Below are positions 1 to 64,000 of a stretch of 64,000 bases of DNA, in pieces. The stretch lies in assembly GCF_003264935.1 (NCBI RefSeq), contig NZ_QLOE01000004.1:1-64000 (forward strand). Direction: 5' to 3'. The position numbers and the translations under genes are program-made. This stretch comes from Methanothermobacter tenebrarum. Lineage in GTDB: Archaea; Methanobacteriota; Methanobacteria; Methanobacteriales; DSM-23052. A model generated the notes under the pieces. It made no database searches and was not told the DNA's origin. It saw only the letters and a list, made by a program, of their open reading frames with translations. The stretch's first letter is position 1; every line of letters starts with the position of its first letter.

Positions 1-140
1 TGGCCTGTTTTTGACGCTTTGTCAGCTATTATTTTTGAAGCGTTTGAAACTTCATTGTATGTTAATTGGGCTGCTGAGGCGCTGTTGACCAGCACTAGTA
101 AAAATGCCAAGAAAACACCCAAATATAATACTCTCTTCAT
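1..140 (-). CDS. Secreted protein, N-terminus only (partial)
   Basis: Only the first 46 codons are in the window; the gene continues beyond the left edge. The ATG is the complement of 138-140. Residues 1-23 form a clear signal peptide: MKR, then a long hydrophobic core, then a small-residue SASA end. The mature part begins [12 protein letters not shown]. That start recalls the cell-wall-binding (pseudomurein-binding repeat) proteins of Methanobacteriales, but too little is visible to assign a family. A GGTG ribosome site lies just before the ATG and a TATA box lies about 38 bases upstream. Confidence 0.6.
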
Positions 141-486
141 GATAACACCATAATCCCCCTATAAAACAAAACAAGTATATAAAGGTTACTGTTCTATGGG
201 GGTTTTTCAACAAGAAAAAAATTAAATAGTCCTTTTCATAAACAATTTTAAAAGAAAATGGCTAAAATAAAAAATACGACAAGCAAAAAGCGTTTACGAA
301 GACCTTCGATAAACCTTCCTATAATCCCTTAGCTCCCTATATCAGATGTTTTACACTTTCATGTTCTCATCCTTATTATTACCCTCTTCAATTGTTGCTA
401 TTTTTGTCATGGGGGTGCACAATAGCAAAAATTGGCTAAAAAAATGACATATGAACATCTTGCCCAAAGGTGATCTTTCTCATGAA
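141..486. other. Intergenic region with imperfect inverted repeat
   Basis: No convincing gene is visible in these 346 bases between the left-edge gene and the 3' end of the P-type ATPase gene. The right half holds a 13-base inverted repeat with one mismatch, AATTGTTGCTATT at 390-402 against AATAGCAAAAATT at 421-433, with an 18-base loop. It may end transcription of the ATPase gene or be an operator; this is inference. Confidence 0.4.
173..184 (-). promoter_or_regulatory. TATA box for the left-edge secreted protein
   Basis: On the minus strand this reads CTTTATATACTT, a good archaeal TATA box. Its centre is about 38 bases before the ATG, so transcription would start near 152 and leave a short leader of about a dozen bases. 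Confidence 0.5.
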
Positions 487-3213
487 TTATAAATGTCGGG
501 AAACTGCCTTTCGGGCTTCATCTGCTATAAAAACTATGGGGATGAATGACATTAAGTATGCCCATTCATTGAATCCGAGGGGTGCGGTTCCAAAAATAGG
601 CTGGAGTTGAGGAACATAAACTATGGATAATAATATTATAAGCTCGAATAGTATTCCCCAGATTATCCAACGATTCTTGAATAAGCCTATTTCAAAAACT
701 GATGATTTCATAGTCTGACATGTTAAAAGATTACCTACCTGGGCCATGACTATACCCGCGAAAACCATTGTAGTGGCCTTAAGGTATAACGGGTTAGTAA
801 AGGCTAATGGTTTTCCCAGTGTCCAGCCACCGTTATAGAGCACCCAAAAGTAGCCTGACATTACAAGAATGGCCTCTATAGCCCCGATGAACAAGTATCC
901 GCGGAGTATAACTGGTAGATTCAGGAGTCGTTCATGGGGTGGTCTTGGAGGTTTGTCCATAACATCGGCTTCAGGGGGGCTTCTGCCGAGTGCCAGTGCG
1001 GGTAAAGTGTCTGTTCCAAGGTCTATTGCAAGTATTTGCATTACAGTAATTGGGAGTGGTATTCCAAGCAAGACCATTAGGATGAATGGTACTATTTCAG
1101 CGGTTTCATGTGAAAAAATGTAGGTTATAAATTTTCTAATGTTCTCGTAGATGGTCCGTCCCTCTTTAACCGCTTTTACTATAGTGGCGAAGTTATCATC
1201 TATTAAAACCATGTCAGCAGCTTCTTTGGCCACGTCAGTCCCGCTTCCCATCGCAACACCTATATCGGCTTTTTTAAGGGCTGGGGCGTCGTTAACTCCG
1301 TCTCCTGTCATTGCTACTACTTCTCCTTCGCCTTCTAGGACCTTTGCTATGCGCATTTTATGTCCTGGGACGGTTCTTGCGAATATTATATTACTTTCTC
1401 TTTTTAGGAGATCTCTAAGTTCGTCATCTGACATTTTGTCCAATTCTTTCCCTTTTATTATATGGTAGTTTTCATCTGGGATTATCCCTATCTCCTTTGC
1501 TATTGCTGCTGCTGTTAGACCATAATCGCCGGTTATCATGATTATCTTGATACCTGCCCTTTGACATTCTCTAACAGCTTCTTTAACATTTTCACGTGGA
1601 GGGTCTTGGAGTGCTGTCATCCCTACTAGTATAAGATCTTTTTCGACATTATCTGGTTTGTAATCTTCTAGTTGGTCTGGAAGGTCTCTGTAGGCCATTG
1701 CAAGCATTCTGAAGCCTTGAGATGCGAGTTCGTCATGGATTTTTAATATTTCTTTTCTTTTTTCGGTGGTTAGTGGTTCTGGTTTTCCATCAACTGATAT
1801 CCATTTTGAGAGAGAGATTATTCTTTTTGGGGCGCCTTTCACATATGCGACTTTTTTATGAGGTTTCTGGTGTATTGATGTCATCATTTTCCTCTTGGAG
1901 TCAAATGGGAGTTCTGTTATTCTTGGAATCTTCTTCATTTCTTGGTCGCGGTCAAAGCCTATCTTCTTGGCGGCTACTAGTAACGCAGCTTCTGTAGGAT
2001 CTCCTATAATGTGCCATTCACCACCATCTTGTATTAGTTTAGCGTCATTACAGAATGATGCTGCCCTCATAAGCAGTTTTATTTCGCGCATATCCTTGTG
2101 GGTGAGGGATTTACCATCCCATATAAATTTTCCTTTCGGTTCATAGCCTGTTCCTGTTACATCGATTATCTTGTAGGGTACCCATACTTTGCGTACTGTC
2201 ATCTCATTACGGGTTAATGTGCCTGTTTTATCTGTGCATATTATGGTGGTGGAGCCAAGGGTTTCGACACTGGATAATCTTTTTATGAGAGCGTTATCTT
2301 TTACCATTTTGCGAGCAGAAGTCGCGAGGGACAATGTAACAGTTGGAAGCAATCCTTCGGGCACGTTAGCCACCATTAGCCCGATTGCGAAAATAAATGC
2401 TAAACTAGGTGGTAACCTTATAATGTAGAGGTTGACTATGAATAGTATTATGCCCATTATGATTGCGATGATTGCTATTATCCTTGCAACACCTGCTATT
2501 TGTTTTTGCAAGGGACTTGGTTCTTCTTTAACTTCTTGTGTTAATTCGGCTATTTTACTAAATTCTGTATTTTCACCGGTGCGGTATACTATTGCTTTGC
2601 CGGAACCCGCGGTTATGCTTGTACCAGCAAATATTAGGTTGGGTGTTTCGACATAATTGTCATATTCTTCTACTGGATGGGATACTTTTCGCACTGGCTT
2701 GGATTCTCCGGTTAGTGTTGAATTGTCAACTTTTAGTTCGTGTGCTTCGATGAGCCTAGCATCTGCTGGTACATTATCCCCTTCTTCTAGGATTAAAAGG
2801 TCTCCTGGGACAATGTTCTCGGCCAATGTTTCGAATTCTTCACCGTCCCTTATAACCTTTGCTTTTAAGGGTAGAATCTCTTTAAGGGCCTCGGCTGCTT
2901 TTTCGGCTTCATATTCTTGCCAGAAGCTGAAAATGGCATTGATGATAATAACGGAGATTATGGCAACTCCTAACTGTGGAGTGCCTGATATAAAGGCAAG
3001 GAAACTAGCAGCCCATAAAATCAGGGCTAGGATATTGTATAGGTTCTCTAGGAAATTGAATATAATAGGTTTCTTTTTAACTTCTTTTAATTTGTTGGGC
3101 CCATATTTTTTTAGGCGTTTTTCGGCCTCTGAATGGCTTAGACCATTTTTTGTTGTTTTTAATTTTTTTAGGACTTCTTCTTCAGGTAATTGATATATTT
3201 TCATATTTTTCAC
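487..3213 (-). CDS. P-type cation-transporting ATPase (P2 type)
   Basis: This integral membrane pump couples ATP hydrolysis to cation transport. All P2 landmarks are present: an N-terminal cation ATPase domain (residues 5-75), the actuator TGES at 168-171, PEGL in M4 at 285-288, the phosphorylated aspartate in DKTGT at 328-332, the hinge TGDGVNDAP and a C-terminal six-helix block. At 908 residues it is of normal length. The stretch around PEGL (VANVPEGLLPTVTLSLA) and M6 (IDLGTDTLPALALG) resemble Na+/K+-ATPase-type sequences more than SERCA. The true ion, whether Na+, K+ or Ca2+, cannot be read from sequence. The start at 3213 is GTG. An ATG three codons downstream (3204), with GTGA five bases before it, is at least as likely. 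Confidence 0.9.
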   Translation of the reverse strand: MKNMKIYQLPEEEVLKKLKTTKNGLSHSEAEKRLKKYGPNKLKEVKKKPIIFNFLENLYNILALILWAASFLAFISGTPQLGVAIISVIIINAIFSFWQEYEAEKAAEALKEILPLKAKVIRDGEEFETLAENIVPGDLLILEEGDNVPADARLIEAHELKVDNSTLTGESKPVRKVSHPVEEYDNYVETPNLIFAGTSITAGSGKAIVYRTGENTEFSKIAELTQEVKEEPSPLQKQIAGVARIIAIIAIIMGIILFIVNLYIIRLPPSLAFIFAIGLMVANVPEGLLPTVTLSLATSARKMVKDNALIKRLSSVETLGSTTIICTDKTGTLTRNEMTVRKVWVPYKIIDVTGTGYEPKGKFIWDGKSLTHKDMREIKLLMRAASFCNDAKLIQDGGEWHIIGDPTEAALLVAAKKIGFDRDQEMKKIPRITELPFDSKRKMMTSIHQKPHKKVAYVKGAPKRIISLSKWISVDGKPEPLTTEKRKEILKIHDELASQGFRMLAMAYRDLPDQLEDYKPDNVEKDLILVGMTALQDPPRENVKEAVRECQRAGIKIIMITGDYGLTAAAIAKEIGIIPDENYHIIKGKELDKMSDDELRDLLKRESNIIFARTVPGHKMRIAKVLEGEGEVVAMTGDGVNDAPALKKADIGVAMGSGTDVAKEAADMVLIDDNFATIVKAVKEGRTIYENIRKFITYIFSHETAEIVPFILMVLLGIPLPITVMQILAIDLGTDTLPALALGRSPPEADVMDKPPRPPHERLLNLPVILRGYLFIGAIEAILVMSGYFWVLYNGGWTLGKPLAFTNPLYLKATTMVFAGIVMAQVGNLLTCQTMKSSVFEIGLFKNRWIIWGILFELIILLSIVYVPQLQPIFGTAPLGFNEWAYLMSFIPIVFIADEARKAVSRHL

Positions 3214-3239
3214 TTGAAATGCATCTCTTATTTATGGGT

Positions 3240-4451
3240 TTATTTGCATATTATGGTTATTATATCTCTATCTTGGAGTTTGTAGTCTGAGGCTATTCTC
3301 ATTTTTTTCCGGGCATCTATTGCATGCATGAAAGAATCTCCTATTTCAGTATGTATTAAATATGCGAGGTCACGGGGTTTAGAGCCTCTGGGGATGAGAA
3401 ATGCGTCTGGTAATATGTTACCTTCTTTGTCTGATAATTTATGTTCGTCCTCTACTGGGTAGACTACTATCATGTCAAGTAGGTCGAACACTGCCCTGTT
3501 AAGGGCTTCTTGTATACCTGTACTCCCATAAACTTTTAAAACATTTTCTCTTATGTATTCAAGTGCACTTAATTGCTTTTTGGTGAGTTTACCCTCATCT
3601 AATATCTTGAAATCACCATCACCTGGCGTATAGTCTATTAGACCAGCCTTGGCAGCTCTTTTCAGTGCCAATTCAGCCTCTGCAGATGTTGGGACAACAT
3701 TAGGATACTTCTCCTTTAATCTTTCTATGTTCTCCCGTGCAGATGCCATGTCGGCCTTATTTGCAACTATAAGACTGGGTTTCGCGATTTTGAGAAGTTC
3801 GTCCACGAATACAAGCAAATCTTCGTTACTCCATGAATGGTAGTCTTTTCCAACCTTTCTTGAAGCTTCGATAACATCCTCAACACTCACACCTACACCT
3901 GAAAGTTGTTCATAGATAACCTTTGCCATGTCGATCTTCTCAGAGGTTGCCTTTCTAATCAATCGATCCCAGTTTTTACCTATTATACCATAAAGCCACA
4001 TAAGAATTTCTTTTTCGAGAAATTCAACATCCTTGATGGGATCATAACTCCCCGGTTCTACTGGTCTCCCTTCTTCATCGGTAGAACCAGAAGCATCTAC
4101 CACATGGAGAAAAACACTAGCTTGTCTTAGATCATCAAGGAACTTATTCCCAAGTCCCCTACCCTCATGGGCTCCTGGAACGAGACCAGCAACATCTATA
4201 AGTTCGACGGGTATGAAACGAACACCATCTTCACAAATGGAATTTTTAGGATTACATTTTATATTGAATTCTTTACATGGGCACTGTGAAGTTACATATG
4301 CCACTCCCCTGTTCGAATCTATAGTAGTGAAAGGATATGATGCAACTTCTGCTTTTGAAAGAGTAGCTGCATTAAAAAACGAAGATTTACCTACATTAGG
4401 TTTTCCTGTAATCCCAATCTCTATCATCATACCACACACTAAAAAATTCAT
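3240..4451 (-). CDS. YchF/OLA1-like GTP-binding protein with TGS domain
   Basis: This is an Obg-family nucleotide-binding protein, cytosolic and probably ribosome-associated. The P-loop GKPNVGKSS, switch [11 protein letters not shown] and the base-recognition NKAD are all present, and the C-terminus ends in a TGS-type domain. A cysteine-rich insert between G1 and G3 ([12 protein letters not shown]) is typical of the archaeal branch. Bacterial YchF prefers ATP, but the intact NKAD here suggests GTP. The upstream ATG gives MNFLVCGMM; the second ATG pair at about 4430 would give MMIEIGITG, the usual family start, so the first seven residues are doubtful. It is divergent from cbiE. Confidence 0.88.
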
Positions 4452-4540
4452 CCAAACTATTTTCCCCTTACCTAAATAATATAAGATGTGTGCTTAAATA
4501 TAAAATTAGCACATGAAAAATTAAAGGGAGGATTTCTTCA

Positions 4541-5167
4541 GTGGTACTATATCTTGTGGGGGCCGGGCCAGGATCACCAGATTTTGTAACACCAGCAGCG
4601 AAAAAAGCGGTTAAAAAATCTGACCTAGTCGTTGGAAGTGAAAGAGTCCTAAAATTATTTGATGAAAAAAAGGAAAAGATAACACTTAATGGTGAAAATG
4701 TCAAGGAAAGATTAGAAGAGGCTGTTAAAAGAGCTTCTAAAGGCGAGACGGTTTCAATCATTTCAACAGGGGATCCTGGATTTTCAGGCGTCTTAAATCC
4801 AGTTAATGAAATCATGAAAAAACTTGATATAGAAGTTGATGTTCAAGTTATCCCTGGTATCAGTTCAATCCAATTGTGCGCGGCCCGACTATTACTACCA
4901 TGGAACAATGCAGATATCTTAACATTACATGGAAGAAAAGATGATGGAATACTCAAAGTCATTGACAATGGAAGACCCACAATCATATTACCATCAAAAA
5001 ATCCTAGTGAAACAGCATCATTCCTAATAAAAAACGGCGTAGATCCCCAGAGAAAAGTTGCAATATGTGAAAGGCTAAGTTACCCTGATGAACGAGTCAT
5101 GAGAATAAAACTAAAAGATGTTAAAAATTCAAAGTTCAGTTACATGTGTGTCATGGTGATATATTAG
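4541..5167 (+). CDS. cbiE: Cobalt-precorrin-7 (C5)-methyltransferase CbiE
   Basis: It uses SAM to methylate the corrin ring in anaerobic cobalamin synthesis. The N-terminus has the tetrapyrrole methylase signature LVGAGPGSPDFVT, and STGDPGFSG and PGISSIQLCAARL follow in the expected order. At 208 residues it is CbiE only; the CbiT half of bacterial CbiET/CobL is not fused. The start is GTG at 4541, set by GGGAGGA 8-14 bases upstream. No other corrin biosynthesis gene is adjacent, although a cobalt/nickel transporter lies about 10 kb to the right. Confidence 0.88.
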   Translation: MVLYLVGAGPGSPDFVTPAAKKAVKKSDLVVGSERVLKLFDEKKEKITLNGENVKERLEEAVKRASKGETVSIISTGDPGFSGVLNPVNEIMKKLDIEVDVQVIPGISSIQLCAARLLLPWNNADILTLHGRKDDGILKVIDNGRPTIILPSKNPSETASFLIKNGVDPQRKVAICERLSYPDERVMRIKLKDVKNSKFSYMCVMVIY

Positions 5168-5193
5168 GAGACATCCAATTTCAATTATCTCTT

Positions 5194-5820
5194 TCATTTT
5201 TTTAGATTTGGTTCGACAATTAACAAACGTCCTATTTTTGACTCTCTCTGATTTTCTTCGTTCAACTCTTCAGAGCAAAAAAGATGGATTTTTCCCTAAT
5301 TTAAAAATTTGCTCGATTGACATCCTAGTTTTTTGTGACTTCAATGTTGGAGGGCTAGTTTTTAGATGGTCTACCTTTTAATTTGAAAAGCGAATAATAG
5401 TCTTGCCTTGTATTTGAATGTTTAGAGCGATTTTCCACTAAATAATAGAAACTTGAGTCTTTTGAACTCATTTTCAACCACTTCTATGGCCTTTTTCTTA
5501 TTCAGTTGGTGTTGAATGTTCTGTAAAATCCAATAAAAGTAGACTTGCGAGTCAGTTCCACTCTGTATATGTCTACCATATTCTCATGGAGGGTAGAAGA
5601 CTTTTTTTGTTTACTGAACCATTATTTGGCAGATATCCCTTTGAATGGATAGGAATTCGCTTGGCTTGATGGGGGCATCCCCTTTCTTAAGTGGGCTATG
5701 ATTATCTTTAAGGTAATTGGATAATCTTGGAAAGTGAGAGCTTTCATCAGCTACTGATATGCTTTGTCTCCCACGCGAGTAGAATTTTTCATTGAAACAT
5801 GAAATTATACTTTACTTTGT
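5194..5820 (-). pseudogene. Decayed reading frame, family not recognised
   Basis: One minus-strand frame reads through protein-like segments separated by in-frame stops. Segment A (about 5614-5820) has charged, helix-like text such as SRGRQSISVADESSHF and DAPIKPSEFLSIQRDI. Segment B (5425-5583) includes DSQVYFYWILQNIQHQLN and ends KRLKFLLFSGKSL. Segment C (5197-5270) includes EELNEENQRESKIGRLL. Stops occur at 5611-5613, 5584-5586, 5422-5424 and several more between B and C. That three patches share the same frame argues for an old gene rather than chance. I cannot name the family; a transposase or accessory DNA protein is possible but not supported by any motif. Confidence 0.35.
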
Positions 5821-5853
5821 TATCTTATTTTTTTGACTGAGTATTATATCAAA

Positions 5854-5863
5854 ATATTTAAAT
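5854..5863 (+). promoter_or_regulatory. TATA box of the DUF169 operon; likely leaderless start
   Basis: ATATTTAAAT at 5854-5863 lies about 26-30 bases before the ATG at 5886. There is no Shine-Dalgarno sequence before that ATG, so the transcript probably begins at or within a few bases of the start codon. Confidence 0.5.
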
Positions 5864-5885
5864 GTATAAAATTATAAGTTAGTTT

Positions 5886-6602
5886 ATGGTATGTGAAGAT
5901 GCTACTAGACTTCGTACTATCCTTGGATTAGAAGCATCACCAGTAGGTGTTAAATTCATCAAAGATAAGATGCCAGAGAATGCTAAGGTATTGAAAAAAC
6001 ACAGATATTGTCAAGGTGTCATGAAAGCAAGAAAAGGAGAAGAAGTATTGCTCCCAGGAGATGAAATTTCTTGTCCGGCAGCAGCACATGTATTCGGATT
6101 CAAGGAACTCCCAAAGAAACTCGAGGAAGGCCGTGGACTCGTTGGTTTCGGGATAGTTGATAAACCAGATACAGGCGCTAAAATGTTCCAGGGCATGAAA
6201 AAGTTAAAAAGGGGATTCTGTAATGCAATATATCTTTACCCCCTCGATAAAGTTGATGAAGGACCCAATGTGGTCATTGTAGAAGATCTTCCAGAAAGAC
6301 TCATGTGGATAGCCCTAGCATACCTAAATCTTCTAGGCGGTGAAAGGATAAGAAGCTCCACAGCAGTTCTCCAAGCAGTCTGTGTGGATTCGACAATAAT
6401 CCCCTTCCTAGAATCAAAACTTAACATGACCTATGGATGCTACGGATGCAGAGAAGCAACAGACATCAAAACAGAAGAAGCCATACTAGGCTTTCCAGGA
6501 AAAATACTCCCCAGGATAGTTGAAAAATTAGAATATTTAAAAGAAAAGGCCATACCACGGGCCAGAGCAAAAAAAGCTTTTAAATCGCTTGAAAGGAGAT
6601 GA
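5886..6602 (+). CDS. DUF169 family protein
   Basis: This 238-residue soluble protein belongs by eye to DUF169, a family common in anaerobes and usually of unknown function. Features are the N-terminal VGVKFIKDKMPENA, a cysteine at about 42 in RYCQGVMKARKG, a cysteine at 63 in SCPAAAHVFGF, and a C-terminal CYGCREATD followed by ILGFPG. The repeated cysteines suggest metal or cofactor binding (inference). It is followed after four bases by a ferredoxin and then an Hsp20-like gene, so the three look like one operon. The start lacks an SD and fits a leaderless mRNA. Confidence 0.78.
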   Translation: MVCEDATRLRTILGLEASPVGVKFIKDKMPENAKVLKKHRYCQGVMKARKGEEVLLPGDEISCPAAAHVFGFKELPKKLEEGRGLVGFGIVDKPDTGAKMFQGMKKLKRGFCNAIYLYPLDKVDEGPNVVIVEDLPERLMWIALAYLNLLGGERIRSSTAVLQAVCVDSTIIPFLESKLNMTYGCYGCREATDIKTEEAILGFPGKILPRIVEKLEYLKEKAIPRARAKKAFKSLERR

Positions 6603-6606
6603 TAGC

Positions 6607-6918
6607 ATGGCATGGTTTGCAGGTGTTCCACGGGAAGAAATAGAATGGTATCCTACCATAGACCCTGAAAAATGCCTGAAATGTGGAATGTGCATGAATT
6701 GCGGACAAAATGTTTATAAATGGACCAAGGACGGGCCAGTGGTTGCACAACCTTACAAATGTGTTGTTGGTTGCACAACCTGCGAAACACTTTGTCAAGG
6801 AGAAGCAATAAGCTTCCCAGACAAGCAAAAACTCCGTGAATTCTACGAGGAACATGGTATCTGGGCAAAAGTCAAAAAAGAACTCAAAAAAGAAGGTAAA
6901 TTAGAGCCCCAAGAATAA
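6607..6918 (+). CDS. 4Fe-4S ferredoxin-type protein
   Basis: This small iron-sulfur protein (103 residues) has two cysteine clusters. The first is CLKCGMCMNCG and the second is CVVGCTTCETLCQG, which fits a dicluster fold with irregular spacing. The rest (WYPTIDPEKC at the front, a lysine-rich tail) has no other domain. AGGAGAT at 6594-6600 sets the ATG at 6607; a TTG at 6589 overlapping the upstream gene is less likely. It sits between a DUF169 gene and an Hsp20-like gene, so it may pass electrons to or from the DUF169 protein (inference). Confidence 0.8.
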   Translation: MAWFAGVPREEIEWYPTIDPEKCLKCGMCMNCGQNVYKWTKDGPVVAQPYKCVVGCTTCETLCQGEAISFPDKQKLREFYEEHGIWAKVKKELKKEGKLEPQE

Positions 6919-6929
6919 AGGAAGGCAAA

Positions 6930-7217
6930 ATGATGAAACTTACATATATCCCAGCAGCTTACATAACCCATTCCAAAGGCAAATACAATATAACAATAGA
7001 GCTGCCAGGAGTTAAAAAAGAGAATATAAACCTTGAAATCACAGAACAAGGATTCTGTTTAAATGCAAAAGGCGCAAATTTCAGATACAGTGGTTGCTGG
7101 GCGCTCGCCCATAGAGTAAACCCAGAAGATGTGAAGGCTAAATTCGAGAACGGACTACTAACTATAAAAATAGGGTTAAAAGAGCCGCTTGAAGGCCGTA
7201 AAATCGAAATCAGATAA
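6930..7217 (+). CDS. Hsp20/alpha-crystallin-like protein
   Basis: At 95 residues this is a nearly bare alpha-crystallin domain. YNITIELPGVKKENINLEI is the typical beta2-beta3 strand pair and FENGLLTIKIGLKEP matches the conserved A-x-x-x-n-GvL element in modified form. A long N-terminal arm and the C-terminal I-x-I motif needed for large oligomers are missing; the tail ends KIEIR. It may therefore be a small chaperone or a binding module for its operon partners (DUF169 and ferredoxin). The ATG at 6930 follows AGGAAGG. Confidence 0.72.
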   Translation: MMKLTYIPAAYITHSKGKYNITIELPGVKKENINLEITEQGFCLNAKGANFRYSGCWALAHRVNPEDVKAKFENGLLTIKIGLKEPLEGRKIEIR

Positions 7218-7243
7218 ATTGGTCAATTAATTTCTTTCTTTTT

Positions 7244-8401
7244 TTAGAACATTAGTAGGATGCCCCGGCCTGTGCCCCATATTATGCTAATTGCCAATAC
7301 TAAGATGACGAATACTGAAACAGAACTTACAATATGATCTACTAAATTATTGGGTAGTTTGGATTTTAAAAGTTCCTCGAACATTAGACCCCCGTCGAGT
7401 GGCTTTGCAGGTAGTAGATTCACCGTCCCCACTGCGAAATTGAGTATTGAAATCCAGAAGAACAAATCTTGGAGGTAGAGGAGTAAAGTTGGGATTTCAT
7501 CTCCCCATATCGATTTTATGGGCTCCTTCACTTCAAAGTTATTAGTGCTTCTTATACCAATATAGGGTCTGCTTGCATTATTTGGGTTTCTTGAGGTCTT
7601 TAAATTGAAGATACCTTGATCTGTTTGTATTGTTATAACTTCCCCAATCTTTATATCCTTTAAAACCTTCTCATAATTGGTCAGATTATTAGTAGGCTTG
7701 CCATTGATACTTTTTATCACCATACCATCTTTTAGCACGTGACTGGCTGGACTCCCTGGTACCACACTTTTTATTTGCACGCCATCTATCTCAAAGGTTG
7801 AGGGCACGGCATAGGATGAAATGCCAACAAATACGAGTAGGCATAAAAATGCTATTATAAGGTTTGCGATGGATCCTGCTGCGTATATTCTCAGCCTTGG
7901 GAGCCTCTTTAACTTTTTAATATCATCTTCATCTGGTTCTACGAAAGCCCCTGGTATTATTGCAAGTAAGAGTAGGCCAATGGATTTTATTTTCACCCCT
8001 TCGACCCTTGCCAGTATCCCATGTGCAAATTCATGCACTATTATTACGATTACTAGTCCTATCAGTCCATATGATAATGGGACGAATAGGGGGCTTCCTG
8101 GGATATCCACTCCTGGGACGATTAAAGATGCTTGTGGTTGCACGAAAATGTCCTTGAGGGATGCTATGATGGCATATAACATGTAGAACATGAAAAAGAA
8201 GGCTATGGGAATGCCTATATTCACGCTCCATTTCCAGAATCTAGAATACCTTTGGGCTATCCTATCAATAAGACATCTCATCCTCTTTGTTTTGCGCATG
8301 AGGAGGGGTCCATAAACTTCAATCTTTAATTTTTTCCTGAATAATAATGCTAAAGTCCATATGAGTACAAAAACGATCCCATAGAATAATAGAATATCCA
8401 T
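7244..8401 (-). CDS. Site-2-protease-type membrane metalloprotease (M50)
   Basis: This is an intramembrane zinc protease. The catalytic HEFAH is at residues 123-127 inside a hydrophobic helix, and the third zinc ligand motif NLLPAKPLDGG lies near residue 330. Between them is a PDZ-like domain (VVPGSPASHVLKDGMVIKSI). Several other hydrophobic segments flank these. Its 385 residues fit archaeal S2P proteins. It is convergent with the Hsp20-like gene and lies 12 bases downstream of moeA on the same strand, so it is probably co-transcribed with moeA. The substrate is unknown. Confidence 0.88.
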   Translation of the reverse strand: MDILLFYGIVFVLIWTLALLFRKKLKIEVYGPLLMRKTKRMRCLIDRIAQRYSRFWKWSVNIGIPIAFFFMFYMLYAIIASLKDIFVQPQASLIVPGVDIPGSPLFVPLSYGLIGLVIVIIVHEFAHGILARVEGVKIKSIGLLLLAIIPGAFVEPDEDDIKKLKRLPRLRIYAAGSIANLIIAFLCLLVFVGISSYAVPSTFEIDGVQIKSVVPGSPASHVLKDGMVIKSINGKPTNNLTNYEKVLKDIKIGEVITIQTDQGIFNLKTSRNPNNASRPYIGIRSTNNFEVKEPIKSIWGDEIPTLLLYLQDLFFWISILNFAVGTVNLLPAKPLDGGLMFEELLKSKLPNNLVDHIVSSVSVFVILVLAISIIWGTGRGILLMF

Positions 8402-8413
8402 AACCCTTACACC

Positions 8414-9628
8414 TTAGATTTTGAATGAATTGAATAAGAGTACATTGCACTTTGAGTTTTTATCTATTCCTTCGCTGTTTTCTTCTATCACAATATAACT
8501 GTTTGATTTTACCATTGATTTTATGATCCCCGACCCACTTATAAGTATCGGTTCGACTATTTTATTATCTGTAAATGCACGTATGTAATCTGTCCGCCCA
8601 AGCTTGGATGGGGTTTTACGTTGACATATCCTCTCAACTAGCTGATGCTCATAGTTGATATTCTGCATCCTTAACAGATAATATCTTACGAAAATGTCAA
8701 ATTGTACCATAGCAGCCACAGGATACCCTGAGAGCATGAACACGGGCTTATCCTCTACCAGACCAAAAGCTAGTGGTTTTCCTGGTCTCATTGCAACTCC
8801 ATGGAAGATGACCCGGCCAAGCTTGTCAACTGTATCCACTACGATATCGCCTTTGCTAATGGCGGTTCCACCAGTTGTTATTATCATATCATATCCTTGA
8901 ATGTTCTCTTCGATCTTTTCCTCCAACACTCTAGGATTGTCTGGTGAATGTTCAACAGTCGGTGATGCCTTTGCACTTTCAACAAGCGCCTTAAGAGTAT
9001 ACTTATTAGAATTTATTATATTTCCTGGTCTTGGTTTTGTCCCGGGTTCCACGAGTTCATCGCCTGTGATGATAATCTTAACTCTAGGTTTTTTATAAAC
9101 TTCAATGGTATCATAGCCTGCGGATGCTGTGATTGCAAGTTCTTGGGGGCGCATAACAGTTCCTGGTTCCAGTATGGTTTCACCAGCTTTTACATCCTCT
9201 CCTCTTGGCGCGATGTTTTCACCTGGACTAGTGGGCTGTAAAACCTCGATTTTATCCCCTATTTTGTAAGTGTATTCTTCCATGACCACAGCATCTGCAC
9301 CTTCAGGTATTGGGGCGCCAGTGGCTATCTTAACAGCCTCCCCTTCTTTAAGTTTAACATTTGAAACCTTACCCGCACCAATTGAATCTATAACCTTTAA
9401 AGTTATAGGATTATCCGCCCTGGCCTGGAATGTGTCCTTTGCCTTTATAGCATAACCATCCATGGCAGCCTTATCAAAGGGTGGTGAATCCAACTTTGAA
9501 ATTAATCTCCTAGAGTTCACACGGCCATGGGCATCGATAAGATCGATGGTCTCCTCACTGGTGAGCCTTTGGTTTTCATCTAATAATCTGAAGGCTTCTT
9601 TCACTGGTAAAAGTTCACTTATAAACAT
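8414..9628 (-). CDS. moeA: Molybdopterin molybdenumtransferase MoeA
   Basis: It inserts molybdate or tungstate into adenylated molybdopterin, needed for formylmethanofuran dehydrogenase and formate dehydrogenase. Recognisable parts are DKAAMDGYAIKA near residue 55, ITGDELVEPGTKPRPG near 190, the MPT-binding TTGGTAISKGD near 260, and PVFMLSGYPVAAMV near 310. A C-terminal MoeA domain IV follows. At 404 residues it is full length. It is divergent from the ABC exporter operon, and the upstream AGAGGA provides an RBS. Confidence 0.92.
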   Translation of the reverse strand: MFISELLPVKEAFRLLDENQRLTSEETIDLIDAHGRVNSRRLISKLDSPPFDKAAMDGYAIKAKDTFQARADNPITLKVIDSIGAGKVSNVKLKEGEAVKIATGAPIPEGADAVVMEEYTYKIGDKIEVLQPTSPGENIAPRGEDVKAGETILEPGTVMRPQELAITASAGYDTIEVYKKPRVKIIITGDELVEPGTKPRPGNIINSNKYTLKALVESAKASPTVEHSPDNPRVLEEKIEENIQGYDMIITTGGTAISKGDIVVDTVDKLGRVIFHGVAMRPGKPLAFGLVEDKPVFMLSGYPVAAMVQFDIFVRYYLLRMQNINYEHQLVERICQRKTPSKLGRTDYIRAFTDNKIVEPILISGSGIIKSMVKSNSYIVIEENSEGIDKNSKCNVLLFNSFKI

Positions 9629-9705
9629 GAAGATCCTCTCCTATCATATTAATATTTTATTAATGAATATAATTTTTAGGTGGAAATCAGAGAGTTTAGA
9701 TTGAC

Positions 9706-10608
9706 ATGATAGAAGTGGAATCTCTTAGAAAAAGTTTCGGAAAGATAATAGCATTGGATGATATCAGTTTCCATGTGGATGAGGGCGAGTTATTGGGTAT
9801 TATAGGCCCTAATGGGGCTGGTAAAACCACTGCCATCAGGATAATTGCTTGTATTTTACATCCTGATAAGGGTAAGGTTAGAGTAGCTGGATTAGATGTC
9901 ACACATGATCCTATTAAGGTTAAGTCTATGATAGGCTATCTCCCGGAGGAGCCGAACCTCTATGAACGGTTCACAGCAAGAGATCTTCTCAAATACTTTG
10001 GTGAATTATATGGGGTTCCAGGGGATGTTCTCGATGATAGGGTTAATGAATTATTGGAACTTGTGGGCATGGAGGACAGGGCGAATGATCCTATAAACAC
10101 GTTCTCTAAGGGGTTGAGACAGCGTATTGGGATAGCTAGGGCGCTTGTACATGATCCTCCTATCCTCATATTGGATGAGCCTACAATGGGCCTCGACCCG
10201 GCCACAGCAGCTTCTATAAGGGAATTTATAAGGGAACTCAAAGGTGATAAGACTATGATACTCTGCACTCATTACATGGAAGAAGCTGACTACCTCTGTG
10301 ACAGGGTCGCTATTTTGAATCAGGGGAGAATATTAGATGTGGGCACGCCCCGGGAGCTTAAATCGAAGATAAAAGGCGATCTGACATTGGAGATAAGTCT
10401 CATCGACCCTAGTAGAGTTGACATAAACCTTCTAGAAGTGGAGGGTGTGAAGAATATAAGATTGGATGGGAATAGGCTCGAGATTTCATTTAAAAATAGG
10501 AGTATTATCCCAACTATTATAGGAATTTTGGGGGAGAATGTTTATTCTGTGAATACAAGGGAAACTAGCCTGGATGATGTTTTCATAGAAATGGTTAAGG
10601 GTTCATGA
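9706..10608 (+). CDS. ABC transporter ATP-binding protein (ABC-2 exporter, NatA-like)
   Basis: This is the cytoplasmic ATPase of an export-type ABC transporter. Walker A is GPNGAGKTT, the Q-loop lies in GYLPEEPNLYE, the signature is FSKGLRQRIG, Walker B is LILDEPTMGLD, and the H-loop is THYMEEAD. The C-terminal 80 residues form the extra domain typical of NatA/DrrA-type subunits. Its stop overlaps the first permease start (ATGATG), and the second permease overlaps in turn, so all three are one operon. The substrate (Na+, drug or lipid) cannot be told. Confidence 0.9.
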   Translation: MIEVESLRKSFGKIIALDDISFHVDEGELLGIIGPNGAGKTTAIRIIACILHPDKGKVRVAGLDVTHDPIKVKSMIGYLPEEPNLYERFTARDLLKYFGELYGVPGDVLDDRVNELLELVGMEDRANDPINTFSKGLRQRIGIARALVHDPPILILDEPTMGLDPATAASIREFIRELKGDKTMILCTHYMEEADYLCDRVAILNQGRILDVGTPRELKSKIKGDLTLEISLIDPSRVDINLLEVEGVKNIRLDGNRLEISFKNRSIIPTIIGILGENVYSVNTRETSLDDVFIEMVKGS

Positions 10609-11708
10609 TGTGGACTATAACAAAATGGGAGATCAAAAGCACATTCAAAAGCCGCAAATTCCTCTTCATCTTCATATTCCAGATAGTCACATTATTCTTA
10701 ATAATATTCATTTTTAGTGGCGTACTCCAGATGATGAACACAACTGAGGAAATCACATTAACCCCTTCACTAGGTGAATTCGTATCCTTGGATGTTAATG
10801 ACCCCTCTGGGATCATCAGAGATGAACTCAACCCCAAGGCTGTTATGATACACCCTACAAGTATAAGATCCCCAAGAGAAAATTCACTTTTACTTGTGGA
10901 TGAATACAATGGACTACCATTGAATGCAAGCTTATTCCTAGATTATTCAACTCCAATGAGAAATGTTGTAAAAGAGGAGGTGGAAAGTGCGGTTGAAAGG
11001 TCCTCAAGGAAAATAGCCAACCAGATCATAACATCCATGAAAAAGGAACAAGTTAATGTTAAAGAAGAAGCTGTGGGTGAGTCACTGCCATTAAAACTTG
11101 TGAATAAGGTGATGGTTGCGATACTCCTAATCCTGCCTTTGTTTATGTTTGGGAATCTTATCATTGACAGTATCACGGGAGAGAAAGAAAGGAAAACGGG
11201 GGAATCACTTATTGCAATGCCAATCCCCCGGAGTCATATTATACTGGGAAAATCTCTTGCAGTTATAATAATAATGGGCGTTCAATTACTTATATGGATG
11301 ATTATAATATGGGTTGGGTTTAGAATACCTAACGCCCTCATCATATATTTGGTTCTTCTTCTAACCGCATTCCCAGTTGTGGGATTTACAAGTTTGGTTG
11401 CTGTTTATTCCAAGAATTACAAGGAAGCTGGTATAGGTATAACATTAGCTTATATAATTATTATAGGTTTTCTTATAGTCCCAGCACTTGCATATATTTC
11501 CCAGAAGAGTGGTTTAGGCCCCTTAATTCTCATAATAAAGCTTCTAAGTTTAGAAAATATAACAATATTTGATATGGTATCAACGGTTTCGATTTTGATT
11601 TTTAGTAGTGTGATCTTTTATGGTTTGGCGGTGTGGCTTTTTGAAAAGGATGATATAATATTCGGTCCCCGTCCAGGTGTTTTAAGGCTATTAAGGGGTT
11701 TTCTATGA
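10605..11708 (+). CDS. ABC-2 type transporter permease 1
   Basis: This membrane subunit has one N-terminal helix (about 20-45), a large extracytoplasmic domain (about 50-165), and then five or six helices. DSITGEKERKTGESLIAMP after the second helix is the hallmark of NatB/YhaP-like ABC-2 permeases, where a cytosolic loop contacts the ATPase. It overlaps the ATPase gene by four bases and the next permease gene by four. With the next gene it probably makes a heterodimeric channel. Confidence 0.85.
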   Translation: MMWTITKWEIKSTFKSRKFLFIFIFQIVTLFLIIFIFSGVLQMMNTTEEITLTPSLGEFVSLDVNDPSGIIRDELNPKAVMIHPTSIRSPRENSLLLVDEYNGLPLNASLFLDYSTPMRNVVKEEVESAVERSSRKIANQIITSMKKEQVNVKEEAVGESLPLKLVNKVMVAILLILPLFMFGNLIIDSITGEKERKTGESLIAMPIPRSHIILGKSLAVIIIMGVQLLIWMIIIWVGFRIPNALIIYLVLLLTAFPVVGFTSLVAVYSKNYKEAGIGITLAYIIIIGFLIVPALAYISQKSGLGPLILIIKLLSLENITIFDMVSTVSILIFSSVIFYGLAVWLFEKDDIIFGPRPGVLRLLRGFL

Positions 11709-12829
11709 AATTGGTGGCATTATCAAGAAAGGAGGCATATGATATCCTCACGAATAGGGTCTATGTATTCCTCGTGATTGTACAGGTTATTATACTACTT
11801 GGAAGTTTCGCCCTTGCCAGTGTAAGCTCAATTGCATTAGACCCAGGGTTAATAGATAAGTGGGGTGGAGGTCAATTCTTGAAGGTTGGCGCACCTGAAG
11901 ATATAAAGGGGACGATCCTTGAAAAAAATTTGAAGGAAGAAAATTTGAAACTTGTCTATTATAGTGATCTTCAAAGCGCGAATAGGGCACTTGGTTCGGA
12001 AACATCAGCTACGGTATATCTGGGTGAGGATGGGAATGTTAGGGTGAACATAGATGCTGGGAGCATATTCTACACTATATTATCTGAGAAGATACGAAGG
12101 GCAGCGGAATCATATAATATAGAGAAGAGCCTTGATAATCTTCCAAGTGAGGAAATAAGCAAGGTTAAGGAGCCTATTAGGCTTAGTATAGTTGAGATGA
12201 ACGAGGAGAGGCATGTGGAGGTCGCCCTTGAAAGTCCGTATTTTGTTGGGATTATGTATGGTTTCATGGTACCTTTTATACTTTTTTTACCTTTCTTCCT
12301 TGGTAGTAATATCGTTACTGATAGTATTGTTGGTGAAAAGGAGAGGAAGACCTTTGAAGTGCTTCTTATGGCACCTCTATCACCATCCATGATAATAATT
12401 GGTAAGATAATCCCTGTAGTTTTATTTTCTATTCTACAGAGTTTGGCATGGATTATTATCTTGTGTTTGCTCCATGTCCCACTTTATAATTTGCCTTTGA
12501 TTGTTTTGCTGGTCCTTTTCATGGCCTTTGGATTTGCGGGTGTTGGAGTGTTTGTTTCGAGTTTGGTTGACAGTACGAAGGAGGCTAATTCCGCGATAAC
12601 CATCATACTTTTCATTGCAACATTTATACTTTTTGTGCCACTTTTTATGGATGTGGGTTTCCTAGGACCCTTCCTAGATTTTATACCAACTGTAATATTA
12701 GTGAAACTTTCAACCAGTCAATCTGTTGGAGGAGTTATCTGGGATATGATACCTTCTTTGATCTTTTCCCTTTTGGTATTTATTTTTTCCACTCTTTCAT
12801 TCAAAAGGGAAGGCTTAATAAGATTATAA
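11705..12829 (+). CDS. ABC-2 type transporter permease 2 (NatB-like)
   Basis: It is a paralogue of the preceding permease with the same plan: N-terminal helix, soluble outer domain of about 140 residues, then a helix, the DSIVGEKERKTFEVLLMAP loop and several more helices. FVSSLVDSTKEANS matches NatB-type proteins more closely than permease 1. It ends 22 bases before the 3' end of glnA, so transcription converges there. Confidence 0.85.
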   Translation: MKLVALSRKEAYDILTNRVYVFLVIVQVIILLGSFALASVSSIALDPGLIDKWGGGQFLKVGAPEDIKGTILEKNLKEENLKLVYYSDLQSANRALGSETSATVYLGEDGNVRVNIDAGSIFYTILSEKIRRAAESYNIEKSLDNLPSEEISKVKEPIRLSIVEMNEERHVEVALESPYFVGIMYGFMVPFILFLPFFLGSNIVTDSIVGEKERKTFEVLLMAPLSPSMIIIGKIIPVVLFSILQSLAWIIILCLLHVPLYNLPLIVLLVLFMAFGFAGVGVFVSSLVDSTKEANSAITIILFIATFILFVPLFMDVGFLGPFLDFIPTVILVKLSTSQSVGGVIWDMIPSLIFSLLVFIFSTLSFKREGLIRL

Positions 12830-12851
12830 AAAAGGTGGAATGGTGGTGGGG

Positions 12852-14180
12852 TTAGATGTTGAGGTACTTTTCTATTTCGTATTTGAATACTTGGATTCTG
12901 TATTCGTCCCATTCTTTATGTTTTATTTCCATGAATTTTTCATAGATATGGTCTCCAATGGCTGATTTTATGACATCATCTTCTTCAAGTGCATGGTATG
13001 CTTCCCACAGACTTGATGGTAACGTTTCTATACCTCTCTCTTCAAGTTCTTTTAGGTTTAGTTTGAATACATCGAATTCAACTGGTTCTCCAGGGTCTAT
13101 TTTATTCTTCACACCATCCATTCCAGCCTCTAACATGGCAGCGAATGCAAGATAGGGATTGCATGATGGATCGGGTGCTCTGAATTCGACTCGGGTACCT
13201 TTGCCACGGGATGCAGGTATTCTTATAAGTGTTGACCTGTTTTTGAAACCATAGGCAATATACACAGGGGCTTCATATCCTGGGACTAATCTCTTATATG
13301 AATTGACTGTCGGTGCACATATTGCAGATAATGCTCTGGAATGCTCTAACAGACCCCCTATAAAGTACATTGCCGTTTCTGATAATTGTGTGGGAGTGTC
13401 GGGATCGTAGAATATGTTTTCACCATCTTTGAAGAGTGATTGGTGGCAGTGCATGCCACTTCCATTTTCTCCGAAGAATGGTTTTGGCATGAAGGTTACA
13501 AGGTAACCCATCTTATCTACTATTGCTTTTATAGCCTGTTTGAATGTTATAACAGCATCTGCAGTTTTTAAGGCGTTGTCGAATTTGAAGTCGATCTCGT
13601 GTTGTCCTGGGGCCACTTCATGGTGGCTTACTTCAATGTCAAAGCCTAAGGCTTCCAAGTCCATTACTAGTTTTCTTCTGAAGTCTGTTCCTTGGTCTAT
13701 TGGTTCAACATCGAAGTACGCGCCTGTGTCAAGGGGTATTATGTTCCCTTCATCGTCATAATCGAGTATGAAAAATTCTGGTTCTGGACCCACATTATAT
13801 TCATATCCTAATTTCTCGTATTTCGATAGGACTCTTTTTAGGGCGTATCTTGGATCGCCTTCGAATGGTTTGCCATCTGGCCAGTATACGTCGCATATGA
13901 ATCTGCATACACCTTTTTCCTCTGGTCTCCAAGGTAGTGTGGAGAATGTTTCTAGTTCTGGTTTTAACACGAGGTCGCTTTCGTTTATGTCTACGAAGCC
14001 TTCGATTGAAGACCCGTCGAATAATATGCCCTCTTTCATTATGTCTTCTAGTTGGTCTGCTCTAATTAGGGGGATGGCCATGTTTTTGGCTGCCCCGTGT
14101 ATGTCTACGAATTGTAGTCTGACGAATTTTATGTCGCATTCTTCTACTTTTTCCATGATTTTTTCGATTTTATCATCCAT
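12852..14180 (-). CDS. glnA: Glutamine synthetase, type I
   Basis: It makes glutamine from glutamate, ammonia and ATP as a cytosolic dodecamer. Conserved blocks are DGSSIEGF, the metal site [24 protein letters not shown], the glutamate-binding NRSTLIRIP and [18 protein letters not shown]. The length of 442 and the lack of the longer adenylylated region point to the GSI-alpha group, which is not adenylylated but controlled by feedback and PII-type proteins in archaea (family knowledge). GGAGGT precedes the ATG. A perfect GGAA-N6-TTCC site between TATA box and start points to NrpR control. Confidence 0.95.
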
Positions 14181-14198
14181 AGAATACCTCCATTGACC

Positions 14199-14212
14199 GG
14201 AAGTATATTTCC
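14199..14212. promoter_or_regulatory. Candidate NrpR operator of glnA (GGAA-N6-TTCC)
   Basis: The palindrome GGAA-GTATAT-TTCC matches exactly the operator described for the nitrogen repressor NrpR of Methanococcus maripaludis. It lies 19 bases before the glnA ATG and just downstream of the TATA box, about where transcription should begin, so a bound repressor would block initiation. The match is seen directly; regulation is inference. Confidence 0.7.
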
Positions 14213-14218
14213 TCCTAG

Positions 14219-14230
14219 TGTTATATATAC
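14219..14230 (-). promoter_or_regulatory. TATA box of glnA
   Basis: The minus strand reads AAGTATATATAA here, a strong TATA box. Its centre is 44 bases before the glnA ATG, predicting a start near 14197-14200 inside the GGAA-N6-TTCC palindrome. Confidence 0.6.
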
Positions 14231-14234
14231 TTTG

Positions 14235-14987
14235 TTATAATTCCACAATCTTAAAGGGGTCATCCTTTAAAAGGTCAAAGGTTAAAAGTTTGGGAGCCCA
14301 TATAACACTACCCTTACCCGTTAAAAGCTTTAAAGCCTCAAATGATTCTATACAACCAACAATATTCGGCACCGGCCCTATAACTGGCGGAATTTCACCT
14401 TCTAAGCGCTGAACTTTCTCTTTAACTTCATCTGTTAATCTAAGACCCTTTGAAGGTAATTTAAAAACTTCCTCATAGGATGGTGTCCTATCTCCAAATA
14501 CGGTCACTTGGCCCATTGAAGCATGCACGGCCCCGTGTACAAATGGTATTTTGGATCTTTTACACTCTCTACTAACTATGATCCTTGATATGATGTTATC
14601 CATGGCGTCAATCACAACATCACTATTTTCTATGATTGTATTTACATTGTCCTCATTAACTTCACAATTAAAAGTCTCGATTTCAATGAATGGGTTTATC
14701 TTCCATATCCTTTCTTGGGTAACGGTTACCTTTGGCTTTCCAATATTATGAAAATTACTCATTAACTGCCTGTTGATATTAGATATGCTGAAGGTGTCCT
14801 TATCTACGATAGATAGTGATCCTACACCCATTCTAACTAGCATTTCAATGGCGGCGCCGCCAATACCCCCACATCCAATTACTGCAACCCTACCCTTATT
14901 TAGCTTTAACTGTTCATTCTTTTTCAGAAAACCCATCTGTCTAGTTATTATCTCCCAATAGGTTAAGCCCTCATATCTTCTTGGCAT
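14235..14987 (-). CDS. ThiF/MoeB/HesA family E1-like adenylyltransferase
   Basis: It activates the C-terminal Gly-Gly of a ubiquitin-like sulfur carrier by adenylylation. The nucleotide loop VIGCGGIGGAA is at about residues 35-45, and SIVDKDTFSISNINRQLM supplies the conserved Asp and the NxxRQ motif. The middle has DAMDNIISR. The two CxxC zinc pairs and the obvious catalytic cysteine of MoeB/UbaA are missing, so transfer without a thioester intermediate, or a narrower role in ThiS/MoaD activation, is possible. A MoaD/SAMP-like carrier with a Gly-Gly end is coded at 47536-47736 in this window. It is alone on its strand between glnA and the tRNA-Met gene. Confidence 0.82.
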   Translation of the reverse strand: MPRRYEGLTYWEIITRQMGFLKKNEQLKLNKGRVAVIGCGGIGGAAIEMLVRMGVGSLSIVDKDTFSISNINRQLMSNFHNIGKPKVTVTQERIWKINPFIEIETFNCEVNEDNVNTIIENSDVVIDAMDNIISRIIVSRECKRSKIPFVHGAVHASMGQVTVFGDRTPSYEEVFKLPSKGLRLTDEVKEKVQRLEGEIPPVIGPVPNIVGCIESFEALKLLTGKGSVIWAPKLLTFDLLKDDPFKIVEL

Positions 14988-15121
14988 CTATGCCACCTTT
15001 AATCCTCCCATGAATGGGGGGGAATCTCTGAGAATCATAGGATGATTATCCTTTAGTTTACTATTACTATAAAAATTTATCAAAGCATTTGAAGAAAAGA
15101 AGAATGATAGCTTTAAGTTTA

Positions 15122-15230
15122 TGCCGGGGGCGGGGTTCGAACCCGCGACCTCACGGTATCCCAGGTAAGGGTTAGAGCAAGTTATTCTACCCTATGAGCC
15201 GTGCGCTCTAACCAGCTGAGCCACCCCGGC
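15122..15230 (-). tRNA. tRNA-Met (CAT), elongator type, with 35-base intron
   Basis: On the minus strand the acceptor arm GCCGGGG pairs with CCCCGGC, the D arm is GCTC/GAGC, the anticodon stem CACGG pairs with CCGTG, and the T arm is GCGGG-TTCGAAC-CCCGC with discriminator A. The anticodon is CAT. A 35-base intron (15158-15192) interrupts the anticodon loop after position 37, the usual place for archaeal introns cut at a bulge-helix-bulge. Removing it gives a normal 74-base tRNA. No CCA is encoded. The first acceptor pair G-C and loop features favour the elongator rather than the initiator. Confidence 0.93.
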
Positions 15231-15504
15231 TTTTGCCTACAAAAAAACCAATATTTTATCCAGTGAAAATTATTCATTGTTAATTAGAAGTGACATCTTT
15301 GAATATCAGTATTGGCTATTGAATGGTAAATTTCATGTGAAGCTGGCTTTTTTTCTCATAAGCGGACTTTGAAGTAAGTATTGGCTTCTAGAACCCTTTT
15401 GTAGGCTTCTAGAACTATTTAGGGGGTGACAAGTCATATTATCATTTTTTATGTTATAAATATTTTTCGGCACATGCCCGGTAGGAAGTTCTTCCCTACA
15501 AATT
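15231..15504. other. Intergenic region with short direct repeat
   Basis: No gene is seen between the tRNA-Met gene and cbiQ. The 12-mer GGCTTCTAGAAC occurs twice, at 15383-15394 and 15404-15415, each copy containing the palindrome TTCTAGAA. In the related cobalt transport clusters the ATPase gene cbiO would be expected here, and no trace of it is visible. Confidence 0.5.
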
Positions 15505-16290
15505 TTATAATTGGAAGTTTTGGATGTAATAGAGTAATATTATGAAGGATATATTTAGGACCATGAACAGAATGTCAGCTCTTTTTAGTGGAGATTTTTT
15601 TTGGTACATTTGGCTTTCTTGGGAATATCCGCGGCTTAGCATGCTTAGATAAGTCTTTTCGCCCTGTTCATAAGCACGTAGGAATATCATTGCAATGGTT
15701 TCCCCTATCTTTTTCAGTCTCCATGAGTATTCAGTGTTCTTGTTCCATATATCGAAGCATCGGGTCTTTTGGGCATTTTTTATCCTCTCAAGTTCATCAT
15801 AGAAAAAGAACAGATACCTTACAGTTAGATTGAGAAGCATGATAAATGTGTGTGGTATCCCGATTCCCCTCATTGAATTTGTAAGCTCCTGCATTGTTGT
15901 TGTTGAAGAGAGTAGGATTATCGCTGTTATGCTAACAGTTATCTTCGCAAATAATAATATGCCGAATAGGAGTCCTTGCATTGTCACATGAACCCCAAGG
16001 GGTCCGGTCCAGATAATGTCACCAGCCTTTATAAATAATTGGAATAAGGCGATGAAACCTCCAAATGGTAATATCAAAAATAGTCTCTTTAATGTGTAAG
16101 ATAATGGTATCCTAGAGAATAATAGTAAAAGTAGAAGATAAGCCTCCATTATAAAAAGGATGAGGGGATCAGAGGCGCTCACTGCATAGACTATTATGAT
16201 TAGACTTATTATTATTTTTATGCGCCCATCAAGATTATGGATAGGACTTTCTTTCAGGGTTTCCTTTTCTATGCTTATAAGATTTTCCAT
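15505..16290 (-). CDS. cbiQ: ECF transporter T component CbiQ (cobalt/nickel)
   Basis: This is the membrane scaffold that joins the substrate-binding M/N parts to the ATPases in an energy-coupling-factor transporter. At 261 residues it has five or six helices and the coupling-helix motif LSRGYSQES in the C-terminal half, with an AFLRAYEQGEKTY-like stretch before it. It follows cbiN-like and cbiM on the same strand, 39 bases after the N-like gene. A CbiO ATPase is not encoded next to it, so the ATPase must come from elsewhere in the genome. Confidence 0.88.
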   Translation of the reverse strand: MENLISIEKETLKESPIHNLDGRIKIIISLIIIVYAVSASDPLILFIMEAYLLLLLLFSRIPLSYTLKRLFLILPFGGFIALFQLFIKAGDIIWTGPLGVHVTMQGLLFGILLFAKITVSITAIILLSSTTTMQELTNSMRGIGIPHTFIMLLNLTVRYLFFFYDELERIKNAQKTRCFDIWNKNTEYSWRLKKIGETIAMIFLRAYEQGEKTYLSMLSRGYSQESQMYQKKSPLKRADILFMVLNISFIILLYYIQNFQL

Positions 16291-16329
16291 AAAAGGACCT
16301 CAAAAAATAAAAAAGGGGGGAGGGGGTGG

Positions 16330-16614
16330 TTATTTCCCAGTTTTAAGCGCCACACTTATCCCATAAGCTATGATTAGAACTATTATTGTGCCAAGGACTA
16401 ATGAAAGTACTTCCCCTTCCTTACCGAGCCCTGGTATGGTATAATCAGGCAGGGGTGATTTTATGACTGGTTCGGTCTCTGGATTTGGCATGACCTTTTC
16501 TGCTGTACTTTCTAATCCGTCAGGGTTTGAAGATGCTAGGAATGGTGCTAGTACTGCTATGATGAGGGCTATGATAACCCCACCAACAATTAGTTTCTTG
16601 TCTCGACTCTTCAT
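16330..16614 (-). CDS. PDGLE-domain protein (CbiN/NikN-like)
   Basis: This small membrane protein (94 residues) has an N-terminal helix (about 8-27), the extracytoplasmic motif SNPDGLEST that names the family, and a C-terminal helix (about 66-88). PDGLE proteins act with CbiM/NikM as auxiliary subunits for metal uptake. It overlaps the end of cbiM by four bases (ATGA type) and is followed by cbiQ. Whether the complex prefers Co2+ or Ni2+ is not evident; the PDGLE form is often found with nickel systems. Confidence 0.82.
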
Positions 16615-17264
16615 TTAGATAACACCTCGGCCTTTTCTTTTCCCCACTCTTTAAATGAGAATAGGTCGGGACGAGCGCTTTGAACTGCTAGTACTATTAC
16701 TACGGTTAGGACTCCTTCTATGATCCCTATGACTGCATGGTATAATCCCATCATTGCAAGTCCTTTATCTAGTGGGAATGTTCCTGCGATCCACATTTCT
16801 ATCGCACATGCTATAGCTGCCAAGAATATTGAAGCCCATGCTGCTATGAAAACTGCGGGTATTTCTCCTAGGCCCTTTGTACCCTTGAATAGGTAGTATC
16901 CTACGAATCCTCCGATGATGCCCATGTTGAGGATGTTAGCCCCTAATGCTGTTATTCCACCGTCTCCAAATATTAGACCTTGTAGTATAAGTACGATGGA
17001 TAATAATAGGACTGCTGCCCATGGACTTGCGAATATTATGGCAATGAGTGCTGCGCCGACCATGTGTCCACTTGTACCCCATGGGATTGGGACGTTCATT
17101 GCTTGTATCGCGAATATACCAGCTGCTAAAACGGCGAAAAGGGGGATTCGCTTTTCATCGAGTTTTTTGCCGGCCCATCTAATACTAAAATACAAAGCTA
17201 CGAGTGCTATTATCCAGTAGACGACGCACTGGGAAAGTGGTATGAAACCATCGGGTATATGCAA
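16611..17264 (-). CDS. cbiM: Cobalt/nickel ECF transporter substrate component CbiM/NikM
   Basis: It binds the metal at its extreme N-terminus. The mature sequence starts HIPDGF, where the first His and the N-terminal amine bind metal in known CbiM/NikM proteins. Six or seven helices follow, with [15 protein letters not shown] the second conserved block. The length of 217 is normal. The start is TTG (complement of 17262-17264), fixed by AGGAGGT eight bases upstream and by the required MHIPDG end. It is the first gene of a cbiM-cbiN-like-cbiQ operon with an inverted repeat around its TATA box. Confidence 0.9.
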
Positions 17265-17319
17265 GCTATCTTACCTCCTAATTCTTCTGATATTATCATA
17301 TACATTATATAATATAAAC

Positions 17320-17367
17320 ATTACCCCTAGTATTACTCTAGATTGTATTATTTATATAGAGGGTAAT
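17320..17367. promoter_or_regulatory. cbiM promoter with inverted repeat flanking the TATA box
   Basis: Minus-strand TATA sequence TATATAAATAATA (17346-17358) is bracketed by related half-sites: ATTACCCCTA (17320-17329) and ATTACTCTA (17332-17340) on one side and the inverted copy TAGAGGGTAAT (17357-17367) on the other. A TTAC...GTAA arrangement recalls NikR-type operators, but spacing does not match the bacterial consensus exactly. Metal-dependent control of the transporter is inference. Confidence 0.5.
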
Positions 17368-17458
17368 AACAATTTTTTGTTTCCTAAAAAAAGAATAGAG
17401 GACAAGCAATAAATGATTCAAACTTGGAAAAAATAGGTAACTTGTAGATTGTATGAGT

Positions 17459-18094
17459 TTATTTCCTAGCCCTTGCAACCTTTCTAGCTATGACTAACTC
17501 TCCAATTGCTATAAGTCCAACGAAGAATTTTTCAAGCCCGCCAGTCGCCCAAATCGCCTCTCCAAATGTTGATTTTTTTATCCTTTCCTCGTATTCTTCT
17601 GCTGTTATCCTTTCTCCTGTTCTCCTTCTTGTGATTATAGCAGCAGCTTCCATGAGCTCATCCCAACTTATACCCTTTAACTCTTGTGACATGGCTTCAA
17701 AGATCTTGTAAACCTTGATCTCATATAAACTAGAAAGTGTTTTCACTATATCCAATGCTCTTACAATCCCGACAATGACACCTTCATCATCTAATACAGG
17801 CAGGTTAACAACCTTATGTTTTGAGATTTCCAAGACTGCTAATCTTGCAGGGTCATTTTCATGTACGTGTATAATCTCCTCTGGTATGTGCATAATCTCT
17901 GACACCCTCTTTTTACCCTCCCTAAGGCCCCTGATGACATTGAGGGATGTTATCCATCCTATAAGTCTCCTTTTCTCGTCTACTACAGGTATGGTGAATC
18001 TTTTATGTGTTTCCATTTTTTCTGATACTTCATCTAGATCTTCATCTGGGCCTACTACTATGAATTTCTTATCCATAAGCTCTTTAACTTTCAT
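17459..18094 (-). CDS. CBS-domain protein at the end of the eha operon
   Basis: Two CBS domains fill residues 1-125 (MKVKELMDKKFIVVGPDEDL begins the first; VSEIMHIPEEIIHVHENDPA begins the second). Such pairs bind adenosine nucleotides or SAM. A C-terminal part of about 85 residues (MSQELKGISWDELMEAAA onward) has no family I recognise. The ATG follows GAGGTTAT. Its start overlaps the end of the polyferredoxin gene by 11 bases, so it is translationally tied to the hydrogenase operon and could sense energy charge for it (inference). Confidence 0.75.
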   Translation of the reverse strand: MKVKELMDKKFIVVGPDEDLDEVSEKMETHKRFTIPVVDEKRRLIGWITSLNVIRGLREGKKRVSEIMHIPEEIIHVHENDPARLAVLEISKHKVVNLPVLDDEGVIVGIVRALDIVKTLSSLYEIKVYKIFEAMSQELKGISWDELMEAAAIITRRRTGERITAEEYEERIKKSTFGEAIWATGGLEKFFVGLIAIGELVIARKVARARK

Positions 18095-18842
18095 AGGATA
18101 ACCTCTTTAATTTTAGTGCGCCTACGGGGCATTTAGTAGAGCATACTTCACATAATATGCATTTATCCTCTAAGAATATGAGTTCCTCGTCTTCGAGTCT
18201 TATAGCTTCTGTTGGACAATTTTCCTCACATATTTGACATGCAACACAAGCTTCTCGGTCTATTAGAAGTTCTTTCGTTTTTATTACGGGTCCGAGTTCT
18301 CTTTCAAGTTTTATCGCGCCTTCTTCACATACATTTGCACAAGCTCCGCAACCGATACATATACTGGTATCTATGGTTGCGGTTTCATCTTCGAGTCTTA
18401 TAGCTTCTGTTGGGCAGAATCTGATGCATGTACCGCAACCTTTACATCTTTCACTGTCTATTTTGATGTTTTTCATTCTCAGGATTCTGTGGGGTATTTT
18501 CAAGTCTTTGAGGTGGTATTTCACATCTTCGTCTATTGTTGCTGTGCTCTCAACCACATTTATGCATCTTATAGGACAAGTCTGGGCGCATATTTCACAT
18601 TTCACACAATTTTCAAGCACTTTAGCCTGTCTAGTGGATTTTGCATCGGCCATGGCGTCCACTGGACATTCTTCGGCGCATAGGTTACATCTTATACATT
18701 CTGGGGAGATTGTTATGAATTTACCCTTCATTTCACATTTTCCAACATCTAAACCTTGGCCTTCCACGGCCTCTAATTCCATGTATCTCCCCTGTAAGTC
18801 TTCTTTAAGCGCGTCTTTACTTTTTTTAAAGATTATGTCCAT
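18084..18842 (-). CDS. Polyferredoxin, six predicted 4Fe-4S clusters
   Basis: This soluble electron carrier (252 residues) contains six CxxCxxCxxxC units: CIRCNLCAEEC, CVKCEICAQTC, CKGCGTCIRFC, CIGCGACANVC, CVACQICEENC and CILCEVCSTKC. Cysteines would hold six [4Fe-4S] clusters. It starts 12 bases after ehaQ and overlaps the CBS gene, so it belongs to the eha operon and probably extends the electron wire from the hydrogenase. It is a third polyferredoxin beside the EhaP- and EhaQ-like ones. I do not assign an Eha letter. Confidence 0.82.
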   Translation of the reverse strand: MDIIFKKSKDALKEDLQGRYMELEAVEGQGLDVGKCEMKGKFITISPECIRCNLCAEECPVDAMADAKSTRQAKVLENCVKCEICAQTCPIRCINVVESTATIDEDVKYHLKDLKIPHRILRMKNIKIDSERCKGCGTCIRFCPTEAIRLEDETATIDTSICIGCGACANVCEEGAIKLERELGPVIKTKELLIDREACVACQICEENCPTEAIRLEDEELIFLEDKCILCEVCSTKCPVGALKLKRLSYES

Positions 18843-18854
18843 TCTTATACACCA

Positions 18855-20207
18855 TTAATCTGCGATTAGTTTGATGGCGTTTACGGTGCATATTTTTTCA
18901 CATTCACCACAGCTGATACAAGCTTCCTGGTCAACTATTATTTTATCGTTTTTGAGGCTTAGGGCATTTACTGGGCATTTGTTTACGCAGATACCGCATG
19001 CTTGACAAATCATATCATCAGGGATGACCTTTCCACTCTTTGGCCCCTTGATTTCTCTTCTTGTAAATAGTATCCTATCATCTTTGATGGTGAAGAATTC
19101 TTCTTTGAGGGTTATTGCCTCTACTGGACAAGCTTGTACACATTTTCCACAATATACACATTCTTCTCCTATGCTAATTGGGGCTGGCATTTCAAGTTCT
19201 ATGCAGTTTACTGGGCATTCATCGACACAAGCTCCGCAGCCAATACATTTCTCCTCTAAACTTGTTATTTCTCTATGTGGTTTGGTCTTTTCGATTATCT
19301 CTACTATTTCATCTATTTCAATGTCCCCGTCTATGATTTCCTTGATTTTTTCTTTTATCTGATCTGTTATATCTATTTCAAAGCTTTTTTCGTCATGTTT
19401 ATTGCTTATTTCATCGGCGATATTTTCTAGGATAGAGTTTATCCTGCTTGTGGCCTCTGCTACTTTTTCTGTTTCTTTTTCGAGAATTTCTGATACCATT
19501 TCCATGGTGTGTATTCTGTTAAATTTTCTGATGGCTGTGGTTCTTGTGGTGTATTTGATGGCGGTTGATGGGCATACGTCCATGCATTTTTCGCATCTTG
19601 CACAATATGCAGGGTCTATGTAGGGTAATTTACTTACTTTCCCGACTTTTATCGCCCCTTTGGATGGGCAGACTCTTGTGCATGTCATGCAACCTATGCA
19701 CTTGTTGTGGTTTATTACCAGGGCCTTTCCTGTGGCCACGGCCCTTGGTAGGATTTCACCATATTTTATGGCTTCTGAGGGGCATGCTCGGGCGCAGTAA
19801 CCACATCTTACACACTTTTCTTCATCTATCACTGGGTGTATTTCCTCTTTACCAGAGGCTACGAGTTCTATGGCACCAGTTTTACAAGCTGCAACGCATG
19901 CTCCACAGTTTAGGCAAAGTTTCGGGTTTATTGTAGGTGTTGGTTCTCTTATAGGCTCTGATAGGATGGTTTTCATTTTTATGGCATCGTATGGGCATGC
20001 TTCCCTGCATAGTATGCATCCTATACATTTTTCGTCTATTTCGATGTGGTTATCTGGTGGTATTTCATGTATGGCATCTACTGGGCAGACTTTAAGGCAG
20101 GGCCTATCCTGGCATTTTTTGCACTTCTTATCATCTATTTCATATTGGACTTCTACTTCCCTTATTGGTTTGTATGTTTTTTCGACAGTTACTGGAATTT
20201 TTATCAG
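18855..20207 (-). CDS. ehaQ: Polyferredoxin EhaQ, ten predicted 4Fe-4S clusters; non-canonical start
   Basis: This is an electron-transfer polyferredoxin of energy-converting hydrogenase A. The first ATG in the frame (complement of 19974-19976) would give 373 residues and eight clusters, but the frame stays open upstream and encodes two more, [14 protein letters not shown] and [12 protein letters not shown]. That brings the total to ten, the number I recall for EhaQ. No ATG, GTG or TTG exists between the upstream in-frame stop and 19976. The probable start is the CTG at 20205-20207, which overlaps the ehaP stop as CTGA in the manner of ATGA junctions. An ATT at 20196-20198, nine bases after GGGG, is the alternative. 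A 100-residue non-cluster helical segment sits between clusters 6 and 7. Confidence 0.83.
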
Positions 20208-21217
20208 CCCCTTCCAACTATCTGGGATGGTTTTAGGGTTATGAGGATTTTATCATCTTTTAGGAGGAATCTTGCAGTGTATAATCCTGGGACTCCGAAT
20301 GGACATGTTTGGTAGCATATGCTGCATCTGAGGCACTTTTCAGGGTCTCTTTCGGTGATGCCTTTCTCTTCGTTGTATTTGAGGGCGCCTGTGGGGCATT
20401 CGTCTATGCATAATCTACAACCTTTGCATTTGTCTTCATCCCAGGTTATTACATTGATCTTAAGTCTGTCTGTTATATTTTCCACTATCTTGGTTACTTT
20501 TTCTTCATCAGGAAGTATTTTAAGGGCTTTTTTCATAATTTTGGATAGTGGGAATTCCAATTTTATAATCTTGTCAGGGTCATAGTCTGGGAGTTTTCTA
20601 ACCCTTTCAACTTCTAAGTTTATAGCCTTTTCTAGATTCTCGACTAATAAGTTAATTATCTCTTTTTGTTCGTCGATGTTTGTGATAAAGACTTCTTTTA
20701 TGGCTCCTTTTATTGGACATGCGTTGATGCAATCTCCACATGATACACATTTTGACTGGTCTATGGTGATTATGTTGTCATGGGATGAGATGGCCCCTAC
20801 CTTGCAAGCTTCTAGGCATTTTTCGCAGCGTATGCAAAGGTAGTCATCGATCACATAGAGGGTATCCTTTGGTAGTATCTTGTATTCTTCTTTTATAAGA
20901 TAGTTTTCACCTGTTTTGAGGGTTTTTGGTTCTGTTGGGCACACTTCCACGCAGAATCCGCATCTTATACAAGCTGATTTGTTTATGACAGGGTAGGCCA
21001 TTTCCATTTCATCGTCTCTCACCAGTTTTATCGCCCCTGGGGATGGGCAGGAGGCTACGCAGGCTCCACAGGAAATGCATAATTCTTTTTGGACTTCTGG
21101 GAAATCTCTGAACCTTGATGGCGATTCGGCTATCTCTGGATCTGTTTTAGCATCTAGGAATCTTTTGATCCATTTTTTCCTTGCGAATTCGTATATGTAC
21201 CATATTACAGAGGACAT
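20204..21217 (-). CDS. ehaP: Polyferredoxin EhaP, six predicted 4Fe-4S clusters
   Basis: It carries electrons from the hydrogenase small subunit. Residues 1-45 include an amphipathic or hydrophobic start ([16 protein letters not shown]) like that of NuoI/EchF proteins. Then come [33 protein letters not shown] and [11 protein letters not shown], a charged helical linker of about 90 residues, and [11 protein letters not shown] and [11 protein letters not shown]. It starts six bases after ehaO ends. Six clusters and 337 residues agree with EhaP. Confidence 0.85.
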
Positions 21218-21223
21218 TATAAT

Positions 21224-22399
21224 TTACCTCTCATTTTCTCCTTTCTGTGTGGTATGTTCTTTTAAAAGGTTGTTCATACCCCTGAAATCTTTTTTGTTTC
21301 CATCTTCATCGATTATTGTTACACGTTCGGTGCAGGCAATGCAAGGGTCTATACTCTGGTATATGGCGACTGCATCTGCTATTGTAGGCGAATCATTGAA
21401 CATATGTTTTACACAAGCTTCAAGGTTCATTATAGTGGGGGTTCTTATGGTTATATCCCTTATGATACCATTTTTCGCTGTTTCGAATATGTATGTGACT
21501 TCGCCTCTTGGAGCTTCGTATCTGTTATCAATTGAACCTTCCGGTATTTCGCACTCTTTCCTTATCGGCCCTTCCGGGAGTTCATCGATGGCTCTTCTTA
21601 TTATTTTTATGGATTCTAGTATTTCATCGAACCTTACCATTATCCTTGCATAGTTGTCGCCTTCTTTTCTCCATACTGGTTTGAAATCGAAGTAGTCTGT
21701 GAAGGTTGGATGTTTTTGTCTCCAGTCGAATTTTACACCGGAACCCCTTGCTATGGGTCCTACTGCCCTTACATCTATTGCTTCTTCTCTGGTCATTTTT
21801 CCTATGTCCTTGGATCTTAGGCCTAGGAATGCTCCGGTTTTGAACATTTTACGGTATCTGTATACTGCTGGTTCCACTATATCCAAGTTTTCTAATATTT
21901 TCTTGATTTGGTTTTCTTTGATGTCCATTCGCACTCCGCCGACTACGTTCCAGGCGTAGTGCACTCTGTTTCCTGTTATCATTTCTGTAAGGTCCATTAT
22001 TTTTTCTCGGATGTTTAGTAAGTATATTCCGAGGGTTTCGTGTTCTATTGCCAGGAAGTATATGGCATTGGCAATTAGGTGGCTTTGTATACGGTTGAGT
22101 TCACCTACTATTACCCGGAGGTATTGTGCTCTGAGTGGGGGTTCGCACTCTGCAATTTTTTCTAGGCCCTCTATGAATGTTACGGGGTGGAAGTGGGAGC
22201 ATATGCCGCAGATCCTCTCTGAAAGGTAGACTACTTTCTGCCAAGGTTTGCCCTTGGCTATCTGTTCTGCGCCACGATAGAAATAGCCTAAGTCTACTTC
22301 GGCGGCTACTACACGTTCTCCTTCTGTTTTGAGTTTTATTCTTAATGGTTCTTTTATCCCTGGGTGGATCGGCCCTATGGGTATATAACTCATTATCAT
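21224..22399 (-). CDS. ehaO: Energy-converting hydrogenase A large (catalytic) subunit
   Basis: This subunit holds the [NiFe] centre that makes or uses H2. Both pairs of nickel-binding cysteines are kept: RICGICSHFHP near residue 62 and DPCIACTERV near 350. The protein resembles NuoD/EchE type group 4 large subunits. About 38 residues follow DPCIAC, longer than in forms that end right after the motif, so maturation by cleavage is unclear. In hydrogenotrophic methanogens Eha replenishes reduced ferredoxin using the ion gradient. It follows the small subunit by 12 bases. Confidence 0.93.
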   Translation of the reverse strand: MIMSYIPIGPIHPGIKEPLRIKLKTEGERVVAAEVDLGYFYRGAEQIAKGKPWQKVVYLSERICGICSHFHPVTFIEGLEKIAECEPPLRAQYLRVIVGELNRIQSHLIANAIYFLAIEHETLGIYLLNIREKIMDLTEMITGNRVHYAWNVVGGVRMDIKENQIKKILENLDIVEPAVYRYRKMFKTGAFLGLRSKDIGKMTREEAIDVRAVGPIARGSGVKFDWRQKHPTFTDYFDFKPVWRKEGDNYARIMVRFDEILESIKIIRRAIDELPEGPIRKECEIPEGSIDNRYEAPRGEVTYIFETAKNGIIRDITIRTPTIMNLEACVKHMFNDSPTIADAVAIYQSIDPCIACTERVTIIDEDGNKKDFRGMNNLLKEHTTQKGENER

Positions 22400-22411
22400 C
22401 CCTCTTGTGGA

Positions 22412-22843
22412 TTATTTTGAATAGCTGGCCAAGACTCCTGGCACGTATTTTAGTATGGCTGTGGCTATCTCGGCCGGTCTTGGCGGGCATCCTGGGACTT
22501 CAGCATCTACTGGTATGAAATTGCTTACTGGGGCCCCTGTTTTGTCGGATTCTTGTTGGAATATGCCCCCTGTTAGGGCGCATGCTCCTATTGCAAGCAC
22601 TGCTTTCGGTTCTGGGACTTTGTTGTATAATTCTATGAGTTTTTCTTGCCATTGTTTTGCCACGTGTCCAGTGACTAGTAAGGCGTCGCATTCACGTGGG
22701 TTGTTATGATAATATATGCCGTATTGTTCGAGGTCGTATCTTTTTGATAGGAGTGCGGCTACTTCTATGTCGCATCCGTTGCATCCTCCAGTGCAGATTA
22801 GGCAAACGTGAATGGATCTTTTCCTTATGAAGTCTTTTATCAT
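22412..22843 (-). CDS. ehaN: Energy-converting hydrogenase A small subunit
   Basis: It carries the proximal [4Fe-4S] cluster next to the NiFe site. Ligand motifs are [11 protein letters not shown] near residue 17, GACALTGG near 88 and VPGCPPRP near 116, as in NuoB/EchC proteins. The length of 143 is typical for group 4 small subunits. Its start overlaps the end of ehaM by four bases, and ehaO follows. Confidence 0.92.
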
Positions 22844-23241
22844 CCACTCCCCTCTAGGATTTTTATTATCTTCTTCCTGGCCTTTTCTATCAGTTTTTTA
22901 TACTCTTCTGGGTCTATTTCTAGTTTCCCAGAAATTTCTAATCTTTTTATGATTTCTTCTTTTATGGCTTTGAGTTGTTCTTTATCCAAGAGTTCTAGAT
23001 GGTCTAGGTAGTCTAGTCCTAGGTCTAGTTCTATTTGTTTTTCAAGTCTGAAAAGTATTGCTTGTTCCATTGATGAGTGGGATGATTCTATCCTTGCCAT
23101 GTCCAAGTTTTTGGCTAATAATTCCTCCACTTTTTCTATTGGGATCTTCAAGGCTTCTGAGAGCGTTTTCAGCACCTGGTTTTTGTAGGCGTAACTTTCA
23201 AGTTTCCATAGTTTTATCTTTTTTATTGTCTTGTCGGTCAT
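22840..23241 (-). CDS. ehaM: Energy-converting hydrogenase A subunit EhaM
   Basis: This soluble 133-residue helical protein is rich in Lys and Glu ([20 protein letters not shown] in the middle) and has no cofactor motif. I chose the ATG at 23241, because it forms an ATGA overlap with the ehaL stop and follows GGGTGA; a GTG-like start at 23253 would add four residues. Position between ehaL and the small hydrogenase subunit, and its size, identify it as EhaM. Its role is unknown. Confidence 0.75.
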
Positions 23242-23516
23242 AGGGTCACCCATAGTATTAATGCAAATAGGATCCCTATTATGCTCTCATAGACACCATA
23301 TCCTGGTCTCATCCCCATCACAAAACCTATGAAGAATAATCCGATGGGTGCGTAGATGATCATAAGCCCGCCCCCGATTAAAGCGAGTATGAGTGGTATG
23401 GGTTCTATCCTTTTTCTTACGAATGGTTCACTGTGCCACTTATAACTTACCTCTAACCCTATCAGCATCCCAATGGTGAACATGAGCAAATGTGGAAGGT
23501 ATGTGAAGTATGCCAT
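23238..23516 (-). CDS. ehaL: Energy-converting hydrogenase A subunit EhaL (membrane)
   Basis: It is a 92-residue protein with three hydrophobic segments (about 5-22, 42-70 and 75-92) and a polar loop EVSYKWHSEPFVRKRIEP. It is identified by position between ehaK and ehaM and by size; no catalytic residues are visible. It probably forms part of the membrane arm. Confidence 0.72.
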   Translation of the reverse strand: MAYFTYLPHLLMFTIGMLIGLEVSYKWHSEPFVRKRIEPIPLILALIGGGLMIIYAPIGLFFIGFVMGMRPGYGVYESIIGILFALILWVTL

Positions 23517-23517
23517 C

Positions 23518-23757
23518 TTAGAAGCCTCCCCCCTTGGATATGAAGGCTGCTGTGATTATGAACATGATGATAACAAACCAGAATGCTATGGTCTCAATCT
23601 TTTCCACCCTTTCACCTAGGAAGAAAAATGAAACTAATAATGTGAATATTATAACAGCTAGTATTGCAATCCTTAATTGCATGATACTAGCTGCAACCAT
23701 TACCATGATAAGAATGCCGATCATTGCCAGTGACAATACTATATATGATCTTTCCAT
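23518..23757 (-). CDS. ehaK: Energy-converting hydrogenase A subunit EhaK (membrane)
   Basis: This very hydrophobic 79-residue protein has two or three helices. A GAGGTG ribosome site precedes the ATG. It lies 10 bases after ehaJ and one base before ehaL. The assignment is by gene order and size only. Confidence 0.72.
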   Translation of the reverse strand: MERSYIVLSLAMIGILIMVMVAASIMQLRIAILAVIIFTLLVSFFFLGERVEKIETIAFWFVIIMFIITAAFISKGGGF

Positions 23758-23767
23758 TATTTACACC

Positions 23768-24649
23768 TCACACAAGGACGGCATTTACGAGGGCCAGTAC
23801 TGCGAATATCCATTGTATCATCACAGAGTGATATGGTGCCACCATCGGTGTCAAGGCAACGATAAATCCTAGGACGATTGTAATGATTGTCATCCCTATG
23901 ATATAGTCTAGTGACGTGTTTATTATACCCCCAAGGAAGAGGGTTAAAAAGCACCATAGGAGTACGAAGTAGCCTAGGATTTCACCCATCATCAGAACAC
24001 CCCTTATAACCCCAAAATGCTCTGTCTTATAACCTGAAACTATATCCTTACCCCATACAATCCCGAATGGACTATAAGGGGCCTTTGAAACTAGTAATAT
24101 GAACACAGCCAATGCACATAACGGTAATTGCATGATAAGGGGGCCGTGGATGATCTGATAATTGATTATATCAGACAGTATAAGGGTGTGGGTTTTGAAG
24201 TATACTAGTGCCATGACCGCTATTAGGGGCATTTCAGCAGTAGCAGAAAGAACTGCCCTACAACTTCCCATTTTTGTATAAGGGGACCCAGAAGCTAGGC
24301 CTATACCATGCTCTGAAACCTTATGTATAGCATAGCATAATATTACGATACCGAGTGGACCATGTAGTATTGGGCCTATGATGAGTGCAAGAACCCATAG
24401 ACCATCTAATGCCATTACTATCGCCACATATAATGGCATGCTCGAGGTTCTAGGGATCGAAAGCTCTTTTATATAAAATTTGAATGTGTGTAGTAGATGT
24501 TGTATTATGGGCGGTCCTGGTCTGCCCTGGATCCTCGCTATAACCTTCCTTTGGAGTCCTAATAATAATCCTCCTATTATGAATGCTGTGATTATCTCTA
24601 ATAACATGTAAGGTAAGTTGACTGTGGATAGATATGCCATCTTTATCAC
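23768..24649 (-). CDS. ehaJ: Energy-converting hydrogenase A subunit EhaJ (NuoH-like)
   Basis: This conserved membrane subunit contacts the hydrogenase module and shares ancestry with complex I NuoH. About eight helices are visible in 293 residues. The cytosolic signature RKVIARIQGRPGPPIIQHL after the first helix and the later acidic loop (SAPYSPFG-like KAPYSPFGIVWGKD) match the NuoH/EchB family. It is where ion movement and electron transfer are thought to be coupled. Confidence 0.88.
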   Translation of the reverse strand: MIKMAYLSTVNLPYMLLEIITAFIIGGLLLGLQRKVIARIQGRPGPPIIQHLLHTFKFYIKELSIPRTSSMPLYVAIVMALDGLWVLALIIGPILHGPLGIVILCYAIHKVSEHGIGLASGSPYTKMGSCRAVLSATAEMPLIAVMALVYFKTHTLILSDIINYQIIHGPLIMQLPLCALAVFILLVSKAPYSPFGIVWGKDIVSGYKTEHFGVIRGVLMMGEILGYFVLLWCFLTLFLGGIINTSLDYIIGMTIITIVLGFIVALTPMVAPYHSVMIQWIFAVLALVNAVLV

Positions 24650-24653
24650 CAGA

Positions 24654-24869
24654 TTAGTAACCTGTGAATGTTATCTTTGTACGTTCTTTTTCCTCTTTCT
24701 TGGTCTTTGCACGGGCCATTAACACGAGGCCGATATAATATGCTGATAGTGGGATGAAAACGGTTAAAATTACGATTGAAACAACTAATGGGGGTGGTAT
24801 TATAAGTCCAAGTATGATGGGTAGGCTGGTGACTGTTGCGAGTATACTATTTTTTGTATTTTTTTTCAT
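24654..24869 (-). CDS. ehaI: Energy-converting hydrogenase A subunit EhaI (membrane)
   Basis: This 71-residue protein has two hydrophobic helices (about 10-28 and 30-52) and a charged tail (RAKTKKEEKERTK). It lies between ehaH and ehaJ. The assignment is by order and size; no motif indicates a function beyond membrane assembly. Confidence 0.7.
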   Translation of the reverse strand: MKKNTKNSILATVTSLPIILGLIIPPPLVVSIVILTVFIPLSAYYIGLVLMARAKTKKEEKERTKITFTGY

Positions 24870-24875
24870 TGAGGA

Positions 24876-25547
24876 TCACCCCAGGATTAATAGGACTTCT
24901 ATTACCCTTGTGAAGACCATTAGGGAGCTTAAATGCATCATATTTATATAGGGGGCTCCCTTTGCTCTTATCATTTCTACTTTGGTTGCGAATAATGGTG
25001 CCAATGCACCTTCTCCTATAGCCCCTATTAAGAGTAATGTCCGGCTCATATTCAATATAGGGTTTGTTGGGATGTTTGCGAGGATGCCCATGCTCAGGGT
25101 GCCTGTGTTTGCTAGTATCATGGCCACTCCACCGAAGAGTGGTAGGCTACAGATCATGAGTACGAGGCCATAATGGAATGTTGCATCAAGGACGTGGGTG
25201 TCTTTCACTCCTGCGAATATGCCCATGTTTGTGATGCCAGTTAATGATACGAATAGTGCGAAATTGAACAAGTCTCCTGTGGTAACCACGCCTGTTAATG
25301 CTATACCACAGAGTATTGTCATGAATCTCCTGAACCTGGCCTCTTTTTTCTCTACAGTTGTCGTTCTTACTATGTCTTCTCCGAATCTTGCTACTGATCT
25401 TAATTCTGGCTTGCTTAGTGCTAGGAATATTGTGAAAGCCACTATAACCGCAACTAAGGCTAGTGAAAATGGGCTTATATATAATACTATGTCCATGAAT
25501 GGGATGTGTCCTATTATTGGACCGTTTAAATTTGTTATTTCATTCAT
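24876..25547 (-). CDS. ehaH: Energy-converting hydrogenase A subunit EhaH (antiporter-like)
   Basis: It is a polytopic membrane protein of 223 residues. The stretch VTTGDLFNFALFVSLTGITN resembles the conserved helix of Mrp/NuoL-M-N antiporter-like subunits, so this may be a shortened ion-translocating module. It begins 14 bases after ehaG. That it is an ion channel is inference from similarity. Confidence 0.8.
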   Translation of the reverse strand: MNEITNLNGPIIGHIPFMDIVLYISPFSLALVAVIVAFTIFLALSKPELRSVARFGEDIVRTTTVEKKEARFRRFMTILCGIALTGVVTTGDLFNFALFVSLTGITNMGIFAGVKDTHVLDATFHYGLVLMICSLPLFGGVAMILANTGTLSMGILANIPTNPILNMSRTLLLIGAIGEGALAPLFATKVEMIRAKGAPYINMMHLSSLMVFTRVIEVLLILG

Positions 25548-25561
25548 AACCTTGACCGCCC

Positions 25562-26239
25562 TTATTTATTGAATTCCTCCCGATTTAGTATTCCTAGAAG
25601 TCCGAATTTCAAGGCTACTTTGATTATGATCCCGCCACCTGACATGAATAGTGCCACAAGCCATAATCTGGGGTTTAAGAAATATAATAGGAATCCTAGA
25701 AGCCATAAGCACCATGCTAACCCTGAAACTCCTGACATTTCCTCCCAGAAATCAGTTGATAAGCCCTTGGGTTCTCCTATGAACAGGTAGATGAGTATAC
25801 CAGCCCCTGCGACAGCTCCCCCTGTAAAACCTGTTAGTATCGTACCATATACAACACAGAGGAGTGAGGTCATGGGGATGGCTGTTTTTAAAACTTCCAT
25901 GTCGATAGGTTTATATTTTTTCAATCTTGGGTAGCTGGTTCCTCTTTTTGTATATTCTCTGAATATTAACACTTCTGTTACTGCTAGTATCTCTGCTAGT
26001 GATACAACTAACCCTGGGAGGATGAGTGCTTCGGCTAAGTCAGTCCCTACAGCTGCCACGATTATCAGCATGGCATAGGTGACTATCTGGATTATCAGGA
26101 TCTTTTGGAAGTCATCTCTCTCTATTATAACCCCTGAAAGTCCTATGGCGGCTGTTAAGATGGCGATTATGATCGCTATGGGATAAAAGTTTACGATTAT
26201 CTGAGGCACGACATTAGGGACTATTGAAAGAGGATCCAT
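25562..26239 (-). CDS. ehaG: Energy-converting hydrogenase A subunit EhaG (membrane)
   Basis: It has 225 residues with about six helices separated by a charged loop (YTKRGTSYPRLKKYKPIDME). Length and position after ehaF match EhaG (DUF2105). It contains acidic residues inside a helix (VSLAEILAVTEVLIF) that could take part in ion transfer, but this is inference. Confidence 0.76.
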   Translation of the reverse strand: MDPLSIVPNVVPQIIVNFYPIAIIIAILTAAIGLSGVIIERDDFQKILIIQIVTYAMLIIVAAVGTDLAEALILPGLVVSLAEILAVTEVLIFREYTKRGTSYPRLKKYKPIDMEVLKTAIPMTSLLCVVYGTILTGFTGGAVAGAGILIYLFIGEPKGLSTDFWEEMSGVSGLAWCLWLLGFLLYFLNPRLWLVALFMSGGGIIIKVALKFGLLGILNREEFNK

Positions 26240-26243
26240 TTTA

Positions 26244-26741
26244 TTATTCTCCCGTCATTTTTCTTGTCCTATTTAATATAACCCAAGAGGCTATAGTAAA
26301 TGCTGTGAATAATATGGATGATTCGAGTATCGTGTCTAATCCCCTTGTATAATAGAGGATTTCATCTAGGATCCCCCCAGGATGCGCTACGATAGTGGTG
26401 CCTAGGTGATATGAAACATCCCTCATCCACTGGGAGAATGGGGTTAGATAGGCTGTTATCCACCCCTCATATGGGCTTTTGTACTGTGATCTCACTATAC
26501 CCCTATTATTGGGATCTACTGGTAATCCGCCACGATTATAAGGTGCGAGATTATAACTCACATCAACATTTTTCTTGGCCAACTCTATCTGGAGTTGAGG
26601 TGGGGGTTTAGGATAGACTTGTTCAGGGTTGAGATGAAATGGAAGAGGCAAACTAAAAATTAATACTACTGCTATTGCGAATGCAAATATCTTAGGGACA
26701 ACCCTAGGCTCGGCTAACAGATTTAAGATCCTCCCTATCAA
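26244..26741 (-). CDS. ehaF: Energy-converting hydrogenase A subunit EhaF (membrane)
   Basis: This 165-residue protein has a helix near residues 15-35, a polar extracytoplasmic domain of about 80 residues (NVDVSYNLAPYNRGGLPVDP), and a C-terminal helix (about 140-158). It overlaps the end of ehaE by four bases. Identification is by order and size (DUF2106/EhaF). Confidence 0.75.
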   Translation of the reverse strand: MIGRILNLLAEPRVVPKIFAFAIAVVLIFSLPLPFHLNPEQVYPKPPPQLQIELAKKNVDVSYNLAPYNRGGLPVDPNNRGIVRSQYKSPYEGWITAYLTPFSQWMRDVSYHLGTTIVAHPGGILDEILYYTRGLDTILESSILFTAFTIASWVILNRTRKMTGE

Positions 26742-27019
26742 CTTATAGAGCCCCCCATTTCTTCCAATCTTATAATAGCCCTTATCATTATGATATAGAG
26801 GATCGGGTTCACACTTAGAAATGTTAACATTGCAAGGGTATAATTATAACTTAAAAAGATTAATGCTACACCAGTAGAAGGGACTGTGAGGTTTATTATC
26901 CTAACTATGGGCTCTTCGGAGGTTTTAGGCCCGAATACAACACCCAAACCTCCGATTAATAGTAGAGTTAATCCCAGGTAGAATGATATTAGTGGGAGTG
27001 TCCCGGTGGCTGAGATCAT
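26738..27019 (-). CDS. ehaE: Energy-converting hydrogenase A subunit EhaE (membrane)
   Basis: It has 93 residues with three hydrophobic segments and short loops, of the kind seen in the small subunits of Mrp-type antiporters. It overlaps ehaD and ehaF by four bases each, which points to translational coupling. Assigned by order and size. Confidence 0.74.
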   Translation of the reverse strand: MISATGTLPLISFYLGLTLLLIGGLGVVFGPKTSEEPIVRIINLTVPSTGVALIFLSYNYTLAMLTFLSVNPILYIIMIRAIIRLEEMGGSIS

Positions 27020-27273
27020 CCTACTTCGCCTCGCATTTTTCTGATTTCAAGTACTCTAACCAATCCTATCATCATTATGATTATCCCTACAAAGGTCATG
27101 AATGAAGATGCCATAGCCACGTCAAGGTAGCCGAAGGTTGCCACGATACTAATTAGACCATCACCTAACACTGCTAACATGAGGAACTTGTCTATGGGCC
27201 TTGTTTGGAGCACGCCTCCTAGTGCTCCGACTATCATTAGGATGGCCGCAGCATATACGAATTCGATGTTCAT
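27016..27273 (-). CDS. ehaD: Energy-converting hydrogenase A subunit EhaD (membrane)
   Basis: It has 85 residues and three helices with a conserved acidic residue between helices (LAVLGDGLISIVATFGY). It overlaps both neighbours by four bases. Assigned by order and size (DUF2108 type). Confidence 0.74.
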   Translation of the reverse strand: MNIEFVYAAAILMIVGALGGVLQTRPIDKFLMLAVLGDGLISIVATFGYLDVAMASSFMTFVGIIIMMIGLVRVLEIRKMRGEVG

Positions 27274-27524
27274 TGTTCTATCTCCTTTACCTTACTTATG
27301 GTGAATGCTATTGCATTGGCGCCTACAGTTGCGAGTATAAAATATACCATGGATGTTATAGCGCCCAGTGGTGATGGATTTTTGAGTGTTATAACCGCAG
27401 CAACCCCGAAATTTATAACGTTGAGGTATGGCATCCTTTCTAGCCTATTCTGGGTTATGAAGAGTCTTAAAACCATATATATTATTATACATGAAATAAT
27501 TGTCTCTTCTATCATTTCCACCAC
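27270..27524 (-). CDS. ehaC: Energy-converting hydrogenase A subunit EhaC (membrane)
   Basis: It has 84 residues and two or three helices (about 8-25, 36-52 and 55-76). It begins GTG GTG GAA ATG right at the end of ehaB; an ATG three codons in is the alternative start. Assigned by order and size (DUF2109 type). Confidence 0.72.
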   Translation of the reverse strand: MVEMIEETIISCIIIYMVLRLFITQNRLERMPYLNVINFGVAAVITLKNPSPLGAITSMVYFILATVGANAIAFTISKVKEIEQ

Positions 27525-28039
27525 TATTTGATGACCTTTCTATTCATTTTTCTAGCTATTTTACCGATTAGTTTGGATGATAGAGGATGATACAAGCCTT
27601 GGATTGTTAGTATGGCGATGGTTATACCTACTATAAAGTAATTTGCTGTGATACCAAAATGTGAGGCGACCCATATTATGAAGGTTATGGTTAGGGCCCC
27701 TGTTGTCCCAGCGTATCCAGGATCTGCGCACATTCTATTCCCGAAGTAGACGAATAATGCGGCGATCAGACCACCTTCTGGGCCCCCGAATCCATAGTAG
27801 CCACAAGATGCTAGTAGAGTGCCGGCTGAGGCGTCTGGGGAGCATACGATGTTGCCTTTAAAGTAGCCTCCGCCTAGATCCCCCCCTCTTTTTTCTATGG
27901 ATTCGCCGATCGCCTTCGCGCCTCTGACACCTGGGGCTTCGGGTAAGCCCATCCATATGTCTATTATAACGAAGTTTAGCCATGCTAGAACTGCGGCGAT
28001 TGGTATTGCTATGATTTCATTCAAAGATATCCACCCCAA
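27524..28039 (-). CDS. ehaB: Energy-converting hydrogenase A subunit EhaB (membrane)
   Basis: It has 171 residues with four or five helices and a long glycine-rich loop ([20 protein letters not shown] and [11 protein letters not shown]). The start is TTG at 28039 behind GTGGAG. A second TTG at 28024, behind GGGGTGGA, would give [12 protein letters not shown] and is equally plausible. It is the first recognisable gene of the eha cluster here; an intact ehaA is not seen before it. Confidence 0.74.
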
Positions 28040-28107
28040 GTGTTAGTCTCCACTAGAAATAATATTAGAGTTGTCCCGGTTATATGTTTAATATTCTTAG
28101 ATTCCAT
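28021..28107 (-). other. 28-codon open frame before ehaB (possible remnant or leader peptide)
   Basis: An ATG at 28105-28107 opens 28 codons with a hydrophobic run ([11 protein letters not shown]) and ends with a TGA inside the ehaB start region. It could be the tail of a decayed ehaA, a leader peptide, or chance. It has no strong ribosome site. Confidence 0.25.
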
Positions 28108-28446
28108 GTATGGTCCAATGAAGCTTTGTGAGGTTATGGAACTCGAAATGGCATTTAAATGTTTAATGGTTTTTTCAAAAAATCTTGGAGTGTGAATAAT
28201 AGTATATTAAACATTTCTTTTGCACCTCGTACCCCTTATCCCTTTATACCTCACCTTAATTCTTTTCTTAAAACATATAAATATATTTTGTATATAAATA
28301 TATTTTGTTTTGCCTTAGAATATGAATATATTATAGATTTTTGTTATTTTCCCAGTTTCTTGGCCAAAATAAGAAGAATAATTAAGAAGGTGTGCGGAAA
28401 CTTCAAATATGGGGTGTAATGGGTGTATTCCATTGCTTTTATATGT
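28108..28446. other. AT-rich intergenic region between the GT-C gene and eha
   Basis: These bases hold the probable eha promoter and otherwise AT-rich sequence with a repeat of AAATATATTTTGT (around 28278-28306). A plus-strand frame of 86 codons crosses it, but its composition is that of AT-rich noncoding DNA. No RNA gene was recognised. Confidence 0.5.
28152..28160 (-). promoter_or_regulatory. Probable eha operon promoter
   Basis: Minus-strand ACATTTAAAT is the best TATA box before ehaB, about 115 bases upstream. It predicts initiation near 28125-28130 and a leader of about 90 bases containing the 28-codon frame. Confidence 0.4.
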
Positions 28447-30942
28447 TTATAGTATCTTTGATGATAATTCTAGGGCTGTGTCCTCGTTGTATATTATTTT
28501 AAGATCCCAGAATAGTGTTAGGTAGGATTTTAGTGGTATTGGATCATTTTCAATGTTCTTTTTTAAGGTGTAATTGAGGGTTTTTTCCATGGCTTCTTTG
28601 TCCCCTGCTACATAATATACTAGGATTGCATCGGCGTAATGCCCTATGGAATATATTTCCGGGTCTCCGTCACCTTTAAATTTGCCATCATACTCTTGAT
28701 TAGCTTTAAGCCATTTTGAACCCTCTTGGATCGATTTTAAAGCTTTTGTATCATTTGTTGCAAGGTAGTATAGGGTTAATCCTTTAAGTATTTCGATGTT
28801 TTCATATGGTGCGGAAGTCCAAGATCCGTCTCCTCTTTGTTTTTCAATTACATTATATATGATTTCTTTGTCTGGTTTCATTCCACCTACTTGGGATTCT
28901 GTTTTAAGTTTCAGGTAATCTGGTCCTATAAATTGTGATGATTCTTTGTTGGCTGCTATTTTAATATCCTCATTATTTATTTGGTTTTCGATAAATTGCA
29001 ACCCTTTATTTGTTATTTTTTCAGTTTCATTTGTTTTTAGGTCTTTTAGGGGATAGATTGTCTGGGCTGTTGTTATAGTGTATTCTGCTGGTGGCATGCC
29101 CCCTGGGAATGAGCCGTTTTCCATCTGTTTATATTCCAGCCATTTGATCAGATAATCAGATCTTTCTTTAAATTGTGTGTTCCCTGTTTTCGCGGCTAGT
29201 TTGTCATATAGGGCTGCTATCATGGCATTGGAGTCGTAGCAGCCTTTAAATGTGCTTCCAAATTCCAAGTCTCTGGCGGGATCATATTCTATTGGAGTGT
29301 ATTCTCCAATCTCTGAGTAAGAGTATCCGTTCCAGAATTTTTCTATGAAATGTGTTATCTTTTCATATTCTGGGTCTCCGGTAAAGTTTATTTTGGATTT
29401 ATTCCCTTCTATGGGGGGCTTTGGGATGTATTGATATACTGCGACGTCTCCTGTGACGAGAAGGGTTTTGAAGTGGGTGTCTGTGGGGAGATATAAACCC
29501 AAGCCTTGTTGATGCATGGTTTTTCCAATGTAAATGTATGTTATGTTATTTTTTTCGATGAAATAGTATGCCTCATTGGGCTGTGAAGTGGTGAACATTG
29601 TTTTTACTTCCATTTCGCTCATCTCTTTCTCTTTCAATGTGGGTGGGTTCCCCATCATGCCCTGGTAGATCGTCTTCCATAGTAGAACATCCTTCCTGTG
29701 CGTGTTACCTATAAGGAGGTAAGCATCGTCCATTGTCGCCAAGAACACAGAATCGGGTGCTGTGTTTTTCTCTATCCACTCAAAGGCTTCTATCTGCTCC
29801 GGTGTAGGACTTATAACATTTAGATAAGCTATCACACTCCCTTGTGCGATTGGGATGATCAGAAAGATTGAAATAACAAATAATCTTATATATGGTGTGA
29901 TATTCTTCTTAAGTATCCTATAATCTGGTATTTTCACATTATCCAATCTTATAATAGCCTGTGAGAGCCCGTAACCAGCCATCAAAGATAGTGGTATCGC
30001 CGCATAAGGGTCCCGGAATCTGAAAGAATATGTTCCTACTATCGCGAATACTGCGAACCATAAAAGTATAAACTTGTAAATGGGATTCTTTGATTTCATG
30101 AAAAATAATGCACCATATAATCCGAATATGAGCTGGATCAAGCCCATCCATTTTGGGAATCCGAGTATTGTAACTGGTTGTGTTTGTAAACGGGCGGTGA
30201 ATAATGTGAATTCTAGAATACCAACAGCTGCAAGGAAGAATAAGATGGAAACTTCTATTGGTCTCTTTTTAAAAGAGGGTATTAGGAATGTTAAAATTAA
30301 TATTAGGACAGTTATGGCGAGGAATACCCATCCTCTATGGGTGAATAAGTACATTGATAATATTAAAAGGGCTATTATAATATACTTAGGATTGCCTTTA
30401 AATACCTTGAAGAATCTTCCTAGACTGAAATTATCAATATCAGAGTATCCAGGAATGCTTTTAACATATTTTATGAGTAGGTAGAGTATTATTGTGAATA
30501 ATAGGATTCCCAAGGATTCCGGTATGAATACTGATGTTCTGGCCACGAATGATGGTACTATTGAGAATAAAAAGGCGGAGAGGATTGAATCTCTCTCATT
30601 TTCGAAGATCTCCCATGCAATCTTATAGAATATGAGTATAGTTAATATCGCAAGAAGTGGTGGTAAAATAAAGAATACAAGTTGACTGTTAAAGATCTTA
30701 TACATGAGGAGTCCTAGTATATGGTAGAGTGGTGGGTAAGCGTATGGTTTAAGTCCTAGTAGGGAAGTGGGATTTTTTGAAAGTATGCCTATGCCTTTTG
30801 TGGCCAGTCTCATTACAATGTCATGGTGGATGTATGCATCGTTACCAGGGAATGCAAAATTCCTACTTGGTATGAGTCTTATGATAAAGGCTAGAATACA
30901 TACTAATATAATTTTATAATTTTTTAACAAGTTTATCACCAT
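28447..30942 (-). CDS. GT-C glycosyltransferase-like membrane protein with C-terminal toroid-like domain
   Basis: This 831-residue protein looks like an STT3/PMT-type GT-C enzyme. The first loop has acidic residues D35 and D41 in PGNDAYIHHDIV, the place of the metal/lipid-phosphate site, and about 11-12 helices fill residues 10-395. The WWDYG motif of AglB is not seen. An outer region (about 400-530) follows. The last 290 residues carry repeats such as MENGSFPGG, QRGDGSWTSAPYENIEIL and DGKFKGDGDPEIYSIGHYADA, typical of alpha-alpha toroids of the terpene cyclase/prenyltransferase fold. It probably transfers a sugar from a lipid carrier at the outer membrane face. Donor and acceptor are unknown. 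Confidence 0.7.
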   Translation of the reverse strand: MVINLLKNYKIILVCILAFIIRLIPSRNFAFPGNDAYIHHDIVMRLATKGIGILSKNPTSLLGLKPYAYPPLYHILGLLMYKIFNSQLVFFILPPLLAILTILIFYKIAWEIFENERDSILSAFLFSIVPSFVARTSVFIPESLGILLFTIILYLLIKYVKSIPGYSDIDNFSLGRFFKVFKGNPKYIIIALLILSMYLFTHRGWVFLAITVLILILTFLIPSFKKRPIEVSILFFLAAVGILEFTLFTARLQTQPVTILGFPKWMGLIQLIFGLYGALFFMKSKNPIYKFILLWFAVFAIVGTYSFRFRDPYAAIPLSLMAGYGLSQAIIRLDNVKIPDYRILKKNITPYIRLFVISIFLIIPIAQGSVIAYLNVISPTPEQIEAFEWIEKNTAPDSVFLATMDDAYLLIGNTHRKDVLLWKTIYQGMMGNPPTLKEKEMSEMEVKTMFTTSQPNEAYYFIEKNNITYIYIGKTMHQQGLGLYLPTDTHFKTLLVTGDVAVYQYIPKPPIEGNKSKINFTGDPEYEKITHFIEKFWNGYSYSEIGEYTPIEYDPARDLEFGSTFKGCYDSNAMIAALYDKLAAKTGNTQFKERSDYLIKWLEYKQMENGSFPGGMPPAEYTITTAQTIYPLKDLKTNETEKITNKGLQFIENQINNEDIKIAANKESSQFIGPDYLKLKTESQVGGMKPDKEIIYNVIEKQRGDGSWTSAPYENIEILKGLTLYYLATNDTKALKSIQEGSKWLKANQEYDGKFKGDGDPEIYSIGHYADAILVYYVAGDKEAMEKTLNYTLKKNIENDPIPLKSYLTLFWDLKIIYNEDTALELSSKIL

Positions 30943-30943
30943 A

Positions 30944-32110
30944 TCATAGTATTTCTTTGAGGAGTTTGAGGATATTAGGGTAATCTTTCACGAGTCTAAA
31001 AAGTGGAATCTTGGAATCTAGATTTAATTCTTTTCCTTTTAGTGATTCCACCAGGTTATTTAAATCTTCGTCGGTTAGTTTATTAAGTATTTTCCGATAC
31101 TTGAGGGATCTTTTAATATTGGCTCCAACTTTTTTATACCATCTTTTCTCATACACTTTTAGGAACTCTGCATCAGTTCTACCTTCTTCTATGGCATCTG
31201 ATGCGGTTTCAGCAGCTATTTTCGCGCATTCTGCGGCTATGTGTATGCCTCCGCCGGTTAATGGGTCTACTTGTCCTGCGGCGTCACCTACTACGAGCAG
31301 ACCATCAGTATAGGTTCTTTTAACAGGCCCTCCAATGGGCACGGCTCCTATATTGAATTCTATTTCAGTTGCATTCAATTTTGATGTGAATTTTTTGAGA
31401 TAATATTGTGCGCTTTTCATATTACATTCTTTTCTACGTATTCCCACGCCAATGTTCGCCCTTTCTTCGCCCTTTGGGAATATCCAAAAGTAACCGCCGG
31501 GTGCTATTTTGTTTCCGAGATAGAATTCCATTATATCATTTTTAACGTTAACACCTACCATCTCTGACTGGGCGCATGAGCAGATTTCATCCACTTTAAA
31601 CCTTGTATCGAGGCCGGCTTTTCTGGCAATTTTTGATTGGATCCCATCTGCAGCTATAACGATCTCTGAACGGATATCAAACCTTTGACCATCCTTTTTA
31701 GCTATCACACCAGTAATTTTACCATCTTTGATTATTAGATCTTTTGCTGTGGTATTGAGCATTATATCGGTTCCTTGTTCAGCTGATAAAATGGCAAGGT
31801 GTTTGTCAAATACTTTTCTTTCAACAATATAACCTGTTATTATAGGGTCTCTGGTTAGGAAACTTGCACCAGAGGGTGCATGGATACATGCGCCTCTGAT
31901 CCTAGTACAAGTGAATTTTGGTGATGGGTTTATTTTCATGGATTTAAAGAAGGTATCACTAACTCCCCCGGCACATTGTACTGGCGTGCCTATTTCAGGG
32001 TTTTTTTCTATCATGAGAACCTTGAGACCCTCCTTTGAAGCGTAAAACGAAGATATGGACCCGGCTACTCTACCCCCAACTACTATGAGATCATATTTCA
32101 CGATCTTCAC
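30944..32110 (-). CDS. Geranylgeranyl reductase family protein (archaeal lipid saturation)
   Basis: This FAD enzyme saturates the isoprenoid chains of archaeol. The N-terminal GGRVAGSISSFYASKEG is the FAD loop, PVQCAGGVSD carries the conserved cysteine of the active-site region, and VVGDAAGQVDPLTGGGIH is the second FAD motif. The length of 388 is normal. A two-cluster ferredoxin gene ends three bases before its start. In Methanosarcina acetivorans a ferredoxin supports GGR activity, so the pair makes biochemical sense. Confidence 0.88.
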   Translation of the reverse strand: MKIVKYDLIVVGGRVAGSISSFYASKEGLKVLMIEKNPEIGTPVQCAGGVSDTFFKSMKINPSPKFTCTRIRGACIHAPSGASFLTRDPIITGYIVERKVFDKHLAILSAEQGTDIMLNTTAKDLIIKDGKITGVIAKKDGQRFDIRSEIVIAADGIQSKIARKAGLDTRFKVDEICSCAQSEMVGVNVKNDIMEFYLGNKIAPGGYFWIFPKGEERANIGVGIRRKECNMKSAQYYLKKFTSKLNATEIEFNIGAVPIGGPVKRTYTDGLLVVGDAAGQVDPLTGGGIHIAAECAKIAAETASDAIEEGRTDAEFLKVYEKRWYKKVGANIKRSLKYRKILNKLTDEDLNNLVESLKGKELNLDSKIPLFRLVKDYPNILKLLKEIL

Positions 32111-32113
32111 CTT

Positions 32114-32269
32114 TTATTTTTGTATGGCGTCCACTGGACATACTATACTGCAAGTACCGCATTCCCTACATTCCCCATTTATTATAACGATCTTTTCCAT
32201 TTCTAGGATGTCATATGGGCATACATTTACACAAGCGCCGCAACACCCACATTTATCTAGTAACCTCAA
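32114..32269 (-). CDS. Small 2[4Fe-4S] ferredoxin beside geranylgeranyl reductase
   Basis: This 51-residue ferredoxin starts at TTG (complement of 32267-32269) behind AAAGGTGG. It has two complete clusters, CGCCGACVNVCP near residue 7 and CRECGTCSIVCP near residue 34, and ends VDAIQK. It is barely longer than the minimal clostridial-type fold. It is three bases upstream of the geranylgeranyl reductase gene and in the same direction, so it is very likely the electron donor for that enzyme. Confidence 0.85.
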   Translation of the reverse strand: MRLLDKCGCCGACVNVCPYDILEMEKIVIINGECRECGTCSIVCPVDAIQK

Positions 32270-32473
32270 TCAACCACCTTTAATTTTATTTTCCCCCCAT
32301 TAGAGAGTGCCAAAAGCGATTATTTTAACAGGATGTGTTGATTAGGAATCATATTTGACTTTACTTATAAAATATCTTTTATTGGAACTGTTAAGGGCTG
32401 GAGGGGTATCATTTTAATCATTAACTTAACCGTTAACTTAATATACCAGTTTTTTACTATTTATTAATTACCA

Positions 32474-32557
<84 letters not shown>

Positions 32558-32577
32558 TTAGACCTATACTTATTTTG

Positions 32578-32649
32578 GCCTTAGTAGCTCAGTGGTAGAG
32601 CGCTGCCTTGGTAAGGCAGAGGTCGGGGGTTCAAATCCCCCCTAAGGCT
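32578..32649 (+). tRNA. tRNA-Thr (GGT)
   Basis: GCCTTAG pairs with CTAAGGC, the D arm is GCTC/GAGC, the anticodon arm CTGCC-TTGGTAA-GGCAG gives anticodon GGT, and the T arm is CGGGG-TTCAAAT-CCCCC with discriminator T. It follows tRNA-Leu by 20 bases, probably in one transcript. Confidence 0.93.
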
Positions 32650-32671
32650 TTGTAGATGGTTTGATTCTTTC

Positions 32672-33307
32672 ATGGATAAGAGTTTATGGAGAAATAACAT
32701 TTTTTTGGTGATGGAATTGTCTAAGGCGTTTGATATAATAATGGCGGGTGTAATATCGGGAATAGTGGCGTTCACCACCCAAAAGCTTGGGGTGGGTGGA
32801 ACTGCATTAGGTGCTGTTTTAGGGTCAATGCTCTATCAACTCTTATCTCATTACCTTAGAGAGCCCCTAGAGAATGTTAAAACGCAGATAGTAGAGGATA
32901 AGATAGTTTTTACAATCCCACTTATGATTATACTCATAATAGAAGTTATAAACTTCCTAGCCAATTTTTATTGGAGATCGGAGAGTATAATTTATCTTTT
33001 AGAGGGTGTAACCCATTGGAATCTTTTCAGGTCAATGGGCCTTGGCCTTCTCATAATGGGATTATATCCTCTCTTGAGGTCAGATGAGATAAAGAAATCC
33101 CATGGGTACCTGCTTGTATTCGCTGGCCTATTACTCCTTTTAAGGGGATTTGTGGATGTGAATTCTTCCATTGTGAAACTTTATAGTCTAATATTTTATC
33201 AGTTTGATGTTCTGATCTCGGTTATTGTCATCACAATTCTACTTTATGTAATAGCTGTTATACTTAATGAGTCTATAATTATAATAACTGAGGATAAGCA
33301 ATTATAA
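32672..33307 (+). CDS. Multi-pass membrane protein of unknown function
   Basis: I do not recognise the family. The 211-residue protein has about six hydrophobic segments (near 20-50, 80-100, 120-140, 145-160 and 175-200), with one short polar loop (SHYLREPLENVKTQIVEDK) facing the cytosol. The first ATG lacks an SD; the ATG at 32714 (MELSKAF) follows GGTG directly and could be the real start. It begins 22 bases after tRNA-Thr with no TATA box between, and the HTH-PhoU gene follows after 15 bases, suggesting a shared transcript and function. Confidence 0.6.
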   Translation: MDKSLWRNNIFLVMELSKAFDIIMAGVISGIVAFTTQKLGVGGTALGAVLGSMLYQLLSHYLREPLENVKTQIVEDKIVFTIPLMIILIIEVINFLANFYWRSESIIYLLEGVTHWNLFRSMGLGLLIMGLYPLLRSDEIKKSHGYLLVFAGLLLLLRGFVDVNSSIVKLYSLIFYQFDVLISVIVITILLYVIAVILNESIIIITEDKQL

Positions 33308-33322
33308 TGGGATGAGGTGGAA

Positions 33323-34213
33323 ATGTCCCGGAGGAACGCTACCCTTAAGGCTATAATTGATGTGATATTATATGAAAATCCTTCCACGCAGGATGAGATC
33401 GCTAAAAAGTTGGGGATTACACGGCGTTATGTTACTAAATTACTTAGGCCGCTTATAAGGAAGGGTGTTGTTAAGAGGGCTTATATGGTTGATCTTCAAA
33501 GATTTGAGGAATTTGCAGATGTTTTTGGCGAGGAGGTGACTTCAAGGGAGTATGCTGGAAGTTTTTTCATTAAGGAGCTTTTGAGGGATATGGCGGGGCA
33601 TGTTTGTAAGCAGCTTGAAAAGTCATTTCAAGCTCTTGCCGATTATGATAAAGAGCTTGCAGATGAAGCTCTTAGGATGGATTATGTTACTAATCATATG
33701 CATGAGAAGATCAGGTCTTCAGTTGATACTGCAATTGCTATGAATCCATATTCTGAGTTTGGGAGGGCTGTGGTGTTCACTGAGATAGCATATGATCTTG
33801 AACGTATAGGTGACCATTCAGGTATAATAGCCAATTTCACGGTTAAGGAGGCGTATCCTGTAGATCCTGAGATTATGGATTATCTTCGTAGGATGTATGA
33901 AACTGCTGTTAGAATGGTTAAAAAGGCTATGAAAGCTTTCCTTAATGAAAAATTGGAACTTAGAGATGATGTTATGAAACTTGAGAAGGAGATGCATAGG
34001 ATACAGAGAAAAGCGCTTAATTGTATTGCTACTCAGATGGCTGAAACCTCTTTTGATAAGAAAGAGCGTTCAACATATTATATTTCGCTTTCAAGGATAG
34101 TTAAGACCTTTGAGAGAATAGGAGATATTTCTGTGGAGATCGTGGATACTGCAGTTGAATTCTATATGAATATTCCACGGACAACTACTCCCGAGAGGTT
34201 CAGGAGGCTATAA
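33323..34213 (+). CDS. PhoU-like regulator with N-terminal winged helix
   Basis: Residues 1-60 are a winged-helix DNA-binding domain (STQDEIAKKLGITRRYVTKL is the HTH). The rest has two PhoU repeats, each with the metal-binding type motif E-x-A-x-D-x-E-R-I-G-D (FTEIAYDLERIGDHSG and SRIVKTFERIGDISVEIVD). The fusion suggests a transcription factor for phosphate genes that senses through PhoU-type interaction, in an organism lacking PhoB. GAGGTGG sets the ATG at 33323; a GTG two codons upstream overlaps that SD. The pst cluster lies about 1 kb downstream. Confidence 0.85.
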   Translation: MSRRNATLKAIIDVILYENPSTQDEIAKKLGITRRYVTKLLRPLIRKGVVKRAYMVDLQRFEEFADVFGEEVTSREYAGSFFIKELLRDMAGHVCKQLEKSFQALADYDKELADEALRMDYVTNHMHEKIRSSVDTAIAMNPYSEFGRAVVFTEIAYDLERIGDHSGIIANFTVKEAYPVDPEIMDYLRRMYETAVRMVKKAMKAFLNEKLELRDDVMKLEKEMHRIQRKALNCIATQMAETSFDKKERSTYYISLSRIVKTFERIGDISVEIVDTAVEFYMNIPRTTTPERFRRL

Positions 34214-34261
34214 TTTCTCAAGGATTTTGGTCATGAACTGGTTAAGGCGTTCCTATTTATT

Positions 34262-35125
34262 CTAGAAGTTTTTTTGGGTTGATATACCAGATGGCACGCT
34301 AAAGTTGATTTTTTGATTTTGCAACTTTTTCTTTGGTTTTTTTCCATGATATTGTATTTCTTCGAGCTTTAAGGTTTTTCTGAATGGTTTTTCTTGTGCT
34401 TCTTCGTTTATGTGGGCTATTAGTCCTGGTAATCTTCCTATCATGAATATTCCAGTTCCTGTGCTCCAGTGGAATCCTATGTCTGATAGTATTGCTGCGT
34501 TGGCTCCATCGATATTTAGGTGTATTTTTTTGGAATTGTATAGTATTTTTTCTATTTCTTTTGCTAATTCTGTGTGTGGTCCTGTGCATTTTAGTTCTTT
34601 TCCTATTTTTAATATTTTCGTTGCTCTGGGGTCTTTGTGGTGGTATCTGTGACCGTAACCAGGTATTTTCTTTCCCTTTTCTAGGTGTTCTTCTACGATT
34701 TTTTCTGCTAATACTGGTATATCTTTGTGGGATTTACATGAATTTATGGTTTCTTGGAATAATTTCATAGCCTTTTCTATGGCTCCAGCGTGGTTTTCGC
34801 CGAAGGCTAATAAACCAGCGGCTAGAGAAGTGTTTAGAGATGAACCCGTTGATCTGGTGAGGCGGGCGACTTGTGTGCTTGGTGGTGTAACACCATGATC
34901 GCAGAAGGATACCAATATGGCATTAAGCATTTTGGATTTATTTTTAGATGGTAACTCGCCCATTAATAGTAGGAATATGACTTCAGCGAAAGAATAATTT
35001 TCAATCAAATCTTCTATTAAATAACCGCGTGTAATTATACAATCTTTTTCGATGAGGGTTATGGCTGTCTTCCAGCGACAAATATTAACCTTAAAAATTT
35101 CTTTTAAGGATTTTTCTGTTATCAT
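34262..35125 (-). CDS. Citrate synthase-like/citryl-CoA lyase-type protein
   Basis: At 287 residues it is much shorter than citrate synthase (about 370-430) and similar to the citryl-CoA lyase or ATP-citrate-lyase C-terminal domain. The three catalytic positions are recognisable: His in FCDHGVTPPST, His in IPGYGHRYHHKDPRA, and Asp in NIDGANAAILSDIG. It may cleave or form citryl-CoA or a related CoA ester. No partner gene is next to it. The last 40 residues are lysine-rich and lack conserved motifs. It is convergent with the HTH-PhoU gene. Confidence 0.75.
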   Translation of the reverse strand: MITEKSLKEIFKVNICRWKTAITLIEKDCIITRGYLIEDLIENYSFAEVIFLLLMGELPSKNKSKMLNAILVSFCDHGVTPPSTQVARLTRSTGSSLNTSLAAGLLAFGENHAGAIEKAMKLFQETINSCKSHKDIPVLAEKIVEEHLEKGKKIPGYGHRYHHKDPRATKILKIGKELKCTGPHTELAKEIEKILYNSKKIHLNIDGANAAILSDIGFHWSTGTGIFMIGRLPGLIAHINEEAQEKPFRKTLKLEEIQYHGKKPKKKLQNQKINFSVPSGISTQKNF

Positions 35126-35261
35126 AGCTATCCACCATACCAGCCTTATATGTCATCATATTTAAATTTTATACTTTTAGTGTAGTTTTATTCCTATAAC
35201 ATGAACAAAATCGCATCACCAACTAATTTAGTTCATAAAATGTGAAATATAATTCACCAAT

Positions 35262-35278
35262 AGTAAAATTTAAATAGG
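35262..35278 (+). promoter_or_regulatory. Promoter of pstS1
   Basis: AAATTTAAATAGG around 35268-35278 is a good TATA box, about 38 bases before the ATG at 35311. GTGAGGA follows as ribosome site. Upstream an ATGAAC (35201-35206) faces GTTCAT (35231-35236) as a loose inverted pair. Confidence 0.5.
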
Positions 35279-35310
35279 TTTGCAACTAACTTAAAAATCG
35301 GTGAGGAAAA

Positions 35311-36126
35311 ATGGACACCAAAACAATTTTAGGGATAATAGTCGCCATAATTATAATAATAGGGGCCATAGTAGTCCTAGGCGGCCAAGGTGGAGAAAAA
35401 AGGATCGACATAGTAGGTTCGACATCTGTACAGCCAGTGGCTGAAAAACTTGCAGCTGAATACATGAAAAAACACCCGGACGTTAAAATAAACGTACAAG
35501 GCGGAGGATCAAGCGTAGGCATCACACAAGCACAACAAGGAACAGCAGACATAGGCACATCATCCAAAGATTTAAAAGAAGACGAAAAGAAAGGCCTTAA
35601 AGTATACCTCATAGGCAAAGACGGTATAGTTGTAATTGTGAATAAACAAAATAAAATCCAAGGTCTTACAACAGAACAAGTCAGAGACATATTCAGTGGA
35701 AAAATATCAAACTGGAATGAAGTAGGAGGCCCAGATGCCAAGATAACAGTTATAACAAGGGAAGAAGGTTCAGGAACACGCAAAGCATTTGAAGAAATCG
35801 TAATGGGAAAAGAAGCTAAAATAAGAAAGGATGCAATCGTAGAAAGTTCCACAGAGGCAGTTAAGCAAGCAGTTAAGCAAGACCCCAATGCCATCGGTTT
35901 TATATCACTTGCTAACCTTGATGACACCGTTAAAGCACTTGAAATTGATGGTATAATACCATCAGAGAAAACAGTGGCTGATGGATCATACAAACTCCAG
36001 AGACCATTCCTATTCCTTACAAAAGGCGAACCAACTGGCGTAGTGAAGGATTTCATTGATTGGGTCCTAAGCCCAGAAGGACAAGCAATAGTAAAATCTG
36101 AGAAAGTAGTCCCAGCCAAACAATAG
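35311..36126 (+). CDS. pstS: Phosphate ABC transporter substrate-binding protein PstS (copy 1)
   Basis: It captures phosphate outside the membrane. Residues 5-25 form an uncleaved-looking hydrophobic anchor without a lipobox cysteine. The phosphate-binding segments [13 protein letters not shown] near residue 37 and [14 protein letters not shown] near 150 are intact. The length is 271. GGTGAGG precedes the ATG. A T-rich terminator follows, so this copy may be expressed on its own. A 95-base stretch is almost identical to copy 2. Confidence 0.92.
35416..35510 (+). repeat. pstS repeat unit, copy 1 (95 bp)
   Basis: This segment matches 36338-36432 at 93 of 95 bases by direct reading, while the genes around it differ at many positions. 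It encodes the phosphate-binding loop and the following helix. Confidence 0.85.
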
Positions 36127-36142
36127 AATACAACCCCCCCAC

Positions 36143-36155
36143 TTTCTCTTTTTTT
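36143..36155 (+). terminator. T-run terminator after pstS1
   Basis: TTCTCTTTTTTT, 17 bases after the pstS1 stop, is the oligo-T type of archaeal terminator. C-rich runs on either side do not form a clear hairpin. Confidence 0.45.
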
Positions 36156-36176
36156 AGAACCCCCCTTGAGATGAAA

Positions 36177-36189
36177 GATTAATATACTA
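36177..36189 (+). promoter_or_regulatory. Possible promoter of pstS2-pstC-pstA-pstB-phoU
   Basis: GATTAATATACTA is a moderate TATA-like box about 55 bases before the pstS2 start, which would let the downstream operon be expressed apart from pstS1. Confidence 0.35.
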
Positions 36190-36238
36190 ATTAAGGAAAA
36201 TTATTTTAGAGGAAATAATATTTCTCAGGGTGATACAC

Positions 36239-37063
36239 TTGGATATAAAATGGAAAGGGGGGATAATACTCATATTTGTCATCTTAATCTACCTATTATT
36301 AAGACCAGGCGTCCATTATGAGAGAATCGAGATAGCAGGTTCAACATCTGTACAGCCAGTGGCTGAAAAACTTGCAGCTGAATACATGAAAAAACACCCG
36401 GACGTTAAAATAAACATACAAGGCGGAGGATCTGGTATGGGCATCAGAACAGCCCAACAGGGTGTTGTGGATATAGGTACAAGTTCAAAATCCCTTAAAC
36501 CCGAAGAAAAGGATGGTTTAAGAGAATATGTTATCGGGAAAGATGGTATAGTGATAGCAGTGAACAAAGAAAACCCCATAAACGACTTGACAAAAGAACA
36601 ACTTAGAGACATATTCAGTGGAAAAATACGAAACTGGAAGGAAGTAGGAGGCCCAGACGCCGAAATACATGTCATAGTCCGGGAAGAAGGATCAGGGACC
36701 AGAAGTTCATTCCAGAGCCTAGTAATGAAAGATACTAAAATAAGAAAGGATGCAATAGTTCAAGGATCCACAGAATCAGTTAAACAAGCAGTTAAACAAG
36801 ACCCATATGCTATAGGTTTTGTTTCAATGTCCCATATGAGCGATGATGTAAAAGCCCTCAAAATTGATGGTGTCCAACCATCTGAGAAAACAGTCGCCGA
36901 TGGATCATACCCACTTGTCGTTCCATTCATATTCCTTACAAAGGGCGAACCGACCGGTGTCGTGAAGGACTTCATAAAGTGGGTTTTTTCACCAGAAGGA
37001 CAGAACATAATAAGAAGTGAAAGAATTGTACCTGCAATAGCAAATGTTTCAGATGATGACTAA
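36239..37063 (+). CDS. pstS: Phosphate ABC transporter substrate-binding protein PstS (copy 2)
   Basis: This paralogue of pstS1 has an N-terminal anchor helix (about 6-23) and the same binding motifs ([13 protein letters not shown] and [14 protein letters not shown]). I chose TTG at 36239 (MDIKWKGG), seven bases after AGGGTGAT; a GTG at 36230 lies within that SD. The length is 274. It starts the pstS-C-A-B-phoU operon. Codon-level identity to copy 1 is patchy, very high in 36338-36432 and moderate elsewhere. Confidence 0.9.
36338..36432 (+). repeat. pstS repeat unit, copy 2 (95 bp)
   Basis: It differs from 35416-35510 at only two bases (one G/A near the start, one G/A near the end). This suggests recent gene conversion between the two pstS genes. 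Confidence 0.85.
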
Positions 37064-37080
37064 ATTGTGAGGGGCATACC

Positions 37081-37959
37081 ATGATAAGTAGGACAAGAGA
37101 AATGTTAATTGAAAAAGGACTTTTCCTAACCGCAATATTCTCAATAATAATAATAATATTACTAATAGTACTTTTCATCTTCAGAGAAGCCATACCAATA
37201 TTCCAAGACTATGGTTTTATACATTTCATATTCGGTTGGGAATGGGCCCCTTCAGATGGAGAATATGGCGTATTTACAATGATAGTAGGATCATTATGTA
37301 TTACTTTCCTCTCACTCGCCATTGCAGTTCCCTTCTCATTTTTATGCGCAATTTTCATGGCGGAAATAGCACCACAATTCATGAGAAGAATCCTCAAACC
37401 AGTCATTGAAACACTAGCAGCCATACCATCTGTCGTATACGGATTCTTTGGACTCATAGTCCTAGTACCCCTTGTAAGGACACATATTGGGGGCACAGGC
37501 TTCGGCATACTCACAGCCTCATTAATACTTGCCATCATGATAATGCCCACAATAATAAGTGTATCAGAGGATGCGATCAAATCGGTTCCATTGGAATACA
37601 AGGAAGCGTCACTCGCCCTAGGAGCAACCCATTGGCAGACAATAAGATATGTAATAGTCCCGGCTGCAATACCAGGTATAATTACGTCTATTATCCTCGC
37701 GATGGGAAGAGCCATCGGTGAAACACTAGCAGTTATAATGGTAGCAGGTAACGTGGCACAGATCCCAAGTTCAATATTGGATCCTGTAAGGGCATTAACA
37801 TCAAACATAGCCCTTGAGATGGGATACGCAACAGGATTACATTATAGCGCACTCTTTGGAACAGCCGTAATATTATTCATAGTCATCATGATATTGCTGG
37901 TAATCGCCAACTACTTCCACTACAAGAAAAAAATAGTAGTCGGAGGAGGCTACCTATAG
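37081..37959 (+). CDS. pstC: Phosphate ABC transporter permease PstC
   Basis: This permease has six helices in 292 residues. The ATPase-contact loop (EAA motif) is [20 protein letters not shown] near residue 177, and [14 protein letters not shown] follows. The N-terminal [20 protein letters not shown] is typical of PstC. It starts 17 bases after pstS2 behind GAGGGG. Confidence 0.92.
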
Positions 37960-37969
37960 GGTGATTAAA

Positions 37970-38821
37970 ATGTCACTTAGGCTTATTTCACCCAAAACCA
38001 CCCAGAAGATAATGAATGGAATACTATGGGCTTCTGGGATATTCACAATAATAATACTCATAGTGATCATAGGCTACATACTCATCAAAGGTTTGCCAGC
38101 AGTTAACCTCGAATTCTTACTGTCAGAGCCCATAGATTCTGGCAGAGCTGGTGGTATAGCCCCAATGATAGTCTCAAGCATCTATGTGACACTATTAGCG
38201 GTTTTAATCGCAACACCACTTGGTATTGGGGCTGCAGTTTACATGGCAGAATATGCTGGTGAAACGCAGATAGTTAAGCTCATAAAATTTGGTGCTGAAA
38301 CATTAGCATCAATACCCTCAATAGTCTTCGGATTATTTGGATTATCATTCTTTGTTATATTCCTCGGACTTGGATGGTCCCTCCTTTCAGGAGGTCTTGT
38401 ACTCGCACTTATGGCTTTACCCACAATATTCCAAGTGGCCGTAGTATCTATTGAGAGCGTGCCAAGATCCTACAGGGAAGCAAGCTGGGCATTAGGCGCT
38501 ACTAATTGGGAAACAATCTACAGGGTTGTGATACCCGCAGCAATGCCGGGGATAGTCACGGGAATAATATTGGGGATGGCCAGAGCCATATCAGAGGCTG
38601 CTGCGGTAATGTTTGTCGTTGGATCCGCTCTTTCAATGCCAATTTCCATCTTCGACCCTGGGAGGCCTCTTCCATTACACTTATATGTGCTTGCCACAGA
38701 GGGACTTTCCCTTAAAAACGCTTATGGGACTGCAGCTGTCCTCGTGATAATGGTCCTTATTATTACAGTCACTACCAATACTCTTGTTGAAAGGTATCGG
38801 AAGAAAATTATGGGGCGATGA
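37970..38821 (+). CDS. pstA: Phosphate ABC transporter permease PstA
   Basis: This is the second permease, with six helices in 283 residues. The EAA loop is [20 protein letters not shown], and [17 protein letters not shown] follows as in PstA. GGGTGAT sets the ATG at 37970; a GTG three codons upstream lies inside the SD. It overlaps pstB by four bases. Confidence 0.92.
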
Positions 38822-39576
38822 TCATGTACAGGATTGAAGTTGAAGATTTAAACGTTTACTTTGGTGAAGACCACATCTTAAAAGATGTGAATTTGAAGAT
38901 ACCTAAGAATACTGTGACAGCTCTTATAGGCCCATCTGGTTGCGGTAAATCAACTTTTATAAGGACACTTAATAGGATGAATGATGTTATACCTGGTTTC
39001 CGTCATGAAGGTCATGTTTATTTAGATGGGAAAGACATTTATGATCCTGACGTAGATGTGGTTGAGTTAAGAAAAAAGGTTGGTATGGTTTTCCAAAAGC
39101 CGAATCCATTCCCAAAATCTGTATTTGAAAATGTTGCATATGGTCTCCGTGTCCATGGGATAACTGACAAGGAAGTGATAGAGAATAGGGTTGTGGAAAG
39201 TTTAAAGGCAGCTGCGCTTTGGGATGAAGTTAAAGATAAATTAGATCAGACAGCTCTCAGCCTTTCAGGGGGGCAACAACAACGTCTGTGCATTGCAAGG
39301 ACGATAGCTATAGAACCAGAGGTGATATTAATGGATGAACCATGTTCTGCGTTAGATCCTATTTCAACCACTAAAATTGAAGACTTGATACACAAACTAA
39401 AGCGCGACTTCACTATAATAATAGTAACACATAATATGCAACAGGCTACAAGGGTCTCAAAGTATACTGCGTTCTTTTTAAATGGTGAGATCGTCGAAAG
39501 TGGTTTGACAGAGAGGATTTTTGTAGAACCAAAAGATAAGAGGACAGAAGAATACATAACTGGTAGATTTGGATAA
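38818..39576 (+). CDS. pstB: Phosphate ABC transporter ATPase PstB
   Basis: This ATPase drives phosphate import. Walker A is GPSGCGKST, the Q-loop is [11 protein letters not shown], the signature is LSGGQQQR, Walker B is [12 protein letters not shown], and the H-loop is VTHNMQQA. The length is 252. The start overlaps the pstA stop (ATGA); an ATG two codons on (38824, MYRIEVED) is equally likely. Confidence 0.94.
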
Positions 39577-39602
39577 TTTTTTCGGTTTCTAGGAGGAATA
39601 TT

Positions 39603-40262
39603 ATGGAGAAGAAATATCCAAGAATACTTTTCAGAAAAAGGTTAAAAGATTTGAGGAAAGATGTGGAAAAAGTAGCCCAGAAAACCCTTGAAACACATAA
39701 AAAGTCTACAAACCTCTTATTCGATTTCGACAAAAAGAGAAAGGAGGAAGTGATCTCAGCCAGTAAAGAGATAGATGATATGGTATTTAACCTTGAAAGG
39801 AAATGTATAAGTTTGATAGCTGCTGAACAGCCAGTTGCAAAGGATCTGAGATTTATAGAGGCTTGTATAAAAGTTGGAAGCCATCTTAAAAGGATAGGGT
39901 ATCTCGCAGCTGATATAGCAGAATATTCTGAGAATATAAAAGATGAGGAAATACCCAAAAAACCCCTAGAAGATCTCATGCACATGGCAGATTTTGTCCA
40001 GATGATGCTCTCTAAGGGGATATATTCATTCCTTGATCAAAACATAGAAATGGCAAAAGAACTCAGACACGACGATGACAAAGTGGATGACTTATTCGAC
40101 CAAACACTAGAACATGTAACGATTAGTATGTTCAAAGATAAAGAAGCCATTAATTATCTTGTAAATCTATTATTCATAGCAAGATTCCTTGAAAGAGTGG
40201 CTGACAGGGCTGTGAGCATAGCTGACAGGACAATATTCATGATAACATGTGAAAAACCATAG
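39603..40262 (+). CDS. phoU: Phosphate transport regulator PhoU
   Basis: This all-helical protein of 219 residues has two PhoU repeats, with the motifs EACIKVGSHLKRIGYLAADI and FIARFLERVADRAVSIADR in place of the usual E-x-x-x-D-x-x-R-I-G-D. It lacks a DNA-binding domain, unlike the HTH-PhoU protein at 33323. AGGAGG precedes the ATG. It likely restrains the transporter when phosphate is ample. Confidence 0.88.
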   Translation: MEKKYPRILFRKRLKDLRKDVEKVAQKTLETHKKSTNLLFDFDKKRKEEVISASKEIDDMVFNLERKCISLIAAEQPVAKDLRFIEACIKVGSHLKRIGYLAADIAEYSENIKDEEIPKKPLEDLMHMADFVQMMLSKGIYSFLDQNIEMAKELRHDDDKVDDLFDQTLEHVTISMFKDKEAINYLVNLLFIARFLERVADRAVSIADRTIFMITCEKP

Positions 40263-40295
40263 GATTGGAAATCCATTAAAAAATTATAAAAAGAA

Positions 40296-40315
40296 GGGGG
40301 GCGACTGTTCCCCCC
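40296..40315. terminator. Bidirectional hairpin terminator between phoU and fumarase
   Basis: GGGGGG (40296-40301) pairs with CCCCCC (40310-40315) around an eight-base loop. It lies between two convergent genes, so it could stop transcription from both sides. Confidence 0.55.
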
Positions 40316-40325
40316 TACTGTATTT

Positions 40326-41165
40326 TCATGGCTTTAATATGGCGGTGGCATGTCTTGAAGCCCAACATTGTATGCAGACACCAATAGGTAATCCTGCGGT
40401 ATGGGTGTGAGCAGTTTCTATCTTAACATCTAATGCGGTTGTTTTACCACCAAGTCCCATTGGGCCTATACCACTCCTATTTATTTCCTCGAGTATGCTT
40501 TCTTCCAGTTCTGCTATTTTATCGTCTTCGTTTCGTTCCCCAATTTTTTTAAGTAAAGCTCTTTTGGCAAGCTTTAACGCGAGATCTGAAGATCCGCCAA
40601 CACCTATCCCGACTATTATGGGTGGGCATGGTTTGCCACCGGCTCTAATCACTGTTTCAACCACGAAATCTTTAATACCTTCAAGGCCTTCACTGGGCAG
40701 TCCCATTCTTAGCCTGTTGTTATTCTCTGAACCAAAACCCTTTGGCATAACCGTTATTTCGAGAGAATCGGTATCTACTAATTCTAAGTCTATCTGTGGG
40801 ATCATTTTACCAGTGTTATCCCCAGTATTCTCCCTTGAGATAGGATCCACAACATTAGGCCTTAGTGGGATCTGTGATGTCGCCATTCTAACTCCTTCTA
40901 TGATCCCATCATAAAGTTTTTCAACTCTAACATTACCCATTTTCACGAATACTATAGGGAGTCCTGTATCCTGGCATATTGGTATCCTTTTTTCCTTGGC
41001 GATCTTTATATTTTCTAGGATTGCCTTCAAGTTTAATAATGCTATTTCATCCTTTTCTTCTCTGAAGGCTCTTCTGAGGGCTGATTCAACATCCCTGGGC
41101 AGTGTAGTGGTGGCTTTTTTGAAAAGTTGGCATACTGTTTCCTTGACCATTCCTTGGCTGATCAT
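40326..41165 (-). CDS. Class I fumarate hydratase, alpha subunit
   Basis: This subunit interconverts fumarate and malate with a [4Fe-4S] cluster. The cluster cysteines are visible in [25 protein letters not shown] and [14 protein letters not shown]. The length of 279 matches the alpha subunit of two-part fumarases. The beta subunit is not in this window. It is the last gene of the por cluster (AGGAGG ribosome site, 16 bases after porF), linking pyruvate synthesis to the reductive partial TCA pathway. Tartrate dehydratase alpha is the main alternative. Confidence 0.87.
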
Positions 41166-41181
41166 AGGATCCTCCTAGCGT

Positions 41182-41613
41182 CTATAATTGGATTAAGTCC
41201 TTGATCTTTTTAAGTTCGGTTGCTAGTTTATCCCTCTTGGTGGATAATAGATCCTCTGAACTTTCTATTAAAGCTCCTGTGGGACAGATTGAGATACAAA
41301 GTGGTTTATCATATTCTATACATAGGTCACATTTACGCGGAGTTCCATGTTCATCCATGTAAATTGCGCCTATGGGACAAGCGTCTCGGCATAAACCGCA
41401 GCCTACACATTTTTCTTCATCGATTATAATGGCTCCTTCTTTTTCTATTATGGCGTTTTCTGGGCAGATGTTGAGACAGGGGGCTTTTTCTGGGGCGCAG
41501 TGCATACAAAAGATTGGCACGCCATTTAATAAGCGGATAGCATTCCTTGGGCATATTCTTTCACATTTTACGCATTCATCGCATAATTCTGGGCTTAAGA
41601 TTAACTCTCGCAA
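41182..41613 (-). CDS. porF: Polyferredoxin PorF of pyruvate oxidoreductase
   Basis: This 143-residue iron-sulfur protein has four cluster motifs: [40 protein letters not shown] and [17 protein letters not shown]. In Methanococcus maripaludis porE and porF are needed for anabolic pyruvate oxidoreductase, probably as electron carriers. It lies 11 bases after porE in the same operon. Confidence 0.85.
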
Positions 41614-41624
41614 TGTTAGCCCCC

Positions 41625-42107
41625 CTATTTTAGTTTCTCCTCGGCTTTTTTGCTTTTTGAGACCAATTCTAGTATGTCAAATTTTGGTTTTGCGGTTCTT
41701 GCCATTTTTGCTATGTGTTTTTCTTGTTTTTCGAGTTTTAGTTTTTCAGCGTCTACTATAGATAAGGCTCTTTTGGAGCAAGCTTTTATGCAAGCTGGCG
41801 TGTCTAGTTTTGGGCATTGGTTACATTTGTGGGCTTTTCTCTCTGATAGTACTATGGCGCCGAATGGGCATACTATCATGCAGAGTCCGCAGCCTATACA
41901 TCTTTCAAAGTCTATGGTTTCATTGATTGCTTCAGTAGGGCATATTGCCTTACATGGGGCGTCCTCGCACTGTTGACATATTATAGGATAATATGTCCCA
42001 TTTATTTCACGTATTATTATCCTAGGAGCCCCATAGAGCTCTTCACAGGCTTCTTCGCAGTCTCTGCAACCGTCACATAATTCTGGTTGGCTCAAGATCT
42101 TTTTCAA
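41625..42107 (-). CDS. porE: Polyferredoxin PorE of pyruvate oxidoreductase
   Basis: It has four cluster motifs ([37 protein letters not shown] and [16 protein letters not shown]) in 160 residues. I chose TTG at 42107 ([13 protein letters not shown]), because GGAGGAT lies six bases upstream and it clears the porB stop; a GTG-initiated form from 42143 would overlap porB and has no ribosome site. It resembles PorF in layout, so the two are paralogues. Confidence 0.83.
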
Positions 42108-42123
42108 CTTTTTATCCTCCACT

Positions 42124-42990
42124 CTATATTCTGAGCTCTGCACATATCTTGTCTATATACTCTTGTATTTTGGCCTTCTCTTCGTCTTTTAAATGTTTGA
42201 ATCTTCTCTGGGCATCTAAATATTCTGTGACTGGTCTACGCTGTATTGGCCTATAAGTAACCCTGAATTCTCCTTCTTCTATCTCATATAATAGCCAAGC
42301 ACCTGTTTCTACTGCAAGTCTTCCGATTTCTATAGTCTTTGATGGGTCGAATCCCCATCCTGTTGTGCATGGTTGATGTAAGTGTATGTATGCTGGTCCT
42401 TCTGTCTCCTTTGCCTTTTTAACTTTTTTCATGAAATCTTCTGGGTATGATATTGATGCTGTTGCCACATATGGTACCCCATGGGCTGCCATGATGAATG
42501 GCATGTTCTTTTTGGGCCTGTCTTCGCCGAAGCTCTTTTTACCTGGTGGTGATGTTGTGGTTGATGCGCCATAGGGTGTTGCTCCACTTCTTTGTATTCC
42601 CGTGTTCATGTATGCTTCGTTATCGTAACAAATGTAGATGATGTTATGGCCTCTTTCCATTGCCCCTGAGAGGGCTTGCATGCCTATGTCTGCTGTTCCA
42701 CCATCACCTGCGAATGCAACCACGTTTATGTCCTTTTTGCCTTTGGCTTTTAGGGCTCTTTCTATGCCTGAGGCAACTGCGGCTGCATTTTCAAATGCTA
42801 CGTGTATCCATGGTATTTCCCATGCTGTCTCTGGGTAGGGTGTGGTGATAACTTCTAGGCAGCCGGTTGCTGAAACTGCTATTGTATTTTTGCCGAGGGC
42901 TTTTAGTGCTAATCTCACGCCTAGGGTTGCGCCGCATCCTGCGCAGCCACGGTGGCCTGGGGCGAGGAGTTCTTCTTTGGGGATTTCCAT
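42124..42990 (-). CDS. porB: Pyruvate:ferredoxin oxidoreductase beta subunit
   Basis: It binds thiamine pyrophosphate. The TPP-Mg motif is [20 protein letters not shown] followed by [10 protein letters not shown]. Cluster cysteines are in [11 protein letters not shown] near residue 14 and at the C-terminal half. The length of 288 is normal. It starts directly after porA. Confidence 0.93.
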
Positions 42991-44142
42991 TTAGGATCCC
43001 TCCTTTAATCCGATCCATGTGATGTCCTTTTCTGGTTTTTCTGTTTTCTCCACAATCTCCTTAACATTTTGGGGTGTTATGTCGCGTCCTCCTAATCCTA
43101 GGATGAAATTGTAAATTTCTTTGTCGCGTATTTTAGCCCTCATATCTGTGTAGAGTGCTCCTCCCATGCTAAATGTGATGTCTTTATCAAGGACTGCTAT
43201 TTTATCAGCGTCTTTAATTGCATTATAAATTTCTTTTGCTGGGAATGGTCTGTAGACTCTTACTTTGAGTAGGCCGACTTTTTTACCTTCTTTTCTGAAT
43301 TCATCGACTAATTCTTTTAGGGTGCTGCAGAGGGATCCCATTGCCACGAGCACGATATCCGCATCTTCACATCGGTATTCTTCGATGAAGTTGTATTTGC
43401 GGTTGAATGTTTCGTTGAATTCTTTGTTAACCTTTTCTATGATTTTTTTAGATCTTTGTGTGGCTTCTTCGATTTGGTATCTTGCTTCCATGTAATAGTT
43501 TGGGTCTGTGAATGTTCCGAGAGACATTGGATTTTCTGGGTCTAATATTGCATGTTCTGGTTTGTACTCTGGTAGGAAGTTGTCTATTTCTTCTTCTGGG
43601 AGTATTTCAACTGGTTCTACTGTGTGTGTTAATATGAACCCGTCTAGGCAGACCATGCTGGGTAGGAGTACCTTCTTGTTTTCTGATACTTTATATGATA
43701 TGAGTATGGAGTCAAAGGCTTCTTGTGCGCTTTCGACATATACTTGTATCCAGCCTGAGTCTCTTTCTGCTATGGAGTCTTGGTGATCGTTCCATATGCT
43801 TAGGGGGGCTGAGAGTGATCTGTTGGCGTTTGCCATTACGATGGGGTTTCTGAGGCCTGCTGCTGCGAATAGCATTTCGTGCATTAGTGCTAGTCCTTGG
43901 GATGATGTTGCTGTGAATACTCTTACACCGGCTGCTGATGCTCCTATGCATGCGCTCATGGCGCTGTGTTCTGATTCTACTCGTATGTATTCGGCTTCTA
44001 GTTCTCCGTTGGCTACGAATTGTGCTAGGTATTCTGATATGGAGGTTTGTGGTGTTATTGGATAAACGGGTATGACGTCTGGTTTGGCGAGTTTCACGGC
44101 CTCTGCGACTGCCCGATTTGTTGATATTATTTTTAGTGTCAT
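42991..44142 (-). CDS. porA: Pyruvate:ferredoxin oxidoreductase alpha subunit
   Basis: This subunit of the CO2-fixing pyruvate synthase has the Pyr domain start [20 protein letters not shown], the conserved [19 protein letters not shown], and [11 protein letters not shown] in the C-terminal domain. The length is 383. GGGTGA precedes the ATG. It reductively carboxylates acetyl-CoA, using ferredoxin that Eha can help keep reduced. Confidence 0.93.
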
Positions 44143-44155
44143 TTTTTCACCCTGG

Positions 44156-44398
<243 letters not shown>

Positions 44399-44404
44399 TT
44401 ATAT

Positions 44405-44935
44405 TCACCTTTTTATGTTTTCATAGGCTTTCTTAGCAGCCTCGGCGTTCTTTTCCCCGATTTTGCCGGGGAATGTTTCTTTGATTATCTTTATGATAGC
44501 ATCTATTGTTACTTCTTCTGTCGCGCCTGCGAATGCTCCGAGCATTGTTGTGTTTACAATGGGTCGGCCTAGGATTTCTAATGCTATGCCTGTAGCGTCG
44601 ATGGTATATTTTTTGGCTCCTGGAGGTGTTTGGGGTTCTTCTCTCGTGTTTATTATGACTGCACCGTTGGTTTTTAGTCCTGCGAATACGTCAACGACTT
44701 CTAGGAGTCCGTCATCTAATACGACAACATAGTCAGGGTTGTAAATTTGATGTCTTCTTCTTATGGGTTTTTCATCTAGTCTTGTGAAGGCCATGACGGG
44801 GGCGCCTCTTCTTTCCACACCAAAGAATGGAAAAGCTTGTGAGTACTTCCCATCCTCGAATGCGGCTTTTGCGAGGATTTCTGCTGCTGTGACGGCACCT
44901 TGTCCGCCGCGTCCATGAAATCGGATTTCGATCAT
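44405..44935 (-). CDS. porG: Pyruvate:ferredoxin oxidoreductase gamma subunit
   Basis: It has 176 residues with the gamma-family start [18 protein letters not shown] and [15 protein letters not shown]. It is the first gene of the porGDABEF-fum operon. GGAGGT precedes the ATG. A TATA-like box (minus strand TTTTATAATG, 44964-44973) lies 30-40 bases upstream. Confidence 0.93.
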
Positions 44936-44963
44936 GGTCTACCTCCAATTTTTCATTGTTAAT

Positions 44964-44990
44964 CATTATAAAATTTTAGTATATATACAT
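44964..44990. promoter_or_regulatory. Divergent promoters for por operon and DHPS-like gene
   Basis: Minus-strand TTTTATAATG (44964-44973) faces porG, and plus-strand TAGTATATATAC (44978-44988) faces the DHPS-like gene. The two TATA boxes nearly touch, so the two transcripts may compete or be co-regulated. Confidence 0.45.
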
Positions 44991-45024
44991 GATGGTCAAA
45001 TTTTATAAATCAATGAGGGATAAA

Positions 45025-46596
45025 ATGAAGGTTCTTATAATCACAGGAAAACTCGCAGGAGAACTCGTAATAAAAGCTTCATCTACTAAAAAGCATGATG
45101 TACACGTCCATATCGCAGACATACTCATAGCAGCTTTTCTAACCCCCCGTCAAATAATAAATGAAATAAAAAACTTAGATGATACTATCATCTCGGAACT
45201 AGACCTTATACTCATACCAGGCCTAATACCCAAGGATGCTAGCATAATAACAAAGGAGACAGGAATACCCACATATAAGGGGCCTACAGATGCTGCTGAC
45301 CTCCCAATAGTACTTGATCTTTTGGACAAATTGAAATTATCACCCAAGAAAGCCGCTGACAGGCTCATAGAAGAAGAACAGCGGAAAAGAGCCCTTAAGT
45401 TTATAAAAGATTTTGAAGAGGATGAAGAAAAACGTGAGAAATTACTTAAAAAAGAAGAAAACATCCTTGTAGGTGATCTCCCTGTTGGAAGAGACTTTCC
45501 AATGAGGGTCTTGGCAGAAGTTGCAAAGGCGCCATTCCTAAAAAAAGAAGAATTAATAAAGCAAGTTAGATATCTCGTGAAAAATGGGGCTGACATAATA
45601 GATATCAGGACAATACCAGGCGAAAACTTATCAAAAAGAATACCAGAAATTATAAAAACAGTGAAAAAGGTGGCTGGCAACCTCCCAGTGAGTATTGACA
45701 CTCTAAACCCTGATGAAATAGAAACAGCTGTTAAAGCCGGTGCACAGCTAGTTCTAAGCCTTGATCATGGAAACTACGAGGAATTATTACCACTTTTAAA
45801 AGAAAGAAACATACCAGCAGTTATACTCCCCACAGATTATACTGGAGGTTGGATACCTGAAACAGCCAAGGAAAGAGTGGAATCTTTAGAATCTCTAAAG
45901 AGAAAATGTAAAGGTATAGATATCATCCCAGACCCTATCCTAGATCCTGTCAACAGTAAAAGTATCGTGGATTCAATAAAAGCCTGTAAAGAATACACTT
46001 CAAGAAACCCGGAACCAATATTCTTTGGCGCGGGTAATGTAGCAGAACTCATAGATGTGGATTCAACAGGAGTGAACGCCCTACTCGCAGGCATGGGCAT
46101 GGAATTAGGCGCCGGCATACTCTTCACACCAGAAGTAAGTGGGAAAAACAAAGGCAGCACATACGAACTCGCAGTAGCATCACGCATGATGTTTCTTGCA
46201 AAAAATAGAAAATCAATCCCCAAAAACCTAGGTATAGACCTCATAATCTTCAAGGACAAAAGAAAGCATGAAAAAATAAAAGAAAAAATAAAAGTCCCAA
46301 TACTCGAAGCACATGGTGGGATCAAATTCACACAAGATAAAGCAGGAAGTTTCAAAATACTAGTAGAAGATGGTAAAATAAAAGTGATACACTACAAAAA
46401 CATGGAAGCACAAATCGCACTAGTATCAGATAATGCCAAAAAATTATATGAAGAAATCATAAAAAGGAACCTTGTAACCCGCCTAGAACATGCAGCATAC
46501 CTAGGAGCCGAATTACAAAAAGCCGAAATAGCACTCATCACAGGAAAAGATTACAGACAAGATCTTGAACTTTTCAGAAAACCATTTAAACTATGA
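45025..46596 (+). CDS. Dihydropteroate synthase-related protein (methanopterin pathway candidate)
   Basis: The protein (523 residues) joins an N-terminal domain (about 1-130), a central TIM-barrel pterin-binding domain (ADIIDIRTIPGENLSKRIPE, LPVSIDTLNPDEIETAVKAG, FFGAGNVAEL) and a C-terminal helical part. This is the archaeal DHPS-related family found with methanopterin synthesis; a role joining a pterin with an arylamine is likely but not proven. GAGGGAT sets the ATG at 45025; an upstream ATG at 44989 would add 12 residues. Confidence 0.78.
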   Translation: MKVLIITGKLAGELVIKASSTKKHDVHVHIADILIAAFLTPRQIINEIKNLDDTIISELDLILIPGLIPKDASIITKETGIPTYKGPTDAADLPIVLDLLDKLKLSPKKAADRLIEEEQRKRALKFIKDFEEDEEKREKLLKKEENILVGDLPVGRDFPMRVLAEVAKAPFLKKEELIKQVRYLVKNGADIIDIRTIPGENLSKRIPEIIKTVKKVAGNLPVSIDTLNPDEIETAVKAGAQLVLSLDHGNYEELLPLLKERNIPAVILPTDYTGGWIPETAKERVESLESLKRKCKGIDIIPDPILDPVNSKSIVDSIKACKEYTSRNPEPIFFGAGNVAELIDVDSTGVNALLAGMGMELGAGILFTPEVSGKNKGSTYELAVASRMMFLAKNRKSIPKNLGIDLIIFKDKRKHEKIKEKIKVPILEAHGGIKFTQDKAGSFKILVEDGKIKVIHYKNMEAQIALVSDNAKKLYEEIIKRNLVTRLEHAAYLGAELQKAEIALITGKDYRQDLELFRKPFKL

Positions 46597-46619
46597 ACTA
46601 TTCTGGAGAGCAATGAATA

Positions 46620-47561
46620 ATGTCATGTACAAAATGTGGCTCAGAAAATGTTATCATCCATAGAAGATATTCAGGACAACACCTATGCAAAAAATGCTTC
46701 ATTGAAACAATCCAAAAAAAAGTCCTCAAGGACATAAAAAAATACGAACTGATAAAAAAAGGTGATAAAGTACTGGTCGCCCTTTCAGGTGGAAAAGACA
46801 GCACAACAGTACTAGATATACTATCAATACTCGCAGAAAGAAACATAATAGAACTCGAGGCAATAACAATAGACGAAGGTATAAAAGACTACCGCGAAAA
46901 AGGAATAGAATACGCCTCAGAAACTTGCAAAAAACTTGGAATACCACAACACATATTCTCATTCAAAGAACACTTCAAAATAACAATAGACGAAATAATG
47001 GCATCAAAACCCCCAAGAAAAGCATGCACATACTGCGGAGTGCTCAGAAGATGGATACTTAACAAGGAAGCCAAAAAACTTGGAGCAGATAAAATAGCAA
47101 CCGGACACAATCTTGACGACGAAGTCCAAGCAATAGTAATGAACTACCTAGAAGGAAACATAGAAAACCTCACCAGGATAGGCCCTGCAACCTATTCACA
47201 AAAATTTGTAACTAAAATCAAACCACTCAGGGAAATCCCAGAAAAAGAGGTCACAGCATATGTAATGGCAAAGGGCTTAAAAGTCCACCTAGAAGAATGC
47301 CCATACCGAAAAACTTCCTTCAGGAAAAAAATAGGCACAATACTAACCGGACTATCAAAAGACCATCCCACCATACTATACTCCACCCTAAGAGGTCATG
47401 AAAAAATCAGAAATGCCCTTAAAAAAGAACTTAAAGGGGAATCCATACTAAGAGAGTGTATAAGGTGTGGTCAGCCAGCTGCCCGGGACCTATGCAAAAC
47501 TTGCACCCTCCTAAAAGAGATAGGGAGGTTAAAAGATGAAATTCACTCTCATAATAGATGA
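46620..47561 (+). CDS. tRNA 2-thiolation protein of the TtuA/Ncs6 family
   Basis: It adenylates a tRNA uridine and inserts sulfur. The PP-loop is VALSGGKDSTT near residue 50. Two zinc-ribbon pairs flank it: CTKCGSE...CKKC at the N-terminus and CIRCGQPAARDLCKTC at the C-terminus. The catalytic cysteines are in CTYCGVLRR and in the later ECPYRKTS. The length is 313. The MoaD/SAMP-like sulfur carrier gene overlaps its 3' end, which supports a role in 2-thiouridine synthesis. Confidence 0.87.
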   Translation: MSCTKCGSENVIIHRRYSGQHLCKKCFIETIQKKVLKDIKKYELIKKGDKVLVALSGGKDSTTVLDILSILAERNIIELEAITIDEGIKDYREKGIEYASETCKKLGIPQHIFSFKEHFKITIDEIMASKPPRKACTYCGVLRRWILNKEAKKLGADKIATGHNLDDEVQAIVMNYLEGNIENLTRIGPATYSQKFVTKIKPLREIPEKEVTAYVMAKGLKVHLEECPYRKTSFRKKIGTILTGLSKDHPTILYSTLRGHEKIRNALKKELKGESILRECIRCGQPAARDLCKTCTLLKEIGRLKDEIHSHNR

Positions 47562-47736
47562 CGAGAAAAAAACAATGAAAATCAGGGAAAAATTAACAAT
47601 CAAAGATGTTCTCAAAGATTTTAAAATCCCCCTAGAAGCGGTTGTAGTTAAAAAAAATGGTGAGATAGTAGTTGAAGAAGAACAAGTAAATGATGGCGAC
47701 ATTATAGAAGTTATTAGGGTCATATATGGTGGATAA
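47536..47736 (+). CDS. Ubiquitin-like sulfur carrier (MoaD/ThiS/SAMP2-like)
   Basis: This small beta-grasp protein (66 residues) ends in the required Gly-Gly (RVIYGG). It overlaps the thiolase gene by 26 bases. After activation by an E1-like enzyme (candidate at 14235-14987) its C-terminus can carry sulfur to the thiolase for tRNA modification, as TtuB or SAMP2 do. A role in molybdopterin synthesis is the alternative, but the neighbour favours tRNA thiolation. Confidence 0.82.
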   Translation: MKFTLIIDDEKKTMKIREKLTIKDVLKDFKIPLEAVVVKKNGEIVVEEEQVNDGDIIEVIRVIYGG

Positions 47737-47740
47737 TACC

Positions 47741-48604
47741 ATGAGAGTGTACTATGAATGCGCTCCGTGTTTTCTAAGGCAGGCAAGGGAAGCATTGGAT
47801 CTTGCAATAGATGATGAAAAACTAAAATTCAAAATAATGAAAAAGATAATAAATTTACTCGATTCCAAATTCAAGGAAGGCGCAATATCCAATGAAATAG
47901 GCACCACTATCCACAGGCTCATCAAAGAGATGACAGGAAACAATGACCCCTATGCCTATGAAAAGAAAAGATGTAACAAGATCGCTCAGAATTTCCTACC
48001 AATAGTCAGAAAATTCCTAAAAGATAATGAAAACCTCGAAGATTTCGTGAAAGTGGCCATAACAGGTAACATAATAGACTTCGGAGCCCTTGGACTCGAC
48101 TTCAACCATGAAAAAGTTGTTATAGAATCCCTCCATTCCCCTTTAGAAGTCAACCATACCAACATACTCGAAGATGATCTAAAAAAATCCAAAAAAGTGC
48201 TCTATCTTGCGGATAATACAGGTGAAATAATATTCGACAGACTACTCATAAAAAAACTCCTAGATTATGACGTGAACATCACAGTTGCTGTTAAAGACAA
48301 ACCCATACTCAATGATGCTTGCATAGAAGATGCATTGGAAGCGGGACTCAATAAAATCGCGGATATTGTTACAACCGGAACAGATTCAGTGGGTGTAATC
48401 TACCATGAATTTTCAAATGAATTCAAAGAAATATTTGACAATTCCCAGATTATAATAGCTAAAGGCCTTGGCAATTATGAGGGCCTAACAGAAGCTCCAC
48501 TTGACAATAAATCAGTATTTTGCTTATTAAATGCTAAATGCACAGCCATTGCAAAGGATATAGGGGTGAAAGTAGGATCTAATGTAATGATAAAAATCAA
48601 TTAA
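47741..48604 (+). CDS. DUF89/ARMT1-like metal-dependent phosphatase family
   Basis: The family acts as metabolite-damage phosphatases. The N-terminal CAPCFLRQA cysteine pair and the metal-binding core LADNTGEIIFDRLL near residue 160 are intact, with AKGLGNYEGL near the end. GGTGGATAA sets the ATG at 47741; an ATG at 47726 is less likely. It follows the sulfur carrier by four bases, so it is in the same operon. The substrate is unknown. Confidence 0.8.
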   Translation: MRVYYECAPCFLRQAREALDLAIDDEKLKFKIMKKIINLLDSKFKEGAISNEIGTTIHRLIKEMTGNNDPYAYEKKRCNKIAQNFLPIVRKFLKDNENLEDFVKVAITGNIIDFGALGLDFNHEKVVIESLHSPLEVNHTNILEDDLKKSKKVLYLADNTGEIIFDRLLIKKLLDYDVNITVAVKDKPILNDACIEDALEAGLNKIADIVTTGTDSVGVIYHEFSNEFKEIFDNSQIIIAKGLGNYEGLTEAPLDNKSVFCLLNAKCTAIAKDIGVKVGSNVMIKIN

Positions 48605-48633
48605 TAACTCAATCCCAGTAGAGCCTAATTTTT

Positions 48634-49476
48634 TTGGGGAGGTTTGATAATATTAAAGTTGGTTTTATAGGATTTGGAGAAGTAGCATCTACCATGGCTT
48701 CGAAACTCTTAGATGAAGGCGTTGAGGTTTTGACCGCTACGAGAGGTCGGAGTGAACGTACCAAGAAACTAGCACGTGATCTTGGAGTTAGCGAATGCAG
48801 TGACATCTTAGAAGTTTCTAGAAGATCTGATATTGTAATATCTGCTGTCACGCCCAGTGTGGCTATGAAAGTCGCTAGAGAAGTTGGCAATCATGTTAGA
48901 GGGGTCTATGTAGATATAAACAATGTTGCACCTTCTACTGTGAAAAAGGCCCTTGATTATATAAGGAATGGCAGGGTGGTCGATGCTGCTATCATGGGAC
49001 GTATAAGTAAGGATTTAGGGGTTAAAATTTTAGCATCAGGGGTTTCTGCCCATGATTTTGCCAAATTAACTGATTATGGATTCAATATAGAAGTTAGGGG
49101 TGATAGGGTGGGTGATGCCTCCGCACTTAAAATGTTGAGGAGTTCTTATACTAAAGGTGTGTCGGCGCTTTTATGGGAGACTCTTTTGGCAGCATATCGA
49201 ATGGGCCTTGATGAGGATTTGTTGGAAATACTTGAAGAGACAGAAAATGAAGGTTTTAGAGAGCGTGCAATTTCAAGGGTTATAAGTTCGGCTTTACATT
49301 CAAAGAGGAGATATGAGGAGATGAAGGACGTTGAATCATTTTTATCAGAGAACATAACCCCCATAATGTCAAAGTGCACATCTAAAACCTTTAAAAGGAT
49401 ATTCATGGAATTAGATGACCTTAGAATGGTATTCGAGAGTTATACCATGATTTTTGATAATATAAAAAGTTTATAA
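48634..49476 (+). CDS. NAD(P)-binding 6-phosphogluconate dehydrogenase-like oxidoreductase (DUF1932)
   Basis: A Rossmann domain starts VGFIGFGEVAST, and the C-terminal half is of the DUF1932 type. The usual beta-hydroxyacid markers are in part kept (VDINNVAPSTVKKA, MLRSSYTKGVSALLWETLLA). The reaction is unknown. The TTG at 48634 lies within the ribosome site GGGGAGG (48636-48642). The expected start before KVGFIG would be the ATT at 48652, nine bases after that SD, so an ATT start is a real possibility. Confidence 0.75.
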   Translation: MGRFDNIKVGFIGFGEVASTMASKLLDEGVEVLTATRGRSERTKKLARDLGVSECSDILEVSRRSDIVISAVTPSVAMKVAREVGNHVRGVYVDINNVAPSTVKKALDYIRNGRVVDAAIMGRISKDLGVKILASGVSAHDFAKLTDYGFNIEVRGDRVGDASALKMLRSSYTKGVSALLWETLLAAYRMGLDEDLLEILEETENEGFRERAISRVISSALHSKRRYEEMKDVESFLSENITPIMSKCTSKTFKRIFMELDDLRMVFESYTMIFDNIKSL

Positions 49477-49512
49477 TTGTAAAATAAAGATAATAATATT
49501 AAGGTGATTTGA

Positions 49513-49707
49513 TTGGGAGAAGATATTATAGATGATTGCAAAGAGAATCTTAAAAAGCTCATTGGTAAAAAAATCCTTAATGTTGGATTCAAATTTTATG
49601 ATGATGAATGCTGGAGGATCCATTTAGATACTGATGATGGTAAATTTGTCATGACATTTTGCAAATCATGGACATGTCCGATAGTAGAACACAGAGGAAA
49701 AAAATAG
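49513..49707 (+). CDS. Small conserved-looking protein of unknown function (64 aa)
   Basis: The start is TTG behind GGTGATT. It has a helix-strand layout with hydrophobic beta strands (KILNVGFKFYDD, RIHLDTDDGKFVMTFCKSW) and four cysteines at about 9, 33, 50 and 55. No family is recognised. It ends one base before the convergent nucleotidyltransferase gene, with no terminator between. Confidence 0.6.
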   Translation: MGEDIIDDCKENLKKLIGKKILNVGFKFYDDECWRIHLDTDDGKFVMTFCKSWTCPIVEHRGKK

Positions 49708-49708
49708 G

Positions 49709-50995
49709 CTATCCGATATTTATTTTGACTTTGAAACTCCCATTTTCTTTGATGAGCTTACTATAAAATGGTATGAAATGTGAATCTATGATTAACCTAA
49801 GATAGGTTGCCATTACACCCGGGAGAATTAGCTGGCTTTTAATTTTCATCCCATCCCGTATCTGGCAAGAAATAGTATCGTTTTCCTTTACATATATTTT
49901 GGCTTCTGTTCCTTCCTTTAATTTTTTAACTTCAGACTTTTTTAAGCGTATACCAGCTTTGAAGGATCTTTCAGGCTCATTTAAAGATCCTCTGTGTTCC
50001 AAGAATCTTTCATGGGCTTTTTTTGAAGTGTAACCTTTTTCTACGCTCTTTGATACGAACCAGGCCCTTTGAATTATCTTTTCCCTTTTTTGGTCTGGTG
50101 GTATCCACCCCTTTTTCTCATAATATCCTATTAGCTTATAAACTTCTCTCCTGGTTACATTCATTTCCATTGAGCTTAAGGTTAGTCTTGTAAGCACTGG
50201 ACCATACCCGGCCCTTCTAAATGTTGCCCATATCTGGTTTTCTGTATTATATGGTCTCCATTTGACGATGGAGTTTATAAGCTTGGCGTTAAGGTAGGCT
50301 ATCTCTAGGAGGTCTGCTCTTGAAAGCTTGTTCATTTTATCCTTTATCAAATTGAAGTTCCTTTTACCTGGGGCTTTTCTTTTTTTCAGTTCTTTTTCAA
50401 GGATTTTTATAGTGGTTTCTGGTAAAAGTTTGGCCACGTCTTCGGTTATTTTCAAGTTATTTTCTATTATCTTTTTTCTTATTTCTCTTCCTGAAATCTT
50501 TGAACCGTTTTCTGTAAATTCTGGGATGATGTGAAACTTCATTTTCCGGTTGTATTTTTTCTGGAAGAATTCGTTAACGGCAAACCATCTGATAACATTC
50601 CTATTTGGAAGTTTTGCCGGTATTCCGCTGAATATGCCTCTTTTGGCGAAATATTTTGCCTCTTTCTTTATGATTTTGGGGGGGACGTTAGCAGCATCCA
50701 CATAATCTGTAACACCATCCTCTATCATCATAGCTATCCTTATAGGTACAGTGTATGCTAGTGTTAGCCTGTAGTGTAGGCCTTCGATGGGTATGACTTC
50801 ATCAGCCCCTGCTTTGAGGGCCATTTTTTTACGAGCTTCGTATGATGCGAAGAATGGGGCATGGTTGGCACTATAATCCTTGTTAAGGTATATGACGAGT
50901 TTGCTTCCAATTTTTTCTGCTATTTCGCGTCCTTTTTCTATAAGTTTCATGTGTCCTTTATGTAGTGGGTCGAAATCTGCGCTTATCCCAATCAT
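49709..50995 (-). CDS. HIGH-type nucleotidyltransferase (TmcAL-like)
   Basis: The N-terminus has the nucleotidyltransferase signature SADFDPLHKGH, followed by LNKDYSANHAPFFASYEARK and a later SGREIRKKI, in the same order as in TmcAL (tRNA-Met cytidine acetate ligase). The length of 428 fits TmcAL-like proteins. A C-terminal region (about 330-428) looks like a small beta-rich domain. The reaction is adenylylation of an acid or a tRNA base, and the substrate is not certain. A true TmcAL would modify the wobble base of tRNA-Met, whose gene is also in the window. Confidence 0.68.
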   Translation of the reverse strand: MIGISADFDPLHKGHMKLIEKGREIAEKIGSKLVIYLNKDYSANHAPFFASYEARKKMALKAGADEVIPIEGLHYRLTLAYTVPIRIAMMIEDGVTDYVDAANVPPKIIKKEAKYFAKRGIFSGIPAKLPNRNVIRWFAVNEFFQKKYNRKMKFHIIPEFTENGSKISGREIRKKIIENNLKITEDVAKLLPETTIKILEKELKKRKAPGKRNFNLIKDKMNKLSRADLLEIAYLNAKLINSIVKWRPYNTENQIWATFRRAGYGPVLTRLTLSSMEMNVTRREVYKLIGYYEKKGWIPPDQKREKIIQRAWFVSKSVEKGYTSKKAHERFLEHRGSLNEPERSFKAGIRLKKSEVKKLKEGTEAKIYVKENDTISCQIRDGMKIKSQLILPGVMATYLRLIIDSHFIPFYSKLIKENGSFKVKINIG

Positions 50996-51202
50996 CGAAT
51001 CCCTTTTTTTGTGAATTGTCGCACTCTAATTTGACTCTGAAGGTTAAGAATCTATTCTATGGTCTTTATTTGATTATAAATCATGTTCTTCAACTTTGGG
51101 TTTTTTTAGGATGTCATATGGGTTGACTTTCTGATTTTTTTTGTTATTTAACAAAACCAACTTCTTTGGTCTTGCATATGGGGGGGATAAATTTTGGGTG
51201 GA

Positions 51203-52300
51203 TTATCCATAGGCTTGGTATTTGATTTCAGTTGTTGATCTTGTGAAATTTCCGAGTTCTTTTTCGGCGATCCATCTATTGTAGCAGTTGCATTTTATTG
51301 TTGGTATGATTTTTTGGGTTAGGTTGGATTCTATGATCATTTTTTTGAGTTTCGTGTTACATTTTTTACAATTGTATGGGCCTCTTGGTGTTCCTAGTCC
51401 TGAGGTGTCCATTATTGTGGGTATTTTAAGGTTTTTTCGCGTGTTATTTATGATTTCGATGAGGCTCCATATCCATGGGGGCTTATATGAGCCTTTTTTC
51501 CAGAGTTCTTCCATTACTGTGCCTTTGTGTATGGTTGATGGGCAGAATGATATTCTGTCAACGCCTATTTTTTCTGCGTAGACTGCGGAGTTGATGGCAT
51601 CTTGAATGGCTTCTTTTTCACTTGTTAAGATGGGCTTTATAAGTATATAAGCCTTTGATTTTATATTGAAATCCTTTTTTAGACTTTTTATGGTTCTGAT
51701 GGCTCTTTCGAAATCTTTTTTTGTGAAGCCCTTGTTTATTTTGTATTTACGGGTGTAATCGTCTGCTGTTTCAAGTCCTATGCTAACCTCTAATATTTTG
51801 TTTGGGGCGTGATTGCAACATTCAATGAGTATCTTCTTGTTTACGTACTCTGGACGGGATTCTATTATTATCTCCTCTATTTTATCTATTTCATTGAGAT
51901 GTTCTAGTATGAATTTCCTGGATTCTTCTGGGAATTCTTCTGGGTTTAGGAAGCTGCCAGAGATGAATATTTTAACTGCAGTTTTTTCTTTTATCTTATA
52001 CTGGGATATTAGATCTATGAATATCTTGTTTAATTTTTCGGCTTTGATGTCCTCGAGGAGTGAATCTGAAAGGTAGCTGCACATGGTACACCCGCCACTT
52101 TGGGATAGTGCCCATGAGCATCCTCTGGTGGGGAGTATCATGAAAATAGCTTTACCTCTTCCTGAGTAGAGCAAGTCTTCTTGACACCAAGTAGTTGCTA
52201 ATTCTTCTGGTGATTTTCTTCTAATCCGTTTAATAGCCTTTTTTCTGGTTTTCAGTGCTAATTCTTTCATCATATTCCTAGAAAAAGAAGTTTTTATCAT
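51203..52300 (-). CDS. Archaeosine biosynthesis radical SAM protein RaSEA
   Basis: It converts the ArcS lysine adduct at G15 of tRNA to archaeosine with a radical SAM cluster. The cluster cysteines are in RGCSWALSQSGGCTMCSY (CX9CX2C). The TIM-barrel strands FISGSFLNPEEF and SIGLETADDYTRKYKINKG are clear, and a zinc-type CxxC...CxC set (YNCKKCN...KCNCYN) closes the C-terminus. The length is 365. The first ATG has no ribosome site; ATG pairs at about 52273 (MMKELALK) may be the true start. Confidence 0.8.
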   Translation of the reverse strand: MIKTSFSRNMMKELALKTRKKAIKRIRRKSPEELATTWCQEDLLYSGRGKAIFMILPTRGCSWALSQSGGCTMCSYLSDSLLEDIKAEKLNKIFIDLISQYKIKEKTAVKIFISGSFLNPEEFPEESRKFILEHLNEIDKIEEIIIESRPEYVNKKILIECCNHAPNKILEVSIGLETADDYTRKYKINKGFTKKDFERAIRTIKSLKKDFNIKSKAYILIKPILTSEKEAIQDAINSAVYAEKIGVDRISFCPSTIHKGTVMEELWKKGSYKPPWIWSLIEIINNTRKNLKIPTIMDTSGLGTPRGPYNCKKCNTKLKKMIIESNLTQKIIPTIKCNCYNRWIAEKELGNFTRSTTEIKYQAYG

Positions 52301-52404
52301 TAATAGTATGGTTTTTTATTATTTAAATATTCTGTGGAAAAAGAGGAAATAAAAAAAGGAAGGATTATAAAAAAATTGTGGGGGATGTAAATTGCTACTT
52401 TTTT

Positions 52405-53737
<1,333 letters not shown>

Positions 53738-54772
53738 CTATAATTTTGGTTCAAGCCTTTTTATCATGAAGGCCATGAACCCTGCTATCATTGGGAATAA
53801 AAATAGGTATAACAATAATATTGCAACTGGGGGTAAAACTGACCCTTCCATTATTGTGGCGGCTGCTAGTAACATTACGAGAAATATCACAGGTCCAAGG
53901 ATAGCTATAAACATGTATATCATGGTAAATGAGTTAAGCTTTTGGGAATAATCTCTAAGCTTCATCCTCATCTCATATGCCACATCATCTGCTATAATAT
54001 TAAGGGTCTTGGCTAGGTCACCCCCACTTTCAAGTGTCCTTGTAATTTGATAAACGGCCCTATCCAAGCCCTCTGAGTTCACCCGGTTACACATTTCCCT
54101 TAGAGCATTCTCAGTACTTTCACCATATCTTATCTCTTCGAGGGTCCTTGCAAATTCTTCAGATAACGCCCCATAACCTGAAAGTGCCACTGAGCGCATA
54201 CTATCATGGAGTCCTAATCCCGCTCTAAGTTCTGTTGCCATCTGTCTTAAAGCGAATGGTAATTGGCGTGATGCCTCCACGGACTTCCTGCCCTTTTGTA
54301 ATTTTGGTGCAACTGTCAAGATTACTGATAAGGAAGTTACTGCGAACATTAATATTATGCCAATATCCAAGCCAAGGCCTAGTGTGACTGTTATCAGTAA
54401 TAATATGAGGCCGGAAACGATTCCAAGCATTAGGAGTATTTTGGGGTCGAACTTCTTTTCTTCTTCTTTTAATAATTCTTCAAGTGAAGCTTCCATATAC
54501 TTCCTTTCACTTTCTTTTTTCTCTTCTTCCAAGTGTTTGTCGGCTTCTATGAGTTCTTTAAATACTTCCACCTCATCAGGGGTCATCCTCATCCTTTCCA
54601 TTATCATCGAGGTGCTTCTACGCCTTATAGTGCCCCTGAAATCACGTCTACCGGTGAAAGGTTGCCCTATGCTGCCTAGTTTCGCGGCTGGAGTTTTAAC
54701 TCCTTCTTCCACCTTCTTACCCGCCTCTATTGTTATGCCGCCGAGTTTTTCAAAAATCTTTTTAAAAACCAT
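53738..54772 (-). CDS. Type II/IV secretion membrane protein (TadC/GspF-like)
   Basis: It is the inner-membrane platform of an archaeal type IV pilus-like or secretion system. Residues 1-100 are polar and cytosolic. Helices lie at about 115-150 and 295-335, with the GspF helical domain between (ATELRAGLGLHDSMRSVALS, EEIRYGESTENALREM). The length is 344. It follows the ATPase by 30 bases. No pilin-like gene is adjacent. Confidence 0.83.
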   Translation of the reverse strand: MVFKKIFEKLGGITIEAGKKVEEGVKTPAAKLGSIGQPFTGRRDFRGTIRRRSTSMIMERMRMTPDEVEVFKELIEADKHLEEEKKESERKYMEASLEELLKEEEKKFDPKILLMLGIVSGLILLLITVTLGLGLDIGIILMFAVTSLSVILTVAPKLQKGRKSVEASRQLPFALRQMATELRAGLGLHDSMRSVALSGYGALSEEFARTLEEIRYGESTENALREMCNRVNSEGLDRAVYQITRTLESGGDLAKTLNIIADDVAYEMRMKLRDYSQKLNSFTMIYMFIAILGPVIFLVMLLAAATIMEGSVLPPVAILLLYLFLFPMIAGFMAFMIKRLEPKL

Positions 54773-54802
54773 TTTTAGACGCCCCCAATGGGGGGATTTC
54801 TC

Positions 54803-56374
54803 TTAGAGTATCTTCTCTAGAATCTCCTCGGGATTCTTATAATATCCATGGATATATTTGGCCACATTATCTATTGATCTTATATTCTCCTCAGCCATGT
54901 ATTCTAGGACTAATCTTCTTCTCTCGATTTCTTCTTCTATTTCGGTTATACTCATGCCTCTTAGTTCTGCTATTTCTCTTAGGGTTTGGCTTGTTATACC
55001 AACGTATTCGACTTTGTCCGTGACGTTATCCCATTCGAATATCTTGTTTAATTGGATTCTATCCTCTTCCATGCCCACAACTTCGGCTACTTCGGTTATA
55101 CGCCTTATTGAACGACCAGATGAACTGTACATCCTATTTTGCATTATTATGAAATCCAATGCGGGTATCATAATATTAGGGACGTTCATGGGCCTGTTTG
55201 TGAGCCTAGTGATGGTTTCCTGGGCTGTATTGGAGTGTAATGTTCCGAACCCTGAATGGCCAGTGTTTAAGGCCGTGAATAATGTTATGGCTTCGGGGCC
55301 CCTTACTTCTCCTACTATTATCCTGTCTGGTCTTTGTCGGAGGGAGTTTTTGACGAGGGTGTCCATGTCGATTTCGCCTTTTCCTTCTATGTTTGGGGGT
55401 CTTGTTTCCAATCTTAGAATATGTGGGTGTGGTAATTGAAGTTCGAGTGTGTCTTCGATTGTGATAACACGTTCACGGGGTGGTATGAATGCTGCTATTG
55501 TATTCAGGGTTGTTGTCTTACCTGAGCTTGTGCCACCTGCGATTATTGCGTTGCATGGTTTGGCTCCAAGGCCATCTGTACATACCCATAGGAAGGCTGC
55601 GAGATAAGATGATAATGTTTTGAAGTTGATGAGGTCTACGATGGTGTAGGGGTCTTTTTTGAATTTACGTACTGTTAGCGTGGGGCCATCTGGGGAGACT
55701 GGGGGGATGGTTGCGTTGACTCTTGAACCGTCGGGTAATCTTGCATCTAGGATTGGTGTTTGTTGGTCTATGCGTCTGCCTACCTGTCTCGCGATAAGAT
55801 CAATTAGGGCTTTAATATCGTCAGCATCATCGAATATGAGGTTTGTTATCATCATACCTTTGTCTCTATGGTAGACGAAAACAGGTTTTTTCACGCCGAT
55901 TATCATTATCTCTTCGAGGTTATCATCCCTTATGAGGGGGTCTATTTCACCGTAGCCTAGCATTTCTTGCACGATTTGCTTGGCGAGTCTGTCAATGTCT
56001 CGAATCCCCTTCATCCTGAGGAAGTTCTTAATCTCCCTCATGAGGGTTTTTTTGTCGATTTGGAATTCACCGCCGGTGGTTACAGCGGCTTCCACGACCT
56101 TTGTCCTTATTTCATTTATAAGTTCTCTTTCTTTATCGGAAAATTTTGGGAGGGAAACCTTGTATAATGGTATTAGTTCCTCTTCGATGATTTCAAATTC
56201 TTTAACATCTCCCATTTTAGGCTTTGAAGGTTTTCTCTGGATTATCTTATCGATGTCGAAAGTGCTTTCCTTTTCTGATTTAACTTTTCCATTTTCCACG
56301 TCGAGGCTGTCATCAGCGAATTCTCCAAGGATTTCCCTTAAAATCTCCTTCCTTTTATCCTTCATGAGAATCAT
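54803..56374 (-). CDS. Type II/IV secretion ATPase (TadA/VirB11-like)
   Basis: It powers assembly of a pilus-like fibre. Walker A is [14 protein letters not shown], the Walker B-like part is [14 protein letters not shown], and the Asp box is [16 protein letters not shown] 120-residue N-terminal domain precedes it. The length of 523 is usual for the archaeal TadA/FlaI group. It heads a two-gene operon with the TadC-like gene. Confidence 0.87.
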
Positions 56375-56382
56375 TTTTTAAT

Positions 56383-57363
56383 ATGATGAATATCATATTT
56401 AAAGATTATATGGGATTAAAGTGTGAATGTGGGGGGGAATGCATACTAGATAAGAGATCCTTATTAGAAAAGATTCAAGATTTTTATAATGGATGTAAGG
56501 ATTGTTATAACCCCCACCTAGATAAGGAAACCCCCATAGGGGATCAAGTGGATTTAGAGGCTATTAATAGGGAGTGGGGTAAATGCAAGTGTGGTAAAAG
56601 ACACCTTGACACTACAATGGGGCACATACTAACTATAATGGTTGAAGAGGGGCTGCTAGATAAAAAATCAAGTCTGAGAAGTGTTGGCACACCACTTATG
56701 AGTATTGGTTATCCGCTTTCAAGAGCACCATTCCTATCACCAAAATCTTTAATCCTATTATCAGATAAGTTAGATAAAAAAACCGCTAAACGCATAATTG
56801 AAGAAGTACCAGAAATTAAAGGAGTTATAAAAGGCAATCCTATGATGACAGTGGGCATCCTTGACTCAAAGTATAAACCTCTCGTATATGAAAGATTAGC
56901 TGGATGCGATATGCGCTGTGATATTATAAAAAGCCAAAGAGGAGCCTTATGCATTTATAAAAGGCAGAGTAGAATGCACATAGAATCTCCAAGCTCTTCA
57001 TATCTGAAGGTGATGAACCTTTATAATATCCTAAGAAAGTTTAAAAGTTCATTTAAGGTTATAGATGCAACATGCGGCCCTGGGACCCTAGGATTGTTCT
57101 CACTCTTTGCAGGGGCCAGTAAAGTAGTATTTAATGACATATGGAGTGAGAGTTTGAAAATGACCCTTATAAATTTGGAAGTAAACCATTTAAAGGATGA
57201 ATATGGAGATTTCGAAGTATACAATGAGGATATAAGGGATCTTCCTTCACTCATTGATGAGAAGTATGATCTTTGTATTGTTGACCCCTTCCCAGGTGTT
57301 GATGTTTCTCCTTTTGTTAGAGCTTCTAGGAAGCTTGCCAAGGAGATACTCCTTATTCGTTAG
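56383..57363 (+). CDS. SAM-dependent methyltransferase with N-terminal cysteine-rich domain
   Basis: The C-terminal 120 residues are a class I methyltransferase with motif I VIDATCGPGTLGL and the acidic end of beta 2 in VVFNDIWSES, then CIVDPFPG as the catalytic motif IV. The first 80 residues carry cysteine pairs (CECGGEC, CKDC, CKCGKRH) that probably hold zinc or an iron-sulfur cluster. The substrate is unknown; an RNA or a small molecule are options. It is divergent from the TadA-like gene. Confidence 0.72.
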   Translation: MMNIIFKDYMGLKCECGGECILDKRSLLEKIQDFYNGCKDCYNPHLDKETPIGDQVDLEAINREWGKCKCGKRHLDTTMGHILTIMVEEGLLDKKSSLRSVGTPLMSIGYPLSRAPFLSPKSLILLSDKLDKKTAKRIIEEVPEIKGVIKGNPMMTVGILDSKYKPLVYERLAGCDMRCDIIKSQRGALCIYKRQSRMHIESPSSSYLKVMNLYNILRKFKSSFKVIDATCGPGTLGLFSLFAGASKVVFNDIWSESLKMTLINLEVNHLKDEYGDFEVYNEDIRDLPSLIDEKYDLCIVDPFPGVDVSPFVRASRKLAKEILLIR

Positions 57364-58601
57364 AGGTAGATGGCTAGTGCCGGTATTATTAGAACTCCCA
57401 TGAGATGGGATTTGCTAATACCCACATAGTGGGGTATGAGGCCGAGGGCTATGGAGGTTATATAGGCTAGTAAAATAAAATGTAATGGTGCATTTTCCAA
57501 TATAGAAAAGATTATCACGAGGAGGCTTATAAAGTATACTAGTAGCCTTGAAAGCCTATTATAGTCCATGTATTGGATGTGATCGATTAGAAAATCCCCT
57601 ATTTTTATGCATAGGATGAATGATGCGGCTGCTGATATTATAGATACGAAGCTGAAAAATATGAGGTGATTTAAACCGAAATTTTCCATTATCTTCGAGA
57701 TGTATACTGCTATTCCACTGCGAGCATTACCTATAAGATAGATAGTCATAAGGGAAAAAAGAGCATCTGATGTGTTCAAAGCGCTGAGGGATGTTAAAAG
57801 ATTCTCCACATGACCATCATCTCCGCCACTGATCTCCTGGGCCAATATGCTGCCTTGTGCCGGTCCAAAGCCTGGGAGAAACCCTAGTAGAGCCCCTGCA
57901 ATCCCGCCCCCGAAAATCCCCCTAAGGAGCCTAGTATCAATTCTAATTTCGTTCACTGTAAGCTGTCTGGGTAAGATTGAACCTTCACCTAGACTGTAAA
58001 GTAATGTGCTAACGCCAAAGAGGCCGCTAAAAGTGGATAAGAGTGAAATGTTGGGTGAAAGTGGAGTATTTAAAATAATCCATCCCATGATCCCGGATAG
58101 GATGAATATTATCGAAGACCATGCAATAGCCTCTAGGTTTCTATTTAAACTTATTATAAGGTAGATTGACATTATAAGGAGTAATAATCCTATATATGGC
58201 TTTAAGAATTCATGTGCTGGGGGGAGGAAAACCAAGAATAATGGTATGGATAATATTGTGAATAGTATACCCCCGAGTCCGCCGATGGCTATTAATCTTA
58301 TAGCCCTTTTACCCTGCCCTTCTAATATCATCCTATGGCCTGGTAGTACGGATAATGCTGTTGCTTCATCTGGGACGCCCACTAGCATGGATGGTATGAA
58401 CTCTAGGAGCGCGTGGGTGATGGACATTGAGAGTAGAAAAACAGCTAGAGATTCTGGGGAAAAGAACTTGAAAAGTATGGATGATGCGGCGAAGGTGAAG
58501 GCGCCCACAGTGTTGACATGGATGCCTGGTATGATACCTGTTATGGTGCCGCATAGGATTCCTAGAATACAGGTGAGGATGAGATCAAAAATCTCAACCA
58601 C
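57360..58601 (-). CDS. TctA-like (DUF112) membrane permease
   Basis: It has 413 residues and about eleven helices. The N-terminal block GIIPGIHVNTVGAFTFA and the later repeat GFLPGFGPAQGSILAQEI are related, showing the inverted-repeat fold of tripartite tricarboxylate transporter permeases (TctA). TctB and a TctC binding protein are not adjacent, so it may act alone, as archaeal DUF112 members do. The substrate is unknown. Confidence 0.78.
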   Translation of the reverse strand: MVEIFDLILTCILGILCGTITGIIPGIHVNTVGAFTFAASSILFKFFSPESLAVFLLSMSITHALLEFIPSMLVGVPDEATALSVLPGHRMILEGQGKRAIRLIAIGGLGGILFTILSIPLFLVFLPPAHEFLKPYIGLLLLIMSIYLIISLNRNLEAIAWSSIIFILSGIMGWIILNTPLSPNISLLSTFSGLFGVSTLLYSLGEGSILPRQLTVNEIRIDTRLLRGIFGGGIAGALLGFLPGFGPAQGSILAQEISGGDDGHVENLLTSLSALNTSDALFSLMTIYLIGNARSGIAVYISKIMENFGLNHLIFFSFVSIISAAASFILCIKIGDFLIDHIQYMDYNRLSRLLVYFISLLVIIFSILENAPLHFILLAYITSIALGLIPHYVGISKSHLMGVLIIPALAIYL

Positions 58602-58608
58602 CCTACTG

Positions 58609-58878
58609 TTAAATCAAACGTCGCAGATCAGTTACTTCTATGTTACTTATACCTTCAATTTTTGATAAATTTTTTTCAACGTTCTCTGTCCCTCCGGCCG
58701 CGTCATCCACGACAACCATCACATTGAGGGCTATGAGACCGAATGCAACGGGTTCCTCTTCTATCTTATATAATTCAGCGTCTTTTGGTATTGATGATTG
58801 GATTTTAGCTTTTATTTTTGACATGTCCACATCAGGACTTTCTGGCATTAATTTTATGGTAGCAACAACTTCTCCCAT
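58609..58878 (-). CDS. Elongation factor 1-beta (archaeal)
   Basis: This 89-residue alpha/beta protein exchanges GDP for GTP on EF-1alpha. The start MGEVVATIKLMPESPDVDM, the EEEPVAFGLIALNVM-like strand (IEEEPVAFGLIALNV) and VVDDAAGGTENVEK are characteristic. It is preceded (on the minus strand) by the zinc-ribbon gene. Confidence 0.92.
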   Translation of the reverse strand: MGEVVATIKLMPESPDVDMSKIKAKIQSSIPKDAELYKIEEEPVAFGLIALNVMVVVDDAAGGTENVEKNLSKIEGISNIEVTDLRRLI

Positions 58879-58949
58879 TGATATTTCCCTCCTAAAGTTT
58901 TAATAATATTAGGCCCGTTATTATTATTTATAATTTATTGTTTCCAAGG

Positions 58950-58970
58950 CCCCACACACATATGGTGGGG
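58950..58970 (-). other. Hairpin related to the one upstream of mer
   Basis: CCCCAC (58950-58955) pairs with GTGGGG (58965-58970). On the minus strand the core reads CCCCCCACCATATGTGTG, close to CCCCCCACAATATGTGAG upstream of mer. It lies between the zinc-ribbon gene and EF-1beta. Confidence 0.45.
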
Positions 58971-59104
58971 GGTGAGATTCATCGAATGTATACTATTTTG
59001 TCATGTCCTAGAAATCTTTGAAAAATATGTGGGGGTCCCCCATTAAGGATGCTGGAAAAATTTGGATTCTCCCCCTTAAAGGTTTGAAATTATAGTAAAG
59101 TCTT

Positions 59105-59126
59105 CATGAACCGCTGGGTGGTTCAT
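59105..59126. terminator. Hairpin at the end of the zinc-ribbon gene
   Basis: CATGAACC (59105-59112) and GGTTCATG (59119-59126) form a perfect eight-pair stem with a six-base loop that overlaps the stop codon of the zinc-ribbon gene, a possible terminator or RNA stabiliser. Confidence 0.5.
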
Positions 59127-59284
59127 GGACCTTCGAATCCGCATTTACATTTGTATGGGTGGCCGAAGGTTCGGCATTTTTCGCATCTGTATATTATTTC
59201 TTCGCAGAATGGACATTCAAATTTCACATAACTTTCGACTAGGGGTATTTCTTGTCTACAGGATGTGCATCTTATCTTCGCCAA
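59123..59284 (-). CDS. Small zinc-ribbon protein (HVO_2753-like)
   Basis: This 53-residue protein starts at TTG (complement of 59282-59284), six bases after GAGGTGA. It has four CxxC-type pairs: CTSC, CPFC, CEKC and CKCG. This layout is that of the small archaeal zinc-finger proteins encoded beside EF-1beta. It likely binds two zinc ions and perhaps RNA or ribosomes. It overlaps nothing and sits two bases before the kinase gene's 3' end. Confidence 0.83.
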
Positions 59285-59286
59285 GT

Positions 59287-59931
59287 TTAGTCACCTCTTA
59301 TCCTTGTATATGTCGTTTCAGTGGATTTTATGATGGAAAGGATCCTCTGGGGGTGTTTTCCATTGGCTATGTAACAATCAGATTTGTATTTTAGTAGGAG
59401 TTTTGGTAGTTCTTCATCCACTGAAGTTTCACCAAAAGTTAGTAACCTTTTAGCGGTTATTTCATTTATAAGTTTAGCTTCCCTTTTGGTGGGATCTGTT
59501 GTATATATACCATCTACGTCTGTTGCTATTAATAGTTTTGCATTTATGAGTTTTGATATGTAAAAGGCGATGGAGTCTGAGGTTACTTTCCATGAATGTT
59601 TGAGGGGATCAAGGTAGTGTAGGATCCTTGATGGTAGGAGTACTGGTATTTTACCATCTTTTTTTATTTTTTTGGCCCTTTTTATGGTGTGAGTTGTTTC
59701 GGCTCCTTTTACAAGGTCTGCTAAGAGTATGCCCATTATATCCATTGATAGTATGGCGGCTTCATGGTTTGCAGTGTCTGAAAATCCGAGTTCATGATCG
59801 TATTTCCTTATTTTGTTCGCAAATTCTCCGCCTCCGGTTATGATGATGACGTCTTCGCCTAGAAGGTTTTTTAATAATTTTTTTGCATGGTGGGGGAATA
59901 GGCTGCCCCCTATTTTCACGACCCATTTCAA
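59287..59931 (-). CDS. mfnE: Amino acid kinase family protein, probable MfnE (methanofuran biosynthesis)
   Basis: The kinase fold is shown by [11 protein letters not shown] at the start, [13 protein letters not shown] near residue 30, and [15 protein letters not shown] near residue 153. At 214 residues it is shorter than aspartokinase or glutamate 5-kinase and matches the archaeal MfnE that phosphorylates aminomethylfuran methanol phosphate. The family placement is firm; the exact substrate is inferred from size and organism. Confidence 0.68.
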
Positions 59932-59980
59932 TGTTCTCCCCTCTATTGTACTTATGGGGGGGTTATAAGATTCATGTGTT

Positions 59981-60319
59981 TTAGAGTAATTTTAAGTGTT
60001 TTGTTATCTTATCTATTTTTTCATCGTCTTCTGGGCCTATGCCTAGGGCTGTTATTGTTCCTGGGGGTAGTTGTGTATGTCCTGCGTCGCGTACGAGATA
60101 GTGGGGGATCTTTGTTTTTTTCAGTTTATCATATATTTCCATGAGTTCTTCTAGGTTTTCCACTTTTAGGATTATCTTTTTTGAACCTTCCTTTTCCCAT
60201 TTTTTCACTTTATCTGGGGTTGTTCTCTTGTATGATTCTATGGATGCGTGGCAGGCTTGAGCTGCGAGTTTTCCTTTCCCCATTTTAAGGTCTGAGCGGA
60301 TTATAATGACCTGTTTCAT
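59981..60319 (-). CDS. pth2: Peptidyl-tRNA hydrolase, Pth2 type
   Basis: It frees tRNA from stalled peptides. At 112 residues it shows the Pth2 motifs KQVIIIRSDLKMGKGKLAAQ, ACHASIESYKR and RDAGHTQLPPGTITALGIGP. The catalytic Lys and Asp sites are visible. Confidence 0.93.
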   Translation of the reverse strand: MKQVIIIRSDLKMGKGKLAAQACHASIESYKRTTPDKVKKWEKEGSKKIILKVENLEELMEIYDKLKKTKIPHYLVRDAGHTQLPPGTITALGIGPEDDEKIDKITKHLKLL

Positions 60320-60505
60320 ATAGAACTCTCACTCTCCCTATTTTTTTATTATAAACTATCATGTGAAGTATATGATATTTTTTTGTGTGAGAACTTCATG
60401 GGATTATCTTGATGGTGTAAAAAGTTTTTCAAAATTCTATTAGTGTATTTAGTGCCATCCTTATATTTACAAATGGGATATTAGTCACAAAGATGGCAGA
60501 AAAAA

Positions 60506-60520
60506 CGATAAATTTAAATA
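60506..60520 (+). promoter_or_regulatory. Histone promoter
   Basis: AAATTTAAATAG is a strong TATA box about 40 bases before the histone ATG. GAGGTGATATT then gives an excellent ribosome site, in line with high expression. Confidence 0.6.
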
Positions 60521-60553
60521 GTATGGATTTGAAGATAAAATTGAGGTGATATT

Positions 60554-60763
60554 ATGGGTGAATTACCAATAGCACCAGTTGGAAGAATCATAAAAAATGC
60601 CGGTGCACAAAGAATAAGTGATGATGCAAGAGAAGCACTAGCAAAAGCCCTAGAAGAAATAGGGGAAGAAGTCGCAGCAGCAGCTGTTAAACTCGCAAAA
60701 CACGCCGGTCGAAAAACCGTTAAAGCAGAGGACATAGATCTGGCATTTAAGAAATTGTACTAA
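60554..60763 (+). CDS. Archaeal histone
   Basis: This 69-residue histone-fold protein (three helices) begins [20 protein letters not shown] and ends with the [16 protein letters not shown] helix, very close to the HMf/HMt group. Residues for DNA contact (R10, R19-type positions, K/R in loops, KT in loop 2) are kept. It wraps DNA as dimers and longer rods. The gene is monocistronic with its own promoter. Confidence 0.95.
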
Positions 60764-60826
60764 TTTTCCTAATTTTATTTTCCCCTCTTTTTATTTTAAC
60801 TTTTTATAAGATGAAATTTAGAAGAA

Positions 60827-60882
60827 ATTGGGGGGGGTAACTCTACATAATTTGTGGGTCTATGAATAAACCCCCTATTATA
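60827..60882. other. G-run/C-run pair before the ABCE1 gene
   Basis: GGGGGGG (about 60831-60837) and CCCCC (about 60870-60875) lie on either side of a 30-base stretch and could pair. This may end the histone transcript. A TATA-like CTATTATAATG follows and could start the ABCE1 transcript. Confidence 0.3.
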
Positions 60883-60913
60883 ATGCAGATATTATTTTTT
60901 TAAGGTGATGCGC

Positions 60914-62692
60914 GTGACTAGAATCGCCATTTTGGATCATGACCGGTGCCAGCCAAAAAAGTGTAATTATCTCTGTATCGAATATTGCCCAGGTGTTAGA
61001 ATGGGTGAAGACACAATAATAATCAATGAAAAAACTAAAAAGCCTATTATATCAGAAGAATTATGCTCTGGTTGTGGTATTTGTACCAATAGGTGCCCTT
61101 TTAATGCTATAAGTATAATAAACTTGCCAGAGGCCCTTGAAGATCCTGTCCATCGTTATGGGGAGAACATGTTCGAACTTTTCGGTTTACCGGTTATCAG
61201 TCAAGGAGATGTAGTTGGACTTATAGGACCGAATGGGATCGGTAAATCAACTATAAGCCGTATACTTTCAGGTGAATTAAAACCTAACCTTGGAGATTAT
61301 GAAAATCCTCCGGGATGGGATGAGATAATAAATTTCTTCAGAGGATCCCAATTACAAGAATATTTTAAAAAACTTTCCACAGGCAAATTAAAGACGGTTC
61401 ATAAGCCCCAGCTAATAGACCTTATCCCAGAATATGTGGAAGGTAGAGTAGATGAGCTACTAACAAGGGCTGATGAACGTGGTAAACTAGATTTTGTCAT
61501 TGAAACCCTTGAACTTGAACCTATACTAAAAAGGGATATTAAAAAATTGAGCGGAGGAGAACTCCAGAGCATAGCTATAGCTGCAGCAGCCCTTAGAGAC
61601 GCTGACTTTTATTATTTTGACGAGCCAACATCTTGGTTAGATGTTAAACAAAGGCTAAACGTGGTTAAAGTGATAAGATCCCTCCAAGAGGATGGTAAAG
61701 CAGTCATGGTAATAGAACACGATCTCGCGGCTCTTGACGCGCTATCAGATTATGTTCATGTACTCTATGGTAAACCTGGAGCTTATGGTGTTGTATCGAA
61801 AAGGAGAGGTGTGAGGGTTGGTATAAACGCCTACATAAAAGGATTCCTAAGAGAAGAAAATGTTAGATTCAGAAAAAGTGAAATCCAATTTAAAATAAAG
61901 CCACCCACACCAGAAGAAGAAGGTGAAACGCTCACTGAATACTCAAATTTAACCAAAAGTTATAATGGTTTCCAATTAAATGTTGAAGAAGGCAAAATAT
62001 ACTTGAAAGAGATTGTAACAGCCTTTGGACCCAATGGTATAGGTAAAACAACCTTTGCAAAAATCCTCGCAGGGGTTGAGAAACCGGATAAAGGTAAAGT
62101 TAAAAAGAAACTTAAAGTGGCCTATAAACCACAATACCTAAAATCAGATTTTAAAGGGACTGTTAGAGAATTTCTACATTTGAAAGCACAAGGATACGGT
62201 ACCAAAATATTTAAAAGTGAAATCGCAAGGCCTTTTTCCCTTGAAGAATTAGAGGATAAAAGGGTTGAAGAGCTCAGTGGGGGAGAATTACAAAGGTTAG
62301 CTATCGCCACAACACTATCTATGGATGCGGATCTTTACGTTTTTGATGAACCCACAGCCTTCTTAGACGTTGAACAGAGGCTAATGGCGGCTAAGGCCAT
62401 GAGGAAGATAATAGAGAATAAGGATTCTTCTGCGATTATAATAGACCATGATATAATCTTCCTCGACTATATATCAGATAGGGCCATGGTATTCCATGGT
62501 ACACCTAGTATAGAGGGGTATGCTACAAGTCCGACAGAACTTCGAAAAGCGATGAACAGTTTCCTTTCCCAGGTAGGGATAACATTTAGAAGAGATAAAG
62601 AAACAAGAAGACCCAGGGTAAACAAACTCAATAGTTTCCTTGACCGTAAGCAGAAAGAAATTGGAGAATATTACTACCTCAAAAGTGAATGA
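60914..62692 (+). CDS. ABCE1/RLI ribosome-recycling ATPase
   Basis: It splits ribosomes after termination. The N-terminal iron-sulfur domain has [15 protein letters not shown] and [12 protein letters not shown]. Two ABC domains follow, with Walker [10 protein letters not shown] (about 105) and GPNGIGKTT (about 375), signatures LSGGELQ in both, and Walker B DEPTSWLD and DEPTAFLD. The length is about 592. I took GTG at 60914, four bases after GGTGAT; ATG at 60908 is the alternative. Confidence 0.95.
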
Positions 62693-62865
62693 AATACTCC
62701 TCGTTAAAGGGTTTTCAAAAGGAATTAATCGTGGAATCTAGGCTTTCATCATGTGAAGGCAGGCCCAAAATGGTAGCTTATACAAGTCGATGGAAGATTT
62801 CAGCAAATAAGCCAAAAATTGGTGGGATAAAGTAAAAAGAGCTTCCAAAAAAAATTTTAATTTTT
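62693..62865. other. Convergent intergenic region
   Basis: There is no gene between ABCE1 and the aminotransferase 3' end. A run TTTTAATTTTTTTAG near 62855-62870 may serve as terminator for the plus-strand gene. Confidence 0.35.
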
Positions 62866-64000
62866 TTAGCTTCTTAGGAATCCCATTAGATCTATGAAGT
62901 TTTCTGCGAATATTTTGACTTGTTCTTTGGGGATTGAGAAGCTTAGACGGATGTATCTGTTACCGTAGAAGCGGCTGGTGTATGATCCTTGCCTTACGAA
63001 GATTTTTCTTTTAAGTAGATATTCTGTCAGATCATCTGGGGATACTCCTGTATCGTATATGTCTATGGCCATCATGTTGGCGTTTGATGGGTATACTGGT
63101 ATGAATGTACCCTCAACTTCGTCAACAGCCTTTTTTATGATCTTCTGGTTTTTGTATGTGCGTTCACGCACTCTTTTGATCCATTTTTTCTTTGTTTTTA
63201 GGGCTTTTATAGCGCCGATTTGTGATAGTGCGTTTGTCCCGAGGTCGTTTATGATAACGGCCTTGAGGGGTTCCATCATTTCTGGTACTGTTATAATACC
63301 CCCGATCCTGAGACCTGCCATTCCACAGATTTTTGAGAAACTGTAGATTGTCAGCGTCCTCTCTGGGGCGTATTTGGCTGCTAGGTAGTGTTTTTTCGCG
63401 AAGTCTCTGTATGTTACATCATGTAGAAGGTATAAGTCTTTTTCTTCGGCTATTTCTGCGAATTCTTTTATTTCGTCTTTTGTATATGATGATCCTAGGG
63501 GGTTGAGCGGATCTATGAGTGAGATTATCTTTGTTTTATTGTCTATGTTATCTCTTGCGAGTTTTGGGGTGAGTTTATATGAACATTCTTTGTTATATAT
63601 GTGTACACTTGTTACCTTTGCCCCGAATCTCCTGGCGAAGTTTTCGATTATTAGGTATCCTGGGTCTGATGTTATGATACTATCGCCTAATTCTATGTAG
63701 CTGTGCATGGTTAGGTAGAGGGATTCTGTCCCTCCGGCGGTTATGAGAGATTCGAAGCCATTTTTTAATCCTAGGTCTTTTAGTATTAGTTCTTGGAGTT
63801 CTGGGAAGCCTTCTGGTGGGGGATATTTACAATATTCGTTACTTTTTATGAATTCTATCATCGCTTCCTTTATTTCATTATGATCATTAAGATGGTTTGT
63901 ATTTTGACCCATCCATATCATTTCTTTGTCCTTGAAAACATGATTAAAAAATTCATTAATACTTTTAAAACCATTGGGTGGGATTTTAACGGTTTTATGA
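62866..64000 (-). CDS. Class I/II aminotransferase (histidinol-phosphate aminotransferase-like), 5' end beyond window
   Basis: This PLP enzyme has the aminotransferase blocks ITAGGTESLYLTMHSYI, IISLIDPLNPLGSSYTK, the lysine motif TIYSFSKICGMAGLRIGG (Schiff-base Lys) and a C-terminal FYGNRYIRLSFSIPKEQ. An ATG at 63919-63921 exists, but the same frame runs without a stop to the window edge and encodes an aminotransferase-like front part (VKIPPNGFKSINEFF), so the true start lies beyond position 64000. Amino-acid substrate and role (HisC-like or CobD/threonine-type) cannot be set. Confidence 0.83.
   Translation of the reverse strand, partial: HKTVKIPPNGFKSINEFFNHVFKDKEMIWMGQNTNHLNDHNEIKEAMIEFIKSNEYCKYPPPEGFPELQELILKDLGLKNGFESLITAGGTESLYLTMHSYIELGDSIITSDPGYLIIENFARRFGAKVTSVHIYNKECSYKLTPKLARDNIDNKTKIISLIDPLNPLGSSYTKDEIKEFAEIAEEKDLYLLHDVTYRDFAKKHYLAAKYAPERTLTIYSFSKICGMAGLRIGGIITVPEMMEPLKAVIINDLGTNALSQIGAIKALKTKKKWIKRVRERTYKNQKIIKKAVDEVEGTFIPVYPSNANMMAIDIYDTGVSPDDLTEYLLKRKIFVRQGSYTSRFYGNRYIRLSFSIPKEQVKIFAENFIDLMGFLRS

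Follow-up and report, generated by a model that had tools for sequence, protein, structure and literature searches.

The ehaQ gene of Methanothermobacter tenebrarum is very likely translated from an AUU codon (20198-20196, minus strand), which would be read as methionine by the initiator Met-tRNA. Positions are those of the window, the whole 64,000-nucleotide stretch analysed (positions 1 to 64,000 of contig NZ_QLOE01000004.1). Both initiation at AUU and methionine as the first residue are what we infer from the sequence. The original prediction had preferred a CTG whose CTGA overlaps the stop of ehaP and had kept this ATT as the second option, and it is the second option that emerges as the best-supported start: the codon is conserved, it lies 8 nt from a Shine-Dalgarno sequence, and ATG stands in its place in relatives.

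The ehaQ reading frame

18855..20198, minus strand: inferred coding region of ehaQ, 447 aa, a 10 x [4Fe-4S] polyferredoxin of the Eha energy-converting hydrogenase (Pfam Fer4 matches, frame, alignment)
19974..19976, minus strand: first in-frame ATG, the canonical gene-caller start (373 aa), rejected as the sole start (upstream stretch conserved and under purifying selection)
19995..20027, minus strand: second N-terminal motif (11 residues), 5' of the first ATG (motif search)
20085..20123, minus strand: first N-terminal motif (13 residues), 5' of the first ATG (motif search)
20196..20198, minus strand: proposed ehaQ start codon ATT (AUU) (homologous ATT/ATC in 14 species, ATG in relatives, spacing 8 nt)
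20203..20212, minus strand: Shine-Dalgarno sequence AGGGGCTGAT, 8/10 match to AGGAGGTGAT (sequence match)
20205..20207, minus strand: CTG of the original prediction, rejected as start (out of frame in L009, spacing 3 nt)

The ehaQ frame, which ends at 18855, is open over 464 codons. As originally predicted, no ATG, GTG or TTG serves the full frame; the first of these codons is the ATG at 19976, with 77 in-frame codons upstream, and a mechanical ORF lister calls the gene at only 373 aa. A count of CxxCx(2-4)CxxxC motifs confirms the further claim of ten [4Fe-4S] motifs, two of them before this ATG. Ten clusters are not new, because Kaster et al. 2011 already describe EhaQ as a 10[4Fe4S] polyferredoxin (PMC3087415). 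Structure matches included no solved structure of EhaQ itself.

The stretch upstream of ATG 19976 has the properties of coding sequence. In a codon-usage scan of 464 kb (400 kb of the genome in stretches plus the window), ehaQ ranks first among 450 coding frames for coding signal 5' of the first canonical start, with 24.0 versus 10.7 for the runner-up. Across the order, the stretch is kept in essentially every homologue read at its N-terminus, and its two clusters are invariant across genera. Between congeners, dN/dS is 0.03-0.17 for codons 16-77, and the rest of the gene is alike; by this measure, the N-terminus is under purifying selection. Three in-frame near-cognate codons lie 5' of the motifs, CTG 20207-20205, ATA 20204 and ATT 20198-20196; 20198, rather than 20207, is most likely the limit of the coding region.

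A conserved ATT or ATC codon

Alignment of ehaQ starts across Methanobacteriales, the check suggested with the original prediction, places ATT or ATC at one codon in 14 species of five genera. For this comparison, the N-terminal part of ehaQ was read in about 97 Methanobacteriales genomes and codon-aligned on a conserved Arg. The strict set, comprising species without a usable canonical codon, consists of 4 species of the window's genus, 7 intact species of family f2 (Methanothermobacter-like, named by resemblance only) and the single-genome genera G038, G148 and G150. In 14 of 14 species, the ATT or ATC stands at −11 or −12 from the conserved Arg, is preceded by GG[AG]G[ACT]TGAT, and has a score of 7.0-9.5 and a spacing of 7-8 nt; no other in-frame near-cognate codon before the first Cys combines such score and spacing. 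Relatives with normal starts have ATG at the homologous codon with similar spacing (L043, L034 and L072 at −12; L052 and L101 at −11). The same arrangement in 14 species also excludes a sequencing error as the cause of the missing start, which the original prediction had listed as a possible refutation.

A few canonical codons do occur near the start within the strict set. In L009 a TTG is in frame, but it precedes the Shine-Dalgarno sequence and lacks one itself, and in three f2 members (L017, L020 and L021) a GTG without a Shine-Dalgarno sequence stands seven codons downstream of ATT, before the first Cys, where siblings have GTA. In the Methanothermobacter-like L029 (G016), the N-terminal frame of ehaQ is broken, with Shine-Dalgarno sequence and ATT intact; we suspect an additional base close to the second motif. 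Genus g5 of the same order (e.g. G011, G019 and G020) gave no ehaQ match in any sampled genome.

Spacing, counted to the start codon from the end of the match aligned with AGGAGG, peaks at 7-9 nt in the 266 genes of the source genome that have a good match; the anti-Shine-Dalgarno sequence assumed here is the standard one of archaea, as no 16S rRNA was found in the genomes searched. The ehaQ ATT falls within this peak at 8 nt. Among internal ATT/ATC codons, 26 of 1772 (1.5%) have a context as good as that of the ehaQ start. Thus, ehaQ pairs the lack of a usable canonical start with an AUU/AUC that has a correctly spaced Shine-Dalgarno sequence, and this pairing is conserved in related species.

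In an unrooted EhaQ tree, two changes are needed between the ATT/ATC and ATG states. G151, the only genome outside the order in the phylum sample, gave no EhaQ match that could serve as an outgroup, and the unrooted tree does not tell whether the ATT/ATC state was gained or lost.

Operon context

20204..21217, minus strand: ehaP, a 6 x [4Fe-4S] polyferredoxin (Fer4), with its TGA stop within the Shine-Dalgarno sequence of ehaQ (ORF list, Pfam)
21224-22399: Complex1_49kDa/NiFeSe_Hases gene (Pfam)
22412-22843: Oxidored_q6 gene (Pfam)

The ehaQ gene directly follows ehaP in the eha operon, near the genes for the hydrogenase large and small subunits, and in the window its ATT begins 5 nt past the ehaP TGA stop. 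Coupling to ehaP is not the whole cause of the ATT/ATC state, because ATT/ATC persists in L059 and L013, where the ehaP-like frame stops about 160 nt sooner (tblastn positions). Another polyferredoxin gene directly follows ehaQ (window 18084-18842) and resembles the 6[4Fe4S] gene after eha in Methanothermobacter. Elsewhere in the window, at 15122-15230 on the minus strand, Rfam identifies a 109-base tRNA that is missed by ARAGORN; its length suggests an intron-containing tRNA.

Alternative readings

The CTG at 20207 is in frame in this species alone and resembles the ATGA overlaps, and CTG starts seem to occur elsewhere in the source genome. It is, however, out of frame in L009, L010, L011 and L012 (three congeners and G038), and the Methanothermobacter-like family lacks it altogether. 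Its distance from the core of the Shine-Dalgarno sequence is a mere 3 nt, a spacing found in 1 of the 266 calibrated genes. One extra A before ATT puts the CTG in frame in the window; L009, which is 96% identical, has one A fewer, so the in-frame CTG is an accident, and initiation there is very improbable. We give equally little credence to initiation only at ATG 19976, or at some other canonical codon downstream, yielding nothing but a shorter EhaQ with eight clusters. That ATG is the first in the frame and the mechanical ORF call, but a start there would discard two clusters that are under purifying selection, that do not vary between genera, and that follow a well-placed ATG in many relatives; published EhaQ, moreover, has ten (PMC3087415). 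An EhaP-EhaQ fusion produced by frameshifting or stop readthrough might be imagined from the adjacency of the two frames, which are fused as a single 807-codon open frame in L062 (G130), a termite-associated Methanobrevibacter genome in which this could be a natural fusion or an assembly effect. However, the frame of the ehaP stop relative to that of ehaQ varies between species and takes all three values, which makes a conserved frameshift or readthrough unlikely; in L059 and L013 the genes seem to stand well apart, and a strong Shine-Dalgarno sequence immediately precedes the ATT. A fusion of this kind is therefore highly unlikely as well.

How far the ATT/ATC start extends beyond the strict set is a closer question. 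Six further genera (g7, g8, g11, g12, g13, which includes Methanobrevibacter cuticularis, and g15) have an in-frame TTG or ATG inside the Shine-Dalgarno sequence itself (GGAG-TTG-AT or GGAG-ATG-AT), 0 nt from GGAG, and again have ATT or ATC 8 nt from the Shine-Dalgarno sequence. ATT/ATC at the homologous codon is thus found in five genera, or in 11 when these cases are counted. Translation in the six could begin at the ATG or TTG inside GGAG[A/T]TGAT, since a canonical codon is available there, which would confine the ATT/ATC start to the five strict genera. That codon, however, abuts the core at a spacing of −1 nt, at which 0 of the 266 genes of the source genome start, whereas ATT/ATC stands at 8 nt. 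Furthermore, in L059, which has no usable canonical start and is a sister of L013, L014 and L070 in the same clade, the TTG within the Shine-Dalgarno sequence is out of frame, whereas in those sisters it is in frame. We regard a start inside the Shine-Dalgarno sequence as possible but doubtful, and ATT/ATC is probably the ehaQ start in these six genera too.

A second apparent non-canonical start

The runner-up in the codon-usage scan is the gene at G000:C1:18223 (L186:18223) of the source genome, a gene for a DUF1512-like membrane protein. Its putative start is a CTG after GGAGG, and ATG occupies the homologous codon in three genomes belonging to two other genera (homologues L206-L219). CTG stands at this codon in 4 of 4 species of the window's genus and in five (L213-L217) of the seven f2 species read there; ATG or GTG replaces it in the remaining two. 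This gene therefore appears, from the alignment, to have a conserved CTG start. In the source genome (L186:18211-18681), an in-frame TAA follows after 156 codons and the frame continues beyond it; relatives are open for about 370 codons. Because the CTG case was found by this route, the scan recovers plausible non-canonical starts other than that of ehaQ, and more such genes can be sought with it.

Proposed initiation at AUU

We propose that the Shine-Dalgarno sequence AGGGGCUGAU would set the 30S subunit with AUU in the P site. Because the ehaP TGA overlaps this sequence and the ATT follows so closely, ribosomes finishing ehaP in the window's genus would be delivered beside the AUU. In E. coli, AUU initiation is about 0.3% of that at AUG (Hecht 2017, as cited in PMC10666635), and in Sulfolobus aIF1 destabilises non-AUG initiation complexes (PMC6237735). 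The strong Shine-Dalgarno sequence may compensate for the weak AUU, and it is reasonable to suppose that the weak codon would lower EhaQ output relative to its operon neighbours. A further step would be that selection keeps AUU/AUC as a translational valve, with aIF1-dependent discrimination setting or regulating EhaQ dose as an archaeal counterpart of infC-type control; this we consider unlikely. With such a start, ehaQ would let the fidelity of archaeal aIF1 be tested on a natural gene. Gene callers restricted to ATG, TTG and GTG will truncate or shift its N-terminus.

Comparison with known systems

To our knowledge, conserved AUU/AUC starts are almost without example outside bacterial infC, and no prior report of a conserved, lineage-wide AUU/AUC start in archaea was found in the open-licence literature. 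The EhaQ of Methanothermobacter marburgensis and thermautotrophicus (Kaster et al. 2011, PMC3087415) is likewise encoded next to ehaP, has ten clusters and belongs to Methanobacteriales; the passages searched there do not mention its start codon. AUU is the natural start of E. coli infC, which encodes IF3, and of pcnB, and discrimination against AUU lowers initiation (PMC9410913). The AUU start would be common to these genes and ehaQ, but infC and pcnB are bacterial, and the product of infC regulates its own gene, whereas EhaQ, a subunit that carries electrons, is not known to act in initiation. Like ehaQ, sigR of Streptomyces has a non-canonical start outside the translation-machinery genes; its start is GTC, not AUU, and repression by IF3 has been shown for sigR (PMC5472188). 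Switches from AUG to AUU between close prokaryotic genomes are rare, about 1 in 61,358 ancestral AUG starts (Belinky 2017, PMC5622118), whereas the AUU/AUC state of ehaQ is kept across methanogen genera, which suggests that such codons can be used routinely by archaeal ribosomes.
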